Part shown: positions 1-62,375 of the stretch, piece after piece | How the letters are laid out: each line of letters starts with the position of its first letter | Numbering within the stretch: position 1 is the stretch's first letter | NCBI GenBank assembly: GCA_024640225.1 | Contig: JAHEFK010000015.1 | Location: 1-62,375 of the forward strand | Source of the DNA: Bacteroidota bacterium | GTDB lineage: Bacteria > Bacteroidota > Bacteroidia > Chitinophagales > Chitinophagaceae | DNA length: 62,375 nucleotides | Reading direction: 5' to 3' | Made by a program: the position numbers and the translations under genes | Notes under the pieces: generated by a model | The model's database searches: none | Told to the model about the DNA's origin: nothing | What the model saw: only the letters and a program-made list of their open reading frames with translations

Positions 1-74
1 CGCTGATAATCTTTATACTTATCGCAGGACCACAACGTAATACTTGCAAGGGCTATTAATACTATTCGTCTCAT
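1..74 (-). CDS. Lipoprotein, N-terminal fragment (runs off window)
   Basis: Reading leftward from an ATG at 74, the frame is open to the window edge and encodes MRRIVLIALASITLWSCDKY. This is a short basic n-region, a hydrophobic stretch and a lipobox (L-W-S-C, Cys17), so the product is very probably a lipoprotein lipidated after export. Only 24 codons are visible, so no function can be given. It lies downstream of the response-regulator gene on the same strand, 53 bases away, and could be co-transcribed with it. Confidence 0.6.
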   Translation of the reverse strand, partial: MRRIVLIALASITLWSCDKYKDYQ

Positions 75-127
75 TAATTCGAAGTTTAAAATAAAGTTAT
101 TACAATAATATGAAAACACCAACAGAC

Positions 128-823
128 CTACTCAGTGAATTTATAGCCCACACCTCGTATCGAGTGAAAATGGATGGGATGTTTGCTATCCTTTTCGAAG
201 TATTTTCTAAAATTAAGTAAGAAATTATCAATAGTTCTAGTAGTTGGATATACTTGATATCCCCATACAATTTGTAAGATATGCTCTCTCGAAACCACTT
301 CATTTTTATGATCAATAAGCAATTTTAATAACGCCACTTCGCGTTTGCTTAAATTTAATTGTTGGCCATCATGCGTTATACACGTAAGTCCAGTAAAATC
401 GATGCTGCCACTGGCAAATGTATAGTACGTTAAGTTTTGTTGAGGATCTTGTATTTTTTTGTTTTTGGCAATCAACTTAGCTATACGCAAGAGTAATTCT
501 TCTAGGTCGAATGGTTTGCTTAAATAATCGTCGCCTCCTTTTCGCAAACCCTCAATGCGATCTTTTGGACTATTTTTAGCAGATAAAAATAAAATGGGCA
601 CTTCATTCTGCTGCAATCTTATAGCTTCGCATAAAGAAATGCCATCCATTTCTGGTAACATAATGTCCAGGATAATTAAGTCGAAATAAGCACTTTTTAC
701 TTGTTGTAGTGCTTGCAATCCATCCGACACAGTGGTTACGTCATAGCCTTCCAATTCGAGGTTAAGTTTTAAACTTTCTCTTATCGATTCTTCATCTTCA
801 ACTATTAAAACTGTTGACTGCAT
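128..823 (-). CDS. OmpR/PhoB-family response regulator
   Basis: 231-aa two-component response regulator. The receiver domain (about 1-120) has the acidic pair in VEDEE, phospho-acceptor Asp53 in LDIMLPEMDG, Ser81 and the conserved Lys103 in SKPFD. The C-terminal winged-helix DNA-binding domain (about 130-231) ends in the typical IRGVGYKF strand-wing. Length is normal for the family. No histidine kinase gene lies beside it in this window, so the partner kinase is unknown. It resembles the second regulator at 22135. The ATG at 823 follows a GGGAGAAA Shine-Dalgarno-like stretch. Confidence 0.93.
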   Translation of the reverse strand: MQSTVLIVEDEESIRESLKLNLELEGYDVTTVSDGLQALQQVKSAYFDLIILDIMLPEMDGISLCEAIRLQQNEVPILFLSAKNSPKDRIEGLRKGGDDYLSKPFDLEELLLRIAKLIAKNKKIQDPQQNLTYYTFASGSIDFTGLTCITHDGQQLNLSKREVALLKLLIDHKNEVVSREHILQIVWGYQVYPTTRTIDNFLLNFRKYFEKDSKHPIHFHSIRGVGYKFTE

Positions 824-846
824 AATTTCTCCCTATTTAGGTCTTG

Positions 847-854
847 CAAATATA
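847..854 (-). promoter_or_regulatory. -7 promoter box of the response regulator gene
   Basis: On the minus strand this reads TATATTTG, a full match to the Bacteroidota -7 consensus TAnnTTTG, about 24 bases ahead of the ATG. A TTG at 872-874 is a possible -33 element but its 17-base spacing is short. Confidence 0.5.
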
Positions 855-941
855 CAAATCCTTTTATGGAGCAAGGGAGCATTAATTAGGTCAAAATCCT
901 TAAAATTTGAGATAAAAGAGCTCCAATTTCAAAAGTTTTTG

Positions 942-949
942 TACATTTG
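942..949 (+). promoter_or_regulatory. -7 promoter box for tRNA-Leu
   Basis: TACATTTG matches the Bacteroidota -7 consensus TAnnTTTG and lies 10 bases before the tRNA 5' end. No clear -33 TTG is visible at the usual spacing. Confidence 0.5.
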
Positions 950-959
950 CAACCCAAAT

Positions 960-1041
960 GCGGGTGTGGTGAAATTGGTAGACACGCTAGACTTAGGATC
1001 TAGTGCTGCGAGGCTTGGGGGTTCGAGTCCCTCCACCCGCA
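960..1041 (+). tRNA. tRNA-Leu (anticodon UAG, reads CUA)
   Basis: The acceptor arms GCGGGTG (960-966) and CACCCGC (1034-1040) pair perfectly, with discriminator A at 1041. The anticodon arm is CTAGA-CTTAGGA-TCTAG, placing TAG at the anticodon. A variable arm and the T-arm GGTTCGAGTCC follow, as expected for the class II tRNA-Leu. The 3' CCA is not encoded (ACTC follows). Total length is 82 nt. Confidence 0.97.
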
Positions 1042-1050
1042 CTCAAATAC

Positions 1051-1081
1051 AAAAGCCGATCTATGATCGGCTCTTTTTTTA
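1051..1081 (+). terminator. Intrinsic terminator after tRNA-Leu
   Basis: Stem GCCGATC / GATCGGC with a TAT loop, followed by a T-rich tract (TCTTTTTTT). It ends the tRNA transcript just before the trigger factor gene. Confidence 0.85.
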
Positions 1082-1102
1082 AAACTTTAAATTACTATTG
1101 CT

Positions 1103-2479
1103 ATGGCAACGATTACACGTGAACAAATTGGTTCATTGCACGACAAAATTACCGTTCAGTTGGTAAAAGAAGATTATGTACCGAGTTTTGAAAAGGCTAT
1201 GAAAGGCTATGCTAAAACAGTTCAAGTTCCTGGTTTTAGAAAAGGTATGGTTCCTGCAGGCATGGTTAAAAAAATGTATGGCCCAAGCATTTTTAATGAA
1301 GAAATTATTAGAACGGCTAGCAAAGAATTAGAAACGTATTTACAAAAAGAAAATTTGGCCATTTTCGCACAGCCTTTGATGATGCCAAACGAATCTAATT
1401 ATCAATTGGATATGAATAATCCGCAAGATGTTAGTTTCAGTTTTGAAATAGGATTAAAACCTACGTTCGATATTAAACCTATTCAAGATAAAGCAAAATT
1501 AACACGCTATACAATCGAAGTGGCGGATACTATGATTGCAGATGAATTAGTACGTTTGCAACGTAGATATGGAAAAGCAGAGCCACAAGATGTTGTTTCT
1601 AATGCAGAGGATATTATTTATGCTACTTATCATAAATGTGATGCAGCAGGAGCCGTAATAGATGCTAATGCAAAGCAAGAAGATACCGTTTTGTTTGATA
1701 AATTGCCAAAAGGCATGCAAACCCTATTAATGGGTAAAAAAGCAGAAGATACCTTTGCTATAGTGCCTAACCAAGTTTGTAGCGCAGATGAATTAGCTGC
1801 ATTCTTAAAAGATCCATTGAAAACTACGGAAGCAGATGCAGCCACTACATATCAAGTTACCTTAACTAAAGTAGCACGTTTAATTCCGAGAGAATTAGAC
1901 GAAACCTTATATGCAGAAGTTTTCCCTAATGCAGCCATTACTACCTTAGATGCCTTCAAAGAAAAATTAAAAGAGGAGCTGGGTAAAGAATTTGTTAGAA
2001 TTTCTAAAGAACGTTTAACCAATGAAATGTATGAATTATTGGTGCATCAAACGAAATTAGATTTACCAGTTGCTTTCTTAAAACGCTGGATGAAAGAAGG
2101 TCAAGAAAAAGTACGAACAGATGAAGAAGTAGAAGCTGAATTTGGTTCATTTGACCATCAATTACGCTGGACATTGATTTCCGATAAATTAATAGTAGAA
2201 AATAAAATTCAAGTTAATTTAGAAGATGTTAAAAACAGCTTGAAAGCACAAGTAATGTCTTATTTTGGAATGGGTGCAGATGATGAAGCTCCTTGGATGG
2301 ATGGCTATATGGATAAGATCATGAAAGATGAAAAAACCATAGATGAAACATATCGTAAGATGTTATTCGATCGTTTATTCGAATATTTAGAAACACAATT
2401 TACTATTCAAGATAAAAAAGTGAGCGAAGAGGAATTCTTTAAATTACAAGATCCACACGCTACACATCATCATCATTAA
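1103..2479 (+). CDS. tig: Trigger factor-like ribosome-associated chaperone
   Basis: 458-aa chaperone that binds ribosomal protein L23 at the peptide exit and shields nascent chains. The N-terminal ribosome-binding domain carries the signature GFRKGMVP (about 44-51) followed by a MVKKMYG stretch. The middle (about 150-255) lies where the FKBP-type isomerase domain normally sits, but I see no good FKBP motifs, so isomerase activity is doubtful. The helical C-terminal arms follow from about 265. The protein ends in a natural histidine run (DPHATHHHH), which is unusual and could bind metal. It starts 22 bases after the tRNA terminator, and no clear promoter of its own is seen. Confidence 0.92.
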   Translation: MATITREQIGSLHDKITVQLVKEDYVPSFEKAMKGYAKTVQVPGFRKGMVPAGMVKKMYGPSIFNEEIIRTASKELETYLQKENLAIFAQPLMMPNESNYQLDMNNPQDVSFSFEIGLKPTFDIKPIQDKAKLTRYTIEVADTMIADELVRLQRRYGKAEPQDVVSNAEDIIYATYHKCDAAGAVIDANAKQEDTVLFDKLPKGMQTLLMGKKAEDTFAIVPNQVCSADELAAFLKDPLKTTEADAATTYQVTLTKVARLIPRELDETLYAEVFPNAAITTLDAFKEKLKEELGKEFVRISKERLTNEMYELLVHQTKLDLPVAFLKRWMKEGQEKVRTDEEVEAEFGSFDHQLRWTLISDKLIVENKIQVNLEDVKNSLKAQVMSYFGMGADDEAPWMDGYMDKIMKDEKTIDETYRKMLFDRLFEYLETQFTIQDKKVSEEEFFKLQDPHATHHHH

Positions 2480-2481
2480 TA

Positions 2482-2509
2482 AAAAGAGGTCCCGCAAGGG
2501 ACCTCTTTT
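2482..2509. terminator. Bidirectional terminator between tig and arfB
   Basis: Perfect stem GAGGTCCC / GGGACCTC with a GCAA loop, flanked by AAAA and TTTT. It can therefore end transcription from either side and even overlaps the arfB stop codon at 2508-2510. Confidence 0.9.
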
Positions 2510-2921
2510 ATTTCCAATCTGTTGCACTTCTATTACTTTTTTTAGCGCTTTGTTTCTTTTTATTATCTAATCGCTTTTCAATACTCCCTTTTGTAGGCTT
2601 TGTTTTTTTGCGTTTTTTCGGAACTATTAAGCTTTGAGCAATTAGTACTTGTACTTTTTTTAGTGCTATTAATTTATTTTCTAATTGAGAGCGCGTATCA
2701 CTGGCTACACAAACTAAACATCCTTCTTTATTAATTTTATTCGCTAGTTTTTGAAGGATGCGTTCTTTTTCAGCCATAGTAAATAAGCTTGTTTGCGTAA
2801 CTGGCCACCAAGCCTCTACTTTCGTTTCCACCTTGTTTACATGTTGCCCACCTTTGCCGCCACTTCTGGCTGTCTTAAAAAACACCTCTCGCTCTATGCC
2901 TTCTATTTTATAATCCATCAT
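2508..2921 (-). CDS. arfB: Peptidyl-tRNA hydrolase ArfB-type ribosome rescue factor
   Basis: 137-aa release-factor-like protein that hydrolyses peptidyl-tRNA on stalled ribosomes without a stop codon. The catalytic GGQ lies in SGGKGGQHVNKVETKV (about 20-35). There is no stop-codon recognition domain. The Lys-rich C-terminal tail (KKRKKTKPTKGS and KKKQSAKKS) is the part that enters the empty mRNA channel in this family. Two in-frame ATGs (2921 and 2918) open the gene. Its start overlaps the end of the upstream secreted-protein gene by 14 bases, so the two are probably translationally coupled. Confidence 0.9.
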   Translation of the reverse strand: MMDYKIEGIEREVFFKTARSGGKGGQHVNKVETKVEAWWPVTQTSLFTMAEKERILQKLANKINKEGCLVCVASDTRSQLENKLIALKKVQVLIAQSLIVPKKRKKTKPTKGSIEKRLDNKKKQSAKKSNRSATDWK

Positions 2922-4200
2922 CTAGGAGTGCAGGTTCTTTTCGTTCTTTTTTAGGCTTATCTTTCTTCTTGTCTTCTTTTTTATTTTTTTCAGCTTTTTT
3001 ATCCTTAGCAGGGGCGTCATCTACTTTCGTTTCTTTTTTAGGCTCCACTTGCTCTTGTATTTTTTCTATTGGTTCTATATTGTCAATTTCTTTGTCGAGC
3101 TCTTCGCCATTTGCTATAGCCTGCATTCGTTCAACAATGGCTTGATCGAGCTCGATATCTAAGTCTTTTGTTTCTTCAGGTAATTCTTCCAGCTCGGTAA
3201 GTACGGCTTTGTATTTTATATGTTCTGCTGGATCATTCCAAATGCCGGTATATTTTACTTTCCCGAGTGTAAGCTGCATAAAGGCATTATACTTGTCTTC
3301 TTTAAACGTCCATTCTTTCTCTTTTTTGCTTACTCGTAGGGATATGAAATCTTCATTATCTCCAAATTTATACAGCGCTTCGTATCGGCATACATCATCT
3401 CCACACGTATCTTTAATATAACGGATATAAAGTTCTATTGGAATGTATCCATCTAAGGTGCCTTCGTAATATTTTCTGGCAACAATAAAGTCATTTCTTG
3501 AATCATCCAAGCTATCAATTACTAAATTAACGGAATCAGTTTTGTGATGCGCTAATTTTGCATAGAATTTCTCTTCTACCATTCTTTGCAATTCATATTC
3601 AGCTTTTGTTTCTGCTTTGAATAAGTTTTTTAAATAACCGCCATACCAATTACCTTTAATCATTTGCAAATCGCTAACGGTAAAACAATAAACGGAATCT
3701 GTAACTTGATCTTTTACAAAAACATAACCTAAAAATCGTTCTGGAGCTATTTTTTCTAACACGGTATCCCGTGTTTTTCTCATGCGTTCTAGTTCATAAT
3801 TTAATAGTATTGTTTTGCTCCAATGCAATCCAATATTTTCTGCTTTATGCAGCATTTTATTAAATTCTTTTTTTCGTGCATTACGAATACTGGTATCCAT
3901 AATGTGTAATAATTCCGGCTTATTGAGGTAAAAAACTGCTTTTTGATAAGCATTGGAGCGAGGTGGAGACACTTCAATAATCCATCTCGACATATTTTCT
4001 ACAGTAGGAAAGATTTGAGTATAATTCATGAGCTCTTCTCGCTGAAGACAACGTAAGATTTTGCTAATATGCTCTGCTTCCCCTTTTTCTTTTCCTTTCC
4101 ATCCGGTCATTCCTTCTTTTCTTTGCTGAGCAAAGACCTGATAGGAGCTAAGGCAGCCTACTAGGAGTAAAAGAAAGATGAATCGGAATTTTGCCAGCAT
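2908..4200 (-). CDS. Secreted or lipid-anchored protein of unknown function
   Basis: 430-aa protein I do not recognise. The N-terminus is an export signal; it could be cut after VFA (about residue 24), or lipidated at Cys16 in the LVGC motif. The middle part (about 40-330) looks like a globular mixed fold with many charged and aromatic residues. The last 90 residues are very rich in Lys and Glu (repeated KKEDKKK-type runs) and probably disordered. It starts 2 bases after the scoB stop codon, so it belongs to the scoA-scoB-this-arfB transcription unit, though no functional link is obvious. Confidence 0.75.
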   Translation of the reverse strand: MLAKFRFIFLLLLVGCLSSYQVFAQQRKEGMTGWKGKEKGEAEHISKILRCLQREELMNYTQIFPTVENMSRWIIEVSPPRSNAYQKAVFYLNKPELLHIMDTSIRNARKKEFNKMLHKAENIGLHWSKTILLNYELERMRKTRDTVLEKIAPERFLGYVFVKDQVTDSVYCFTVSDLQMIKGNWYGGYLKNLFKAETKAEYELQRMVEEKFYAKLAHHKTDSVNLVIDSLDDSRNDFIVARKYYEGTLDGYIPIELYIRYIKDTCGDDVCRYEALYKFGDNEDFISLRVSKKEKEWTFKEDKYNAFMQLTLGKVKYTGIWNDPAEHIKYKAVLTELEELPEETKDLDIELDQAIVERMQAIANGEELDKEIDNIEPIEKIQEQVEPKKETKVDDAPAKDKKAEKNKKEDKKKDKPKKERKEPALLDDGL

Positions 4201-4202
4201 AT

Positions 4203-4859
4203 CTATACGTTCATTTCTTTTATCGATGGATGGATGCTAAGTCTGCCTGCTGTTTTATTTTTAATTTCTTCGATGCTTACACCTGGTGCATATTCAATGC
4301 ATACAAATCCATCTTCTGTTATGTCAAATACTCCTAAATCACTAACAATTTTCTTTACGCAAGCACGACCTGTAATTGGTAAACTACAAGTAGTTAATAA
4401 TTTAGAATTACCTGCTTTGTCGGTATGCTGCATGGCTACAATGATATTTTTTGCAGACGCAACAAGATCCATAGCGCCGCCCATGCCCTTCACCATTTTG
4501 CCCGGTACTTTCCAATTAGCAATATCGCCATTATCTGCAACTTCCATAGCACCGAGTACCGTAAGGTCTACTTTTCCTGCACGTATCATACCAAAACTCA
4601 TAGCGCTATCAAAGAAAACAGAGCCAGGCAACGTAGTAATGGTTTGCTTTCCAGCATTTATTAAATCTGCATCTTCTTCACCTGCAATTGGGAATGGTCC
4701 CATACCTAAAAGGCCATTTTCACTTTGTAGTTCCACTTCTATACCTTCAGGTATATAATTGGCTACCAAAGTAGGAATGCCAATTCCAAGATTTACATAG
4801 AAACCGTCTTGCAATTCTTGTGCTATACGTTTAGCAATTTGCTCTTTCGTTAATGCCAT
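4203..4859 (-). CDS. scoB: 3-oxoacid CoA-transferase subunit B
   Basis: 218-aa beta subunit of succinyl-CoA:3-ketoacid CoA-transferase, which moves CoA from succinyl-CoA to acetoacetate for ketone-body use. The family active-site glutamate is Glu47 in SENGLLG, and the N-terminal NLGIGIP is also typical. A normal-length partner subunit lies immediately upstream (6 bases apart). Acetoacetate-type acids are the usual substrate, but related CoA-transferases act on other short acids, so substrate is inferred. Confidence 0.92.
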   Translation of the reverse strand: MALTKEQIAKRIAQELQDGFYVNLGIGIPTLVANYIPEGIEVELQSENGLLGMGPFPIAGEEDADLINAGKQTITTLPGSVFFDSAMSFGMIRAGKVDLTVLGAMEVADNGDIANWKVPGKMVKGMGGAMDLVASAKNIIVAMQHTDKAGNSKLLTTCSLPITGRACVKKIVSDLGVFDITEDGFVCIEYAPGVSIEEIKNKTAGRLSIHPSIKEMNV

Positions 4860-4865
4860 AATTAG

Positions 4866-5564
4866 TTAATTTCTTACCGTTCTTTTTTCAATTCGTTTTT
4901 CATAATCTACACCTTGGAAAATATAATCTACATAGATGCCAGGTGTATGAATGTCATTAGGATCTAACGTTCCTGCTGCTACTAAATGTTCTACCTCAGC
5001 AATTGTTTTTTTACCTGCCATGGCCATTAATGGATTGAAATTGCGTGCGGTATCTTTAAAAATCAAATTTCCCTTTGTGTCGCCTTTCCAAGCTTTTACT
5101 ATGGCGAAATCGGCATCAAATGCGTATTCCAATAAATAGTCTTTCCCGTTAAAGTTGCGTACTTCCTTGCCTTCAGCAACTTCTGTACCTACACCGGCTG
5201 GCGTATAAATTGCGGGCATACCATAACCTGCGGCCATACATCTAGTAGCCAAGGTGCCTTGCGGAATTAATTCTACTTCTAATTCGCCACTTAGTAATTG
5301 TCGTTCAAATTCATCATTTTCGCCTACATAAGAAGCTATCATTTTTTTAACTTGTTTGGTTTGCAATAGCAACCCAATGCCAAAATCATCTACTCCCGCA
5401 TTGTTGGATATACAAGTAAGTTGATCCACTCCTTTTTTTACCAATGCTGCTATGCAATTTTCGGGTATGCCACACAATCCAAAGCCGCCTAATAAAAGGG
5501 TTTGACCAGATTGTATTGCTTTGACAGCCTCCTCGGCATTTGCTACCACTTTATGTAAACTCAT
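4866..5564 (-). CDS. scoA: 3-oxoacid CoA-transferase subunit A
   Basis: 232-aa alpha subunit of the CoA-transferase, first gene of the operon. The glycine-rich [16 protein letters not shown] near the N-terminus and the later [14 protein letters not shown] stretch are characteristic of the SCOT alpha family. Together with scoB it forms the two-chain bacterial enzyme. No clear TAnnTTTG promoter is visible in the short gap upstream. Confidence 0.92.
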
Positions 5565-5619
5565 GTTTGAAATAATATGCTAGGTTAATAATAAGCAAGT
5601 TATGAAAACTGTTGCTGTA

Positions 5620-5658
5620 AAAAAAATAAGCGACTTCTTTGTTTAGGAAGTCGCTTAT
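5620..5658 (-). terminator. Intrinsic terminator after the MoxR gene
   Basis: Twelve-base stem ATAAGCGACTTC / GAAGTCGCTTAT. Read on the minus strand it is followed by a run of seven to eight T, so it ends the transcript of the gene at 5679-6680. Confidence 0.88.
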
Positions 5659-5678
5659 AATCGTATTTTAAATATTGT

Positions 5679-6680
5679 CTAAGGTACTTCTACGGCGTTT
5701 AGTATTTCATGTAAAATATCTACGCTTGTTTTGTTTTCTGCTTCCGCCTCGTAAGTTACGCCAATTCTATGTCGCATTACATCTGTGCATACTGCTCTTA
5801 TATCTTCAGGGATTACGTAGCCTCTGCGCTTAATAAAAGCGTAAGCTTTGGCTGCCAAGGCCAAACTTATACTGGCTCTTGGAGATGCTCCAAAACTAAT
5901 CCAATTTTTAAGATGTGCTAATTTATATTGTTCCGGGAAACGCGTAGCAAATACGATGTCTAAAATATATTGTTCGATTTTTTCATCCATATAAATTTCA
6001 CGAACTAATTGTCTTGCCTCTAAGATCTCTTCGGTGCTCACTACGGCATTAATTTTTGTAGCTGTTGCTTGTAAATTCTGACGAATGATAGCACGTTCTT
6101 CTTCTTTTTGCGGGTAGGTAATTACTACTTTCAGCATGAAGCGATCTACCTGTGCTTCTGGTAATTCGTAAGTGCCTTCTTGTTCTATTGGGTTTTGTGT
6201 AGCTAATACTAAGAACGGCTCTTGCAGAGGATACGTAGTATCGCCAATAGTAACTTGGCGTTCTTGCATTGCTTCTAATAAAGCACTTTGAACTTTTGCC
6301 GGAGCTCTATTGATCTCATCGGCTAATATGAAATTGGCAAAGATGGGACCTTTTCGCACAGAAAATTCGTGCGCTTGAGGGTTATACATCATGGTACCCA
6401 ACACATCCGCAGGTAATAAGTCGGGCGTAAATTGAATACGTGCAAACTTGCCATTTATTGCACTCGCCATAGATTTGATGGCAAGCGTTTTAGCTAGTCC
6501 AGGAACACCTTCTAGTAAGATATGACCTTGCGCTAAGAGGCCAATTAATAAGCGTTCTACCATCATTTTTTGGCCAACAACAGATTTGTTTAATTCCATT
6601 TGAAGCAAATCGATAAAGGCACTTTTTGCATGAATTTTTTCATTTAATGCTCTAATGTCTAATGAAGCTGTTTGTTCCAT
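5679..6680 (-). CDS. MoxR-family AAA+ ATPase
   Basis: 333-aa AAA+ ATPase of the MoxR group, which act as chaperones for the maturation of envelope or metal-binding complexes. Walker A is GVPGLAKT (58-65) and Walker B is FILADEINRAP (Asp121-Glu122); the ATQNP sensor-1 stretch and a C-terminal lid domain follow. Such genes usually sit beside DUF58 and von Willebrand-domain genes, but none is present here, so the client is unknown. It is transcribed alone from its own promoter and ends at a terminator. Confidence 0.92.
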   Translation of the reverse strand: MEQTASLDIRALNEKIHAKSAFIDLLQMELNKSVVGQKMMVERLLIGLLAQGHILLEGVPGLAKTLAIKSMASAINGKFARIQFTPDLLPADVLGTMMYNPQAHEFSVRKGPIFANFILADEINRAPAKVQSALLEAMQERQVTIGDTTYPLQEPFLVLATQNPIEQEGTYELPEAQVDRFMLKVVITYPQKEEERAIIRQNLQATATKINAVVSTEEILEARQLVREIYMDEKIEQYILDIVFATRFPEQYKLAHLKNWISFGASPRASISLALAAKAYAFIKRRGYVIPEDIRAVCTDVMRHRIGVTYEAEAENKTSVDILHEILNAVEVP

Positions 6681-6703
6681 AGGTATTTAAAAAATTTATT
6701 AAT

Positions 6704-6711
6704 CAAAAGTA
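6704..6711 (-). promoter_or_regulatory. -7 promoter box of the MoxR gene
   Basis: Minus-strand TACTTTTG, a full match to TAnnTTTG, 23 bases before the ATG at 6680. No convincing -33 element is seen. Confidence 0.5.
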
Positions 6712-6858
6712 ATAGGTTTGATGTAAAATTCTAACACTCTATTATTTTTTAACTTTTTCTAAAAAAATACGCGCAAAAGCCATTTGTTTTTAAATGAGAT
6801 AGCATTAAACATATTGATAGAAATCTTTGTTTTGAGTATAATTCAATAATATTGTAGC

Positions 6859-7734
6859 ATGAAAATTTTTCCTTCAGAAATTAAAACATCACAATTGCAT
6901 GCCTATTTGTTAGGCGCAGTTGCCCCTCGACCTATTTGTTTTGCCAGTACTATAGATGAAGAAGGCAATATGAATTTATCACCGTTTAGTTTTTTTAATG
7001 TTTTTGGTAGCAAGCCTCCTATATTGGTTTTTTCTCCTGCTAGAAGAGTACGTAATAATACCATTAAGCACACTTTAGAGAATGCTATTCGAACGAAAGA
7101 GGTGGTTATCAATGTAGTCAATTATGCCATTGTGCAGCAAATGAGCTTGGCAAGCTGCGAATACGATAAAGGAGTCAATGAATTTGAAAAAGCGGGATTA
7201 ACACCTATTGCATCTGAATTGGTAAAGCCTTTTAGGGTCAAAGAATCTCCTGTGCAGCTAGAATGTAAAGTACTAGAAGTAAAAGCAACGGGCGAAGAAG
7301 GTGGAGCGGGTAATCTTGTGATTTGTGAGGTTGTATGTATGCACATAAATGATGAGGTATTAAATGAGCAATTGCAAATTGATCCTCATAAAATAGATTT
7401 AGTAGCTAGAATGGGTGGAGATTTTTATTGTAGAGCAAGTGGTAATGCAGTTTTTGAAGTAGCAAAACCCAATTTAAATTTAGGCGTTGGCGTAGATCAA
7501 TTACCAGCCACAATTCGCTTAAGTAAGGTATTGACGGGCAATCATTTAGGTGTTTTGGGCAATTGCACCTCGGTGCCAAGTATGGACATAGCCTATAAAG
7601 ATGCACATTTAGACCAGCTTTTGGCTCAAGTTTATGCTCATCCGGAGGAGCGCATTCATGCGCTTCATGCTTATGCAAAAGAACTGTTAGATGCTAATAA
7701 AATTGATCAAGCTTGGCAAGTATTATTAAAATAA
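6859..7734 (+). CDS. Flavin reductase-like (FMN-binding split barrel) protein
   Basis: 291-aa protein whose first 200 residues match the flavin reductase-like split-barrel fold: the early GAVAPRPICFASTIDEEG, NLSPFSFFN and NNTIKHT segments bind FMN in this family. The last 90 residues form an extra helical tail. Members reduce flavins for monooxygenases or act on small molecules themselves; the substrate is not evident. The gene is divergent from the MoxR gene across a 178-base AT-rich gap. Confidence 0.85.
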   Translation: MKIFPSEIKTSQLHAYLLGAVAPRPICFASTIDEEGNMNLSPFSFFNVFGSKPPILVFSPARRVRNNTIKHTLENAIRTKEVVINVVNYAIVQQMSLASCEYDKGVNEFEKAGLTPIASELVKPFRVKESPVQLECKVLEVKATGEEGGAGNLVICEVVCMHINDEVLNEQLQIDPHKIDLVARMGGDFYCRASGNAVFEVAKPNLNLGVGVDQLPATIRLSKVLTGNHLGVLGNCTSVPSMDIAYKDAHLDQLLAQVYAHPEERIHALHAYAKELLDANKIDQAWQVLLK

Positions 7735-7780
7735 TTTGTACTTTTAGATACTTATTTAACAATCGATAAAAACGTATAAT

Positions 7781-8152
7781 ATGAAAAAAATAGCTTTAGT
7801 GCTTTGTATGGGTATTTTAAGTCTTTCTTCATTTGCTCAAAATCAAGCAAAGTCTTTGAATGATCAAAAAATGGAATTCATTTCTAAAATCAATGAATTT
7901 GCAGCTAATACAGAACGTAATAATGCAGATGGTATGCAAACGACCTATACGCAATTACAAACGATGATGTCTAATTTTTTAGCTATGAATAAGCAAAAAT
8001 TAAATGCAGATAAATCGAATACTACCCTAGATAAGAAAGTAAAAGAAGAAGTGAAATTAATGAAAGATATCACTGAAAAGGCGAAAGATAAAAAAGCTAA
8101 TTTAATGCCTATTTTAATGGACTTGAAATTTTTCGTAGTTACACTCGATTAA
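7781..8152 (+). CDS. Small secreted helical protein of unknown function
   Basis: 123 aa with a clear signal peptide (cut after SFA, about residue 19). The mature part is strongly helical and rich in Lys, Asn and Met (DKKVKEEVKLMKDITEKAKDKK), suggesting a soluble periplasmic coiled coil. I do not recognise the family. It lies 46 bases after the flavin reductase-like gene; TACTTTTA at 7739-7746 is an imperfect -7 box. A hairpin terminator follows. Confidence 0.75.
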   Translation: MKKIALVLCMGILSLSSFAQNQAKSLNDQKMEFISKINEFAANTERNNADGMQTTYTQLQTMMSNFLAMNKQKLNADKSNTTLDKKVKEEVKLMKDITEKAKDKKANLMPILMDLKFFVVTLD

Positions 8153-8173
8153 TAATATCAATACTACTATAGG

Positions 8174-8206
8174 AAAAGAGTTTTGGTGTAGGCCAAAACT
8201 CTTTTT
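8174..8206 (+). terminator. Intrinsic terminator overlapping the next promoter
   Basis: Stem AAAAGAGTTTTGG / CCAAAACTCTTTT with a TGTAGG loop, then a T-rich tract. Its left arm holds the TTG used as the -33 element of the downstream Crp-like gene, so end and start signals are overlaid. Confidence 0.85.
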
Positions 8207-8213
8207 ATTTTTG
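8183..8213 (+). promoter_or_regulatory. Promoter of the Crp-like regulator
   Basis: -33 TTG at 8183-8185 and -7 TATTTTTG at 8206-8213 with a 20-base spacer, a good Bacteroidota sigma-ABfr type promoter. The box ends 3 bases before the ATG, so the transcript should begin at or next to the start codon. Confidence 0.65.
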
Positions 8214-8216
8214 TAT

Positions 8217-8810
8217 ATGCAGCAAGGAATTCAGTTAATACTAGATAATATTTCTAAGATAGTCAGCCTAACTAAAGAGGAACAAGATCTATTTGTATCA
8301 AAACTGCAATATGTAGAGTATAAAAAGAAAGAATTTTTTTTACATGAAGGGCAATTTTCAAATGAACTCAATTTCATTATAGAAGGCTGTGTACTTGTTT
8401 TTTATACCGATCAGTCTGGGTTTTCACACTTGATACAGTTTGCAATAGAAGATTGGTGGGTGGGTGATATTGCCAGCAGTACGCACAATATCCCTACACA
8501 GTTAAATATTCAGGCTGTAGAAAAAACAAAAGTCCTACGTATAAAAAAAGAAGATTTGGAAACGGTCTTTGAAGCGATTCCTAAATTGGAGCGTTTTTTC
8601 AGAATTTTATTACAAAAAAGAGTGGCAAACTTACAACAACGGATCATCTCTAGTTTGAGTAAAACCGCTACTGAACGATTTTTAGAGTTTAGAGAACAAT
8701 ACGGATACTTAGAAAATAGAATTACACAAATACAAATTGCCTCTTTTTTAGGTGTAACACCCGAATTTTTAAGTATGATTAGAAGAAAATTAAATTCCTC
8801 CAACAAGTAA
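8217..8810 (+). CDS. Crp/Fnr-family transcriptional regulator
   Basis: 197-aa regulator with an N-terminal cyclic-nucleotide-binding-type beta barrel (about 10-120) and a C-terminal helix-turn-helix (IQIASFLGVTPEFLSMIRRKL). Residues for cAMP binding are not evident, so the ligand is unknown. I chose the ATG at 8217: the in-frame TTG at 8211 is part of the -7 box. The nitroreductase gene follows 75 bases downstream and could be a target, but that is only inference from position. Confidence 0.88.
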   Translation: MQQGIQLILDNISKIVSLTKEEQDLFVSKLQYVEYKKKEFFLHEGQFSNELNFIIEGCVLVFYTDQSGFSHLIQFAIEDWWVGDIASSTHNIPTQLNIQAVEKTKVLRIKKEDLETVFEAIPKLERFFRILLQKRVANLQQRIISSLSKTATERFLEFREQYGYLENRITQIQIASFLGVTPEFLSMIRRKLNSSNK

Positions 8811-8885
8811 ATACTTAAGCTACCTTAATTATTTAAAACAATAAAATAATCAATTTTACACTAAACAATATAAATAAATAAAACT

Positions 8886-9515
8886 ATGAATTTACTAGAT
8901 GCTATGAATTGGAGATATGCTGTAAAAGCATTTGATCCAGAAAAAAAAGTTGCAGATGAAAAAATCGAACATTTATTGAAAATTGCACATTTGGCACCTA
9001 CATCAATGGGTCAACAACCTTTCGTGATTTTATGGGTTAAAAATCCTGAAATAAGAAAACAATTAGTACCGCATTCTTATGGTCAAGAAAAAGTGGCAAC
9101 CTCATCTCATTTATTAGTTTTTTGCGCAAAAACCAATTTAAATGATGCATCTGTAGACGCATTTATGCAACATGCAGCAAGCGTTTCAGGACAACCAGTT
9201 GAAGCATATGATGGCTTTAGTGGTATGGTGAAAGGCTTTTTAGGTATGATGACGGAAGAAATGAAATTGGGCTGGGCTAGTCGTCAAGCATACCTTGCTA
9301 TGGGAAGTTTACTAACTGCAGCAGCAATTGAGCAAGTTGATTCTTGTCCAATGGAAGGTTTTGTGCCAAGTGCATATGATGAAGTATTAGGCTTAAAAGA
9401 AAAAAATCTTACTGCAATTTGTGCTATTTCTTTAGGTTATCGCTCAGCAGATGATGCAACACAACATTATCCAAAAATCAGATTGCCTTACGAAGCTATA
9501 ATTCAAACCGTATAA
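8886..9515 (+). CDS. Nitroreductase-family NAD(P)H oxidoreductase
   Basis: 209-aa FMN enzyme of the NfsB type. The N-terminal WRYAVKAFDPEKK and LAPTSMGQQPF stretches form the FMN phosphate site. SRQAYLAMGSLLTAAAIEQVDSCPMEGF matches the central helix and the loop before the substrate pocket. It probably reduces quinones or nitro compounds; the natural substrate is unknown. It lies after the Crp-like regulator and ends at a strong terminator. Confidence 0.9.
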   Translation: MNLLDAMNWRYAVKAFDPEKKVADEKIEHLLKIAHLAPTSMGQQPFVILWVKNPEIRKQLVPHSYGQEKVATSSHLLVFCAKTNLNDASVDAFMQHAASVSGQPVEAYDGFSGMVKGFLGMMTEEMKLGWASRQAYLAMGSLLTAAAIEQVDSCPMEGFVPSAYDEVLGLKEKNLTAICAISLGYRSADDATQHYPKIRLPYEAIIQTV

Positions 9516-9532
9516 ATCGGCTATCGACAGTT

Positions 9533-9563
9533 AAAAGGTGCACCATTTCGTGCACCTTTTTTT
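9533..9563 (+). terminator. Intrinsic terminator after the nitroreductase gene
   Basis: Stem AAAAGGTGCAC / GTGCACCTTTT with a CATTTC loop and a T-run of seven. Confidence 0.9.
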
Positions 9564-9609
9564 ATGCGTATGCTTGAAAAATAGCCTAAAAGAGCTTAAT
9601 TTATTTTAG

Positions 9610-9617
9610 TATTTTTG
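9610..9617 (+). promoter_or_regulatory. -7 promoter box of the nucleotidyltransferase gene
   Basis: TATTTTTG matches TAnnTTTG and sits 20 bases before the GTG start. No -33 element is obvious. Confidence 0.5.
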
Positions 9618-9637
9618 ATTACTTAAAATTCTTACAC

Positions 9638-10636
9638 GTGAAAGCAATTATTCCGGTAGCCGGTGCAGGTACCAAATTACGCCCTTTGACTTATACCCAG
9701 CCTAAAGCACTTATCCCAATTGCAGGAAAAACTATTTTGAGTGTAATCGTAGACCAATTATTAGCGGCTGGAGTTGATGAGTTTGTTTTTGTTATAGGTT
9801 ATCTTGGAGAAAAAATTCAGCATTATGTAGAAAAGCACTATTCACATATAAAATATAGCATCGTAAATCAGGCAGATAGAAATGGAACGGGGCATGCCAT
9901 TTGGCTTACGAAAGAGGCCGTGCAAAATGATGATGTTATTATTGTATTTGGCGATACTTTGTGCGATTATAATTTAGAAAAAGTAATTGCTTCACCTACC
10001 TCACAAATTGGCGTAAAGAAAGTTGACGATCCAAGATTGTTTGGAGTAGCAGAGTTAGATGAATTAGACCGTGTAATTAAAGTGGTAGAAAAACCACTGA
10101 TACCAAAAAGTAATATGGCAATGGTGGGTGTGTATTTTATAAAAGAAACAGCTCAGCTATTTGCAATTTTAGATAAAGATATGCACGACAATGTGCATTT
10201 GCAAGGCGAATATCATTTAACGAATGCCATTCAGAAAATGATTGAACAAGGAATTGTTTTTGATGCTTTTAAAGTAAATAATTGGTTTGATTGCGGCAAG
10301 AAAGATACCTTGCTTTCTACGAATGCACTTTTGTTGAAACAACAATTTGAACAACAACCCGTATCGTCTATAATAAATCAAGACACTACGGTTATCATAC
10401 AGCCAGTTAGTATTGCTGAAGGATGTAAAATTACCCATTCTATTATAGGCCCTAACGTTACTATAGGCGAAAATACCACGATTCATTCTGCTATTATTAA
10501 AGACAGTATAATAGGGTCTTATGCAGAATTGAAGGAAGTAGTATTGCACTCGTCTATAATTGGTAATGATGCTGCAGTAAGTGGATTAAGTCAGAGTTTA
10601 AATATTGGTGATAATACTGAAATTGATTTAGGTTAA
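9638..10636 (+). CDS. Sugar-1-phosphate nucleotidyltransferase
   Basis: 332-aa enzyme joining a sugar-1-phosphate to an NTP. The Rossmann-like nucleotidyltransferase domain starts with IPVAGAGTKLRPLT and QPKALIPIAGK (nucleotide loop), with Asp in VFGDT as the metal ligand. From about residue 245 a left-handed beta-helix of hexapeptide repeats follows (CKITHSIIGPNVTIGENTTI). Dxt-, UTP- and GTP-using members share this layout, so the exact product sugar is not assigned. Translation starts at GTG 9638, which gives the standard family N-terminus. Confidence 0.88.
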   Translation: MKAIIPVAGAGTKLRPLTYTQPKALIPIAGKTILSVIVDQLLAAGVDEFVFVIGYLGEKIQHYVEKHYSHIKYSIVNQADRNGTGHAIWLTKEAVQNDDVIIVFGDTLCDYNLEKVIASPTSQIGVKKVDDPRLFGVAELDELDRVIKVVEKPLIPKSNMAMVGVYFIKETAQLFAILDKDMHDNVHLQGEYHLTNAIQKMIEQGIVFDAFKVNNWFDCGKKDTLLSTNALLLKQQFEQQPVSSIINQDTTVIIQPVSIAEGCKITHSIIGPNVTIGENTTIHSAIIKDSIIGSYAELKEVVLHSSIIGNDAAVSGLSQSLNIGDNTEIDLG

Positions 10637-10647
10637 CTTTAAAGACT

Positions 10648-11589
10648 ATGCAAAATAGAATTTGTAGCTTATTTAATATTGAAAAACCCATTATACAAGC
10701 AGGTATGATTTGGGCTTCGGGTTGGGAATTGGCAGCTGCCGTTAGTAATGCCGGAGGTCTTGGTATTATTGGCGCTGGAAGTATGTATCCGGAGGTTTTG
10801 GAAGCGCAAATAAAAAAATGCCAACAGGCTACATCAAAACCTTTTGCAGTTAATTTACCTTTATTATATCCAGCAATTGATCAACATATTCAGACAATAA
10901 TAAAATTAAAAGTACCTATTGTTTTTACCTCTGCTGGGAATCCTAAAACATATACTCATTTATTAAAAGAACAAGGCATTAAGGTTGTGCATGTAGTATC
11001 GAGCTCTAAGTTTGCCTTAAAAGCACAAGAAGCAGGAGTAGATGCAATCGTGGCAGAAGGCTTTGAAGCAGGTGGGCATAATGGAAGGGAAGAGACAACT
11101 ACACTTTGTTTGATACCTGCCGTGTGTAATGCAGTTACTATTCCAGTAATAGCAGCGGGAGGCATAGCTAGTGGTAAATCGATGTATGCAGTTATGGTAT
11201 TAGGTGCAGAGGCTGTGCAAATTGGTTCTCGCTTTGTATGTAGTGAGGAATCGAGCAGTCATATGGCATTTAAAAAAGCTATTCTGAATGCGCAAGAAGG
11301 CGACACCAAATTGTCATTAAAAGAACTTACCCCTGTTCGCCTACTCAAAAATTCATTTGCAACTAAAGTATTTACCGCAGAAGAAAATGGAGCAAGCAAA
11401 GAAGAACTATTGGCACTCTTAGGAAGAGGAAGAGCTAAAAAAGGTATGTTTGAGGGAGATATGGAAGAAGGAGAATTAGAAATAGGGCAAGTAAGTAGCA
11501 TGATCAAAGAGATTAAACCAGCTAAAGAAATTGTAGCAGAAATTTGGAATGAATTTTTATATGTTGCCAATAATCCCATTAAACTATAA
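10648..11589 (+). CDS. NMO/FabK-like FMN flavoprotein
   Basis: 313-aa TIM-barrel flavoenzyme of the nitronate monooxygenase/2-nitropropane dioxygenase family, which includes FabK enoyl-ACP reductase. Visible motifs are PIIQAGMIWASGWELAAAV (FMN entry), GFEAGGHNG (catalytic loop with His) and VIAAGGIASGKS followed by VQIGSRFVCS (phosphate binding). Whether it oxidises nitronates or reduces enoyl-ACP cannot be told from sequence alone. It is 11 bases downstream of the nucleotidyltransferase gene, probably in one transcript. Confidence 0.85.
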   Translation: MQNRICSLFNIEKPIIQAGMIWASGWELAAAVSNAGGLGIIGAGSMYPEVLEAQIKKCQQATSKPFAVNLPLLYPAIDQHIQTIIKLKVPIVFTSAGNPKTYTHLLKEQGIKVVHVVSSSKFALKAQEAGVDAIVAEGFEAGGHNGREETTTLCLIPAVCNAVTIPVIAAGGIASGKSMYAVMVLGAEAVQIGSRFVCSEESSSHMAFKKAILNAQEGDTKLSLKELTPVRLLKNSFATKVFTAEENGASKEELLALLGRGRAKKGMFEGDMEEGELEIGQVSSMIKEIKPAKEIVAEIWNEFLYVANNPIKL

Positions 11590-11592
11590 ACG

Positions 11593-12003
11593 ATGATTCA
11601 AAAAATACTTTTCATCAGTATTTGTATGCTGCTTTCGAATGTGTTGAATGCGCAAACAATGAAAAAGAGTTCGCTTGATTATGCGGCACACCCTTATTGG
11701 ATAAAAATGATGGACGATCCTAATGCAAATTTCTTTGAGGTAGAAAAAGCTTTTGAAATTTATTTTTCGAAACATGCATTGCCGGAAGCAGAACATGATG
11801 TAATTGGAGAGTATAAGGAGCGTGAAAAGTTTCCTAGCAAAAGAGCAATTCGTAAAAGTAAGCTAGAAAATAAACTGCGCATGCAAGTAAAGAAATATAA
11901 TTGGTGGCATGAGGATAATTTACCCTATGTGCAAAGCAATGGTCATATTCTTTCCCCTGAAGAGCGTGTGCGTTTGCATCAACAATTAATTCAAAAAAAT
12001 TAA
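11593..12003 (+). CDS. Small secreted protein preceding the propeller protein
   Basis: 136 aa with a signal peptide (cut after LNA, about residue 20). The mature part includes PYWIKMMDDPNANFFEVEKA and a basic linker, then YVQSNGHILSPEERVRL. From memory such segments occur as the N-terminal pro-like region of BNR-propeller T9SS proteins in Bacteroidota. Here it is a separate polypeptide encoded 11 bases ahead of such a propeller protein. The two may act together; this is inference. Confidence 0.7.
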   Translation: MIQKILFISICMLLSNVLNAQTMKKSSLDYAAHPYWIKMMDDPNANFFEVEKAFEIYFSKHALPEAEHDVIGEYKEREKFPSKRAIRKSKLENKLRMQVKKYNWWHEDNLPYVQSNGHILSPEERVRLHQQLIQKN

Positions 12004-12014
12004 AATAACAATCC

Positions 12015-15000
12015 ATGAGAATAATACTGCTGATATTTACTTGCTGGCTTGCTAATCTTGCATGGGCTCAAAACGTTGTTGGTCCTTGGTCGCAAAATGG
12101 CCCTATTGCATTTCCTACCAATACTGTTGGTCAAATAAATGGCATTGGAAGGGTATCTCAAATTAAATTTCATGCTACGAATCCTCAAAAAATATATGCG
12201 GTAAGTGCATCTGGAGGTGCATATAGCAGTAGCAATAATGGGTTGAATTGGGCAGTCATGCCGGGCACAGAAATATTGCCAAAAACGGCTTGTGCTTCTA
12301 TTTGCATTGATTATACGAATGATCAGATTATCTATTTAGGTACGGGTGATGCCAATTACTATGGGAATGGATTAGGCATTTATAAATCTACCAATGGTGG
12401 TCAAACTTTTACAGCAGCTAATGCCAGCATAGGTACTAAATTGGCCGTAGAATTATTAATGGATCCAACGAATAATAATGCCATTGTTGCGGCCACCAAT
12501 TCGGGTATTTGGAAAACTACAGATGGTGCTACAACATGGGTACAAAAGTATGTTGGTGGCACTTTTACAGACATGGTTGCAAATCCGCTTAATAAAAGAA
12601 CCTTATATGCAGTCACTAAAACAAGTATGTTTAAAAGCGTTGACTTTGGAGAAAACTGGACAGCACTTACCAACGGATTTGTAATGCCCGATCCTACCAA
12701 TGGCGGTTGTAGAATAGCGATTAGTGCAGCAGATACTAATATTATCTATGTACTCGCAGAAGGTCCATCAGGTGTAGTGTTGAAATCTACTAATGCAGGG
12801 AGCACGTTCTCGGTAATTTATAATAGTACTACAGAATGCCCAGTATGTTATGATGCAAATCCCACTTCTGGTCAACAAGGTAATTATAATTTAGCCTTCG
12901 TTGCAAATCCACAAAATGCTAATGAATTGTTTATTGCTGCTCATTGCATTTGGAGAAGTACTAATGGTGGTTTTAATTGGACTAAAAAAACCTCTTGGCC
13001 ATTTGTATTGCACACCGATATACATCAAGTTGTCTATAACCCTTTTAATAATAATCAACTTTTTTGTGCTAATGATGGAGGAGTTTTTGTGTCTACGGAT
13101 ACAGCAGGTATTATATGGACAAATCGATCGGATGGTATCACAGCTACAGAAATATATGAAGCAGCTCAAAGTCCTTTGGTTAGACAAATGATGAGTATTG
13201 GAACGCAAGATAATGGCGAGTTATTTTATGATGGCATTTGGAAAACTAATAGGGGCGGCGACTGGACCACACGTTGCGCATTTGACTATCAAACGAGTGG
13301 TACTACTGTTTATTATTTAGGATCAGGTAAAAGAAGAAAATTAATTCCTTATTCTAGTGAGCTTAGTTATAATCAACCATTTGCAAATTCTAGTAATGCG
13401 CGCATAGCATTTCATAAAGCACAAATCAACCTAGCTTTTTTAGGTAAAGATTCTATTTACAGAACAAAAAATTTAACCGCAACTAGCCCAACTTGGACCT
13501 TGTTATTACCAACAACGGAGATAGTTAGAGACATTCATATTTCAAAGTCCGATTCTAACCTAGTTTATGTAGTTACTAATAATAGCAAACTCTATAGAAG
13601 TACGAATGCACTGGCCGCAACACCTATATGGAACAGCTTTGCAACGCCTTTAAGTACCGCTGCTACTGCATCTCTTGAAACTGTGCCAACAAAACCGTCT
13701 GTTGTAATCTTATCCTGCGGTTCAAAAATTTATAAGTCTTATGATTATGGACAAACATGGACCAATATTTCATTTAATCTACCAGCAGTAAATATTGGAA
13801 AAGTAATTCATGACGATTATAGTAGTAATGAACGATTATTTGTTAATGCTGGTATATATGTGCACTACAAAGACTCAACACAAACAGCATGGGTTAATCA
13901 TAGTAGTAATGTAGGATTACCTACCATCGCTAATGCTAAAAATCTAATGTTATTTAATGATGGAACATCTTCTAGTATTCTTAGGTTATCTACTTATGGT
14001 AGAGGTGTATTGGAATGTGCTATCAATAGTAACTTACCACCTACCGTAGATTTTATTGCAAATAAAACAGTCATCTGTCCTGGCGATTCTGTTCAATATG
14101 CGCAACTAGTTACAGGCACAGCTACCTCTTATTCATGGAATTTTCCAGGTGGAATCCCCAATACGAGTACGCTAGCCAATCCAAAAGTATATTACCCAAC
14201 AGCAGGAACGTACGCTGCTACACTATCGATCACTAGTGCTACAGGCCCTAATGCTACCACTAAAACGAATTATATTGTTGCCTCCAATGGAAGTAATGCA
14301 TCTATAGTGGAAGGCTTTGAAGGCGCTTCTTTTCTACCCCTTAATTGGCTACAATCTACCAATAATACAGGCCAATGGTCCTTAAGTTATACAGGTGGTT
14401 TTGGAGCAAGTTCAAAGTCGGCAATGTTTGATAATTTTAATTTTGATGGCAATGGGGCTATAAATTATCTGTATTTACCCAAAACAGATTTAACTGGAGT
14501 ATTAAGTGCTCGACTCACATTTGATGTAGCTTATGCACCTTATAGTGCAAGCTATCCCGATTCCTTATTAGTTTTAGTTTCAACCGATTGCGGGAAAAGT
14601 TTCACGCCGATATATCAAAAAACAGGAACAACTTTGGCAACTGCTCCAAATAATAGTACCGCACTTTTTGTGCCATCGGCAACACAATGGAGAAAAGATA
14701 CGGTGTATTTAAATGCCTATGCTAATCAAAGTATTCTAATTGCTTTTGGAAATATTGGGCATTATGGTCAAGGGGTCTATTTGGATAATGTACAACTTCA
14801 AGTAGGTAGCAGTGCAGATTTTACAGCAAATGACACTTCGGTTTGTATAGGCGATGTAATTAGTTTTACAAATTTATCGAGCAATCAAACTACTAATTCT
14901 TGGAACTTTCCTGGTGGCCTTCCAGCAACATCTTCTGCAGTAAACCCCACTGTTACGTATGCCAATAGTGGCTTATACACAGTTAGTCTTGCTACCTCTA

Positions 15001-15530
15001 ATATTCTAGGAACCAATTCGAAAGTAAAAACAAATTATATTTTGGTTTATAATAAGCCAATACTTACAATTACTTCCAATGGCACTACACTGACTGCAAA
15101 TGGAGCTGGAATCGTAAGTTATCAATGGTTTAAAAATAATATACTTATAACTGGAGCGACTAATGCTACCTATACTAATGCTACCAATGGTACCTTTAAG
15201 GTTCAGTATACAGATGTGAATGGTTGCACATATCAATCGGCTAATTACGAATTAGTATTAGGAATCACCAATACAGAAAATAGTGCCATCATTGTTTCTC
15301 CAAACCCAGCACATCAATTGGTGCATTTACAATCCAACAATGTTGCCTATAAAAATGTGGAAGTAGTCATCTATAATGCGCAAGGTGCCTTAATAAGCAA
15401 GCATTTTTTTGAGCAATTAAATAACCAAACTGGATTTATTTATTGCAATAATTGGCCAACAGGTTTATATGAATTTGTCTTTTTTTCGAATAATGTTTAT
15501 TTAGGTTCTCAAAAAATATTGAAAGATTAA
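12015..15530 (+). CDS. T9SS type A secreted propeller/PKD protein
   Basis: 1171-aa exported surface or extracellular protein. A signal peptide (cut after AWA) leads into a sortilin/BNR-type beta propeller (about 20-670) with many Asp-box-like repeats: KSTNGGQTF, KTTDGATTW, KSVDFGENW, RSTNGGFNW, KSYDYGQTW. Then comes a PKD domain (about 675-755), a jelly-roll region of the choice-of-anchor type (about 760-930), a second PKD (about 935-1010), an Ig-like segment and a C-terminal type A sorting domain (about 1090-1171, VSPNPAHQLVHL). No catalytic residues are assigned; binding or peptidase-like roles are both possible. Its stop codon abuts the next ATG. Confidence 0.88.
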   Translation: MRIILLIFTCWLANLAWAQNVVGPWSQNGPIAFPTNTVGQINGIGRVSQIKFHATNPQKIYAVSASGGAYSSSNNGLNWAVMPGTEILPKTACASICIDYTNDQIIYLGTGDANYYGNGLGIYKSTNGGQTFTAANASIGTKLAVELLMDPTNNNAIVAATNSGIWKTTDGATTWVQKYVGGTFTDMVANPLNKRTLYAVTKTSMFKSVDFGENWTALTNGFVMPDPTNGGCRIAISAADTNIIYVLAEGPSGVVLKSTNAGSTFSVIYNSTTECPVCYDANPTSGQQGNYNLAFVANPQNANELFIAAHCIWRSTNGGFNWTKKTSWPFVLHTDIHQVVYNPFNNNQLFCANDGGVFVSTDTAGIIWTNRSDGITATEIYEAAQSPLVRQMMSIGTQDNGELFYDGIWKTNRGGDWTTRCAFDYQTSGTTVYYLGSGKRRKLIPYSSELSYNQPFANSSNARIAFHKAQINLAFLGKDSIYRTKNLTATSPTWTLLLPTTEIVRDIHISKSDSNLVYVVTNNSKLYRSTNALAATPIWNSFATPLSTAATASLETVPTKPSVVILSCGSKIYKSYDYGQTWTNISFNLPAVNIGKVIHDDYSSNERLFVNAGIYVHYKDSTQTAWVNHSSNVGLPTIANAKNLMLFNDGTSSSILRLSTYGRGVLECAINSNLPPTVDFIANKTVICPGDSVQYAQLVTGTATSYSWNFPGGIPNTSTLANPKVYYPTAGTYAATLSITSATGPNATTKTNYIVASNGSNASIVEGFEGASFLPLNWLQSTNNTGQWSLSYTGGFGASSKSAMFDNFNFDGNGAINYLYLPKTDLTGVLSARLTFDVAYAPYSASYPDSLLVLVSTDCGKSFTPIYQKTGTTLATAPNNSTALFVPSATQWRKDTVYLNAYANQSILIAFGNIGHYGQGVYLDNVQLQVGSSADFTANDTSVCIGDVISFTNLSSNQTTNSWNFPGGLPATSSAVNPTVTYANSGLYTVSLATSNILGTNSKVKTNYILVYNKPILTITSNGTTLTANGAGIVSYQWFKNNILITGATNATYTNATNGTFKVQYTDVNGCTYQSANYELVLGITNTENSAIIVSPNPAHQLVHLQSNNVAYKNVEVVIYNAQGALISKHFFEQLNNQTGFIYCNNWPTGLYEFVFFSNNVYLGSQKILKD

Positions 15531-17432
15531 ATGAGAGTTTATCCGGTTAAATATTTGATAACGGTTTTTTTTATACTTCTCTGCTCTGTATACGCCCATG
15601 CACAGTCTGCAATAACAGAAGATAAAAATTATCAAAAGGCCTTGTATGCATGGTCTAAAAAAAATTGGAAAAAGGCGATACATTATTTTGAAAAAGCTAT
15701 TGAACAAAATGATGCTAACCTAGAAGCGGCTATAACGTTGGCAGAGTGGAATGCACAGATCCATGGATATGATAAATCCTATCAGATCTTGAAAAATGCC
15801 TATTTATTGGTACCCAACAATCAAAAAGAAAAGTACACTAAAAAATTAGTAAAAGCGGCGTTGTTATCTGCTCATTATGAAGAAGCTGCACAATGGTTGA
15901 GCAAGTGTCTTACTCAAGATGCAAGCTATTTTCAATTGCAAAAACAAATTCAATTTGTTAGCGAGCATAGTGCTGTTAGAAGTGGTGCTATCATGCAGAA
16001 TTTAGGCATTCGTATCAATACGTCTTATCCAGAAATGTTTCCTTTTGTAAGCGCTGATTCTAATGAGTTGTTATTTACTCGAAAAGTAAATAACATTGAC
16101 GACGAATTGTATAAAGCACAACGCGACACTTGCGGTTTTTGGTTGCGTGCAAAAAATGAAGGATATCCTATAAATTCACCTGATGCAGAATTGTATCAAA
16201 GTTATTCTGCCGATGGGCATTATCAATTTATTACCCGATGTGATACGCGTTCAGAAAATGGTTGGTCTTTGGGTGCCTGTGATCTATTGATGGCTTATCG
16301 TTCCGATTCTTTTTGGACGGTACCTGAAAGTTTTGGGGGCACTATAAATACGACTGATTATGAAGGAATGCCTTGTCTTTCGGCAGATAATAAAACCTTA
16401 TTTTTCATAAGTAATAAAAAGGGCGGTTTTGGAGGTATGGATATATGGATGAGTCATTTTAAAGATGGTTTATGGCAAGAACCCATTAATCTAGGACCCA
16501 AAATAAATACCGCAGGCAACGAGTATGCTCCTTTTTTGCATCCCGATGGCAAACATTTATATTTCTCATCTGATGGGCATGTCGGTTTCGGTGGATTAGA
16601 TTTATTTGTAGCAAATTGGTTGCAAGACACTACGTGGTCTTATCCACGCAACTTGGGATTGCCTATTAATTCTGCTTTTGATGATATGAGTATGTTTGTT
16701 TTTCAAAATGGAAGTGCAGCATATATTAGCTCAGATCGAGATAGTATTGCCGGTAATTTTGATATCTATGCAGGTGCTTTGCCTGGCTTTGCAATGGCCG
16801 ATGAAGTAGTGTATGTAAAAGGTGTAGTGTACGATAGTATAAGTAAAGAAGCTTTAAGTAATGTATTTATTGATTTCATAGATCAGCGAAATGATAAGTC
16901 TTATCAAGTATTGACTAATCGAGGGGATGGTTCGTATATGATTCCATTGTTGAAAAATACCAACTATAGTATTCGGTTAAAACGTTATAGTTATCAAGCT
17001 TATGATACTGTATTAGCAATTCCATTAACCTACAAAAGCAATCATTTACCATTGTCTTTTGCATTGTTAACAAACGATTACGAGCCGCCAGTATTTGATT
17101 CTTTATTGGCGCGCATGCATTTTGAAATCAATAAAACAACCTTAACTGATTCTTTACTGCAAGAACTTTCTAGTAAGGTAAAAAGCTTGGTTGCAGATAA
17201 GGCCTATCAATGGAGCATCAATTGTTATACGGATAATACTGGAAATCCAATCTTAAACGAAACCATCTCTGCAAAAAGAGCACATCTTTTAAAAAGCTTA
17301 ATTATGCAATTGGGAGTCGATCAGGAAAAAATCACTACCAATGCAATGGGTGAGCAAAATCCAATTGATGATAATGCTACAGAGGAGGGCCGTTTGAATA
17401 ATCGAAGAGTAGAGCTTTGGATTAGGAAATAA
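15531..17432 (+). CDS. PorE-like TPR-PD40-OmpA protein
   Basis: 633-aa periplasmic or outer-membrane-associated protein. After a signal peptide (cut after AHA, about residue 24) come TPR-like helices (about 30-150), a WD40/PD40-type propeller (about 165-415, repeats such as GGMDIWMSHF and GGLDLFVANW), a carboxypeptidase-regulatory-like domain (about 425-510) and an OmpA C-terminal peptidoglycan-binding domain (about 525-633). This is the domain order of PorE, which anchors the T9SS core to peptidoglycan. Similar paralogues are common beside SprF genes, so it may be locus-specific. It is joined head to tail with T9SS cargo on both sides. Confidence 0.85.
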   Translation: MRVYPVKYLITVFFILLCSVYAHAQSAITEDKNYQKALYAWSKKNWKKAIHYFEKAIEQNDANLEAAITLAEWNAQIHGYDKSYQILKNAYLLVPNNQKEKYTKKLVKAALLSAHYEEAAQWLSKCLTQDASYFQLQKQIQFVSEHSAVRSGAIMQNLGIRINTSYPEMFPFVSADSNELLFTRKVNNIDDELYKAQRDTCGFWLRAKNEGYPINSPDAELYQSYSADGHYQFITRCDTRSENGWSLGACDLLMAYRSDSFWTVPESFGGTINTTDYEGMPCLSADNKTLFFISNKKGGFGGMDIWMSHFKDGLWQEPINLGPKINTAGNEYAPFLHPDGKHLYFSSDGHVGFGGLDLFVANWLQDTTWSYPRNLGLPINSAFDDMSMFVFQNGSAAYISSDRDSIAGNFDIYAGALPGFAMADEVVYVKGVVYDSISKEALSNVFIDFIDQRNDKSYQVLTNRGDGSYMIPLLKNTNYSIRLKRYSYQAYDTVLAIPLTYKSNHLPLSFALLTNDYEPPVFDSLLARMHFEINKTTLTDSLLQELSSKVKSLVADKAYQWSINCYTDNTGNPILNETISAKRAHLLKSLIMQLGVDQEKITTNAMGEQNPIDDNATEEGRLNNRRVELWIRK

Positions 17433-17495
17433 TAGCCTTATTCTTAATTATTTTAAGGGAAAATAGTTAAATTCGCTTACCATAAATTCCTTACT

Positions 17496-20400
17496 ATGAG
17501 CCTTTCTAAGTACGTTTATACGTCCCTTTTATTTATTTGTCTATTTACCAAGACTGCCCTTGCGCATAATAGTATAGAATTTGTTCAAAACAAAGGCCAA
17601 TGGGATGGGCCCTTTTTATATAAAGCAAAAACGGCAGCATCTACTATTTTCTTAGAGCAACACACCATTACGTACTTGTTGGAGGATATTGCCAACGCTG
17701 TAAAGTTAGAAGCAGCAAAACATGGTGTTGCCAACACAAATAGTGAGTATAAATTTTTTGCGTATAAAATGAATTTCATAAATGCGCTACCTACTGTTAG
17801 TATTAAACAATCAAAGGTTCAAAATCATTATTATAATTACTTTTTAGGTGCAGATTCTGCTAAATGGAAAACTAAAATTCATCCTTCACTAGCTTTGGAT
17901 TATGTAGGTATGTATGATGGTATTGATATTCACATTGCTTCAGAGAAAGGAAATATCAAATATGATTGCATCGTTGCGCCACACGCCAATGCTGCTCAGA
18001 TCGAATTGGCTTATGTTGGATTGCAACAAATGAAAATTCAAAAAGGCAATTTAGTATTGAAAACAAGTTTAGGCGATGTTACCGAAATTAAACCTTATGC
18101 TTATCAATTTGTTGACGGCGTTAAAAAAACAGTGCTTTGTAATTATCATTTAGAAAATAATAAAGTAAGCTATATATTCCCTAATGGATATGATGAAAAT
18201 AGTACGCTTATCATAGATCCAACCGTTGTGTTTGCAACCTTTACCGGTTCTACGGCAGATAATTGGGGCTTTACAGCTACTTACGATAACCAAGGAAATT
18301 TTTATGCTGGAGGTTTTGCTAGCGATCAAGGATATCCTACCACAACGGGTGCATTTCAAATTAATTATGCAGGTGGTAATTTCACTGTTGGTGTCCCGTA
18401 TCCTTGTGATATTTCTATAAGTAAATTTAATGCAGCAGGTAGCGCATTGATTTATTCTACCTATTTGGGTGGTGCTAGCAATGAGCAACCACATAGTATG
18501 TTTGTAGATAATGCAAATAATTTAGTAGTTGTAGGAAGAACCTATTCTATCAACTTTCCTGTAACACCTAATGCATATGATGTTTCTCAAAACGGCGGAG
18601 CCGATTTTACAGTTACTAAATTTAATACAACAGGAACCGCTTTGGTAGGTTCTACTTATTTGGGCGGCACCGGTGATGATGTTGTAAATGGAACAGCAGT
18701 AGAAACAGCCTTTGTAGATTTGAAATATAATTATGGAGATGATGCAAGAAGTGAAGTAATTGTAGATAACGCAGGTAATATTTATGTAGCAGGTGCTACT
18801 ATGTCTTCTAATTTTCCGGTTACAACAACAGCCATCAAAAATACCTTAACGGGCGCACAAGATGGCGTTGTATTTAAATTAGATCCTACCTTAACTACAT
18901 TGATGTGGAGCACCTACTTAGGTGGCAGTAATGCCGATGCAGCCTATGTATTGGCCCTGAATATTCAACAAAATAAACTCTATGTTGCAGGTGGTACCAA
19001 GAGTAGTGATTTCCCTAATTCTGCCAATGTTTTATGGCCTACCTATCAAGGCGGTATTGCAGATGGATTTATTACCCTCTTTCAAAATGGCGGTACTTAT
19101 CCGATGTTGAAAAGTACCTTTATTGGTCAAGCTAATTATGATCAGTGTTATGGTATTCAGGTAGATTTGGATAATAATGTATATGCAATGGGACAAACGC
19201 TGGGTGGTACCTTTCCCGTAAGTGCAGGCGCTTATAACAATCCAAATTCAAGTCAATTTATTATAAAATTAGACAGTAATTTGTCAACCAATTTAAGGTC
19301 AACCGTCTTTGGCTCTGGAACACCTACCAATGTAAATATTTCACCTGTTGCCTTTTTAGTAGATACGTGTCAGAATGTTTATATATCTGGTTTTGGTGGC
19401 ACTTTAGGTATTTGTCCTAATGTAAGCAACTGTACGGGAATGCCAACAACAGCTAATCTTCCTTTGCCGTTGAAGAACACAACAGATGGCAATGATTTTT
19501 ACTTTTTTGCCTTATCTAAAAACTTTGTCAATTTATTGCATGGAAGTTATTATGGTCGTGTATCGGTAATAACTGGTTATGGTGAGCATGTTGACGGCGG
19601 TACGAGTCGATTCGATAAATCGGGTGTGATATACCAGGCCATTTGTGGTAATTGCGGCGGAGCGCAATCACCTCCATTGCCAACTACTGCAGGCTCTTGG
19701 AGTCCAACCAACCAAAGCACGAATTGTAATTTAGCCGCTATTAAAATTGCTTTCCAATTAGGTAGTGTTAGTGCAGGAGCCAATGCAAATCCAACAGCAA
19801 AAGGATGTCCTCCTTTCACCGTAAATTTTCAAAATAATTCTACCAATGCGGTAAGTTATGAATGGAATTTTGCCGATGGTTCTCCTACCAATACAACAGC
19901 AACACCATCGCATACCTTTTTAAATCCGGGTGTTTACAATGTACGTTTGATTGCTATTAATCCAGATGCTTGTAAAGTTAGGGATACTAGTTTTGTGACC
20001 ATTACCGTAGATAGCAATAAAATTAAAGCTAATTTCAATGTAGTCGTAACCGACAGCTGTGGCCCTTATAAAGTTAGCATAACCAATACCTCTTTGTTTA
20101 GCAATACGCCCAATGCAAGCAGCTTTACTAAATTTTTCTGGAGCTTTGGAGACGGTACTACTTTTATTGGTCAAAATCCGAATACCCATAATTATCCAGA
20201 CACCGGTACCTATACCATTCGTTTAATTATGCGTGATTCTACTTCTTGTAATTCGCCAGACACCTTAATTAAAACCATTAAAATTAATGGTAAACGAGTA
20301 ATTGCATTATTCAATATGCCTGATTCGATTTGTCTGACCAATAGTATTGTGCTAACATCACTAGCGAGTAATGCTAATAGTTTTACGTGGCGATTTGGAG

Positions 20401-21053
20401 ACGGAAGTACCAGCTCTATTTCACCAATCGTAAAAACTTATACAAATGTTGGTTCTTACACCATAACGCTCATAGCCGTTAATCTCGCTACGTGTAATAA
20501 AGTAGATTCGATTCAAAAAGTAATAAAAGTTCGTGCTAAACCTAAGGCGGATTTTACCTATACGCCAACTACGGTGATTCCGAATACGCCGTATAATTTT
20601 ATTAACACGTCTACCAATGCGGTTTCTTATAGTTGGTCTTTTGGAGATGGCGAATTTAGCAACTTGGTTAATCCTATTCACTTGTATAAAAGAAAAGGAA
20701 CTTTTCAAGTATGTTTAATTGCAAAATCTGCAGCAGGATGTGCCGATACTTTATGCAAATCGGTGAGTGCAGATGTGAATACAAAATTAGATGTACCTAC
20801 TGGTTTTTCTCCTAATGGGGATGGCTTTAATGATATTTTATTTGTAAGAGGTGGAGGAATAGAAACTATGAATTTTAAAGTGTTTAATAGATGGGGTGAG
20901 CTCGTTTTTGAAACCTCCGACATTACCGTTGGTTGGGACGGAACCTACAAGGGGCAAGCGCAAGAAATGGATGCCTATGCCTATGTGCTCAATGCTACCT
21001 TTGTAGATGGCTCCTCACAAAGTAAATCTGGTAATGTAACCCTAATCCGATAA
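17496..21053 (+). CDS. T9SS type B cargo: SBBP/PKD protein with CHU_C domain
   Basis: 1185-aa exported protein. A signal peptide (cut after ALA) precedes a DUF7948-like N-terminal domain opening EFVQNKGQWDGPFLYKA. A long SBBP-type propeller region (about 230-740) with repeats of the form STYLGGxxxD and DNAGNIYVAG follows. Four PKD domains (about 750-1085) carry the WxFGDG motif (WNFADG, WSFGDG, WRFGDG, WSFGDG). The gliding-motility-associated CHU_C domain at the end (GFSPNGDGFNDI, FNRWGELVF, WDGTYKG) is the type B T9SS signal. Adhesion is the usual role. The SprF-like gene starts 9 bases later. Confidence 0.9.
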   Translation: MSLSKYVYTSLLFICLFTKTALAHNSIEFVQNKGQWDGPFLYKAKTAASTIFLEQHTITYLLEDIANAVKLEAAKHGVANTNSEYKFFAYKMNFINALPTVSIKQSKVQNHYYNYFLGADSAKWKTKIHPSLALDYVGMYDGIDIHIASEKGNIKYDCIVAPHANAAQIELAYVGLQQMKIQKGNLVLKTSLGDVTEIKPYAYQFVDGVKKTVLCNYHLENNKVSYIFPNGYDENSTLIIDPTVVFATFTGSTADNWGFTATYDNQGNFYAGGFASDQGYPTTTGAFQINYAGGNFTVGVPYPCDISISKFNAAGSALIYSTYLGGASNEQPHSMFVDNANNLVVVGRTYSINFPVTPNAYDVSQNGGADFTVTKFNTTGTALVGSTYLGGTGDDVVNGTAVETAFVDLKYNYGDDARSEVIVDNAGNIYVAGATMSSNFPVTTTAIKNTLTGAQDGVVFKLDPTLTTLMWSTYLGGSNADAAYVLALNIQQNKLYVAGGTKSSDFPNSANVLWPTYQGGIADGFITLFQNGGTYPMLKSTFIGQANYDQCYGIQVDLDNNVYAMGQTLGGTFPVSAGAYNNPNSSQFIIKLDSNLSTNLRSTVFGSGTPTNVNISPVAFLVDTCQNVYISGFGGTLGICPNVSNCTGMPTTANLPLPLKNTTDGNDFYFFALSKNFVNLLHGSYYGRVSVITGYGEHVDGGTSRFDKSGVIYQAICGNCGGAQSPPLPTTAGSWSPTNQSTNCNLAAIKIAFQLGSVSAGANANPTAKGCPPFTVNFQNNSTNAVSYEWNFADGSPTNTTATPSHTFLNPGVYNVRLIAINPDACKVRDTSFVTITVDSNKIKANFNVVVTDSCGPYKVSITNTSLFSNTPNASSFTKFFWSFGDGTTFIGQNPNTHNYPDTGTYTIRLIMRDSTSCNSPDTLIKTIKINGKRVIALFNMPDSICLTNSIVLTSLASNANSFTWRFGDGSTSSISPIVKTYTNVGSYTITLIAVNLATCNKVDSIQKVIKVRAKPKADFTYTPTTVIPNTPYNFINTSTNAVSYSWSFGDGEFSNLVNPIHLYKRKGTFQVCLIAKSAAGCADTLCKSVSADVNTKLDVPTGFSPNGDGFNDILFVRGGGIETMNFKVFNRWGELVFETSDITVGWDGTYKGQAQEMDAYAYVLNATFVDGSSQSKSGNVTLIR

Positions 21054-21062
21054 TTGAAACGT

Positions 21063-22073
21063 ATGAAAAAGAGCTTGCTATTTATTTTAAGTTGTTATTG
21101 TATGGCATGGTCCCATGCGCAAGGTTTGCATTTCTCTCAGTTTTACAATGCACCTTTATTAGTGAATCCTGCCAATGCAGCCTTGATGCCGGAAGATGAT
21201 TATCGAATTGGCATCAATTATCGTACGCAATGGTCGACCGTGCCGGTTCCTTACAAGACGGCATCTTTCTATGCAGATCTTCAATTGTTGCGAAATAAAT
21301 TGTCAACCAATTGGATAGGTTTAGGTATTGCTAACTTTAATGACAAAGCGGGTGATGGTAATTTAGTTTTGAACAAAACACAATTTTCATTAGCCTATCA
21401 TATTGTACTCAACGATTTCAATATGTTGTCTTTTGGTGCTAGCGGAGGGTTTGTGCAGCGCAATATGGATTTTAATCGCTTATCCTTTGATACCCAATGG
21501 GACGGTTATTCTTTTAACCCACTGAATAGTAATGGAGAAAAAAATGGTGTTATAAAAACAGCTTATTTTGATTTGTGTGCTGGTATTAACTATGCTTATA
21601 TGCCGGCCGATAATTCCTATTTAAAAATTGGATTGGGGCTTTCTCATATCAATAGACCAGTGGAGAGTTTTAATAATGATAATAACCAATTAGGTATTCG
21701 TCCAAATGCACAAATAGAATGGGTTTATCAACCTACTTCAAGAGTTATTTTGACACCATCCTTGTACTTTGCAAGTCAAAAATCAGCTTCTGAATTATTA
21801 GCTGGATTTTTAACACAAACGTATTTAAGTGGTGATGATGACACAAAGAGTGAGCTTATTTTAGGATGTTATTATCGCTTAAACGAATCGGTAATAGCCG
21901 TAGTAGGTTATCAAATTGCCAAGCTAAAATTTGTTGTAAGCTACGATGTTACCATGTCGGCGCTAACTCCTGCCAATAGAAGTATGGGGGCTTTTGAATT
22001 AGGAATTGTTTATCAAGGCATGTATCATGCGCCTAATGGCAATAGAAGCGAATATGGCTGCCCGCGGTTTTAA
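21063..22073 (+). CDS. PorP/SprF-family outer membrane protein
   Basis: 336-aa outer-membrane beta barrel of the PorP/SprF family, needed for secretion of T9SS cargo with type B domains. After the signal peptide, mature GLHFSQFYNAPLLVNPANAAL and YRTQWSTV are family hallmarks. It lies directly behind a CHU_C cargo gene, the classic cargo-SprF pairing. I chose the ATG at 21063; an in-frame TTG at 21054 directly abuts the previous stop codon and adds only three residues. Confidence 0.92.
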   Translation: MKKSLLFILSCYCMAWSHAQGLHFSQFYNAPLLVNPANAALMPEDDYRIGINYRTQWSTVPVPYKTASFYADLQLLRNKLSTNWIGLGIANFNDKAGDGNLVLNKTQFSLAYHIVLNDFNMLSFGASGGFVQRNMDFNRLSFDTQWDGYSFNPLNSNGEKNGVIKTAYFDLCAGINYAYMPADNSYLKIGLGLSHINRPVESFNNDNNQLGIRPNAQIEWVYQPTSRVILTPSLYFASQKSASELLAGFLTQTYLSGDDDTKSELILGCYYRLNESVIAVVGYQIAKLKFVVSYDVTMSALTPANRSMGAFELGIVYQGMYHAPNGNRSEYGCPRF

Positions 22074-22134
22074 CAAAATCTTGCATGCATAACTCATATA
22101 TGTATGTAATTTAGCTTAATAAACAATCATACTC

Positions 22135-22836
22135 ATGGAGAAAGAAAAAAATAAAGTATTGTTGGTTGAAGATGATACCAACTTCGGACAAGTATTGAAA
22201 AATTATTTAGAGCTTAATGATTTTGTTGTAGAGCTTTGTAGAGATGGCATTCTTGGTCTTGCTGCGTTCAGAAAAGAGCGATTCGATATTTGCTTATTAG
22301 ATGTGATGATGCCTAATATGGATGGTTTTGCTTTAGCAGAAGAAATTAGAAATGTAGATCCAGAAGTGCCTTTGTTTTTCTTGTCTGCAAAGAGCTTAAA
22401 AGAAGATATCCTAACTGGCTATAAACTTGGTGCTGATGATTATATCACCAAACCTTTTGACAGTGAGGTATTATTACACAAAATTAAAGCTGTATTAAAA
22501 AGAAATCAAGAGTTGCAAGAAAAACAGCACGGTCAGTTTGAGTTTATCATTGGTAATTATCATTTCAATAGCAAATTGCGCATTCTTACAATTGGTGAAA
22601 ACGCTGTTACCTTATCACCCAAAGAAAATGAACTCTTGCTTATGTTGGCCGAGTACAAAAATGATTTATTACTAAGAGAAAATGCGTTAAAACGCATTTG
22701 GGGTAGTGATACTTATTTTAACGGACGAAGCATGGATGTGTATATTGCAAAATTGAGAAAATATTTAAAAGAAGATCCAAGTGTAGAAATCGTCAATATT
22801 CATGGAAATGGATTTAGATTAGTAGTACCACAATAA
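22135..22836 (+). CDS. OmpR-family response regulator (RprY-like)
   Basis: 233-aa response regulator with receiver (phospho-acceptor Asp56 in LLDVMMPNMDG, Lys106 in TKPFD) and a winged-helix output domain ending in IHGNGFRLVV. It resembles the regulator at 128-823. The spacing after the SprF gene (61 bases) would allow co-transcription or an independent start. No histidine kinase is adjacent, so it is an orphan here. It ends at a strong terminator. Confidence 0.92.
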   Translation: MEKEKNKVLLVEDDTNFGQVLKNYLELNDFVVELCRDGILGLAAFRKERFDICLLDVMMPNMDGFALAEEIRNVDPEVPLFFLSAKSLKEDILTGYKLGADDYITKPFDSEVLLHKIKAVLKRNQELQEKQHGQFEFIIGNYHFNSKLRILTIGENAVTLSPKENELLLMLAEYKNDLLLRENALKRIWGSDTYFNGRSMDVYIAKLRKYLKEDPSVEIVNIHGNGFRLVVPQ

Positions 22837-22839
22837 AAT

Positions 22840-22870
22840 AAAAATGGGATAGCTTGCTATCCCATTTTTA
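22840..22870 (+). terminator. Intrinsic terminator after the response regulator
   Basis: Stem AAAAATGGGATAG / CTATCCCATTTTT with a CTTG tetraloop and a following T-rich stretch. Confidence 0.9.
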
Positions 22871-22894
22871 TTTTAAGAATTGAATTGATATTTT

Positions 22895-22924
22895 TTGAAA
22901 TCCATGTTTAACATAGTACTTTTG
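22895..22924 (+). promoter_or_regulatory. Promoter of pssA-purS-rsmI
   Basis: -33 TTG at 22895-22897 and -7 TACTTTTG at 22917-22924, spacer 19 bases. The ATG follows 8 bases after the box, so the 5' leader should be only a few bases. Confidence 0.65.
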
Positions 22925-22932
22925 AGCACGTA

Positions 22933-23703
22933 ATGAAACACTTGCCTAATATATTAACCCTTGCCAATTTATTTTCAGGATGCTTGGCTATTGCATTTAT
23001 ACTCAATGCGCAACCCTATTTAGCATCCATAAATGATGCTGATTATTGGGTAATTTGCACCGAACAAATGGTTGTAGGGGCCTATTTAATAGGTGTTGCA
23101 GCTATATTTGACATGTTAGATGGTTTTGCAGCCAGAGCTTTGCAAGTGTTTTCTCCTATTGGCAAAGATCTTGATAGTTTAGCCGATCTAGTTTCATTTG
23201 GTGTTGCGCCTTCTATGTTGTTAATGAAAATGCTTTGGGCGGCTAAAATGCAACAAAGCAATGCAATGGATGTGAGTATGTGGTCTATGGCACCTGCGTT
23301 TTTAGTAGCTTGTTTCGGTGCGTTACGATTAGCTCGCTTTAATATTACCGCGCCATCAAAAGGTACTTATACCTTTCAAGGTATGCCTATTCCTGCAACC
23401 GGAATTTTTGTTGCATCTATAGCTTTATTAAATTGGTATGCTCCTGTTGTTGGTATTTATTTGCAAAAAACATGGATTTTGTATGTTATAATAGCACTTT
23501 TGTGTTGGTTGATGATTTCAAATATTCCATTTTTTAAGTTTTTGCCTGCATCGTTTACTATAAAAAATGCGTGGCGACAACTCCTATTAATTTTGGTTTT
23601 TATAGCTACTGCTTTTTTTACAAGCATCTATATAGCCTTTCCTATAACGTTTATTATTTATAGTTTACTTTCAATCATATCTAAACAAAGCGAAGCACAA
23701 TGA
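22933..23703 (+). CDS. pssA: CDP-diacylglycerol--serine O-phosphatidyltransferase
   Basis: 256-aa integral membrane enzyme making phosphatidylserine from CDP-diacylglycerol and serine. The CDP-alcohol phosphotransferase signature D-G-x2-A-R-x8-G-x3-D-x3-D is seen in DMLDGFAARAL, then IGKDLDSLADLVSFG (about 61-90). Several hydrophobic helices follow. The downstream enzyme Psd (48643) and the upstream enzyme CdsA (49332) are also in this window. The stop overlaps the purS start (ATGA), implying coupling. Confidence 0.93.
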   Translation: MKHLPNILTLANLFSGCLAIAFILNAQPYLASINDADYWVICTEQMVVGAYLIGVAAIFDMLDGFAARALQVFSPIGKDLDSLADLVSFGVAPSMLLMKMLWAAKMQQSNAMDVSMWSMAPAFLVACFGALRLARFNITAPSKGTYTFQGMPIPATGIFVASIALLNWYAPVVGIYLQKTWILYVIIALLCWLMISNIPFFKFLPASFTIKNAWRQLLLILVFIATAFFTSIYIAFPITFIIYSLLSIISKQSEAQ

Positions 23704-23948
23704 AATACGCTGCACACATTAATGTAATGCCATTAAAAGAATTATTAGATCCACAAGGTAAGGCGGTTAGTACTAGTTTATCCGGATTGGGTATTGATGG
23801 TATTCAAGATGTTCGAATTGGCAAACATATTCTTTTGCAAGTAGAAGCTGCATCTGCAGAAGAAGCTAAAGCAATTGCCACTAATGCTTGTCAGAAATTA
23901 TTGGTCAATAGAGTAATGGAGTCCTTTGAGGTGACCATCACTGAATAA
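23700..23948 (+). CDS. purS: Phosphoribosylformylglycinamidine synthase subunit PurS
   Basis: 82-aa small subunit of the three-part FGAM synthase (PurS-PurQ-PurL), which bridges the glutaminase and synthase subunits. The sequence begins AHINVMPLKELLDPQGKAV and contains GLGIDGIQDVRIGK, both typical of PurS. The catalytic small-type PurL is 30 kb away at 53396; no purQ is visible in the window. It is placed, unusually, between pssA and rsmI with 4-base and 1-base junctions. Confidence 0.9.
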   Translation: MKYAAHINVMPLKELLDPQGKAVSTSLSGLGIDGIQDVRIGKHILLQVEAASAEEAKAIATNACQKLLVNRVMESFEVTITE

Positions 23949-23949
23949 T

Positions 23950-24618
23950 ATGAGTCATTTATACCTCGTTCCTGGTCCCATTGGTAATTTAGGTGATATC
24001 ACCTATAGGGCAGTTGAGACCTTGCAGTTAGTAGATGTTATCTTATGTGAAGATACCCGAACGAGTAGTGTGTTATTGAAACACTATGGTATACAAAAAA
24101 CATTATGGTCGTATCATTTGCATAATGAGCATAAGGTATTAGACCAATTAATAGCTCAGTTGCAATCTGGAAAAAAAATTGCCCTGTTGTCCGATGCGGG
24201 CACGCCGGGAATTTCAGACCCTGGTTTTCTATTAGTAAGAGCATGTAAACAACAGGGCATTCCAGTTACCTGTTTGCCTGGAGCTACCGCTTTTGTTCCT
24301 GCTCTGGTGCAGTCAGGCATTCCTTGCAATAATTTTATATTTGAAGGCTTTATTCCCTTAAAAAAAGGCCGACAAACCTTTTTTCAAGGTTTGGTAGATG
24401 AAAAAAGAACGGTGGTAATCTATGAATCGCCGCACAGGCTTTTGAAAACACTAACAGAATTACAAACCTACATTGGAGATGAGCGCTTAGTGGCCGTTTG
24501 TAGGGAATTAAGTAAAATGTTTGAAGAAACGAAAGTGGCTACACTGCCAGAGCTGATACCGTATTTTGAACAAAAAGGGGTAAAAGGGGAAATTGTTATT
24601 GTAATCGCAGGAAAATAA
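23950..24618 (+). CDS. rsmI: 16S rRNA (cytidine-1402-2'-O)-methyltransferase
   Basis: 222-aa SAM-dependent tetrapyrrole-methylase-fold enzyme that methylates the ribose of C1402 in the 16S rRNA P-site. Signature segments are LVPGPIGNLGDITYRAVE, CEDTRTSSVLL, LLSDAGTPGISDPG, and LPGATAFVPALVQSG. It is somewhat shorter than the ~280-aa E. coli enzyme, lacking the C-terminal extension. It starts 1 base after purS, so it is the third gene of the pssA operon. Confidence 0.93.
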   Translation: MSHLYLVPGPIGNLGDITYRAVETLQLVDVILCEDTRTSSVLLKHYGIQKTLWSYHLHNEHKVLDQLIAQLQSGKKIALLSDAGTPGISDPGFLLVRACKQQGIPVTCLPGATAFVPALVQSGIPCNNFIFEGFIPLKKGRQTFFQGLVDEKRTVVIYESPHRLLKTLTELQTYIGDERLVAVCRELSKMFEETKVATLPELIPYFEQKGVKGEIVIVIAGK

Positions 24619-24641
24619 AACAACTCATTATTGTCTAAAAC

Positions 24642-24673
24642 AACAAAGCCACTCCTAAGAGTGGCTTTGTTTT
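24642..24673. terminator. Bidirectional terminator between rsmI and a small lipoprotein
   Basis: Stem AACAAAGCCACTC / GAGTGGCTTTGTT with a CTAA loop. T-rich and A-rich flanks let it work for both converging genes. Confidence 0.85.
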
Positions 24674-24688
24674 ACTTAACTAAATAAA

Positions 24689-24883
24689 TTATTTAGTAGC
24701 AGCTGGAGCTGTAGTATCAGCAGCAGCAGGAGCTGTAGTGTCAGCAGCAGGAGCAGCAGTTGTGTCAACAGCTGGAGCCATAGCAGCAGTATCTACTGGA
24801 GTTTCTTCAGTTTTAGTTTCACCGCAAGAAGCAGCAAACATACCTAATGCAAGAGCAAAAGTCGCGAATTTTACAAATTTCAT
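24689..24883 (-). CDS. Small Ala/Thr/Pro-rich lipoprotein
   Basis: 64-aa precursor with a lipoprotein signal (lipobox A-A-S-C, Cys20). The mature 45 residues are low-complexity: repeated DTTAPAA-type units with acidic residues and almost no hydrophobics, as in a flexible envelope spacer. The coding sequence shows an imperfect ~24-base tandem repeat (24699-24780). No domain is recognised. Similar small repetitive lipoproteins are common in Bacteroidota, and function is unknown. The 223-base gap upstream is very AT-rich and shared with the divergent sigma factor gene. Confidence 0.75.
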   Translation of the reverse strand: MKFVKFATFALALGMFAASCGETKTEETPVDTAAMAPAVDTTAAPAADTTAPAAADTTAPAATK

Positions 24884-25106
24884 AATGTTTGTTTTTAAAA
24901 GTTAATTTTAAATTTATCCGCAAAACAATAAAAGGTAACCCAATAATAAAAGAAAATATTTATATTTATTTTATTATAACATTTAAATAGTTGATATACA
25001 TATAATTTTATAAAATGATATAATTGAAAAAAAGTACACGAATTTATTTTTTAAAGACTTTTGGTTACTTTTAGTCGATTTTAGTATTAATTAAATATAG
25101 AAGAGC
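24884..25106. other. AT-rich divergent intergenic region
   Basis: The gap between the small lipoprotein and the ECF sigma gene is about 80% A+T. TACTTTTA at 25062-25069 is a possible -7 box for the sigma factor, differing from TAnnTTTG in the last base. I find no stable hairpin or RNA gene. Confidence 0.4.
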
Positions 25107-25664
25107 TTGAATACAGAGTTTGAAATTATTGCAGCATTAGCTGATGGTAAAGAGTGGGCTACTAAGTTAGTTTACGAGTCTAATGCATCTATTGTTATTA
25201 ACGCACTGAAATTAAAAGGTGCAGCACAGGAAGATGCAGAAGATATCTATCAAGAAGCAATGTTAATATTGTTTAATAAAGCACAAGAGGAGGCGTTTAG
25301 GTTTACGTGTAAGATTGGCACCTATTTATATGCGATTAGCAATAATTTATGGTTGAAGCGATTTGACAAAAACCGGCGATCACCTATTTTGCAAACAGAT
25401 TCAGAGCAATTGATGGTGTATGCTGAAAGTGCCTTAGATAGCGACATGGAATTTTTTGCAGAGAAAGAGCAACAGTTTTTAAAGTTAAGAACCGCTATGC
25501 AGCAATTAGGCGATCCTTGTGCTAAACTGTTAAATAACTTCTATAAAAAAGAAATGACAATGCAAGAGATAGCCCATGCTTTTGGGTATACCAATGCAGA
25601 AAATGCAAAATCTCAAAAATATAAATGCTTGGCTCGTTTAAAGAAAATTTACTCGGACCTATAA
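25107..25664 (+). CDS. ECF-type RNA polymerase sigma factor
   Basis: 185-aa sigma-70 family factor. Region 2 is visible in the N-terminal half (AEDIYQEAMLILFNKAQ, then GTYLYAISNNLWLKRFDK). Region 4 with its helix-turn-helix is near the end (LNNFYKKEMTMQEIAHAFGYTNAENAKSQKYKCLARLKK). Translation probably starts at TTG 25107, preceded by the SD-like AGAAGAG; no upstream ATG exists in frame. The next gene, 10 bases later, encodes a membrane protein with an anti-sigma-like N-terminus, the usual partner arrangement. Confidence 0.88.
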   Translation: MNTEFEIIAALADGKEWATKLVYESNASIVINALKLKGAAQEDAEDIYQEAMLILFNKAQEEAFRFTCKIGTYLYAISNNLWLKRFDKNRRSPILQTDSEQLMVYAESALDSDMEFFAEKEQQFLKLRTAMQQLGDPCAKLLNNFYKKEMTMQEIAHAFGYTNAENAKSQKYKCLARLKKIYSDL

Positions 25665-25674
25665 ATAAAATTAC

Positions 25675-26733
25675 ATGGAAAAGAATATTTGGGAATGGTC
25701 GGAATTATATGCATCTAATGAATTATCATCAGATGAGTTAATCTATTTAAATAATCGATTACAAAATGATGATGCGTTTAAAATAGCTTTTGATGATCAA
25801 GTTGCTTTTATTTCCAACCTGCAATCGATGCACAAACAAGATGCATTTGCCGCACAACTAAAAGCCCTATCTTCAAAGAAAGCAAATAACACCAAAACGC
25901 TTTCCAAGATCGTTCATTTGTCTATTAATCAATGGAAAGTAGCTGCAATGGCTGCTTCTGTTGCCTTACTTACTTCTTTGCTTACCTTATTCCTTGTAAA
26001 GCAAGAAAAGCCTAGTAAACAATATAGCATGTTGCGCCGAGAGATTGAAACCATTAAAAAATCTCAACGTCAACTAATTAATACCCTTCAAAGCAATGAC
26101 CAGAGCGATTTGCAGCCGGGCTCTTATACAGGTACCGCATTTGCTATTAGTAAAGAAGGTTATTTTATAACCAATTATCACGTTACCGAAGGTGCCGATT
26201 CGTTATACTTACAAACCCAATCGGGCAATTATCAAAAGGCGATTGTAGTTGCTTACGATAAAGTAAGTGATTTGGCCTTATTAAAAGTATTGAAAGCATC
26301 AAAACAAGCGGTGGATGTGCCTTACGCTTTTGCAAAATCTAAAATAAATATAGGTTCTTCTATTTTTACCCTTGGTTTTCCCAACGAAGAAATTGTTTAT
26401 AAAGAAGGCTATATTTCGGGTAAAAATGGTTTTGAAGGGGATACCATGCAATATCGATTAGAAATGATGGCGCAGCCCGGACAAAGCGGTTCGCCTATAA
26501 TTGATTCAAAAGGAACAATCATTGGTATCATTGCCGGAAAAGATACGGAATTGGATGGTACTACTTATGCAGTAAGCTCATCGGCATTAATGCGATTGAT
26601 AGCCTCTCTTCCAAGTGAGGTGCATGTTAATCTCCCTAAAATCAATAAGCTTAAAAAATTATCTCGCGAAGAACAGATTAAAAAAATCCAAGCTTGCGTG
26701 GGTGTATTACAAGTTTATAAAAGCAAATCTTAA
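25675..26733 (+). CDS. Anti-sigma-like / transmembrane / trypsin-like protease fusion
   Basis: 352-aa protein with three parts. Residues 1-86 are cytosolic and resemble anti-sigma domains of Bacteroidota ECF partners (LYASNELSSDELIYLNNRLQ, then NDDAF). Residues 88-109 form one membrane helix. Residues 150-312 form a periplasmic chymotrypsin-fold protease of the HtrA type with complete triad: His169 (TNYHV), Asp199 (VSDLALLKV), Ser271 (PGQSGSP). There is no PDZ domain; about 40 extra residues end the chain. It follows the ECF gene by 10 bases. A single-chain envelope sensor that holds the sigma factor and carries its own protease is the likely role, by inference. Confidence 0.8.
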   Translation: MEKNIWEWSELYASNELSSDELIYLNNRLQNDDAFKIAFDDQVAFISNLQSMHKQDAFAAQLKALSSKKANNTKTLSKIVHLSINQWKVAAMAASVALLTSLLTLFLVKQEKPSKQYSMLRREIETIKKSQRQLINTLQSNDQSDLQPGSYTGTAFAISKEGYFITNYHVTEGADSLYLQTQSGNYQKAIVVAYDKVSDLALLKVLKASKQAVDVPYAFAKSKINIGSSIFTLGFPNEEIVYKEGYISGKNGFEGDTMQYRLEMMAQPGQSGSPIIDSKGTIIGIIAGKDTELDGTTYAVSSSALMRLIASLPSEVHVNLPKINKLKKLSREEQIKKIQACVGVLQVYKSKS

Positions 26734-26764
26734 TTGTACGATCTGCTAAATATTAGTAACTTTG
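26734..26764 (+). promoter_or_regulatory. Promoter of tatC-rpiB
   Basis: -33 TTG at 26734-26736 and -7 TAACTTTG at 26757-26764, spacer 20 bases. This is a full consensus match and supports the GTG start 19 bases downstream. Confidence 0.65.
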
Positions 26765-26783
26765 CGCTACTAGTTTCCATATC

Positions 26784-27641
26784 GTGCGTATTTTAAATTA
26801 TTTTTTCAATAAAAGAGGACATGCTAAGCAAGCTCAAATGGCATTTGTAGACCATATTGAGGAGCTTCGTTGGCACATTATACGGGCTATTTTAGCAATT
26901 CTTATCGCTTCTGCTTATTGTTTCTTTAATATAGAATGGATTTTCACTAATATTATTTTAGGTCCAACGCAAAACGATTTCATCTCCTATCAATACCTCA
27001 ATAAATTAGGCGAACTGCTACATATTGATGTTTTGAAATTGAAAGACATGAGTATTCAATTTCAAAACACGGAATTGTCTGGTCAGTTTATGATGAGTTT
27101 TTCGGTTTCTTTTATGATGGGCTTGATAGTTGCATTTCCTGTTGTTTTTTGGGAGCTTTGGAAGTTTATTCGCCCTGCTTTAAAAGCTAATGAACTTAAA
27201 TATGCTAGAGGCATTGTTTTTTGGTCTTCCTTATTGTTTTTTATAGGTGTCTTATTTGCCTATTACATCATTGCTCCTTTTACTATCAACTTTTTTGCTA
27301 ATTATCAATTAAGTCCTCAATTTAAAAACATCATTACCATCACTAATTACTATGACACCATGAGTGATTTGATTATGGGTATGGGTTTGGTTTTTGAATT
27401 GCCTGTAATTGTATATTTCTTATCGCGAATAGGTATCCTTACTCCAAAATTAATGCGTGACAAAAGACGCTATGCAATTTTAATCATCTTCTTTTTGGCA
27501 GTGATTATTTCACCACCAGATTGGTTTAGCTGTTGGCTTATAGCTTTACCATTAATGCTGTTATTTGAAATTAGTATTGGAATAAGTGATCGGGCAAATA
27601 AAGCAAGAATGAAAAAACAATTAACCGAATCTAATCAATAA
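26784..27641 (+). CDS. tatC: Twin-arginine translocase subunit TatC
   Basis: 285-aa inner-membrane receptor for folded, twin-arginine-signal proteins. The family start MAFVDHIEELRWHIIRAI (about 19-36) is followed by six membrane helices, and GVLFAYYIIAPFTINFF matches the conserved fourth-helix region. The GTG at 26784 gives an 18-residue lead typical of Bacteroidota homologues; an ATG at 26838 is the alternative. TatA/B are not in the window. rpiB follows after 4 bases. Confidence 0.93.
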   Translation: MRILNYFFNKRGHAKQAQMAFVDHIEELRWHIIRAILAILIASAYCFFNIEWIFTNIILGPTQNDFISYQYLNKLGELLHIDVLKLKDMSIQFQNTELSGQFMMSFSVSFMMGLIVAFPVVFWELWKFIRPALKANELKYARGIVFWSSLLFFIGVLFAYYIIAPFTINFFANYQLSPQFKNIITITNYYDTMSDLIMGMGLVFELPVIVYFLSRIGILTPKLMRDKRRYAILIIFFLAVIISPPDWFSCWLIALPLMLLFEISIGISDRANKARMKKQLTESNQ

Positions 27642-27645
27642 AATT

Positions 27646-28092
27646 ATGTTTACTAAAGAACTACCAATCGTAATTGGTTCTGATCATGCTGGTTTTGAAT
27701 ATAAAGCAGCCATTATGGAAATGCTGCAAGCGCAAGCTTGGCAAGTTGTCGACAAAGGCACGTATAATACAGATAGTACCGATTATCCTGATTATGCGCA
27801 TCCTGTTGCAGACATGGTCAACAATGGTTTGTCTGCTGTAGGGATATTAATTTGCGGTAGTGGAAATGGGGTGTGTATGACGGCTAATAAGCATCAGCAA
27901 GTAAGAGCAGCATTGTGTTGGAATGAAGAATTAGCAGCATTAGCGCGTCAGCATAACAATGCTAACATTATTTGCATTCCAGCTCGTTTTATAGATTTAG
28001 AGCTCGCTAAACAAATTGTAAGCACTTTTTTAAGCACCGATTTTGAAGGTGGAAGACATGAGCGCAGAGTAGCAAAAATGTGTTGTAATTAA
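27646..28092 (+). CDS. rpiB: Ribose-5-phosphate isomerase B
   Basis: 148-aa RpiB/LacAB-family isomerase interconverting ribulose-5-P and ribose-5-P in the pentose phosphate pathway. Motifs are GSDHAGFEYK at the N-terminus, DYPDYAHPV, and LICGSGNGVCMTANKH. The latter supplies the phosphate-binding loop and the catalytic Cys region. Length is standard. It is co-transcribed with tatC and ends at a strong terminator. Confidence 0.94.
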   Translation: MFTKELPIVIGSDHAGFEYKAAIMEMLQAQAWQVVDKGTYNTDSTDYPDYAHPVADMVNNGLSAVGILICGSGNGVCMTANKHQQVRAALCWNEELAALARQHNNANIICIPARFIDLELAKQIVSTFLSTDFEGGRHERRVAKMCCN

Positions 28093-28095
28093 AAC

Positions 28096-28130
28096 AAAAA
28101 AAAAGGTAGCCAGTTTGCTACCTTTTTTTA
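28096..28130. terminator. Bidirectional terminator between rpiB and gltX
   Basis: Stem AAAAGGTAGC / GCTACCTTTT with a CAGTTT loop, long A-run before and T-run after. It serves both converging genes. Confidence 0.9.
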
Positions 28131-28140
28131 TTCAATAAAT

Positions 28141-29661
28141 TTATAGTTGCTGTAAAGCGTTTTGAATTCGTTTTATACAATTTTCTTTCGTTATCAGGTC
28201 GGCTATTGCAAATACGCCTGGACCAAATTTGCCGCCCACCAGCATGATTCTGAACGGCAACATAACGTCCCCTTTTTTTATTCCATGATGGGTAACTACT
28301 TCATTAAATGTAGCTTCAATTGCTGCCTCGTTCCAATCGCTCTGTTGTTCAAAAGCACTTATTAAAGAAACATAAAATGCTTTTTTAGCCTCATCCCATT
28401 TAGATCGAATAGCTTCTGTATCGATACTTTCTGGATTGGTAAAGAAAAAATGACTTTGCTCCCAGATATCAGACAATAAGGTTAGTCGGTCTTTTATTAA
28501 AGGCAATACACGTTCCATTAATTTTGTTTCCCCCTGAAAAGCACTTGGAATAAACGGACTAACGGCTGCTAATAAATCGCTAGGTTCTAATTTTTGGATA
28601 TATTGATGATTAAACCATTTTGCTTTTTCATAATCAAACTTAGCACCACCTTTATGCACGCGACTGATGTCAAAGTGTTGTATCAATTCGTCAAGTGAAA
28701 AGAGTTCTTGACCGCTGCCGTCATTCCATCCAAGAAGTGCGAGCATATTGATAAACGCCTCTGGTAAAAATCCTATTTCTTTAAAGCCTTTATTTACTTC
28801 TTTTGTTTTTGGATCTTCCCAATTCATAGCAAACACTGGGAATCCTAATCGATCACCATCGCGTTTGCTTAATTTACCATGCCCATCTGGTTTTAAAATT
28901 AAAGGAAGATGTGCCCATTGTGGCATGGCATCTAGCCATCCTAAATATTCCCAAAGCAACAAGTGTATAGGTGCGCTCGGTAACCACTCTTCGCCACGAA
29001 AAGCATGACTTATTTTCATTAAATAATCATCTACCACAACCGCCAAATGATAAGTAGGCATTCCATCTGCTTTCAATAAAACTTTGTCGTCTACTAAATT
29101 GGTATCAAAGGAAACTGCTCCACGAATCATGTCTTGCAAAGAGAGTAATCGATTTTCTGGCACTTTCAACCGAATAACGTAAGGAGTATTGTTGGCTAAT
29201 GCAGCTGCTACTTCTTGCTCGCTCATAGTAAGCGAATTGCGCATGTGCTTTCGAAGACTATGGTTGTACTGAGGGGTAGGATTTTGTTCCGACTTATGCT
29301 GCTCGCGCATTTTCTCTAATTCTTCAGGAGTATCAAAGGCATAGTATGCGTGCCCTTGTGTTATCAGCTGTTGTGCATATTGCCAATAAATGGCTTTGCG
29401 TTCGCTTTGTCGGTATGGTGCATGCTCACCTGGTTGTAAAACGCTTTCATCTGGACTTAAGCCACACCAAGCTAAACATCGAAAAATATAATCCTCAGCA
29501 CCTTCTACAAATCTTGTTTGATCGGTGTCTTCTATGCGAAGCACAAAGGTGCCATTATGTTTTTTGGCAAAGAGGTAATTGAATAAAACGGTGCGTACGC
29601 CACCAATGTGTAAGCCTCCTGTTGGGCTAGGTGCAAATCGAACTCTTACTTGGGTATTCAT
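28141..29661 (-). CDS. gltX: Glutamate--tRNA ligase
   Basis: 506-aa class I aminoacyl-tRNA synthetase. The N-terminal FAPSPTGGLHIGGVRT holds the HIGH-type motif and KLSKRDGDRLG is the KMSKS-type motif. The C-terminal helical part binds the anticodon. I place the start at the ATG at 29661. The in-frame TTG three codons upstream lies inside the -7 promoter box TACCTTTG and is unlikely to be translated. No separate glutaminyl-tRNA ligase or GatCAB is seen here. Confidence 0.95.
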   Translation of the reverse strand: MNTQVRVRFAPSPTGGLHIGGVRTVLFNYLFAKKHNGTFVLRIEDTDQTRFVEGAEDYIFRCLAWCGLSPDESVLQPGEHAPYRQSERKAIYWQYAQQLITQGHAYYAFDTPEELEKMREQHKSEQNPTPQYNHSLRKHMRNSLTMSEQEVAAALANNTPYVIRLKVPENRLLSLQDMIRGAVSFDTNLVDDKVLLKADGMPTYHLAVVVDDYLMKISHAFRGEEWLPSAPIHLLLWEYLGWLDAMPQWAHLPLILKPDGHGKLSKRDGDRLGFPVFAMNWEDPKTKEVNKGFKEIGFLPEAFINMLALLGWNDGSGQELFSLDELIQHFDISRVHKGGAKFDYEKAKWFNHQYIQKLEPSDLLAAVSPFIPSAFQGETKLMERVLPLIKDRLTLLSDIWEQSHFFFTNPESIDTEAIRSKWDEAKKAFYVSLISAFEQQSDWNEAAIEATFNEVVTHHGIKKGDVMLPFRIMLVGGKFGPGVFAIADLITKENCIKRIQNALQQL

Positions 29662-29667
29662 AGAGCA

Positions 29668-29675
29668 CAAAGGTA
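29668..29675 (-). promoter_or_regulatory. -7 promoter box of gltX
   Basis: Minus-strand TACCTTTG ends 6 bases before the ATG, predicting an almost leaderless mRNA. No -33 element is apparent. Confidence 0.6.
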
Positions 29676-29682
29676 CTAATTT

Positions 29683-30549
29683 TTAGTCCTTTTTAATATG
29701 AATAGTAGTGCTTGTGCCGATGTTTAAATTTGAAATATACGATTTAGAAACGGATGCCGATTGAAGAATGATTAGTGCTGTGTTGGGTGCACTATTACCC
29801 TCATTTAAAGCACTTATTTTGATGGTTGTTAGGGAGCTGTTGATTGGAATGGTAAGTTGTTTAGGTGTTTTTGTGAGTTCATATTGATCGAGTACTAATT
29901 CATTATTAACTCGGATGGCAATTTTGTCATGATCAACTTCATTATTATCTTGAATAGAAAGGGATACACTCGTTGATGTGCAGGTAAACGTGCTTTCCTC
30001 ATCAGGAAAAATAGTAGTGACGGTGTGCTTGTCTGTTTCACTAAAATCGACGATTTCCTTCATTATTGTTTTAACGTGTTGGGAATCAATAGAAGGTAGC
30101 AGCTCATTTATTTTTTTGGTGGCCTCTTCTTGCTCTATCATCATTATTGTTCCAGAAGCACAAAAAGTATTGGAATTAAAAAGTACACCCTTGCATGTGC
30201 CTTTAAATATGGAAAGGTTTTTTTTAATTGATTTTTTTAGATGCAGTTCCAACATGCAAAATTGATTATGCGGCAATGACGATTTGCTATAAATGATAGC
30301 AGTCTCTTTTATGTTCAAAGTCTGGTTAATCGTATCGATAGTGCCTGAAATACTACATTTAGTTTCGTCGCTAGTTCCTATATTAGCATAGGAATAGCCT
30401 ACTATTGATTGCTGCTTGCGAGTAAATTGGAGAATATAGTTGCTCCTGATGTTATTGAAGGTAAGTGTTCCTACTAAGTGAATGTTTTGGGCAGGGCAAT
30501 AAGATAAAAAAGAAAACAACAAAATAATTATTACCACATAAATTCTCAT
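29683..30549 (-). CDS. Secreted beta-rich protein of unknown function
   Basis: 288 aa with a signal peptide (cut after CPA, about residue 20). The first domain (about 22-135) looks like a beta barrel (LVGTLTFNNIRSNYILQF). The last domain (about 190-288) is a beta sandwich containing DHDKIAIRVNNELVLDQYEL and NTALIILQSA. I have seen this type in periplasmic Bacteroidota proteins but cannot name a function. It lies upstream of gltX on the same strand, with the gltX promoter in between. Confidence 0.72.
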   Translation of the reverse strand: MRIYVVIIILLFSFLSYCPAQNIHLVGTLTFNNIRSNYILQFTRKQQSIVGYSYANIGTSDETKCSISGTIDTINQTLNIKETAIIYSKSSLPHNQFCMLELHLKKSIKKNLSIFKGTCKGVLFNSNTFCASGTIMMIEQEEATKKINELLPSIDSQHVKTIMKEIVDFSETDKHTVTTIFPDEESTFTCTSTSVSLSIQDNNEVDHDKIAIRVNNELVLDQYELTKTPKQLTIPINSSLTTIKISALNEGNSAPNTALIILQSASVSKSYISNLNIGTSTTIHIKKD

Positions 30550-30596
30550 AAATACAATATTAATTTATAATTTAGTTTAAACAAATAATTATAGTC

Positions 30597-31010
30597 ATGA
30601 AAAATAAAATAGTACTTCTTTTAATAGGTGCTTTATGGATAATAACTCCTCAAGTATCATATGCTGCGTTTCCTGTAAAATCGAATTCAGTTGCAGAGCA
30701 AAAAACAATTACTGAAAATGTACATAAGGATGCAGAATTGTTGCAAGAAAAACAAGTGATGGCGCCTGCATTACGCAATAAAAATAATTCAGATACTCAA
30801 AAAGGCAACGGCTTTGGCATTGCTGCTTTAAGTTGTGCTTTGGTGGGCATGAGAGTTCCATTCTTTGGAGTTCTAGCTATTATTTTTGGAGCAATAGGAA
30901 TGAGTAAGAATCGTTCATTGAGAGGACTAGCAATAGCGGGATTTGTATTGGGGATTTTAGAACTTATAATTAGTGTGTTAGCATTAATTATTATCTTAGC
31001 TTTCTTTTAA
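30597..31010 (+). CDS. DUF4190-like membrane protein
   Basis: 137 aa with an N-terminal signal sequence (cut after SYA) and, after a 50-residue hydrophilic stretch, two C-terminal hydrophobic helices. The core GFGIAALSCALVGM, FGAIGMSKNRSLRGLAIAGFVLGI matches DUF4190-type proteins. Function is unknown. It is divergent from the secreted-protein gene at 30549 and ends 2 bases before the convergent aminotransferase gene. Confidence 0.75.
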   Translation: MKNKIVLLLIGALWIITPQVSYAAFPVKSNSVAEQKTITENVHKDAELLQEKQVMAPALRNKNNSDTQKGNGFGIAALSCALVGMRVPFFGVLAIIFGAIGMSKNRSLRGLAIAGFVLGILELIISVLALIIILAFF

Positions 31011-31012
31011 AA

Positions 31013-31846
31013 TTATATGCAATGCAATAGGTTTTTTAAAATAAATTCATTTTTGTACTGTTTATTTTCAATTGCATATACCCATCTAATTTTTCGAATA
31101 CTATTCGTTAAAAAAACTTCATCGGCTTGTAATAATAGTTCTTTAATTAAGGGCATTTCTATAACAGGAATGCCTTTTTCTTTTAATACGGCTATCCAAT
31201 GGGCTCGCATTATACCTGCAATACAGCCCTCGCTTACTGGTGGCGTAAAGATCTCTTTGTTTTTGACCCAAAAAATATTAGAGATGCTCGACTCTATAAT
31301 ATTTCCATGGCTATTAAGAACAAGTGCATCATTCCATTTTTTTTCTTTTGCTTCTTGCGCAGCCATAGCATAGCAAATCCGACCATTAATTTTATAGGGC
31401 GAAAGAGGATCAATTTCTTTTTTGTATAAAGTATGTAAACCAACCTCTAAGCCATTTTCATTGAGTTCGCAGATAGTTGGATCTATTGCATAGGTCTCTA
31501 TTAAATAATTGCAAGTAGTGTGCTGTGTTTCTAAAATGCCACCAGCGTTTGCAAAGAATTGAATGCGTACACGTGCATGCTGATGGTGTTTGTTTTTACT
31601 TAATAGCGTTTGAATTGCTTCAAGCAAACTTTTTTCGTTGAAAAAAGAAGGTGTTTTAAAACCAAGTATTTGCAAGCCTTGTTGCAGTCTGCTCCAATGA
31701 GCAGAAAGTTGTTGCACTTCTTTGTTGATGACGAGTAAAGTCTCGAACAGGCCAATTCCATATCGAAAAGTTCTATTGTCTATAGCAATAGCAGCTTGTT
31801 CAGCATTTAGTATTTTCCCGTTTATACATACAAATAAGGACTGCAT
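31013..31846 (-). CDS. Class IV aminotransferase (PabC/IlvE-like)
   Basis: 277-aa PLP enzyme of fold type IV, which includes aminodeoxychorismate lyase (PabC) and branched-chain aminotransferase. The catalytic lysine is in SPYKINGRICY. FRYGIGLFETL, SNIFWVKN and DEVFLTNSIRKI are the phosphate- and cofactor-binding segments. Length suggests aminodeoxychorismate lyase (folate) but this is not proven; pterin genes occur elsewhere in the window. Its ATG region faces the lpxD gene. Confidence 0.82.
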   Translation of the reverse strand: MQSLFVCINGKILNAEQAAIAIDNRTFRYGIGLFETLLVINKEVQQLSAHWSRLQQGLQILGFKTPSFFNEKSLLEAIQTLLSKNKHHQHARVRIQFFANAGGILETQHTTCNYLIETYAIDPTICELNENGLEVGLHTLYKKEIDPLSPYKINGRICYAMAAQEAKEKKWNDALVLNSHGNIIESSISNIFWVKNKEIFTPPVSEGCIAGIMRAHWIAVLKEKGIPVIEMPLIKELLLQADEVFLTNSIRKIRWVYAIENKQYKNEFILKNLLHCI

Positions 31847-31940
31847 AGTATTGCAATATTACATAAAAGCAATTGATAATTCTTTAGCTATAATTCTAAC
31901 TATTTCCACTTTCGGTTGTATTTTTACACAAATCTATTTT

Positions 31941-32882
31941 ATGAAATTGCAAACACCGCTTTCGGTTGAATGGTTGGCTACTTTTTTAGAGGCAAAATTA
32001 ATTGGCAATGCTGCTCAGTTGGCTACAGGTATTAATGAAATACATAAAGTAGTGCCGGGCGATATTTCATTTGTAGATGTAGAAAAATACTTTGATAAAT
32101 GTTTGCAATCAGCGGCTACTATTATTTTAATCAACAAAGAAGTAGCTTGTCCAGAAGGGAAAACCTTATTGGTATGTGCCGACCCTTTTAGTGCCTATAT
32201 AAAATTGGTAAAGCAATTTGCACCCTTTCAAAAACTATATACACCAATTAGTGAAACGGCAATCATAGGTGAGGGTACCCATTTACAACCGGGTGTGGTT
32301 GTTGGCAATAATGTACGCATTGGTAGCCATTGTATTATTCATCCTAATGTAACTATTTATGACAATACCATTATTGGTGATCATGTGATTATACAAGCCA
32401 ATACAGTGCTTGGAGGTGATGCTTTTTATTTTAAAACTAGAAGCGGTAAGGATTTGAAATTTGAAAAAATGGAAAGTTGTGGAAGAGTTGTTATTGAGGA
32501 CCATGTAGAAATAGGTGCCTCTTGTACCATAGACAAAGGCGTGAGTGGCGATACCATTATTGGTGCGGGTTCAAAACTAGACAATCAAATTCATATTGGT
32601 CACGGTGTCGTTATCGGCAAAAATGTACTCATTGCAGCTCAAGTAGGTGTAGCCGGTAAAACAATTATTGAAGACGATGTTATACTTTGGGGACAAGTTG
32701 GCGTAAATAAAGATTTGACTATTGGTAAGGGTGCCGTTGTAAACGGACAAAGCGGGGTAACCGTTAGTATTGCTGGTGGAAAAACGTATTTTGGAACACC
32801 TGCTATTGATGCTAAAGAAAAATTAAAAGAAATGGCCTGGGTAAGAAGAATACCTGAAATGTGGGACAAACTAACTAAGTAG
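31941..32882 (+). CDS. lpxD: LpxD-type acyltransferase
   Basis: 313-aa left-handed beta-helix acyltransferase that adds the N-linked hydroxyacyl chain to UDP-3-O-acylglucosamine in lipid A synthesis. An N-terminal uridine-binding-like domain (about 1-95) precedes hexapeptide repeats (AIIGEGTHLQPGVVVGNNV). The catalytic-type His lies in DNQIHIGHGVVIG. It is shorter than the ~340-aa norm, so it may be a paralogue with a related substrate. I chose the ATG at 31941; a frame extension upstream to 31722 runs antisense through the aminotransferase gene. Its 3' end overlaps the GNAT gene by 8 bases. Confidence 0.82.
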   Translation: MKLQTPLSVEWLATFLEAKLIGNAAQLATGINEIHKVVPGDISFVDVEKYFDKCLQSAATIILINKEVACPEGKTLLVCADPFSAYIKLVKQFAPFQKLYTPISETAIIGEGTHLQPGVVVGNNVRIGSHCIIHPNVTIYDNTIIGDHVIIQANTVLGGDAFYFKTRSGKDLKFEKMESCGRVVIEDHVEIGASCTIDKGVSGDTIIGAGSKLDNQIHIGHGVVIGKNVLIAAQVGVAGKTIIEDDVILWGQVGVNKDLTIGKGAVVNGQSGVTVSIAGGKTYFGTPAIDAKEKLKEMAWVRRIPEMWDKLTK

Positions 32883-33429
32883 TTTTAGTTTGTTTCCATT
32901 CTGTACATAATAATCCTGCTAATACGGAATCTTCTAACGTGCCATTTATTGCATAATTAGCTCGAATAATACCTTCAATTTTAAAATTGAATTTCTTGGC
33001 AATAGCTCCGCTAGCTTTATTTTGTGCATTAAATTGTAATTCAATTTTGTTCAATTGCACTTGATTGAATAAATAAGCAATAAGGACTTCAAGTGCCTTG
33101 GACAATATGCCTTTGTTTTCAAAATCTTTATCCATCCAATAGCCAACTTCGGCACATTTAATGTCTTTCCTCCAATGAAACATACCAATGCTGCCAATTA
33201 TATTCTGATCTTGTACTATAAATAAACTTATGGACTCCTGCGCTTCAAAACTTGTAATTCGAGCGTTTATAAGTTGTTCTGCATCGTGCAAGGTATTGAT
33301 TGCATCTACCCAATTAATCCAAGGGCGTAAATGGGACTTATTTTTTTTCAATAATTCAAAAAATGCAGCAGCATCTTTTGCAGCATAAAGCTGTAAACTA
33401 GTATGTGCATCAATGTTTAAAAACTCCAT
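32875..33429 (-). CDS. GNAT-family N-acetyltransferase (RimJ/RimL-like)
   Basis: 184-aa acetyl-CoA-dependent acetyltransferase. The region HLRPWINWVD near the N-terminus, AEVGYWMDKDFENKGILSKA (acetyl-CoA loop) and ELQFNAQNKASGAIAKKFNF (C-terminal fold) are typical of the RimJ/RimL group. These acetylate ribosomal proteins or small amines; the target is unknown. The gene is 2 bases downstream of purH and overlaps the convergent lpxD by 8 bases. Confidence 0.87.
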   Translation of the reverse strand: MEFLNIDAHTSLQLYAAKDAAAFFELLKKNKSHLRPWINWVDAINTLHDAEQLINARITSFEAQESISLFIVQDQNIIGSIGMFHWRKDIKCAEVGYWMDKDFENKGILSKALEVLIAYLFNQVQLNKIELQFNAQNKASGAIAKKFNFKIEGIIRANYAINGTLEDSVLAGLLCTEWKQTKTT

Positions 33430-33431
33430 TC

Positions 33432-34946
33432 TTAATGCTTGAAATGGCGCTCACCTGTGATTACTAAAGCCATTCCATTTTCTTTGCAAAACTGAATGGT
33501 ATCTTGGTCTCGCATAGAGCCACCTGGTTGTATGACCGCTTTAATACCTTCTTTATGTGCAATTCGAACGCAGTCGTCGAATGGGAAAAAGGCATCAGAC
33601 GCTAATACTGCATGCTCTAAACTAAAATTAAATTGCTTAGCTTTTTCAATTGCTTGTCTTAACGAATCGATACGACTTGTTTGTCCGCAACCTTTGCCAA
33701 TGAGTTGTTTGTTTTTCACTAAAGCAATGGCGTTTGATTTTAAATGTTTGCAAACAATATTAGCAAATATTAAATCTTCTTTTTCTGCTTCCGTACAGGC
33801 TTGTGCACCCTGCTCTTCCCACTTGCTATAATTGCTATTGTCGCTCGATTGCGTTAGTACTCCATTGAGTATGTTTTTAAATTCAGTGTTTGTTTGAACA
33901 TTGCCTTTTTGTTGTAAAATAATTCTATTCTTTTTTGCAGAAAGTACTTCAATTGCTTTTGCTGTATAAGACGGAGCAATTAAAATTTCAAAAAAGATAG
34001 CAGCAATTTTCTCTGCAATTACTTCGTCAATTTCTTTATTCGCAATTAGTACACCACCAAAAGCACTTTCTGGATCACTTGACAATGCTACATCCCAAGC
34101 GCTTTCCAAGTTATTTCTTGAAGCAATACCACACACGTTCGTATGTTTGATGATAGCAAAGGTCGGTTCAGAAAATTCTTGAATTAATTGTAGCGCCGCA
34201 TGCGTGTCTACTAAATTATTATAGGATAGTTCTTTGCCATTATGTTTTATAAACAATGCATCTAAATCGCCATAAAAAGCAGCTCCTTGATGTGGATTTT
34301 CTCCATAACGTAAGCTTTGCTTATTGCCAATTGAATGCTGGAAGTAAAGCGGATCTAACTGTTGTGTAAAATAATTTGCAATAGCGGCATCATAATGTGC
34401 GCAAACTTCAAAAGCACGAATAGCCATGATTTTTCTATCGCTTAATTGCGTTGCTCCATTTTGAGTTGCTAATAAATCTAATAGATAAGTATATTGTTCA
34501 CGAGCAGCGATAATAGCCACATCCTGATGATTTTTAGCAGCTGCTCTAATTAGTGAAACACCTCCGATATCTACTTTTTCAATGATGGCAGCTTCATCAT
34601 TTGTTTGCGCAACGGTTTCTTCAAATGGATAAAGGTCAACCATAACCAAATCAAATAAAGGAATCTCATAAGCAGCCACATGTTGCATGTCTTCTTCTCT
34701 ACTACGTCTAGCTAAAATGCCACCAAATACTTTTGGATGCAAGGTTTTTACTCTACCTCCTAATATAGATGGATAGCTTGTTACCGATTCAACTGAAACA
34801 CAAGGAATACCTAATTTTTCAATAAAATCTTGAGTGCCTCCAGTGGAGTAAATGGTAACATTAAGCTCATTTAATTTACGAACAATGGGTTCTAAACCAT
34901 CTTTGTAAAAAACCGAAATTAGGGCGGATTGAATCTGTTTTTGCAT
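33432..34946 (-). CDS. purH: Bifunctional AICAR formyltransferase / IMP cyclohydrolase
   Basis: 504-aa enzyme for the last two steps of IMP synthesis. The N-terminal MGS-like cyclohydrolase domain (about 1-190) includes TIYSTGGT and GGRVKTLHPKVFGGIL. The formyltransferase domain follows, with LRYGENPHQGAAFYG, IIKHTNVCGIA and the C-terminal SDAFFPFDD and VIQPGGSMRDQD. I use the ATG at 34946; an upstream in-frame extension would run through the promoter box TATCTTTG. Other purine genes (purS, purL) lie elsewhere in the window. Confidence 0.95.
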   Translation of the reverse strand: MQKQIQSALISVFYKDGLEPIVRKLNELNVTIYSTGGTQDFIEKLGIPCVSVESVTSYPSILGGRVKTLHPKVFGGILARRSREEDMQHVAAYEIPLFDLVMVDLYPFEETVAQTNDEAAIIEKVDIGGVSLIRAAAKNHQDVAIIAAREQYTYLLDLLATQNGATQLSDRKIMAIRAFEVCAHYDAAIANYFTQQLDPLYFQHSIGNKQSLRYGENPHQGAAFYGDLDALFIKHNGKELSYNNLVDTHAALQLIQEFSEPTFAIIKHTNVCGIASRNNLESAWDVALSSDPESAFGGVLIANKEIDEVIAEKIAAIFFEILIAPSYTAKAIEVLSAKKNRIILQQKGNVQTNTEFKNILNGVLTQSSDNSNYSKWEEQGAQACTEAEKEDLIFANIVCKHLKSNAIALVKNKQLIGKGCGQTSRIDSLRQAIEKAKQFNFSLEHAVLASDAFFPFDDCVRIAHKEGIKAVIQPGGSMRDQDTIQFCKENGMALVITGERHFKH

Positions 34947-34966
34947 AAAATTTTGAAAAAGATGCC

Positions 34967-34974
34967 CAAAGATA
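34967..34974 (-). promoter_or_regulatory. -7 promoter box of purH
   Basis: Minus-strand TATCTTTG matches TAnnTTTG, 20 bases before the ATG. It lies inside the longer open frame, which supports the internal start at 34946. Confidence 0.55.
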
Positions 34975-35004
34975 CATGCAATTTTTTTCTTTAAATAAAA
35001 TAAT

Positions 35005-37056
35005 TTACTCCAATACAAATGCGCCGCTATCCAATGTTGAAAACAAGGGGATAGTATTTTTCAAGGCATAGCTTGTTAATTGATTTGTTTTATACCGAGA
35101 GCTGCCATTTACAAGTATTATGGTCTTCGGGTGCCATTTTTGCTGAATTTGCAGTAGGCTATTAGTATCTTTTATTTTATAGCAAAACACATAATCAACC
35201 TGCTCATTGTTTAAGTCGTTTCGATTAGATACAGAATCTAATAGCACAATGTGGTAGCGTCCCCACATAAATAGGGCATTTCTAATTGGCTTGCTCCCAA
35301 TTTTCCATGCTTGCCAATGATCCAATGCATTGGTGCTGATCCATTTAAAGCTATTCAGTTGTTTGTCTGTGATGGCACTTAATATTATGCAAGAGTCACC
35401 TTTTAGCTGCGTTACCAGAAAGTCTTTATTAGATTGCCATGCAATTAATTTATCGGTCTTTAGAGGTTCTATAATTTTTATAGATAACCATAAAATTACC
35501 AATAGGAGCGATGTAATAAAGTAGCTGTATTTGTATTTTAATACGAAAAAAACTATACTAATAATAATCGCATACAGTACAAAAAGTTCCCAAAATTGAA
35601 GCGGCAGATGCTTCCATGATAAAGGCTGTAGATATTGGATTTTAATTAAAATAGTATTGAAATGGTGGACTAAAAAGTGTACTACATAACTAATCCAAGT
35701 ACCTAGTATAGTAATATTTGAACATACAATTAACAGGATCCCAGCAAACAATACTATACTCATACAAATAGCAGCTAATAGATTAGATATGATAAATAGC
35801 ATTGGGAAATTATGGAAATAATATAAAACCAGCGGTGCAACTAAAATTTCGGCTGCTAAACTCATAGCAATGGCATCCCAAATCCATTGTAGCAATCTAT
35901 ATTTAACACGTATGCTTTTTTTAATAGGTGCATAGAAACAGATTATCGATAATACAGCTAAAAAAGACAATTGAAATCCAATATTAAAGAGCCAATTCGG
36001 TTCTATTAGTAGCAGTAGAAATGCACCCACCAATAGCTGATGCACACTATTTTGCTCCCTGTTCAATATCCATGCTAAGGTTATGAGCGTAAACATCATG
36101 GCGGCCCTTATTGCTGATGGCGGTGCCCCCGCCATAATAACATAGAGCCAAATAAAAGGTAGCGCAATGCAATATTTTATCCAAGTATGTTTTTTATGCT
36201 TTATAAAACTAAGAAAGTAGGAAAGCAACGTAAATAAAAGGGCCACATGAGAGCCCGAAATAGCTACAACATGAATAATGCCCGTGTCGATATAAGCTTG
36301 ATTAATGTCTTCTTGCATTGCTACACGATCGCCCAGTAAAAGGGCAGTCATTAAACCTAAGCTAGCGCTGTCTTTTAAATGGGTAGCCAAAGCGGTTAAT
36401 GCATATGTATGTATGCGATCGATGAAGGAATGTTCCTTGCGGGTATTTACTAATTTAATTTGCGTGCTATCTACAAATGCTTGTTGGTGAAGCCCCATTC
36501 TTTTATATATGGTTTTATAATCTAGCACATATGGATTCTTCTTATTTTCAATGCTATTAAATTGAGCATTAAAAACAATGGTATCTCCTTTTGTAAAAGT
36601 ATGACGTGCATTTGTTGGAGTGGATACAACTAAGTGAGTTTGCTCATTTAACCTTTGCCATTGCTGCTTATCCCAATAAGCAATGGTGGATGTTTTCAAA
36701 GTACTATAATTGCTTTTTATACGGGGAGTTTCCTCTACAATACCGAGATATTGCATTTTTTTATCTGAAGCTATGCTCGATTTGGGGTACTGAAACTTAC
36801 AAATGAAAAAAGCTAAAAAAACAAAGCTGATAAAACAAATTGGATAATGACAATAGCGTAGAAAAGTCAACTTTTTATTATACAAGTGTAGCAGTAAAAA
36901 TAAAGCCCAGCTGGTGATAGCTAAGCCGTTTAAAACACAAGATGCGATACTAGGCACCATATCAAAAGCAATAATGCCAATACAATATGGAAATAATAAT
37001 CGAATTATAGGTAAGCGCTCCCAAATGGGAATGGGGTTTTCATTGAGTATATACAT
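35005..37056 (-). CDS. comEC: ComEC/Rec2-family DNA-uptake channel protein
   Basis: 683-aa polytopic membrane protein for transport of single-stranded DNA in natural transformation. An N-terminal OB-like periplasmic domain (about 85-200) is followed by the Competence membrane domain with HVVAISGSHVALLF and MAGAPPSAIRAAMMF. The last 140 residues sit where some homologues have a metallo-beta-lactamase-like nuclease, but no metal motif is seen, so it may be degenerate. The ATG at 37056 is preferred over the in-frame TTG at 37092, which lies in a hairpin. Confidence 0.9.
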   Translation of the reverse strand: MYILNENPIPIWERLPIIRLLFPYCIGIIAFDMVPSIASCVLNGLAITSWALFLLLHLYNKKLTFLRYCHYPICFISFVFLAFFICKFQYPKSSIASDKKMQYLGIVEETPRIKSNYSTLKTSTIAYWDKQQWQRLNEQTHLVVSTPTNARHTFTKGDTIVFNAQFNSIENKKNPYVLDYKTIYKRMGLHQQAFVDSTQIKLVNTRKEHSFIDRIHTYALTALATHLKDSASLGLMTALLLGDRVAMQEDINQAYIDTGIIHVVAISGSHVALLFTLLSYFLSFIKHKKHTWIKYCIALPFIWLYVIMAGAPPSAIRAAMMFTLITLAWILNREQNSVHQLLVGAFLLLLIEPNWLFNIGFQLSFLAVLSIICFYAPIKKSIRVKYRLLQWIWDAIAMSLAAEILVAPLVLYYFHNFPMLFIISNLLAAICMSIVLFAGILLIVCSNITILGTWISYVVHFLVHHFNTILIKIQYLQPLSWKHLPLQFWELFVLYAIIISIVFFVLKYKYSYFITSLLLVILWLSIKIIEPLKTDKLIAWQSNKDFLVTQLKGDSCIILSAITDKQLNSFKWISTNALDHWQAWKIGSKPIRNALFMWGRYHIVLLDSVSNRNDLNNEQVDYVFCYKIKDTNSLLQIQQKWHPKTIILVNGSSRYKTNQLTSYALKNTIPLFSTLDSGAFVLE

Positions 37057-37100
37057 ACTACTAACGTGTTTAAAATAAATGTAAGGGGGCAAGCCCTTAT

Positions 37101-38912
37101 TTATTTTTTATTTAAAAATAAGCGTGCATTATTTACAAACGTACTTCCAGGATATTTTTCTAATAGCTCTTCATAACATTCTTTAGCCTTGGCGTCGTTC
37201 TTTAAATATAAATAAATAGTTGCTAATTCATTAAGCGCATCATCTGCTAATACATCCTTACTATATTCTTTTTTAATTTTCTCTAATGCAGATAAGGCAC
37301 CTTCAAAATCATTTATAGATCTGAGCACACTAGCTTTTAAAAATAGGAAATCATCTTGTAGTGGATGGGATGGATTTTGTTTGCAGCTGCTGTCAATTAA
37401 TTGCAAAGCTTCTTTTGGTTTATTTTGAAACAGTAAAAAGTCGGCCTTTGCGTATGCTAGCATTTCCCAGTTAACACTGTCATTGGTTTTGTTTTCAATA
37501 AGCAGCATAGAAAGCTTGAGCGCATCATTGGCAATCAGTTCTGATGTGGCTGTTTTTAATACACTGAGTTGTCCTTCAGCCCATTCGAATTCACCGGTAT
37601 AATAGGCTAATTTTGCATTTTTATAGCGTGCTTCTTCTCCAAGGGCGTCTTCTCTAAATGTTTTTTCTACTTGCGAATAGAGCAAGCTTGCTTCCCAGGG
37701 TTTATTTAATAAAAGTAAAAGGTCGCCTTTCCATAATTTAGAAGTGCCTTCTAATGCTCGATCATTGGCATATCTTTCTAGGCACTTATTGACAAGTTGA
37801 AGTGCTGTTTTGTATTGATGTTCGTATTGTGTCAAATAACTTACATAATCTATAGCTGTTCCCTCTTCAAAAAAACGAAGTGTATCTTTTTGCAATTGAC
37901 TATATAGATTGTTGATCGAATGACGAATGGCAGTATCATTTCCTAAGCTAGCTTTTAATCGTGACTGATCAATCGATAATCGTTTTAGTAAAACAAGGTG
38001 TGCATCTGCTCTGTTGGCATTTGATGAAAGGTAATTTAAAGCATCATTTGCTGGTTGTAGTGCATTGTTTTTAAGTGCTAGATCAATAAATTTAAAAATA
38101 CGTTGACCATTTTCTTGCAAGCGAGTATCTAGTGCTTCTTCTAAAAGTAATGCTTGATCCCAATCGTTTTTTAGGGTGTAAATCCAAATTAAGAGATCAT
38201 TTAAAAAAGCATTGTTAGGCTGTTCATTAAGTTTTTTAAGTATACCTTTTTGACATTGACGAAGTTTAATTTCATCATCTTGAATAATATCGAGCAAGCT
38301 GGCTTTTATTTCCTCTGCTTGATTGGGTAAGTAAATGCCACCGTTAAACAAGGTTTCTAATGCTTCGGGTATGCGATTGTTACGGGCATACAATTTAGAA
38401 AGGGGGCCAAAATAAACATAGTTATTTCTTAAAATGCTGGTAGCGCGCTCGTATACTAAAATGGCTCCAGCATCATTGTTATAGAATTGAAATCTATTGG
38501 CCAATTGCGTAGTGAGCATATCATCTCCATTGATAAAATCTAATACACTTTGCAAGGTATTGTTTGCCTGTTTAGTAAGCAGGGCTTTTTGTTCAAAAAC
38601 ATATTGGTCTACCCAAAGGTCTTTATAATGGAAGGACTGAATACCTTTATTAATGATTTCTAGGGCAAGTGAATAGTTTTTGGCGCTATCTAAAATGCTT
38701 AAGGTCTCCTCTAGCGAATCGCGAAACGTATTGTCGTAAGTAATGTGTTGCTTGCACCAATTATGGAGCGCCTTAAATTCTTTTTTTTGTAGCAATTCTA
38801 AAGCTTTCGCTTTCCAAGGCGTTTGTGCATGAGCACTATGCAGACAAGTAAAGAGTCCTACAAGTATGCTTGTAAAAAGAAGGTATTTAAAATTGTTAGT
38901 TGTGCGCTTCAT
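37101..38912 (-). CDS. Secreted TPR-repeat protein
   Basis: 603-aa protein with a signal peptide (cut after AHA, about residue 29), then helical tetratricopeptide-like repeats through the chain. The clearest are near the end (EGALSALEKIKKEYSKDVLADDA and DAKAKECYEELLEKYPGSTFV; given in parts). Such proteins scaffold envelope complexes or gliding machinery. No catalytic domain is seen. It is transcribed toward comEC from a promoter region shared with divergent pheS. Confidence 0.8.
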   Translation of the reverse strand: MKRTTNNFKYLLFTSILVGLFTCLHSAHAQTPWKAKALELLQKKEFKALHNWCKQHITYDNTFRDSLEETLSILDSAKNYSLALEIINKGIQSFHYKDLWVDQYVFEQKALLTKQANNTLQSVLDFINGDDMLTTQLANRFQFYNNDAGAILVYERATSILRNNYVYFGPLSKLYARNNRIPEALETLFNGGIYLPNQAEEIKASLLDIIQDDEIKLRQCQKGILKKLNEQPNNAFLNDLLIWIYTLKNDWDQALLLEEALDTRLQENGQRIFKFIDLALKNNALQPANDALNYLSSNANRADAHLVLLKRLSIDQSRLKASLGNDTAIRHSINNLYSQLQKDTLRFFEEGTAIDYVSYLTQYEHQYKTALQLVNKCLERYANDRALEGTSKLWKGDLLLLLNKPWEASLLYSQVEKTFREDALGEEARYKNAKLAYYTGEFEWAEGQLSVLKTATSELIANDALKLSMLLIENKTNDSVNWEMLAYAKADFLLFQNKPKEALQLIDSSCKQNPSHPLQDDFLFLKASVLRSINDFEGALSALEKIKKEYSKDVLADDALNELATIYLYLKNDAKAKECYEELLEKYPGSTFVNNARLFLNKK

Positions 38913-39029
38913 AGAAATTACCTGTTGGTAAAGGTAATAGGTATTCTTGATGCTACCGAATGCCTTTTGTTAAATAGGCTATTTTTCTTTTTTTCGTCCT
39001 GATTCCCGCAAACAATTCCTCGAAACTTG

Positions 39030-39037
39030 TATCTTTG
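39030..39037 (+). promoter_or_regulatory. -7 promoter box of pheS
   Basis: TATCTTTG is a full TAnnTTTG match ending 6 bases before the ATG at 39044. Its last three bases are the TTG that would otherwise be mistaken for an upstream start codon. Confidence 0.6.
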
Positions 39038-39043
39038 TTTACT

Positions 39044-40069
39044 ATGGAATCGCTTAAAGCACTTATACAAGAACAAGAAGTTGCCATTCAGAATTTTAAA
39101 ATTTCTAATGCAGCAGAATTGGAACAATATAGAATTCAATTTTTAGGTACAAAAGGAATTGTAAAAAGCATTTTTTCGGAGATGAAGAATGTGCCGGTTG
39201 AGTTTAAAAAAGATGCGGGACAATTGTTGAATGCTTTTAAACTACTTGCAGAAGAAAAATTTGCAGCACATGCTCATTTACAACAGGCTAAGGTTGCGGC
39301 ACAACAAGAAATTGATAATACCTTACCGGCTGCATCATTACCTATAGGGACTAGACATCCATTAAAAATCGTTGAAAATCAAATTGTAAGTATATTCGAA
39401 AAAATTGGCTTTGCTGTGGCTACTGGTCCAGAGGTAGAAGATGATTGGCACAATTTCACTTCTTTGAATATGCCTGAAAATCATACAGCTAGAGACATGC
39501 AAGATACTTTTTATGTGTCTCAGCAGCCAGATTGGGTATTGCGCACGCATACTTCTAGTGTGCAAGCTAGAATATTAGAAAAAGAAGCTTTGCCTATCCG
39601 AGTTATTTGTCCAGGACGAGTATATCGCAATGAAACTATTTCTGCTAGAGCACATTGTTTCTTTCACCAGTGTGAAGGCTTGTATGTAAATAAAAATGTT
39701 TCCTTTGCAGATCTTAAACAAGCATTATACTTTTTCGTTACCGAAATGTTTGGTGCAGATACTAAAGTGCGTTTCAGACCTTCTTACTTTCCGTTTACAG
39801 AGCCAAGTGCAGAAATGGATATTTCATGTACCGTTTGTGGCGGAACAGGATGTAATTTATGTAAACACACTGGTTGGGTAGAAATTTTAGGTTGTGGCAT
39901 GGTACATCCAAACATGCTTAAAAACTTTAACATCGATCCGGAAGTATATAGTGGATATGCTTTTGGTATGGGCGTGGAGCGTATTACACAAATAAAATTC
40001 CAGATCAATGATTTGCGTTTGTATTCACAAAATGACGTTCGCTTCCTAAGGCAGTTTGAGCGTTTGTAA
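39044..40069 (+). CDS. pheS: Phenylalanine--tRNA ligase alpha subunit
   Basis: 341-aa catalytic subunit of the alpha2-beta2 class II enzyme. An N-terminal coiled coil binds tRNA. The catalytic core begins at HPLKIVENQIVSIF. Motif 2 is in RVICPGRVYRNET, motif 3 in GMGVERITQIKFQI, and the Phe pocket includes FTEPSAEMDI. A Cys cluster (CTVCGGTGCNLCKHTG) probably binds zinc. The start is set at ATG 39044 because the upstream TTG belongs to the promoter. pheT is not adjacent; an SDR gene follows by 9 bases. Confidence 0.95.
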   Translation: MESLKALIQEQEVAIQNFKISNAAELEQYRIQFLGTKGIVKSIFSEMKNVPVEFKKDAGQLLNAFKLLAEEKFAAHAHLQQAKVAAQQEIDNTLPAASLPIGTRHPLKIVENQIVSIFEKIGFAVATGPEVEDDWHNFTSLNMPENHTARDMQDTFYVSQQPDWVLRTHTSSVQARILEKEALPIRVICPGRVYRNETISARAHCFFHQCEGLYVNKNVSFADLKQALYFFVTEMFGADTKVRFRPSYFPFTEPSAEMDISCTVCGGTGCNLCKHTGWVEILGCGMVHPNMLKNFNIDPEVYSGYAFGMGVERITQIKFQINDLRLYSQNDVRFLRQFERL

Positions 40070-40078
40070 ATTTCCTGC

Positions 40079-41062
40079 ATGATTTTAGTTACTGGCGCCA
40101 GTGGATTTCTTGGTTCACACTTAGTGAAAACCCTTAGCAATAAAGGTATTCCTATTAGAGCGTTGTACCATAATACACCACCCAATGCTGCATTGCAAGC
40201 CTTACCCAATGTAAGCTGGATGTGTGCCGATTTGTTAGATATTTATGATGTAGCAACAGCCATGCAAGGGATAACGCATATTTATCATGCAGCTGCTATT
40301 GTATCGTATGATGCTAAAAGAAAAGAAGAACTTTTGCATTTCAATATACAAAGCACGGCAAATGTAGTGGATGAAGCTGTTCGTTGTCAAGTGAAAAAAC
40401 TTGTTTTTGTAAGTTCTATAGCAGCGTTAAGAGCTAATGTGGTTGATGGGAAAGCAATCGATGAAACTGAAGCATGGGAAGAAAGTGATTTTTCTTCAAC
40501 CTATGGGAAAAGTAAATACTATGCCGAAATGGAAGCTTGGCGTGGTGCTGCAGAAGGTTTGCCACTTGTGGTTGTCAATCCAGGTATCATATTAGGTGCC
40601 GGTGATTTTGAAAAAGGTTCATCAAAATTGATGCGTCATGTAGATAGCGAATTTCCATTTTATACCAATGGAGCTACACTTTGGGTAGATGTTCAAGATG
40701 TTGTTACGATAATGATATTGCTTATGGAAAGCAAGATTGAACAAGAGCGTTTTATTGTGGGCGCTGTTAATGCAAGTTTTTTGGAGGTGTTTACTAAAAT
40801 GGCACATGCATTGCGTAAAAAGCCACCATATATAAAAGCTTCTTCTTTGGTAAGTGCACTAGCAGCTAGACTACTAACATGGCAAAGCCGACTATTAGGA
40901 AAAGAGCCAATGATTACTAAGGAAACAGCAAGAAGCGCACAAACAATAAGTAACTATGCAACGGATAAATTACAAAAGGCATTGCCTGGATTTCAATACA
41001 GAAGCATAGATGATACTATTAATAGCATGGCCACAGCCTATTTAGCCTTAAAAAAAGTATAA
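40079..41062 (+). CDS. NAD-dependent epimerase/dehydratase (extended SDR)
   Basis: 327-aa Rossmann-fold oxidoreductase. The dinucleotide loop is VTGASGFLGSHLV (4-16). Ser in VSSIAALR and the Tyr-Lys pair in TYGKSKYYAE form the SDR active site. VVVNPGIILGAG is the substrate-side segment. Relatives act on nucleotide sugars, dihydroflavonol-like compounds or polyprenyl/hopanoid intermediates; the substrate is not assignable. It lies 9 bases after pheS, likely in one transcript. Confidence 0.87.
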   Translation: MILVTGASGFLGSHLVKTLSNKGIPIRALYHNTPPNAALQALPNVSWMCADLLDIYDVATAMQGITHIYHAAAIVSYDAKRKEELLHFNIQSTANVVDEAVRCQVKKLVFVSSIAALRANVVDGKAIDETEAWEESDFSSTYGKSKYYAEMEAWRGAAEGLPLVVVNPGIILGAGDFEKGSSKLMRHVDSEFPFYTNGATLWVDVQDVVTIMILLMESKIEQERFIVGAVNASFLEVFTKMAHALRKKPPYIKASSLVSALAARLLTWQSRLLGKEPMITKETARSAQTISNYATDKLQKALPGFQYRSIDDTINSMATAYLALKKV

Positions 41063-41089
41063 AATCTTTTTTTTCTACTAAAAAATCAC

Positions 41090-41216
41090 TAATCTTGCAT
41101 TGTCTAAGCATTCTTCAGACATTCCTTTTCAACAAATCCGCCCGTATTTCTGCCCTTAGTAGTTATTTAGTGTTCCGAGATACGCGCATTCAAAAAAATG
41201 ATTTAAAAATTAGTAC
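41090..41216 (+). promoter_or_regulatory. rho promoter and C-rich leader
   Basis: TAATCTTG at 41090-41097 is a one-mismatch -7 box. The ~115-base untranslated leader holds a C/T-rich, G-poor stretch at 41101-41160 (about 18 C and 7 G by eye in 60 bases), unusual in this AT-rich sequence. Rho binds such RNA. It may allow Rho to limit its own expression, as known for other rho genes; inferred. Confidence 0.4.
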
Positions 41217-42920
41217 ATGCAATATTCAAAAGATCAATTGAACGAGTTACTCGTTCCAGAATTACTTGATGTAATAAAAAATTTAAAAATAGACGTTAAA
41301 GAAGCTGCTTCTAAAGAAGCCTACATAGATCTTATTTTAAAAAGCCAAAAGCCTACTGCTAAGAAGAAGAAAGAAGTAGATACTACTCCTGCAAATGATG
41401 CAGACAGTAAAAAAACTAAAACAAAAGCAAAAGTAGAAAAAGAGGAAGTTGTAGATCTTGGAGAAAAGAAAAAAAGAACCAGAAAAGCAATACAAGAAGA
41501 GCCTAAAGTAACGAAGTCGAATGCTATGCCAGCAGAAGAGCTCGTGGAATTGCAACCTGCTGAAATAAAACAAGAAGCTTGGGAGCCAACGAGTACAGAA
41601 AAATTGATTAGTGCATTAGATGAAATTGAAACTCCTGAATTAGTTTTAAAAACTAGTGCAGAGGCTACTGCAGAATTGAAAACAGCGTTACCTGCTAATG
41701 AAGATAAACTTTCGTTTTCCGATACGCCGAGTACAAAGCCTACGCAGCAAGGTTTTCAGCACAGAAAACCCAAAGAAAATACCTATGGTAATTTCAATAT
41801 CGAGTTTGATGGTATTGTAAACAGCGAAGGGGTATTAGAAATGATGCAAGATGGATATGGCTTTTTAAGATCGAGCGATTATAATTATTTGAGTTCGCCA
41901 GATGATGTTTATGTATCGCCTTCTCAAATTAAATTATTTGGTTTGAAAACAGGAGATACCGTTACCGGCACTGTTCGTCCACCAAAGGAAGGAGAAAAAT
42001 ATTTCGCTCTTATCAAAGTTACAACCATCAATGGTAAACATCCCGATAAAATTAGAGATCGTGTACCATTTGATTACTTAACGCCTTTATTCCCATTTGA
42101 GAAATTGAATTTATTTACCAATGGATCTAGTTACGGTACTCGTATTATGGATTTGTTTACCCCAATTGGAAAAGGGCAACGTGGATTGATTGTGGCGCAG
42201 CCCAAAACAGGTAAAACCATGTTGTTGAAAGAAGTAGCGAATGCTATTGCTGCTAATCATCCAGAGTGTTATTTAATGATTGTTTTAATCGATGAACGTC
42301 CTGAGGAGGTAACCGATATGCAACGCAGTGTGAATGCAGAAGTGATTGCATCTACCTTTGATGAGCCTGCAGACAAGCATGTAAAAGTGTCGCAAATAGC
42401 CTTGCAAAAAGCAAAACGATTAGTAGAGGTTGGTCATGATGTTGTTATTTTACTTGATTCTATTACGCGTTTAGCTAGAGCATATAATACCGTAGCGCCA
42501 GCATCTGGAAAGGTTTTAAGTGGTGGTGTGGAAGCAAATGCTATGCAAAAACCAAAACAATTTTTTGGTGCCGCTAGAAAAATTGAGAATGGAGGTTCAC
42601 TGACTATTTTAGCTACAGCACTTACCGATACTGGTTCTAAAATGGACGAGGTGATCTTTGAGGAATTCAAAGGTACAGGTAATATGGAGTTGCAATTGGA
42701 TCGTAAATTAGCGAACAAGCGCATATTCCCAGCCATCGACATTACCTCTTCATCTACTCGTAGAGATGACTTATTGCTCGATAAAATGGTTTGGAATAAA
42801 ATGTGGTTGTTGCGCAAACATATTGGAGATATGCATGTAGATGAGGCGATGAATTTCTTGATGAATCAGATGAAGGGCACCAAAGATAATGAGGAGTTTT
42901 TAGCCACCATGAACAAATAA
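41217..42920 (+). CDS. rho: Transcription termination factor Rho
   Basis: 567-aa RNA-dependent ATPase/helicase that ends transcription. The N-terminal Rho-N helices (about 1-42) are followed by a long low-complexity charged insertion (about 45-190, Lys/Glu/Thr-rich) typical of Bacteroidota. The RNA-binding cold-shock fold comes next ([15 protein letters not shown] at 206-220), then the ATPase with Walker A in VAQPKTGKT (about 327-335) and RPEEVTDM. The Q-loop/R-loop region is present. The insertion makes it much longer than the 419-aa E. coli protein. Confidence 0.96.
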
Positions 42921-42941
42921 ACCGAGCATACGTATTTTCCC

Positions 42942-43280
42942 ATGGCACAGAAAAAACCTATTCGCATTGACGGATTAGTATACAGCACCAATCAGCAATT
43001 CTTTGATGATGTAGATCCGCCTGCTGAGGTAGTTACACTGCCTAAAAATGAACAAAAACTTCGCGTTGTATTAGACAAAAAACAAAGGGCCGGAAAAGTA
43101 GTAACGCTCATTACTGGGTTTGTTGGTGCTGCCGATGATTTAGAAGCGCTTGGAAAACTATTAAAGACCAAATGCGGAACGGGTGGATCAGTAAAAGATC
43201 AGCAAATATTAATTCAGGGAGATTACCAAACTAAGATCATTACATGGTTGAAAGAATGGGGATATTCTCTTACCAAATAA
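42942..43280 (+). CDS. SUI1/eIF1-like translation factor (YciH family)
   Basis: 112-aa homologue of eukaryotic eIF1. The SUI1 core is in [33 protein letters not shown] and [21 protein letters not shown] (given as family segments in parts). Bacterial members (YciH) influence start-codon fidelity or stress translation; the role here is not established. It starts 21 bases after rho and lies just before the promoter of the transketolase gene. Confidence 0.9.
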
Positions 43281-43294
43281 TAAAATTTAGTTTT

Positions 43295-43302
43295 TACTTT
43301 TG
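43295..43302 (+). promoter_or_regulatory. -7 promoter box of the transketolase C-half gene
   Basis: TACTTTTG ends 4 bases before the ATG at 43307, so transcription should start at or next to the A of the start codon. It falls inside a longer open frame from 43244, which argues against that earlier start. Confidence 0.62.
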
Positions 43303-43306
43303 CACT

Positions 43307-44269
43307 ATGTCAATACACGATATAAAAATTTTAGATGAAAAAGAAACCCGTGCTGGTTTCGGAGATGGAATTTTAGAAGCTGGTCGCCGCAATCCTAATG
43401 TGGTAGCGCTTACTGCCGATCTTGCAGGTTCCTTAAAATTAAATGCTTTTATTAAAGAATTTCCAGATCGTTTTGTGCAATGCGGTATAGCAGAAGCCAA
43501 CATGATTGGGGTAGCTGCCGGTTTAACCATTGGTGGTAAAATACCATTTGCTACAACGTTTGCCAACTTTGCTACATCTCGTGTTTATGATCAAATTAGA
43601 CAATCCGTTGCCTATTCTGATAAAAATGTAAAAATTGCCGCTTCGCATGCAGGTTTGACCTTGGGTGAAGATGGCGCTACCCACCAAGTATTAGAAGATA
43701 TCGGAATGATGAAAATGTTGCCTGGTATGACAGTGGTGGTGCCTTGCGATTATAATCAAACAAAAGCTGCAACAATTGCTATAGCAGAACATCAGGGCCC
43801 TGCATACTTGCGTTTTGGTCGACCAAAATGGCCAAATTTTACCGCTCCTGATCAACAATTTGAAATTGGTAAAGCACAAGTATTAGCAACGGGTAAAGAT
43901 GTTACCATTTTTGCTTGCGGCCACTTAGTATGGATTGCTGTAGAAGCAGCAAGAATTTTAGAAGAAAAAGGTATTTCTGTAGAATTAATAAATATACACA
44001 CTATAAAACCATTAGATGAAGCAGCTGTTATAGCATCCATAGCTAAAACAGGTTGCATGGTTACTGCCGAAGAGCACCAAATAAATGGTGGTTTAGGGGA
44101 TAGTGTTGCCAATGTAGCTGCTCGCCACATGCCAGTTCCTCACGAATATGTAGCCGTTATGGATACTTTTGGGGAGAGCGGAACGCCAAAGCAATTACTT
44201 GAAAAATATGGCTTAAACAAAGAAGCAATCGTAGCTGCTGCTGAAAAAGCAATAGCTAGAAAAAAATAA
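43307..44269 (+). CDS. Transketolase, C-terminal half (split enzyme)
   Basis: 320-aa protein equal to the pyrimidine-binding and C-terminal domains of transketolase. Seen are the Glu of the [18 protein letters not shown] segment that activates thiamine diphosphate, [18 protein letters not shown], and [14 protein letters not shown]. It lacks the N-terminal pyrophosphate-binding half, which must be a separate protein; in many bacteria that gene is immediately upstream, but here SUI1 is. The start is fixed at 43307 by the promoter box and by the family N-terminus. Its stop codon abuts that of the convergent GH13 gene. Confidence 0.87.
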
Positions 44270-46111
44270 TTACTTTTTAAGTTCCACAATTTTAATTTCA
44301 TTGGATGCAATTTCTAATTGCTCCAATGAAATTTCTTTTTCGGCCAATAGGTCCCATCCTTTTGTATAGCCTTTTAAGCGTTCTTCGAGTTGTTGCTTAT
44401 TCAAAGTGGCATTTTCTTTACCGCTATTCACACTTACAAGAATACAACTTGTATCGGTATATCTGCAAAAAGTATAAGTGCTTCCATTGGGAACAAATTG
44501 CATAAGTTTTCCGTTTATTAAAGCCGGTTTGTTTTTTCTTATAGCGATTAATTTCTTGGTGAATTGGAAGGCTTGTTCCTCCTCTGGGGTTCTTCCTGCC
44601 GCTATAAATTTATTTACCGGATCTTTAGGCCAGCCCCCTTTAAAATCTTTTCTTACCAATCCGTCGTTTCTTCGAGGGACATTGTTTTTTGCTAATAATT
44701 CACCCGCCTGATACAGAGATGGAATGCCGCGAAGCGTAAATAACAATCCCATACCTATTTTCCATTTATCAAAGTCTTTACCAACCAAAGAATAGAATCG
44801 GTCTAAATCATGATTTTCTATAAAGGTTAAATTTTTGGTTGCTTGGTGGTATAAGAAATCATGCGTAAGGGTATTGTATAACTTTGCTAATCCACCATTC
44901 CAATTGGTTTCGCTTTGAAGCGCTTCGAGAATAGAAAAATAAACTTGAAAATCAATGGCACCACTCAGATTGCTTGTTGGTGCATTTTTTAAGTTATTTT
45001 TTTCTGTGAAATAAGCCATGTTTAATACTCCAGCCGATTCCCAAATTTCTCCTGCCGACCAAAAATTCGGATATTCCTTTCTGATATAGGCCATACAGGT
45101 ATTCATAAAATCAACATCATTGTAGGAATACGTATCAATTCTGAAGCCATCCATTTTAGCGTAGTTGATCCACCATAAATAACTTTGCATTAAATATTTT
45201 GCTACTCTCGGATTACGTTCATTCATGTCTGGCATAGCATTGTCAAACCAGCCATCTACCATTTGTTTCTTGTCATAAGTACTTGCATACGGATCGAAAT
45301 GGGTAGTAGCTCTATAGTTGGTTCTTGTAAAAGTCGGCCACTGATTAACCCATGATTTTTCGGGCATATCGTGCATCATCCAATGCTCGCTACCAATATG
45401 ATTGGGCACTAAATCCATCACCAATTTCATGCCTCTGTTATGTAGTTGCTTACTCAATTCTTTATACAAAGCATTGGAGCCCAATCTTGGATCGGTTACA
45501 TAATGATCGGTAAGTGCATAGCCATGATAACTCGTATTTTTTTGATCATTAATTAAAGTAGGATTGAGCCAAAGTGCTGTAACCCCTAATTCATTAAAAT
45601 AAGCTAAGTGGTTGATGATGCCTTGAAGATCGCCGCCATGTCTTGCGGAGGCACTATCTCTATTGCAATAGGCTTCTTTAAGGCCCGCCACAATATCGTT
45701 CGTGGTGTCCCCATTAGAAAATCGATCTGGAAACACGAGATAAACAATGTCTTTTTCGCTAATTGTATTTATTTTGTTTTCTAAGTGCTCAAAGATATAG
45801 GTAAAGCTTCTCTTAGCGCCTTCTTTATTGCTTAATGTAACGATGGCTTTCTTGCCTTGAAACTGTTGCAATAATAGATTGATAAATAAGAAATTTTTAT
45901 TTTCTACCGTTTCTATAGATTCAATTTTAATTTGTTTGCTACTAATCGATACGTTGTTGAAGTTGCCAATATCTTTTGCATGCACACATAATTGTAAATG
46001 CGGATCATGTAAGTTATTCCACCAATTTGGCGGATCTACTCTCAACGTATCTTGTGCATATAAATTTGGAGCTAGTAAGCAGCTCATTAAAATTAAAAGT
46101 GCCTTTTTCAT
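44270..46111 (-). CDS. Secreted GH13 alpha-amylase-family enzyme
   Basis: 613-aa glycoside hydrolase cutting alpha-glucans, exported by a signal peptide (cut after LYA). An N-terminal Ig-like domain (about 25-110) precedes the TIM barrel. Conserved regions: DLVPNHIG (233-240), GFRIDTYSY with nucleophile Asp326, SAGEIW with acid/base Glu355, and FIENHD with Asp435. A C-terminal beta domain ends the chain. The form is close to neopullulanase/SusA. It stands alone: no SusC/SusD pair is nearby. Confidence 0.92.
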   Translation of the reverse strand: MKKALLILMSCLLAPNLYAQDTLRVDPPNWWNNLHDPHLQLCVHAKDIGNFNNVSISSKQIKIESIETVENKNFLFINLLLQQFQGKKAIVTLSNKEGAKRSFTYIFEHLENKINTISEKDIVYLVFPDRFSNGDTTNDIVAGLKEAYCNRDSASARHGGDLQGIINHLAYFNELGVTALWLNPTLINDQKNTSYHGYALTDHYVTDPRLGSNALYKELSKQLHNRGMKLVMDLVPNHIGSEHWMMHDMPEKSWVNQWPTFTRTNYRATTHFDPYASTYDKKQMVDGWFDNAMPDMNERNPRVAKYLMQSYLWWINYAKMDGFRIDTYSYNDVDFMNTCMAYIRKEYPNFWSAGEIWESAGVLNMAYFTEKNNLKNAPTSNLSGAIDFQVYFSILEALQSETNWNGGLAKLYNTLTHDFLYHQATKNLTFIENHDLDRFYSLVGKDFDKWKIGMGLLFTLRGIPSLYQAGELLAKNNVPRRNDGLVRKDFKGGWPKDPVNKFIAAGRTPEEEQAFQFTKKLIAIRKNKPALINGKLMQFVPNGSTYTFCRYTDTSCILVSVNSGKENATLNKQQLEERLKGYTKGWDLLAEKEISLEQLEIASNEIKIVELKK

Positions 46112-46141
46112 GGGTGTTATTTATCCTGTAAATATAAATAC

Positions 46142-46172
46142 AAATAGCCGACACTTGAGGTGTCGGCTATTT
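46142..46172 (-). terminator. Intrinsic terminator after rplT
   Basis: Stem AAATAGCCGACAC / GTGTCGGCTATTT with a TTGAG loop. Read on the minus strand it ends the rpmI-rplT transcript 20 bases beyond the rplT stop codon. Confidence 0.82.
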
Positions 46173-46189
46173 TATAAATAAAAATTTAA

Positions 46190-46534
46190 TTATTTTACTT
46201 GAGCAACTAAGCTTTTGAAAGCCTCTGGTTCGTTCATTGCTAAATCAGCTAATACTTTACGATTTAAATCGATGCCTTTAGTAGCTAATTTGCCAATAAA
46301 TTGAGAATAGCTCATACCTTCTTCACGAACTGCAGCATTGATACGAACAATCCATAAAGAGCGATAGTCTCTCTTTTTTAATTTGCGACCTACATATTTG
46401 TAGCCCAAACCTTTTTCTAATACGTTTTTAGCAACCGTATATACGTTTTTACGTTTACCGTAGAAGCCTTTTGCTTGCTTCAATATTTTTTTTCTTCTCG
46501 CGCGCGAAGCAACTGCATTAACCGAACGTGGCAT
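46190..46534 (-). CDS. rplT: 50S ribosomal protein L20
   Basis: 114-aa large-subunit protein needed early in 50S assembly. The sequence starts [20 protein letters not shown] and includes [16 protein letters not shown], diagnostic of L20. It follows rpmI by 45 bases. infC, which often precedes this pair, is not adjacent. Confidence 0.97.
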
Positions 46535-46579
46535 ATCTTATTTTATTAAAAAAGTTAATTAATGTTTTTGAAACCTACT

Positions 46580-46777
46580 TTATCTTAAACAAAGCATACG
46601 TTTTACCAAATTTGCGTTAGTAGGGTGTACATACGCAGATTGACGTAAATGACGTTTACGTGTTTTAGATTTTTTGGTTAACAAGTGGCTTTTGAAAGCT
46701 TTGTATCTTCTTATTTTTCCAGTGCCCGTTACTTTAAAAGTTTTTTTAGCACGGGAATGAGTCTTAAGCTTAGGCAT
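46580..46777 (-). CDS. rpmI: 50S ribosomal protein L35
   Basis: 65-aa basic ribosomal protein starting [20 protein letters not shown]. The ATG at 46777 is correct; an apparent TTG start eight codons upstream is the TTG of the promoter box TACTTTTG (46799-46806). First gene of the rpmI-rplT unit, with infC missing upstream. Confidence 0.96.
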
Positions 46778-46798
46778 GTTCTCTTTAAATTTGGACGG

Positions 46799-46806
46799 CA
46801 AAAGTA
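46799..46806 (-). promoter_or_regulatory. -7 promoter box of rpmI-rplT
   Basis: Minus-strand TACTTTTG matches TAnnTTTG and lies 21 bases before the rpmI ATG. It shows that the two ribosomal genes are transcribed on their own. Confidence 0.55.
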
Positions 46807-46954
46807 CAATTCTTTTTTATAATAAAAAAATAATCTGCCAAAAATGATTGAAAATAAGCACATTTTTAGTCTGTTTTTAAAAAAGTCATTGAAAATCAAG
46901 CATTTTTTAATGAGATTTTGAGAAGATAATCTATATAAAATGTAATTTTACGCT

Positions 46955-47494
46955 ATGCCAGTTTTTAGATTTAGAGTCCATTGGGAAGAAGATGACCAAA
47001 TTTATCGTGATATTGAAATCACCAATGGTCAATCCTTTGCCTTATTTCAGGAGGCCATTTTAAAAGCCTATGAGTTTGATCAAAAACACGCCGCTTCCTT
47101 CTTTGTAAGCGATGATTATTGGAATAAGGGAATGGAGTTCTCTTCCGAAGTAGCCGTCAACAAAAAAGATGCAGCAGTATTATCAACTAAAACGCCGGTT
47201 TCGGCATTGGTGGCTACACCCGAACAGAAATTTATATTTGAGTACGATCCGGCTAAAAAGTGGACTTTTCAAATTGCATTGATTGCTATTGAGAAGGAAG
47301 AGCAATTGAAACGAGTATATCCATTTTGCCTACGAAAAGAAGGCGTTGGACCTGCTCAATATGATATTAAAGGCCTCGAAAAAACAGCCATGATGGATGT
47401 TGAAGAATTCTATGATTTAGGAGATGAAGAAATGGAAGAAGGCTTTAGTAATGAAGGAGAAGCAGATACGAGTGGTTTAAATGAAGCTTTTTAA
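46955..47494 (+). CDS. pRiA4b ORF-3 / TnpR-passenger-like protein
   Basis: 179-aa protein beginning MPVFRFRVHWEEDDQIYRDI, with SFALFQEAILKAYEFDQKHAASFFV, a pattern of the plasmid pRiA4b ORF-3-like family (also called IS1096 passenger TnpR-like). Despite the name, no transposase or inverted repeats are present here. The C-terminal 40 residues are acidic (DLGDEEMEEGF). Function is unknown. It lies 6 bases before miaA, probably in one operon. TAATTTTA at 46943-46950 is an imperfect -7 box giving a very short leader. Confidence 0.72.
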   Translation: MPVFRFRVHWEEDDQIYRDIEITNGQSFALFQEAILKAYEFDQKHAASFFVSDDYWNKGMEFSSEVAVNKKDAAVLSTKTPVSALVATPEQKFIFEYDPAKKWTFQIALIAIEKEEQLKRVYPFCLRKEGVGPAQYDIKGLEKTAMMDVEEFYDLGDEEMEEGFSNEGEADTSGLNEAF

Positions 47495-47500
47495 TCCCTT

Positions 47501-48418
47501 ATGATGAGCGATAAAACGCTTTTAATTATTGCTGGACCAACAGCTGTGGGTAAAACTGCACTTGCTGTTGCTTTAGCAAAGCATTTCAATACCGTGGTGC
47601 TGTCTGCCGATGCACGCCAATGCTATAAAGAAATGCAGATTGGCACGGCCAAACCAAACCTTGAAGAACAACAAGGTATTCCCCATTTTTTTATTGATAC
47701 CCATTCCATTACCGAGGCCTTGTCCGTAGCCGATTACGAACGCTATGCGTTGCAAGTGTTACATCAATTGTTTCTTGAAAAAGATATTGTAGTGGTGTGC
47801 GGTGGTACAGGTTTATACATTAATGCCCTGTGTGAGGGCATAGATCTAATGCCTGCCATAGATCCTGCCATTGAAGATGAGGTAAATAAACTATATGCAT
47901 CTGGAGGTGTTGCTGCGTTGCAAAAAGCATTGCAACAGGAAGATCCTTTATTTGCCCAAAAAGGAGAAATGGAAAACCCGCATAGAATGCTGCGCGCTTT
48001 AGCTTTTAAAAGAAGTGTTGGTGAAAGTATTATACAATATCAAACACATACCCCCAAAGAGCGTCCATTCAAGTGTGTGAAAATTGCACTAGAAATGCCG
48101 AGGGAAATGTTATATGATCGCATTAATCATCGGGTAGATGCTATGGTGGCCAATGGTTTGCTAGACGAAGTGCAAGCATTGTTATGCTACAAAGATCATA
48201 AGAATTTTCAAACGGTAGGTTATCAAGAGTTGCTGCCCTTTTTTGAAGGTACTGCAGCTTTAGAAGAGTGTTTAAATTTGATTAAACAGCATACACGCAA
48301 TTATGCAAAACGCCAAATCACCTGGTTTAAAAATAAAGGAAACTTTAAACACTTCAATGCATTAGCTATTGATTTGTTGCAACAGATCCTTGCTGAAATA
48401 AAAAAAGCCAACGCTTAG
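47501..48418 (+). CDS. miaA: tRNA dimethylallyltransferase
   Basis: 305-aa enzyme adding the isopentenyl group to A37 of tRNAs that read U-starting codons. The P-loop is GPTAVGKTA near the N-terminus. SADARQCYKEM and GTAKPN follow, with Ala where Ser is common in the DSxQ-type motif. VCGGTGLYINALCEG is the next conserved segment, and the C-terminal AKRQITWFKN is diagnostic. Two ATGs open the frame. The stop codon lies in the loop/stem of the terminator. Confidence 0.95.
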   Translation: MMSDKTLLIIAGPTAVGKTALAVALAKHFNTVVLSADARQCYKEMQIGTAKPNLEEQQGIPHFFIDTHSITEALSVADYERYALQVLHQLFLEKDIVVVCGGTGLYINALCEGIDLMPAIDPAIEDEVNKLYASGGVAALQKALQQEDPLFAQKGEMENPHRMLRALAFKRSVGESIIQYQTHTPKERPFKCVKIALEMPREMLYDRINHRVDAMVANGLLDEVQALLCYKDHKNFQTVGYQELLPFFEGTAALEECLNLIKQHTRNYAKRQITWFKNKGNFKHFNALAIDLLQQILAEIKKANA

Positions 48419-48430
48419 CGTTGGCTTTTT
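48401..48430. terminator. Bidirectional terminator between miaA and a Cys-rich gene
   Basis: Stem GCCAACGC / GCGTTGGC with a TTA loop, preceded by A-run and followed by T-run. The miaA stop codon TAG (48416-48418) is inside the hairpin. Confidence 0.9.
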
Positions 48431-48448
48431 TATGCATTAGTAGATAAA

Positions 48449-48610
48449 TTATTTTTTATCTTTTTTGCAACATCCTTTTCCTTTTTCACATGCTTCTTTT
48501 TTCTCTTTAGAGCATCCTTCTTTTTTACCTTTGCAACATCCTTTTCCTTCGTGTGCAAATGTAGCGCCAGCAATTAACAATGCGCTCATCAATAAAGTCA
48601 TTTTTTTCAT
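48449..48610 (-). CDS. Small Cys/Lys-rich secreted protein
   Basis: 53 aa with a signal peptide (cut after TFA, about residue 19). The 34-residue mature part is very rich in Lys and has six Cys (25, 26, 33, 41, 47, 48), including the repeated GKGCCK at 23-28 and 45-50. This spacing suggests metal binding or disulfides in the periplasm, but no family is recognised. I use the ATG at 48610; a TTG eight codons upstream is not needed. It is short, but the signal peptide and its own terminator make it credible. Confidence 0.65.
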   Translation of the reverse strand: MKKMTLLMSALLIAGATFAHEGKGCCKGKKEGCSKEKKEACEKGKGCCKKDKK

Positions 48611-48642
48611 AGTAGTATAGTTTTGTATATGCAATGTAATAA

Positions 48643-49302
48643 TTATTTTTGGATTCTAGCCAAAACGGTAACGCCGCCTTCTACTTTTTCTCCAATTTTA
48701 ACATCTATTTTGGTGCCAATAGGGAAGAAGATATCCACTCGCGATCCAAATTTAATAAAACCAAATTCTTCATTTTGTTGGACAGCATCACCAGCCTTCA
48801 CATAATAGCAAATTCTGCGGGCTACAGCTCCAGCAATTTGTCGAAGTAATAAGGTAGTATGCGGATTTTTAATTACAACCGTAGTGCGTTCGTTTTCCGT
48901 AGATGATTTAGGATGCCAAGCTACTAAGAATTTACCAGGATGATAAGCTACATAGTCTATCGCTCCGCTTATTGGCGCTCTGTTGACATGCACATTTAAT
49001 GGCGACATGAAGATGGAAACTTGTAAGCGTTTGTCCTTAAAGTACTCGCTTTCTTCTGTTTCTTCAATAACTACTACTTTCCCATCGGCAGGTGCAACGA
49101 TTAATTCATCTCCAGTTGAAAGCACTCTGTTGGGAAGTCTGAAAAACCATAATACCCAAAACCATAATAAAAAGAATGTTATTTGTAAGGGCATTGCAAT
49201 CCATATCCAATCAATCAAAAAGTGATTCACTAATAGGCCTAATCCAATCCATAATAGGGTAGCAATTAAAATATAGTAATAACCTTCTCTGTGTATGCGC
49301 AT
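48643..49302 (-). CDS. psd: Phosphatidylserine decarboxylase
   Basis: 219-aa membrane-associated pyruvoyl enzyme making phosphatidylethanolamine from phosphatidylserine. Two hydrophobic helices near the N-terminus (about 10-53) anchor it. The self-cleavage site is Gly186-Ser187 in FIKFGSRVDI, and VSIFMSPLNVHVNRAP is conserved. It is the short (archaeal/Bacteroidota-type) form. It stands 29 bases after cdsA, and pssA (22933) supplies its substrate. Confidence 0.94.
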   Translation of the reverse strand: MRIHREGYYYILIATLLWIGLGLLVNHFLIDWIWIAMPLQITFFLLWFWVLWFFRLPNRVLSTGDELIVAPADGKVVVIEETEESEYFKDKRLQVSIFMSPLNVHVNRAPISGAIDYVAYHPGKFLVAWHPKSSTENERTTVVIKNPHTTLLLRQIAGAVARRICYYVKAGDAVQQNEEFGFIKFGSRVDIFFPIGTKIDVKIGEKVEGGVTVLARIQK

Positions 49303-49331
49303 AAAATATATTTTGTTGCGAAATTAATTTT

Positions 49332-50183
49332 TTAAAAATTAAAAGTCGAATGATTGAAAAAATAATAAATGAAAAGTGCGGCAAACGGGGCTGCCAACAA
49401 TAAAGAATCGAAACGATCTAAGGCGCCACCATGACCAGGCATTATAGCTCCAGCGTCTTTTACATTAGCCATTCGCTTTAGTTTAGATTCTATTAAATCG
49501 CCCAAGGTGCCGAATGTAGCAGCAATGATTGCAAAAACGACAACCACGCTTATAGGTATTCCGGGTATTACGATCGGGAAAAAATTGGCTACGGCCCAAG
49601 CTGTTGCCACACATAAGAGTCCACCGCCTAGGGTGCCTTCCCATGTTTTTTTAGGAGAAATGCTTGAAAAAGGTGTTTTGCCAATAAAGGATCCAATGAT
49701 GTAAGCCATGGTATCGTTAATCCAAATGCAAGCAATGAGCAGCATAGGCAATAAGTGGTGCTGCGTAAATAAAAAGACTAAGCTTATAAATGGTAATCCT
49801 ATGTATAGCAATATTAAGGGCAATTGTAAAGAGATCGCCTGTTTGGCTTCCTTAATAAGAAGACTTGCTACGAAAAGCAGCAGCGCTAGTCCTAACCAAA
49901 TAGGCAATAAGGATAGCCTTGCACTTGGAAACAAAGTAGACCAATAAAAACTACCAGTTAGGCTTAAGCCTAGCATTATTGTAGCGAGCATCAACCATTG
50001 CGGTGTTTTATAGTCATTTATTTTTTCTTGCAAAGCAATTAATTCACTAATGCAGAGACTTTCGATAAGGGTGATTAACAGTAAAAAATTCCATTGATCC
50101 CATAAAAGTCCCACAAACATGATAGCTACAAACACTACAGCGCTGAGGGCTCTTTTATTAAAAGTTGCTAGATCTAAAGCCAT
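49332..50183 (-). CDS. cdsA: Phosphatidate cytidylyltransferase
   Basis: 283-aa polytopic membrane enzyme making CDP-diacylglycerol from phosphatidate and CTP. The signature near the C-terminus includes SPKKTWEGTLGG, then FGDLIESKLKRM-like GTLGDLIESKLKR and KDAGAIMPGHGGALDRFDS. About eight hydrophobic helices are visible. It is the second gene of the CPBP-cdsA-psd unit, with the CPBP stop codon 3 bases upstream. Confidence 0.94.
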   Translation of the reverse strand: MALDLATFNKRALSAVVFVAIMFVGLLWDQWNFLLLITLIESLCISELIALQEKINDYKTPQWLMLATIMLGLSLTGSFYWSTLFPSARLSLLPIWLGLALLLFVASLLIKEAKQAISLQLPLILLYIGLPFISLVFLFTQHHLLPMLLIACIWINDTMAYIIGSFIGKTPFSSISPKKTWEGTLGGGLLCVATAWAVANFFPIVIPGIPISVVVVFAIIAATFGTLGDLIESKLKRMANVKDAGAIMPGHGGALDRFDSLLLAAPFAALFIYYFFNHSTFNF

Positions 50184-50186
50184 AAA

Positions 50187-51107
50187 TTAATTGTTGATTG
50201 TTTCGTCTCTGAAATTATTTAGCCAGTTATCGGGTGCTTCTATTTTATGTTTGAACAAAAAATAAAAAGAAGCCATGAATAATAGGATGGCGGTGATGGT
50301 AATTATTGCAGGCAATTGTTCGATTGGTGCTAGGTTTTGCATTTGGGTGATGTACTCAATCACAATTTGAATGCCATTAAACAAAGCATGTGCAAAAATG
50401 CTGTAACGCAAAGAGCCTGTCCATAAATAGATATAGCCCAGCATAATGCCCGATAAGCACAATGAAATAAAGGCGTGAGGTTCCATGTGAATAAGGGCAA
50501 AGGCTAAACTGCTTATCATAATGGCTTTGCCAGGATGCCCCACGATTTGTAATAATAATCGCAACAAAACCCCTCTAAAAAAATATTCCTCGCAAATGGC
50601 AGGTACTAGGGCGAATACAAATAACCGAATGATTAAATCTTGTCCGTTATGCATTTGCATCAACCCCTTAAAAAGCTCATTCATATTGTCCTCGTATAGC
50701 TTTATAGCCGAGCCCATTGGTATTTGCCCTACTAGCGAATTGATGTGTTGCACAAAAGGGATGGCAGCAATAATGACTATGGGTATTAGACAGTAATAGA
50801 GCGTTGTATTAGAAGGTCGGTATTGGATATAAGCCAAAGGCTGTGGATGCATAAAATAGGAAAACAGAAACGCTACACCAGCAAAAGAACAAGTAGAGCT
50901 GACAGCTTGAAAAACCATGAAGGCATTTATCTTACTAACTGGACTTAAGGTATTGATAGTAGATAAGTCAGCTGCATTTAAATAACCCAGTTTTTGAAAA
51001 ATAACAGTTAATACGATTTGAATAAAGAAATTAATAACAAAAAATAGTAGGATCAGTAAACTTAGCTGAAAACGAGTAGTATAGTGTCTCCAATATGATT
51101 TTAGCAT
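50187..51107 (-). CDS. CPBP-family intramembrane glutamic protease
   Basis: 306-aa multi-helix membrane protein with the CPBP (Abi) motifs: the EExxxR type pair in CEEYFFRGVLLRLL, then the conserved histidine segments FALIHMEPHAF and SIFAHALFNG. Members are Rce1-like proteases; targets here are unknown. The ATG at 51107 is preferred over a TTG at 51161. It is the first gene of the phospholipid operon (cdsA, psd), a placement that hints at an envelope role. Confidence 0.87.
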   Translation of the reverse strand: MLKSYWRHYTTRFQLSLLILLFFVINFFIQIVLTVIFQKLGYLNAADLSTINTLSPVSKINAFMVFQAVSSTCSFAGVAFLFSYFMHPQPLAYIQYRPSNTTLYYCLIPIVIIAAIPFVQHINSLVGQIPMGSAIKLYEDNMNELFKGLMQMHNGQDLIIRLFVFALVPAICEEYFFRGVLLRLLLQIVGHPGKAIMISSLAFALIHMEPHAFISLCLSGIMLGYIYLWTGSLRYSIFAHALFNGIQIVIEYITQMQNLAPIEQLPAIITITAILLFMASFYFLFKHKIEAPDNWLNNFRDETINN

Positions 51108-51213
51108 GGTGATGATTGAAAATTTATAGTGTTGTTTGAATTTAAAAAGTACTTTTAACAAACATTAATGCAAGTTAATTGTTATTAATTTAAATACTAA
51201 CGCATAATTTATT

Positions 51214-51221
51214 TATTTTTG
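51214..51221 (+). promoter_or_regulatory. -7 promoter box of dxs
   Basis: TATTTTTG matches TAnnTTTG, 20 bases before the ATG at 51242. No -33 TTG is seen. Confidence 0.45.
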
Positions 51222-51241
51222 ATAGATATTGAAGATGTTTT

Positions 51242-53167
51242 ATGAGTGAAATAATTGCCGGCCCTTTATTAGATACTATTGAATTTCCTGCTGATTTGAG
51301 AAAATTAGACAAGGGTCAGTTGCAACAAGTATGCCAAGAATTACGTCAGTTTATTGTTGACTGCGTAAGTGTGCATGGCGGTCATTTTGGTGCAAGTTTA
51401 GGCGTAGTAGAATTAAGTGTGGCATTGCATTATGTGATGAATACACCCGATGATCAATTGGTTTGGGATGTAGGTCATCAGGCATACGGACATAAAATTT
51501 TAACTGGAAGAAGAAGACAATTTCATACCAACAGAAAATATGGTGGATTAAGTGGTTTTCCCAAACGCAGCGAAAGTGAATATGACACCTTTGGCGTAGG
51601 GCACTCCTCAACGTCCATTTCTGCTGCCTTAGGTATGGCTATTGCATCAAAACTAAAAGGAGAGCACCATAGACAACATATTGCTGTTATTGGTGATGGC
51701 GCCATGACGGCCGGTTTGCCTTTTGAAGCACTGAATCATGCAGGGGTTAGTAATTCAAATGTGCTGATTATTTTGAATGACAACAACATGTCTATCGACC
51801 CTAATGTGGGCGCTCTTAAAGAATATTTAACCGATATTACCACTTCGCATACTTATAATAAATTACGCGAAGATTTTTGGAATTTGTTAGGCAAATTGCC
51901 CTATCCAAATTTCCATAGAGATATGGCTTCTAAAGTGGAAGCTAGTTTAAAGGGTGTAATATCAAAATCTAGTAATTTGTTTGAAGCCTTAGGATTACGT
52001 TATTTCGGATCTATAGATGGGCATAATATTTTGAAATTAGTAGAAACCTTAAAAGATCTAAAAGATATACCAGGGCCTAAATTATTACATATCAAAACGG
52101 TAAAAGGCAAAGGCTATGATTTAGCAGAAAAAGATCAAACGTTGTGGCATGCACCTGGCACCTTTGATAAGGTAACCGGTAAAATCAATAAGAAAATTAT
52201 AACTACTCCTGAAGCGCCTAAATATCAAGATGTTTTTGGGAAAACAATCATAGAATTAGCTAAGGCAAATCCAGCCATAATGGGTATTACACCTGCTATG
52301 CCTTCTGGTTGCTCCTTGAAATTTATGATGGATGAAATGCCAGACAGAGCTATTGATGTGGGCATTGCAGAGCAACATGCGGTAACCTTAAGTGCCGGAT
52401 TGGCAACACAGGGCATGCGCGTTTTCTGTAATATTTATTCTTCTTTCATGCAGCGTGCTTATGATATGGTTATTCATGATGTGGCCATACAAAAATTACC
52501 CGTTGTTTTTTGTTTAGACAGAGCCGGTTTGGTTGGCGATGATGGCCCAACGCACCATGGAGCTTATGACATTGCCTTTATGCGCTGTGTGCCTAATTTG
52601 GTGGTGAGCGCCCCAATGAATGAGGCCGAATTGAGAAATTTAATGTATACCGCTCAATTAGATGAAACTAAAGATCCTTTTGTTATTCGTTATCCAAGAG
52701 GACAAGGAGTGATGCCAGAATGGCAAACACCTTTTGAGAAAATTACGATCGGGAAAGGTAGATTGATAACAGATGGAGAAGGCATACTGATATTATCTAT
52801 TGGGCATCCAGGGAATTTTGTGGTGAATGCTACAAAACAATTGAATGAACAAGGCATCTTCCCTGCACATGCGGATATGCGCTTTGCAAAACCGATAGAT
52901 GAAGAGTTGTTGCATGAATTGGTGCCACGTTTCTCTAAAATTATTACAATCGAAGATGGCACTATAGTGGGTGGTTTTGGATCTGCTGTTTTAGAATTTT
53001 TGTCGGAATACAACTACAAAAACGAAGTGGTACGGCTTGGGATACCGGATAGAATTGTAGAACATGGCAAACCAGAAGAATTACACCATGAATGTGCTTA
53101 TGATGCAGCAGCTATAGTAAATACCGTATTGTCTTTGACCCAAAAAGAAACTATAATAACCATCTAG
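51242..53167 (+). CDS. dxs: 1-deoxy-D-xylulose-5-phosphate synthase
   Basis: 641-aa thiamine-diphosphate enzyme, first step of the MEP isoprenoid pathway. Seen are GHFGASLGVVELSVALHY, the pyrophosphate-binding GDGAMTAG followed by NDNNMSI, DVGIAEQHAVTLSAGLA with the catalytic Glu, and DRAGLVGDDGPTHHG. Length is standard. It is transcribed alone; the next gene, purL, has its own promoter after a candidate small RNA. Confidence 0.96.
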   Translation: MSEIIAGPLLDTIEFPADLRKLDKGQLQQVCQELRQFIVDCVSVHGGHFGASLGVVELSVALHYVMNTPDDQLVWDVGHQAYGHKILTGRRRQFHTNRKYGGLSGFPKRSESEYDTFGVGHSSTSISAALGMAIASKLKGEHHRQHIAVIGDGAMTAGLPFEALNHAGVSNSNVLIILNDNNMSIDPNVGALKEYLTDITTSHTYNKLREDFWNLLGKLPYPNFHRDMASKVEASLKGVISKSSNLFEALGLRYFGSIDGHNILKLVETLKDLKDIPGPKLLHIKTVKGKGYDLAEKDQTLWHAPGTFDKVTGKINKKIITTPEAPKYQDVFGKTIIELAKANPAIMGITPAMPSGCSLKFMMDEMPDRAIDVGIAEQHAVTLSAGLATQGMRVFCNIYSSFMQRAYDMVIHDVAIQKLPVVFCLDRAGLVGDDGPTHHGAYDIAFMRCVPNLVVSAPMNEAELRNLMYTAQLDETKDPFVIRYPRGQGVMPEWQTPFEKITIGKGRLITDGEGILILSIGHPGNFVVNATKQLNEQGIFPAHADMRFAKPIDEELLHELVPRFSKIITIEDGTIVGGFGSAVLEFLSEYNYKNEVVRLGIPDRIVEHGKPEELHHECAYDAAAIVNTVLSLTQKETIITI

Positions 53168-53168
53168 T

Positions 53169-53185
53169 TTGACATATAATGTCAA
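53169..53185. repeat. Perfect 7-base inverted repeat after dxs
   Basis: TTGACAT-ATA-ATGTCAA lies two bases after the dxs stop codon. It could be an operator half-site pair or a weak RNA hairpin. It is not followed by a T-run, so it is not a terminator. Confidence 0.4.
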
Positions 53186-53223
53186 TTAAATGGACTTGAA
53201 AAATTTTCTAAATAATAAGCAGC

Positions 53224-53231
53224 TACCTTTG
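53224..53231 (+). promoter_or_regulatory. -7 promoter box of the candidate small RNA
   Basis: TACCTTTG is a full match to TAnnTTTG, in a gap with no reading frame downstream until purL. The nearest TTG (53196-53198) is 25 bases upstream, longer than the usual 19-20. Confidence 0.45.
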
Positions 53232-53235
53232 CAAT

Positions 53236-53331
53236 TGGTTGTTTAAAATAATGCTTGCTTGCTTATTTTAAAATGTTTAACAGGAAATCTGTTAATTAAT
53301 AGGGACTTGTTTTAAAACAAGTCCCTTTTTT
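53236..53331 (+). ncRNA. Candidate structured small RNA (about 95 nt)
   Basis: After the TACCTTTG box the sequence folds by eye into three consecutive hairpins. The first is TTTAAAATAA / TTATTTTAAA (53242-53272) with an 11-base loop TGCTTGCTTGC. The second is TTAACAG / CTGTTAA (53277-53295) with a GAAAT loop. The third is a strong intrinsic terminator, GGGACTTGTTTT / AAAACAAGTCCC, ending in six T. No open frame is present. It may be a trans-acting sRNA or only the dxs 3' UTR; the start is predicted, not observed. Confidence 0.45.
53301..53331 (+). terminator. Intrinsic terminator between dxs and purL
   Basis: Palindromic stem AGGGACTTGTTTT / AAAACAAGTCCCT with a six-T tail. It ends the candidate small RNA and any read-through from dxs. 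Confidence 0.92.
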
Positions 53332-53357
53332 ATGCACCAATTAAAATGAATAAAGCG

Positions 53358-53365
53358 TAGATTTG
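53358..53365 (+). promoter_or_regulatory. -7 promoter box of purL
   Basis: TAGATTTG matches TAnnTTTG and sits 30 bases before the purL ATG, downstream of the terminator. Confidence 0.5.
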
Positions 53366-53395
53366 CATTTACATTTCTTTAAAAAATAGATAACA

Positions 53396-55600
53396 ATGCA
53401 AGCTACTCTTGATCAAGCAATTAAATTAGGATTACGTGAAGAAGAATTTGAAGCGATTAAAAAAGTATTAGGCAGAACGCCCAATTTTACGGAAACAGCT
53501 ATGTATTCTGTAATGTGGAGCGAGCACTGTAGTTATAAAAATTCAATAAAATGGCTTAAAACGCTACCAAGAGATGGTGAGCGCTTATTAGTAAAAGCGG
53601 GCGAAGAAAATGCTGGCTTAGTAGATATTGGCGATGGCATGGGTTGCGTATTTAAAATTGAATCTCATAATCACCCTTCTGCAATTGAGCCTTTTCAAGG
53701 TGCAGCTACCGGTGTTGGTGGTATTCATCGTGATATTTTCACTATGGGTGCTCGGCCGATTGCTTCCTTGAATTCGCTTCGTTTTGGTAAATTAGAAAAC
53801 CCTAAAACCAAACATCTTTTAAAAGGCGTAGTTAAAGGTATTGGTCACTATGGTAATTGCTTTGGTGTACCAACCGTAGGTGGCGAAATTTATTTTGAAG
53901 ATTGTTACCAAACCAATCCATTAGTAAACGCAATGAGTGTTGGTATTGTAAAAGCAGGCGATACTGTTTCCGCTACGTCTTATGGCGAAGGCAATCCTGT
54001 ATTTATTGTAGGTGCAGCAACCGGTAAGGATGGTATTGGAGGTGCATCTTTTGCATCAGCAGATATTTCTGAAAATAGTGCCGAGCAATTACCATCGGTG
54101 CAAGTAGGTGATCCATTTGAAGAGAAAAAATTATTAGAAGCTTGTTTAGAAGCTATTCAAACGCGTTCTATTATAGGCATGCAAGACATGGGTGCAGCGG
54201 GCATTACCTGCTCTACTAGTGAGATGAGTGCTAAGGGAGAACATGGAATGATCATTCATTTAGACAAAGTACCAACGCGCCAAGCAAATATGAAAGCTTG
54301 GGAAATGCTATTGAGTGAGAGTCAAGAAAGAATGTTGGTGGTAATTAAAAAGGGAGAAGAGCAAGGTATCATTGATATTTTCACGAAGTGGGATATTCAT
54401 TGTGTGCAAATTGGTGAGGTTACTAAAGAGCCAATTCTTAAGTTTTACATGCACGATGAATTAGTGGCAGAAGTGCCAGCAGAAAGCATGGTGCTTGGTG
54501 GTGGCGCTCCTGTCTATGAAAGAGAATATACGCGACCAGCCTATTTCGATAAAATTGAAGCCTTTGATAGTGCGTCGATTCCCGTACCAAGTGATTTATT
54601 AGGCGTAGCAAAACAATTGGCAAACTTACCAAGTATCGCATCTAAACGATGGGTTTACGAACAATATGATAGTATGGTTGGTATTGGTACCACCAATACC
54701 AATGCTCCAAGTGATGCTTCGGTTATTCGCCTGCATAATACAGAAAAAGCATTGGCTGCTACTACAGATTGTAATAGCAGATATGTATTTGCTGATCCGT
54801 ATAAAGGAGGTATGATCGCAGTAAGTGAAGCGGCTAGAAATTTAGTTTGCAGTGGTGCTACTCCAGTAGCTATTACCAATTGCTTGAACTTTGGTAATCC
54901 CTATAATCCAGAAGTATACTATCAATTTGTATATGCCCTGAAAGGCATGTCGGATGCTTGTTTGAAACACGGCACACCGGTAACAGGCGGCAATGTTAGT
55001 TTTTATAACCAAAGCGAAGATGGTCCCGTATATCCTACACCAACTATTGGTATGTTGGGCGTATTAGATTCGATCAATGATAAAATGACCTTAGATTTTA
55101 AAACAACAGATTCGTTGATTTATATGTTAGGTACACATAAAGATGACATTCATTGCTCTGATTATCTTCATCATATTTGTGGCGTTACACATAGTCCGGC
55201 TCCAAGTATAGATTTAGAAGAAGAATTTGCAGTTCAACAAAAAGTATTGTCACTAATTAAAAATAAATTAATCTTGTCTGCACATGACGTGGCTGATGGT
55301 GGTTTGTTTATCACGTTGTTAGAAAGTGCCATGCCAAATGGTATTGGATTTGCAATTCAAACAAGTGATGCCATTAGAAAAGATGCGTATTTATTTGGTG
55401 AAGCGCAAAGCAGAGTAGTGGTAAGTGTTGCTAAAGAACATCAAGCAGCTTTTGAAGCACATTGTGCAGCTATTGCTTTCGATTTATTAGGTACTACAAC
55501 TGCATCTGGTGCTATTGAAATAGATGCTGCTTCTTGGGGTGCTGTTGCAGATTGGAAAAACAATTACGATTCAGTAATAGAAAATCAATTAGCTTCTTAA
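53396..55600 (+). CDS. purL: Phosphoribosylformylglycinamidine synthase subunit PurL
   Basis: 734-aa small-type synthase subunit converting FGAR to FGAM with ATP and ammonia from PurQ. Characteristic segments are MWSEHCSYKNS near the N-terminus, KIESHNHPSAIEPFQGAATGVGGI (ATP and substrate site, given in parts as ESHNHPSAIEP), VPTVGGEIYF, and later TPVTGGNVSFYN and LSAHDVADGG. It needs PurS (23700) and an unseen PurQ. Single gene between its own promoter and a terminator. Confidence 0.96.
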   Translation: MQATLDQAIKLGLREEEFEAIKKVLGRTPNFTETAMYSVMWSEHCSYKNSIKWLKTLPRDGERLLVKAGEENAGLVDIGDGMGCVFKIESHNHPSAIEPFQGAATGVGGIHRDIFTMGARPIASLNSLRFGKLENPKTKHLLKGVVKGIGHYGNCFGVPTVGGEIYFEDCYQTNPLVNAMSVGIVKAGDTVSATSYGEGNPVFIVGAATGKDGIGGASFASADISENSAEQLPSVQVGDPFEEKKLLEACLEAIQTRSIIGMQDMGAAGITCSTSEMSAKGEHGMIIHLDKVPTRQANMKAWEMLLSESQERMLVVIKKGEEQGIIDIFTKWDIHCVQIGEVTKEPILKFYMHDELVAEVPAESMVLGGGAPVYEREYTRPAYFDKIEAFDSASIPVPSDLLGVAKQLANLPSIASKRWVYEQYDSMVGIGTTNTNAPSDASVIRLHNTEKALAATTDCNSRYVFADPYKGGMIAVSEAARNLVCSGATPVAITNCLNFGNPYNPEVYYQFVYALKGMSDACLKHGTPVTGGNVSFYNQSEDGPVYPTPTIGMLGVLDSINDKMTLDFKTTDSLIYMLGTHKDDIHCSDYLHHICGVTHSPAPSIDLEEEFAVQQKVLSLIKNKLILSAHDVADGGLFITLLESAMPNGIGFAIQTSDAIRKDAYLFGEAQSRVVVSVAKEHQAAFEAHCAAIAFDLLGTTTASGAIEIDAASWGAVADWKNNYDSVIENQLAS

Positions 55601-55620
55601 GCTAATTACAATTAATATTA

Positions 55621-55651
55621 AAAAAAGCTATCCAAACGGATAGCTTTTTTA
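55621..55651. terminator. Bidirectional terminator between purL and folB
   Basis: Stem AAAAAAGCTATCC / GGATAGCTTTTTT with an AAAC loop. It ends both converging transcripts. Confidence 0.92.
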
Positions 55652-55987
55652 TTAATGCTCAAAACAAACTTGTGCATAACGCACTTCGCCATCTAATGGC
55701 GGATGCATTTTGCGAATACAAACTTTTATTTTGTCAGCATCCGTAAAGGTGGCTTTTAGTGCTTTGTAAATTGCTTGTACATGGTGCTCAATTAGCGAAC
55801 CCGTTTGCATGTGTTCTTTTACAATAGCTTGAATTAGGCTATAGTCGGCATAAGGCAGTGGATTTTCGATAGCTGCATGAAAGCTAATATCAACATCGAT
55901 TTCAAAATTATTAATGATAAGAGCTTCTTCTGCATGCAAGCCTATGGGTGCAGCAATTTTAATGTGGTGTAGGGAAGTGGTTAGCAT
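55652..55987 (-). CDS. folB: Dihydroneopterin aldolase
   Basis: 111-aa enzyme of folate synthesis splitting dihydroneopterin to hydroxymethyl-dihydropterin and glycolaldehyde. The motifs IGLHAEEALIINNFEIDVDI and the C-terminal KVCIRKMHPPLDG (active Lys region) fit the family, and the length is normal. It is the last gene of the mqnB-cytochrome/propeller-folB run on the minus strand. Folate enzyme FolE lies 2.7 kb away on the other strand. Confidence 0.9.
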   Translation of the reverse strand: MLTTSLHHIKIAAPIGLHAEEALIINNFEIDVDISFHAAIENPLPYADYSLIQAIVKEHMQTGSLIEHHVQAIYKALKATFTDADKIKVCIRKMHPPLDGEVRYAQVCFEH

Positions 55988-55996
55988 AAAAAAAAT

Positions 55997-57469
55997 TTAT
56001 TTAAAACGGGTATCAGCAGAATAGGGGTCTACAATAGTTTCGAAACGCTTGGAGGTTTTTAAATTTAGTGTGTTTAAATCGAAAACTTGATAATATCCAT
56101 TTCGACCAAGGCAACTAGAACTATGATGTGGCGCAGGTCCAGATGGATTTACATTTCTACTATATACATAGAAAATACTATTTCGATCATCTACATTTAT
56201 TCCATGCGGTTGATAAAAAGGGGCATCTATTCGTTTCGTAATAGTTAATGTGTTGTAATTAATTACATACACCGATCCTTTAAAACCAGGATAACTAGAA
56301 ATATCTTCACTACAGGTAATAAATGCATAAGGTTTAGTTTTCGACATGGCAATTTCTTGCGGAAAATTTCCAACTACTAATGTTTTTATTAAGGTGTCTT
56401 TTTGAGCATCAAAGATGCGCACTTCATCACTAGCTTCGCAGGTGATAAAATACTTACTTCTATCGGGAGTGAAATAAATTTCATGCGGATCTAATAAACC
56501 AGTAGCATTTGATATAGGTTTGCCGTCTAATGAAATTTTAGCATACATATTTTCGTCTGCAGAAAATTTATAAATAAAATTACCATATTGTGAAGTAACA
56601 TGAAACGTATCAAAGCTTGAATTGGCGATAATACCATGTGGAAAGGTAAATAAACCTGTAGCGCCGCCTCCAAATTCTTGAAGTACTTGTAGGGGATTGG
56701 TTTGAAGCAATACTAATTTACCATTGCTTTGCCAATCACATACTAAGAGCTTTTTACCATCTTCTGATACGTGTAAAATATTCCATGAACCTGCTCCAAT
56801 ATCAATACTCTCTATTACTTGATTGCTTGTTAAATCTACTTTCTGAATGGCAGTGCCGGCTAAAAAACTAATATAAGCAAATGCTCCGTCTTTACTTACC
56901 CGAACAGCATGTGGAGATTCGCTTTGAGGGCTAGTACCAATAGGTATGTATCGTGCAATAACTTGATTGCCATCGATTATACCCAGCTTATCACATCCTT
57001 GAAGGGTAAGTACTGTTTTTTGTCGGCTAGCGGCTTGCTGTGAAAATGGAACAATGCCATCGCTGTTGGGTGCTCCATTGGCAATCCAATCTCGAAGTAT
57101 TTTATAGTGTGCTTTAGTAAGAGGCGCTTTATTAATAGGCATAGTTGGCTTAGCAACAATACCTTCTGTACTATCTGTATTGATATAGTATAGTAATGAA
57201 CTGTTTTCTGGGCTATATGGAATGACGCAGGCGCCGTTATTACTTCCATTCATAATTGCCTCCCAACTATCTAATAATAAGCCTCCTGCATTCTGATAAC
57301 TTTGTTGATTGTGGCAGCCATCTGTTGCACAAGAAGTAATAAGAATTTCTGCTACCTCCTTGGGAAATTTAGAATCGGCATATGGATATGCTACTTTATT
57401 GGTGCATGCTTGAAAACTATAGGCAACAAATAGTAGTGTAGCCATGCTGAGGATAATTTTTTTTATCAT
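55997..57469 (-). CDS. Lipoprotein with cytochrome c-like domain and YVTN propeller
   Basis: 490-aa exported lipoprotein (lipobox F-Q-A-C, Cys22). A small cytochrome c-like domain (about 36-138) has the haem-type motif Cys47-ATDG-Cys52-His53, a CX4CH spacing instead of CX2CH, and a possible distal ligand Met110 in TMPINKAPLT before the final helix HYKILRDWIANGAP. Residues about 170-490 form a YVTN-type beta propeller (HAVRVSKDGAFAYISFLAG). An electron-transfer or sensing role is likely, but no substrate is known. Its ATG overlaps the mqnB stop (ATGA). Confidence 0.78.
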   Translation of the reverse strand: MIKKIILSMATLLFVAYSFQACTNKVAYPYADSKFPKEVAEILITSCATDGCHNQQSYQNAGGLLLDSWEAIMNGSNNGACVIPYSPENSSLLYYINTDSTEGIVAKPTMPINKAPLTKAHYKILRDWIANGAPNSDGIVPFSQQAASRQKTVLTLQGCDKLGIIDGNQVIARYIPIGTSPQSESPHAVRVSKDGAFAYISFLAGTAIQKVDLTSNQVIESIDIGAGSWNILHVSEDGKKLLVCDWQSNGKLVLLQTNPLQVLQEFGGGATGLFTFPHGIIANSSFDTFHVTSQYGNFIYKFSADENMYAKISLDGKPISNATGLLDPHEIYFTPDRSKYFITCEASDEVRIFDAQKDTLIKTLVVGNFPQEIAMSKTKPYAFITCSEDISSYPGFKGSVYVINYNTLTITKRIDAPFYQPHGINVDDRNSIFYVYSRNVNPSGPAPHHSSSCLGRNGYYQVFDLNTLNLKTSKRFETIVDPYSADTRFK

Positions 57470-58140
57470 GGCATTAAATTTTCTATGTAGGCAATGACTT
57501 CTTGATTTAGCGCTGCAATTGCTTCTTTCATTTTCCAAGTGCTTCTATCTCTTGGAATCACATAGTTTGATACAGCTCTGATTTGCAAATAAGGTAGTTG
57601 TTCCTTTTGACAAACATAATGAAATGCGGCACCTTCCATGCTTTCTAAAGCAGCATCCCATTTGCGTCGTAATGCAATAGTCTTTTCAGATCCACTAACA
57701 GATTGAACCGTAATGGCACTTGTGCTAGGCAATGTTATTGCAAATGAAGATAAGTGCGGATTTACAATGCGTTTATCGGAATAAGGCCACTCCTCTGCAT
57801 TACATAAACCCAAATCAAATGCCGATAAAAAAGTATCATGATCTTCTGCTCCAAGATCTGCAAAACAGTCAGCACTTACTGCCCAAACAGAACCTAATGA
57901 AATGGAATGTATAAAAGAACCAGCTACGCCAGCTTGAATAGCGAGGTCATATTGTGTATTTTGTAATTTTTTCAACAAGCTATAAGTGGTTGCTACGCTA
58001 CCAACACCTGTATATAATAGCGCTATTGAACAATTATTTTTTGAAAATAGACAACTATTTTCCATGTTCCATTGTTTATTAAGGTAAGCTAACAAGGGTT
58101 CTAATTCGAAAGGAGTTGCGGAAAGTAGCAGTATTTGCAT
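57466..58140 (-). CDS. mqnB: Futalosine hydrolase
   Basis: 224-aa nucleoside-phosphorylase-fold hydrolase cleaving futalosine in the alternative menaquinone pathway. It begins ILLLSATPFELEPLLAYL and has YTGVGSVATTYSL, QAGVAGSF and the diagnostic SMEGAAFHYVCQKEQLPYL, followed by IRAVSNYV. MTA/SAH nucleosidases are close relatives, but the N-terminus and the SMEGAAFHYVC region fit MqnB better. It overlaps the cytochrome/propeller gene by 4 bases. Confidence 0.85.
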   Translation of the reverse strand: MQILLLSATPFELEPLLAYLNKQWNMENSCLFSKNNCSIALLYTGVGSVATTYSLLKKLQNTQYDLAIQAGVAGSFIHSISLGSVWAVSADCFADLGAEDHDTFLSAFDLGLCNAEEWPYSDKRIVNPHLSSFAITLPSTSAITVQSVSGSEKTIALRRKWDAALESMEGAAFHYVCQKEQLPYLQIRAVSNYVIPRDRSTWKMKEAIAALNQEVIAYIENLMP

Positions 58141-58190
58141 ACCTAAAAGTAGCGAATTGTCAAGAGTTTTGAAGCTAAAGACCTAATTTT

Positions 58191-58221
58191 TTTGATAAAC
58201 GATTTTCTAAAGTTACTTTTG
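58191..58221 (+). promoter_or_regulatory. Promoter of the PTPS-folE operon
   Basis: -33 TTTG at 58191-58194 and -7 TACTTTTG at 58214-58221 with a 19-base spacer. This is among the best Bacteroidota promoters in the window, 17 bases before the ATG. Confidence 0.7.
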
Positions 58222-58237
58222 TGTAATAATTAGAACT

Positions 58238-58651
58238 ATGATATATTTAACTCGAGTAGAACATTTTAATGCAGCTCATAAATTGGTCAACACCACTTGG
58301 AGCGATGAGAAAAATGTGGAAGTGTTTGGGAAATGTGCAAATGCTAATTGGCATGGGCACAATTATGAATTGCATGTAACCGTAAAAGGAGAACCCAATA
58401 AAGAAACTGGTTTTGTTTTCAATGCAAAAACCTTGGGTGTCTTAATCAAGGAAGTGGTTATTGAAAAAGTAGATCACCGCAATTTAAATTTAGATGTTGA
58501 TTTTATGAAGGGTGTATTTACCAGTGCAGAAAATTTAGCGATTGGTATTTGGAATCAATTAAAAGATCCTATTGCTGCACAAGGTGCAACCTTGCATGCA
58601 GTAAAATTAATAGAAACAAAGAGTATTTATGTTGAATACTTTGGTGAATAA
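58238..58651 (+). CDS. 6-pyruvoyl/6-carboxy-tetrahydropterin synthase
   Basis: 137-aa PTPS/QueD-family zinc enzyme acting on dihydroneopterin triphosphate. Zinc ligands are His in EHFNAAHKL and the two His of HGHNYEL; the catalytic Cys precedes in [20 protein letters not shown] is also typical. It may make carboxy-tetrahydropterin for queuosine, or act in biopterin-type synthesis; the insertion around the Cys looks more PTPS-like. folE follows by 8 bases, its direct upstream enzyme. Confidence 0.88.
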
Positions 58652-58659
58652 AACTAATT

Positions 58660-59256
58660 ATGGCTTACAAAAAAATTGAACACTACGACGAGCATATCAC
58701 TACCGATTTGTCAGGTAATTACAAAAGTATAATCGATTTGATTGGCGAAGATGCACAACGCGAAGGTCTTTTAAAAACCCCAGAGCGTGTAGCAAAAGCT
58801 ATGCAGTATATTACGCAAGGCTATGAAATGGACGCCCGTTCCATTTTAAACTCCGCAAAATTTCATGAGTCGTATAGTGAAATGGTAATTGTAAAAGACA
58901 TTGAGTTGTATTCTTTGTGTGAGCATCACATGTTGCCGTTCTTTGGCAAGGCTCATGTAGCGTATATTCCTAACGGTTATATTACGGGCTTGAGTAAAAT
59001 TGCTCGTGTGGTAGATTGTTTTGCACGCAGATTGCAAGTGCAAGAGCGATTAACCCATCAAATATTAGATGCCATTCAAGAAGCATTAAATCCTCTAGGA
59101 GTGGCTGTTGTTATTGAGGCGCAGCATTTATGTATGATGATGCGTGGAGTACAGAAACAAAATTCAGTGACTACTACTTCGGCCTTTAGTGGTGCCTTTG
59201 AAAAAAACGAAACACGCTCCGAGTTTCTTCGCTTAATTGCAGCAGATTTAAAATAA
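58660..59256 (+). CDS. folE: GTP cyclohydrolase I
   Basis: 198-aa decameric zinc enzyme converting GTP to dihydroneopterin triphosphate. Visible are [19 protein letters not shown] with the zinc Cys and His, [23 protein letters not shown] and the C-terminal [10 protein letters not shown] (second Cys ligand). Its product feeds the PTPS homologue before it and folB at 55652. Confidence 0.96.
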
Positions 59257-59283
59257 AAAAAAGCATCTTCGGATGCTTTTTTT
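59255..59283 (+). terminator. Intrinsic terminator after folE
   Basis: Stem AAGCATC / GATGCTT with a stable TTCG tetraloop and long A- and T-flanks. Confidence 0.9.
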
Positions 59284-59290
59284 ATTTTTG
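59283..59290 (+). promoter_or_regulatory. -7 promoter box of the barrel-apbE pair
   Basis: TATTTTTG fits TAnnTTTG and lies directly behind the folE terminator, leaving a leader of about 50 bases. No -33 is evident. Confidence 0.42.
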
Positions 59291-59344
59291 CACATTAAAC
59301 GATTTGTTGAAAAACAAGTCAAATAAAATTAACACTTTCAGCCT

Positions 59345-60514
59345 TTGAAATTTAAGTATTTAGTATGCTCTATTATTTGCTTGCTTTTGATGCAAGTACA
59401 CTGTATAGCCCAAACAGATGAAACGGATCTTTATGATTTAAGTCTGCAATTGTTTAATAGAAAGCCTAAGTTAGCTAGTGTTAAAAAAGTAGAAAGCTCG
59501 ATAGTGCCTGCTATTGGTTATTCTATGCAAACCAATTGGGCTGCTTCGGTGAATGCCAATTTTTTTGTAAACAGAAATGCGGCACATCAAAAAGAAAAAA
59601 ATAATACGATTTTAACCAGTATTACCTATACCATTAATAACCAATTTATGATTCCCATTCAATCGAATTGGTGGTTTAAGGATAATAAATGGAATGTCAA
59701 TACGGATTGGCGCTTTTTGAAATATCCATCTATCACCTATGGACTTGGCGCACGATCAAAACTCACCGATGCAAATTATATTGACTATCGATACATTAAA
59801 TTACATCAAACTCTTTCGCATGCTATTGCCAAAAATTGGTACGCTGGTATTGGTTTGTACTATGATTATATTTATAATATTCAAGAACTTAACCCTACAA
59901 CCAAATTATCGTCATTTAAAAAATATGATTCTTCCACAACCGAAAAGGCTGTAGGACCTGTTTTTAAATTGTTATTGGACAATAGAAATAATCAACTTAA
60001 CGCCAGCCAAGGTTGGTTTGCTAATGTTGTTTTCCGTCCCAATTTGATAGCTTTTGGTAGTGGTGCTGATTGGCAATCCTTATTGATAGATGTGCGAAAG
60101 TATATTCGACTCAATACGCATACTCAAAATGTATTGGCAATTTGGTCTTATTCTTGGCTTACGCTTAATGGTATTCCTCCGTATTTATTATTGCCTTCCA
60201 CTGGTTGGGATGATACTTATAATACTGGTAGAGGCTTTATTCAAGGAAGGTATAGGGGCAGAAATTTATTGTATGTAGAAACCGAATATCGTTTTGGTAT
60301 TTCTAAAAATGGATTGATTGGTGGTGTGGTATTTACCAATGCGCAATCTATATCTAGAGAAATTAATACCAATATCAGAGGGGTAGCCATAGGCTATGGA
60401 GCTGGAATACGAATAAAAGCCAACAAACATTCCAATACTAATATTTGTATCGATTACGGCATCGGTAAAGATGGCTCTAATGGTATTTCTGTTAATTTAG
60501 GTGAAGTTTTTTAA
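59345..60514 (+). CDS. Surface antigen D15-like outer membrane beta barrel
   Basis: 389-aa protein with a signal peptide (cut after CIA) and a C-terminal barrel: amphipathic strands, LLLDNRNNQLNASQGWFANVVFRP, YLLLPSTGWDDTYNTGRGF, RYRGRNLLYVETEYRFGI, and a final Phe. This is the Omp85/D15 barrel pattern without POTRA domains. Transport or insertion function is unknown. Translation probably starts at TTG 59345 because the next ATG (59390) would cut away most of the signal peptide. apbE follows 22 bases later. Confidence 0.82.
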   Translation: MKFKYLVCSIICLLLMQVHCIAQTDETDLYDLSLQLFNRKPKLASVKKVESSIVPAIGYSMQTNWAASVNANFFVNRNAAHQKEKNNTILTSITYTINNQFMIPIQSNWWFKDNKWNVNTDWRFLKYPSITYGLGARSKLTDANYIDYRYIKLHQTLSHAIAKNWYAGIGLYYDYIYNIQELNPTTKLSSFKKYDSSTTEKAVGPVFKLLLDNRNNQLNASQGWFANVVFRPNLIAFGSGADWQSLLIDVRKYIRLNTHTQNVLAIWSYSWLTLNGIPPYLLLPSTGWDDTYNTGRGFIQGRYRGRNLLYVETEYRFGISKNGLIGGVVFTNAQSISREINTNIRGVAIGYGAGIRIKANKHSNTNICIDYGIGKDGSNGISVNLGEVF

Positions 60515-60536
60515 TGAAGAAAACTAACTTTATAGC

Positions 60537-61538
60537 ATGAAATATTTGTTGCTTTTCGCAAGCTATTTATGTATGTGTGCCGCTTTGAAGGCGCAAGATC
60601 AAGCGATACAACTGAGTGGAAATGCCCAAGGTACCACCTATCACATTACGTATATAGATCCCTTGCATCGAAATTTTGAACAAGAAATTGCATTACTACT
60701 TGCTCATTTTGATACTTCTTTATCTACCTACATACCTAATTCTATTATTAGTCGTGTAAATGCCAACGACAAAAAAGTGCGTTTAGATTCCTTATTTATT
60801 ACCTGTTTTAATAAAGGCAAAGAAGTATGGCGTTCTACGGAAGGCGCTTTTGATCCTACGGTATATCCTATCGTGAACGCATGGGGGTTTGGCCCAGGAA
60901 AAAAACAATTTTTAGACAGTGCTTTGGTGGATAGTATCTTGCAATTTGTTGGATTTGATTTAATAAGTATTCAAAAAAATAAAATTGTAAAAAAAGATCC
61001 GCGTGTTGCGCTTGATTTCAATGCATTTGCACAAGGTTTCTCCGTAGATGTGGTGGCGCGCTTTTTAAAATCAAAAGGTGTTTTTTCTTTTTTAGTTGAA
61101 ATTGGAGGGGAGGTATATGCTAGTGGTAAGAAAGCAGATGCTAGCTTATGGACCGTAGGTATAGAACAGCCTTTTGATAACAAAGAGGGGCATAACGAAA
61201 TTAAAGCCATTGTAAGTATGCATAATTTAGCTATGGCTACTTCGGGCAATTACCGACGCTATACCGAAATAAAAGGAGTGAAGTATGCCCATCATATCGA
61301 TCCGCATACGGGCTATCCTACACAAAATAATCTCTTAAGTGCTTCTGTATTTGCTGCCGATTGCATCTCTGCAGATGCCTATGCTACCGGACTTTTGGTA
61401 ATGGGCTTAGAAAAATCGATGATCTTTTTAAAAGCACACCCTGAATTACAAGCCTATCTCATCTACTCTGATGAAAAGGGAAATTTTCAAGTTTTTCAAA
61501 CACCTGGTTTGAACACTATTCTAGCCGCAACAGAATAA
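60537..61538 (+). CDS. apbE: FAD:protein FMN transferase (ApbE)
   Basis: 333-aa exported enzyme that attaches FMN to a Ser/Thr of target proteins using FAD. After the signal peptide come SGNAQGTTYHITY, the FAD-binding GAFDPTVYPIVNAWGFG, ALDFNAFAQGFSVDVV, VEIGGEVYASGK and the metal-site HHIDPHTGYP with later CISADAYATGL. The Phe-Asn-Ala in place of the usual Leu-Gly-Ala motif is notable. It is convergent with a DUF2271-like T9SS protein, a family often found near ApbE. Confidence 0.93.
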   Translation: MKYLLLFASYLCMCAALKAQDQAIQLSGNAQGTTYHITYIDPLHRNFEQEIALLLAHFDTSLSTYIPNSIISRVNANDKKVRLDSLFITCFNKGKEVWRSTEGAFDPTVYPIVNAWGFGPGKKQFLDSALVDSILQFVGFDLISIQKNKIVKKDPRVALDFNAFAQGFSVDVVARFLKSKGVFSFLVEIGGEVYASGKKADASLWTVGIEQPFDNKEGHNEIKAIVSMHNLAMATSGNYRRYTEIKGVKYAHHIDPHTGYPTQNNLLSASVFAADCISADAYATGLLVMGLEKSMIFLKAHPELQAYLIYSDEKGNFQVFQTPGLNTILAATE

Positions 61539-61567
61539 AAAAAGCGTCTCCAGGAGACGCTTTTTAA
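61537..61567. terminator. Bidirectional terminator between apbE and the DUF2271-like gene
   Basis: Stem GCGTCTC / GAGACGC with a CAG loop, A-run before and T-run after. Confidence 0.9.
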
Positions 61568-61585
61568 ATGCTATCATGTTTTATT

Positions 61586-62375
61586 TTATTTGTTGATTAG
61601 TACTTTGTAGGTAGCCAAACTTTGTTCGTTGCTTACTTGCACCATATAAATACCATTAGCTACATTGCCTAAGTCAACCGTTAAATCAGCTTCTTGTGCA
61701 GTAAGGGCTACTTTATAATTTGCCACTTCTGTGCCTAGTATATTAGTAATTCTAATTTTAGAAGCATTGCTATAGTGTACTGTAATATTGCCATCTCTAG
61801 AAGGATTAGGATAAACTGCTGCATTAGCTTGTGCATAATTTATAGCATCAACGCCAGCAGGGAAAGGCACCCAGTCTAGTGTAATGGCAGAAAAATTAGC
61901 ATCGGCAGCTGGGGTTTGATGGTCAGGAGATGTGCCTTTAGTGAAATTATAATATACAGTTGTAGTTGCGGAAGAGCCATGATTCCAGGTTTGTTGAACT
62001 GCTAATCGATAAGCGCCATCAGTAACAGTGGTGCCATTTACGGCGCCATTCACATTTTTACCATCCCAAGTGCCGGTACGTGTTGCATAAGAAGTAAGAG
62101 TCGCACCTGTTGTGGCATCGGTAGTATTACAACCTGAACCTACAGCATTTGTAGTGCTTGCACAACCAGCTTTTGCTGCCCATGTAGGAAGATGATCATT
62201 TGTTGATGGACCTACATTTCGTATTTTTGTTTTCACAAAAGTTCCTGTACTTGTTTCTATCCATACGGCTAATACATGTCGGGCATCTCCTGAGAATCCT
62301 GTATGCGATGTTGGGGTAAAAGACCAGGTAAGAGTGCCTTGTGTTTGTGCATTGCTTTGAAAAGCTGCTAAGAGG
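61586..62375 (-). CDS. DUF2271-like protein with T9SS type A domain (5' end missing)
   Basis: The frame is open from 62374 to the stop at 61586; 262 residues are visible and the start lies beyond the window. The visible part begins with the tail of a signal peptide (LLAAFQSNAQ). A DUF2271-like domain follows: HVLAVWIETSTGTFVKT, HLPTWAA, TGATLTSYATRTGTWDGKN, DGAYRLAVQQTW. A type A sorting domain ends the chain (AVYPNPSRDGNITVHYSNA, then GIYMVQVSNEQSLATYKVLI; given in parts). DUF2271 proteins are known neighbours of flavinylation genes. An internal GTG at 62236 is not the true start. Confidence 0.82.
   Translation of the reverse strand, partial: LLAAFQSNAQTQGTLTWSFTPTSHTGFSGDARHVLAVWIETSTGTFVKTKIRNVGPSTNDHLPTWAAKAGCASTTNAVGSGCNTTDATTGATLTSYATRTGTWDGKNVNGAVNGTTVTDGAYRLAVQQTWNHGSSATTTVYYNFTKGTSPDHQTPAADANFSAITLDWVPFPAGVDAINYAQANAAVYPNPSRDGNITVHYSNASKIRITNILGTEVANYKVALTAQEADLTVDLGNVANGIYMVQVSNEQSLATYKVLINK

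Follow-up and report, generated by a model that had tools for sequence, protein, structure and literature searches.

An ECF sigma factor gene paired with an anti-sigma-like/HtrA-like protease fusion in Chitinophagaceae and further families of Bacteroidia: a candidate single-chain regulator

The locus described here raises the question of how an ECF sigma factor is controlled when the gene that follows it joins an anti-sigma-like domain, a membrane helix and an HtrA-like protease in one chain. It lies in a window (the whole stretch of DNA analysed, 62,375 nt) that is contig 33 of a genome of 1.85 Mb, 96.5% complete. The closest named relatives are Chitinophagaceae, e.g. Taibaiella, Flavipsychrobacter and Edaphocola, and MAGs filed under other labels are also close. 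Both open reading frames are exactly those of the initial annotation, with the sigma gene first and the fusion following on the same strand, 10 nt from sigma stop to fusion start (Table 1). Between 23950 and 28092 the gene order is an rsmI-like gene, the sigma-fusion pair, and tatC-like and rpiB-like genes; of the 80 named loci, 38 have tatC less than 800 nt 3' of the fusion. The reading put forward, with moderate confidence, is that the fusion is an anti-sigma factor and a site-1 protease in a single chain, which would initiate its own release by regulated intramembrane proteolysis and drive its own operon and a mini-lipoprotein gene.

Table 1. Features of the sigma-fusion locus, with positions in the window
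Feature	Position	Strand	Basis
Divergent promoter-motif copy, GGTTAC-N15-GGATAA	24914..24940	-	Motif search
64-aa lipoprotein, candidate target of sigma	24689..24883	-	ORF behind divergent motif
Candidate ECF promoter of sigma-fusion operon, GGTTAC-N15-GTATTA	25063..25089	+	Motif search
ECF sigma factor gene, 185 aa, TTG start	25107..25664	+	ORF, family models, fold matches
Anti-sigma-like domain/membrane helix/HtrA-like protease fusion, 352 aa	25675..26733	+	ORF, domain matches, structure model
Cytosolic anti-sigma-like domain, residues 1-86	25675..25932	+	Model; weak family matches in relatives
Predicted membrane helix, residues 85-107, low confidence	25927..25995	+	Structure model
Ala93-Ala94, inner end of membrane helix; candidate site-2 cut and ClpXP degron	25951..25956	+	Conservation
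Predicted periplasmic coil helix, residues 115-139, low confidence	26017..26091	+	Structure model
HtrA-type protease domain, residues 149-316	26119..26622	+	Pfam, fold matches, conservation
Conserved C-terminal tail, residues 317-352	26623..26730	+	Model, conservation; beyond HtrA-aligned stretch

The product of the first gene is an ECF sigma factor. It passes the NCBIfam sigma70-ECF model with 54.4 bits (cut-off 42.9), matches Pfam Sigma70_r2 with 27.9 bits (cut-off 24) and scores 11.8 bits against Sigma70_r4, under the cut-off of 24.1; ECF sigma structures are among its best fold matches (Z about 10-11.5). In region 4 the residues Tyr161, Asn163, Ala167, Lys168, Gln170 to Cys174, Arg177 and Leu178 are the same in all 178 non-redundant members; a region so nearly invariant is expected if a single motif is read in all members. 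The structure model of the whole fusion protein of the window, built with 77 sequences, has a mean pLDDT of 77.8 and a pTM of 0.58. It places helices of the N-domain at residues 5-13, 19-31 and 33-70, and the linker and membrane helix (residues 86-148) are modelled at low confidence (pLDDT <50). The single membrane helix of the initial annotation, placed there at 88-109, is predicted in this low-confidence stretch with slightly shifted ends.

The periplasmic part of the fusion has the fold of an HtrA protease and an intact catalytic triad. Pfam Trypsin_2 matches with 74.8 bits over residues 153-285, Foldseek on the protease gave E values down to 1.1e-11, and the best 50 fold matches listed have Z values of 18.7-21.2. 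The assignment to S1C proteases was upheld by this search, with DegS and human HtrA1 among the best matches and HtrA structures aligning typically over about residues 145-316. Pfam and NCBIfam rows naming viral proteases were counted as general trypsin-fold similarity. The triad codons were confirmed as His169 (CAC at 26179), Asp199 (GAT at 26269) and Ser271 (AGC at 26485); the three residues are kept in 60/60 sequences and, together with the GxSG context, are invariant in 178/178 non-redundant members. The protease has the trypsin-like HtrA fold with its triad and lacks the C-terminal PDZ of the S1C family: as had been claimed, no PDZ model is found among the seven Pfam matches of the fusion at E<=10. 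The protease is instead followed by a tail, modelled as a helix (331-339) and a strand (342-348). Gln334 in the tail is conserved in 176 of 178 members, and members belonging to other families within the class have the tail too. DegS is described as gated by its own PDZ domain (PMC8103513), and the tail is a candidate for the gate in place of a PDZ. Other families have longer open frames (about 390-770 codons) in which protease and tail recur and the anti-sigma-like domain is missing (e.g. G098:C33:17406-18110 and G528:C29:24483-25154); protease plus tail is thus a separate module.

The intact triad bears on the origin of the site-1 cut. The fusion could serve as the anti-sigma factor and leave this cut to another periplasmic protease, with its own HtrA domain degrading damaged envelope proteins or only sensing them, so that quality control and signalling would share one anchor. 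The genome does encode a second, stronger Trypsin_2 protein (469 codons, C31, 129.3 bits), and some anti-sigma factors are described as being cut by separate site-1 proteases (PMC7593790). A division of labour of this kind is nevertheless considered rather unlikely, since the triad is kept in all 178 members on the chain of the presumed substrate itself and the stretch that joins helix and protease has sufficient length to be reached; both points are suggestive only.

The pairing of the two genes is nearly without exception. In 253 of the 259 loci fetched, the ECF gene is directly upstream of the fusion and on its strand: in 214/219 loci of a Chitinophagaceae-centred set (L312 of which is from another family of the order) and in 39/40 of those taken from nine other families in the class. 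The 219 loci comprise family-centred sets of 59, 80 named and 80 more, with some genomes in two sets; of the class-wide loci 40 of 42 were fetched. In all six exceptions (L081, L154, L161, L173, L174 and L328) the contig breaks off within 125 nt. In the relatives search 60/60 same-family genomes, counting that of the window, have a full-length fusion, the copy at L081 being cut by the contig end. The order search gave a full-length fusion in 133/133 same-family genomes, with G114 the only one of the other 263 genomes to have it. A class-wide sample of 345 genomes gave full-length or nearly full-length fusions in 8/8 same-family genomes and in 42/337 others, these from nine further families. 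One paralogue, the second copy in genome G027 (L094:4700-5767), was excluded from the 259 loci: a signal peptide replaces its N-domain, protease and tail are kept, and no ECF match is present within its 10.8 kb. This single case goes with the view that the N-domain and the ECF gene belong together. The initial annotation had named homologues lacking the ECF neighbour as a finding that would weaken its model, and had proposed a survey of gene order in relatives; the survey found the pairing kept, and the one copy without an ECF neighbour is also without the N-domain and is therefore not the fusion.

The N-domain very probably acts as an anti-sigma domain. It shares with class I anti-sigma factors (ASDI; RseA, RskA, ChrR, RsiW) the form of an N-terminal cytosolic helical domain, as well as the position beside an ECF gene (253/259 loci). 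Helix 1 has an acidic residue at position 10 in 177/178 members, which resembles the helix-1 acidic residue of ASDI domains such as RseA D11 (PMC7406223). The domain differs from ASDI in that its third helix is modelled as long, with no separate helix 4, and in that its family matches are weak. The helices are seen in the model of the whole fusion and in a model of the sigma factor and residues 1-88 as a single chain, the latter taken from a relative 94% identical by reading sigma and N-domain through the stop codon, which shows three N-domain helices and has a pLDDT of 86.8 and a pTM of 0.81, with no control chain. An Arg partner for residue 10, after the pair RseA D11/sigma-E R178, was dropped as a candidate, the residues failing to align by hand count.

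The family search of the N-domain, which the initial annotation had proposed for residues 1-90, gave no Pfam or NCBIfam anti-sigma family for the protein of the window, but weak anti-sigma matches for a minority of relatives. The NCBIfam model 'anti-sigma factor' matches 10/59 full-length members (best E 2.2e-6) and 6/71 N-domains alone (best E 1.7e-4), RskA_N matches 3/71 N-domains (best E 0.0037) and zf-HC2 8/71 (best E 0.013); unrelated families, hemerythrin and ribosomal L23, match the N-domains of relatives about as weakly. Nine relatives' N-domains scanned singly gave no anti-sigma family at E<=0.1, and the best 60 of the 129 rows from an N-domain profile search of solved structures contain no anti-sigma chain. 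Matches to thymidylate synthase and the like were set aside as chance. With no family match of its own for the domain, its naming leaned on the other evidence. A similar N-domain pattern was seen elsewhere in the same genome (G000 contig 35, L180:1414-2302), where another ECF gene precedes one for a 111-aa protein that has a membrane helix but no periplasmic domain (NCBIfam anti-sigma, E 0.074).

The predicted contact of the N-domain with the sigma factor is partly upheld, by the confident single-chain model but not by coevolution. The coevolution input was 178 non-redundant pairs (effective 153.5, 544 columns) and is underpowered; the top coupling was 5.9 s.d. for sigma and N-domain vs 6.5 s.d. 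for the sigma-protease control, which leaves the contact unsupported by this test, and couplings above 4 s.d. made up 0.190% and 0.199%, respectively, in the same underpowered comparison. The fold of the N-domain was hardly probed by the whole-chain fold lists, which were filled by sigma or by protease matches. Foldseek on the chain of sigma and N-domain gave no match at E<=0.001; in its rows, sigma factors bound to anti-sigma factors show an rmsd of about 10-17 vs about 20-25 for those in RNA polymerase, a hint only.

If the N-domain did not bind the sigma factor, the pair would merely be co-transcribed and the fusion would be a membrane protease in the regulon of the sigma factor. The coevolution result and the missing family match of the window's N-domain would fit such a case. 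It is considered very unlikely, however, since order and adjacency are invariable across ten families besides that of the window, the structure model of sigma and N-domain is confident and anti-sigma families match weakly, and the paralogue without the N-domain is also without the sigma neighbour. Sigma binding by the N-domain is thus predicted from the pairing, the structure model and the weak profile matches.

Among known systems, the locus resembles the sigma-E/RseA/DegS/RseP system of E. coli (AlgU/MucA/AlgW in Pseudomonas) in having an ECF sigma factor, a predicted membrane-bound anti-sigma factor and a candidate HtrA-type site-1 protease, in the alignment of the protease domain with DegS over about 145-316, and in the presence of an M50 site-2 protease gene in the genome. 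It differs from that system in that the anti-sigma-like domain and the protease are in one chain, whereas RseA and DegS are two proteins. Unlike DegS, the fusion has its conserved helix-plus-strand tail after the protease and no PDZ, and it scores 55.0 and 41.6 bits against the DegS equivalog models, below the cut-offs of 422.95 and 408. The candidate partner promoter motif, GGTTAC-N15-GTATTA, also sets it apart from the sigma-E system. The best NCBIfam score of the fusion is that of the MarP model, at 73.7 bits (under the cut-off of 250). MarP (Rv3671c) is likewise a PDZ-less, membrane-anchored, HtrA-like protease, but it is described with four predicted membrane helices (PMC4992679), vs one predicted in the fusion. 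Autocleavage of MarP is reported in the same source (PMC4992679).

The nearest precedent is RsgI9 of Clostridium thermocellum (SigI/RsgI), described as an anti-sigma factor with an S1C-type domain across the membrane (PMC12203970). It differs in having a SigI-type sigma factor and its own autocleaving periplasmic domain, whereas the partner of the fusion is the adjacent ECF sigma factor; PMC12203970 describes the S1C domain of RsgI9 as polysaccharide-binding and its downstream SigI as not known. By analogy, the S1C-like domain of the fusion could be a ligand-binding sensor and not a protease, with a separate event freeing the sigma factor. The description of the S1C peptidase-like domain of RsgI9 as cellulose-binding beside a separate autocleaving periplasmic domain (PMC12203970) would agree with this, and the solved RsgI9 domain (7sjy) matches the window protein by sequence with E 5.2e-7. 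A domain used for binding alone should have lost catalytic residues in one lineage or another, and the retention of triad and GxSG in all 178 members makes a pure sensor most improbable. No paper on an ECF-paired anti-sigma/HtrA fusion was found in the open-licence literature, and the main ECF reclassification may already list the family; the fusion is regarded as a new variant, and no first sighting is claimed.

In the proposed single-chain cascade, a site-1 cut would have to be followed by a cut in the membrane, and the predicted membrane helix contains a conserved pair of small residues at its inner end, Ala93 being Ala in 177/178 and Ala94 in 177/178 non-redundant members. In E. coli, RseA exposes a ClpXP signal after the RseP cut, as RsgI does. 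In Clostridium thermocellum RsgI, XAA motifs of the membrane helix are described as becoming ClpXP signals after the RseP cut (PMC12203970). Ala93-Ala94 is accordingly a candidate site-2 cut and ClpXP degron by analogy with the RsgI factors and RseA; the pair could alternatively be used for helix packing. That the released N-domain would stay on the sigma factor and be needed for its activity (pro-sigma, as FoxR-type), with no removal by ClpXP, is the least probable course. Such N-domain activity is described for some iron-signalling anti-sigma factors (PMC7593790), but the near-invariant Ala93-Ala94 would fit an XAA-type degron as in RsgI factors (PMC12203970).

A common motif is located upstream of the sigma gene and in a divergent copy at the same locus. 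GGTTAC is present upstream of sigma in 71/76 named loci (1.5 expected from shuffles) and GGGTTAC in 67/76 (0.1 expected). In 61 of the 71 GGTTAC loci G-K-A-T-W-A follows after 15 nt and in one after 16 nt; the second box was not matched by the regular expression in the remaining nine. In the genome of the window the strict motif occurs at two sites only, both at the sigma locus, and the reversed pattern also occurs twice; a looser motif gave 3 matches vs 15 for the reversed pattern. Since the reversed counts are no lower in this genome, the promoter argument is drawn from the place of the sites and not from their number. In 60 family genomes a strict pattern gave 81 matches in 49 genomes and its reverse none; of the 81, 25 precede the sigma gene, 37 are divergent copies at that locus, 18 are at other places and one is in a genome without a mapped fusion. 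GGTTAC-N15-GTATTA is therefore a candidate for the motif read by the sigma factor of the window. In many relatives the annotated GTG start of sigma is located a few nt past the -10-like box, which suggests that the sigma mRNA is leaderless or nearly so in these organisms; in the window the gap from the end of this box to the sigma start is 17 nt.

The divergent motif precedes a gene for a small lipoprotein. It was found in 89 of 127 loci with 500 nt or more of upstream sequence, from the window and the family sets and counting duplicates, and the first open reading frame behind it encodes a short lipobox protein in 89/89; class-wide, it was found in 24/39 loci, again with a short lipobox protein behind it in 24/24. 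As a lipobox frame stands behind the divergent motif in every such locus, the sigma factor, the fusion and the mini-lipoprotein look like a single module. The lipoprotein of the window has a lipobox ending at Cys20, a disordered remainder rich in A, T, P and D and a C-terminal Lys, and gave no Pfam match. The 80 distinct mini-lipoproteins of the family set have mature parts of 37-94 residues (median 50), which are rich in A, T, P and D and have almost no hydrophobic residues beyond Ala and Val; the last residue is Lys, Arg or His in 75 of the 80. The 18 motif sites elsewhere include four before further mini-lipoproteins, four before various other genes and, at the end of a contig, one before an ECF gene. 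Five more, in other genomes (L217, L219, L221, L222 and L228), precede a protein of 96-118 aa; the one tested matched AMPK1_CBM with 33.9 bits (cut-off 26.8) and resembles the glycogen-binding domain of AMP-activated kinase. The last four (L214, L216, L226 and L227) precede an exported protein of about 145 aa, of which the one tested had no Pfam match.

The proposed cascade is drawn from the anti-sigma domain and site-1-type protease on one chain, the pair Ala93-Ala94, and the one M50 protease and one ClpP match of the genome. At rest, the cytosolic residues 1-86 would hold the sigma factor. An envelope signal would switch on the periplasmic HtrA-type domain, which, having no PDZ, would need another gate: the conserved C-terminal helix and strand, the coil, or oligomerisation. 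We infer that the protease would then cut the linker in the periplasm (about residues 108-148), in its own copy or in a neighbouring one, the single M50 site-2 protease would cut within the membrane helix near Ala93-Ala94, and ClpXP would clear the freed anti-sigma piece. The free sigma factor would use GGTTAC-N15-GTATTA promoters to produce more of the sigma-fusion pair and the small disordered lipoprotein. The observed parts of this scheme are the pairing of the genes, the protease with its fold and triad, the motif before both transcription units and the M50 and ClpP genes; sigma binding is predicted, and the remaining steps are proposed.

A bolder version of the single-chain cascade is regarded as unlikely. 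The HtrA domain would itself act as the site-1 trigger, with the C-terminal strand as its gate in place of a PDZ, and the mini-lipoprotein would be not just a product but the ligand or test substrate of a single-chain envelope alarm widespread in Bacteroidia. The mini-lipoprotein would need acylation and transport to the outer membrane, and when sorting fails its disordered, basic-ended tail would reach the protease. The circuit, if so built, would survey how lipoproteins are sorted and act back on the reporter that it produces.

Class I anti-sigma domains are described near only 6% of Bacteroidetes ECF sigma factors vs 32% overall, and other modes of control are suspected for them (PMC7406223); the sigma-fusion pair is a candidate for filling part of this gap in Bacteroidetes ECF control. 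The promoter motif provides a predicted target set, headed by a family of mini-lipoproteins of unknown function, and sigma factor, fusion and lipoprotein would together form a compact alarm for cell-envelope damage. If the proposed mechanism holds, the sensor protease and the anti-sigma factor, separate in the textbook system, would be joined in a single molecule in much of the class Bacteroidia, and the cascade would be open to study with two genes.
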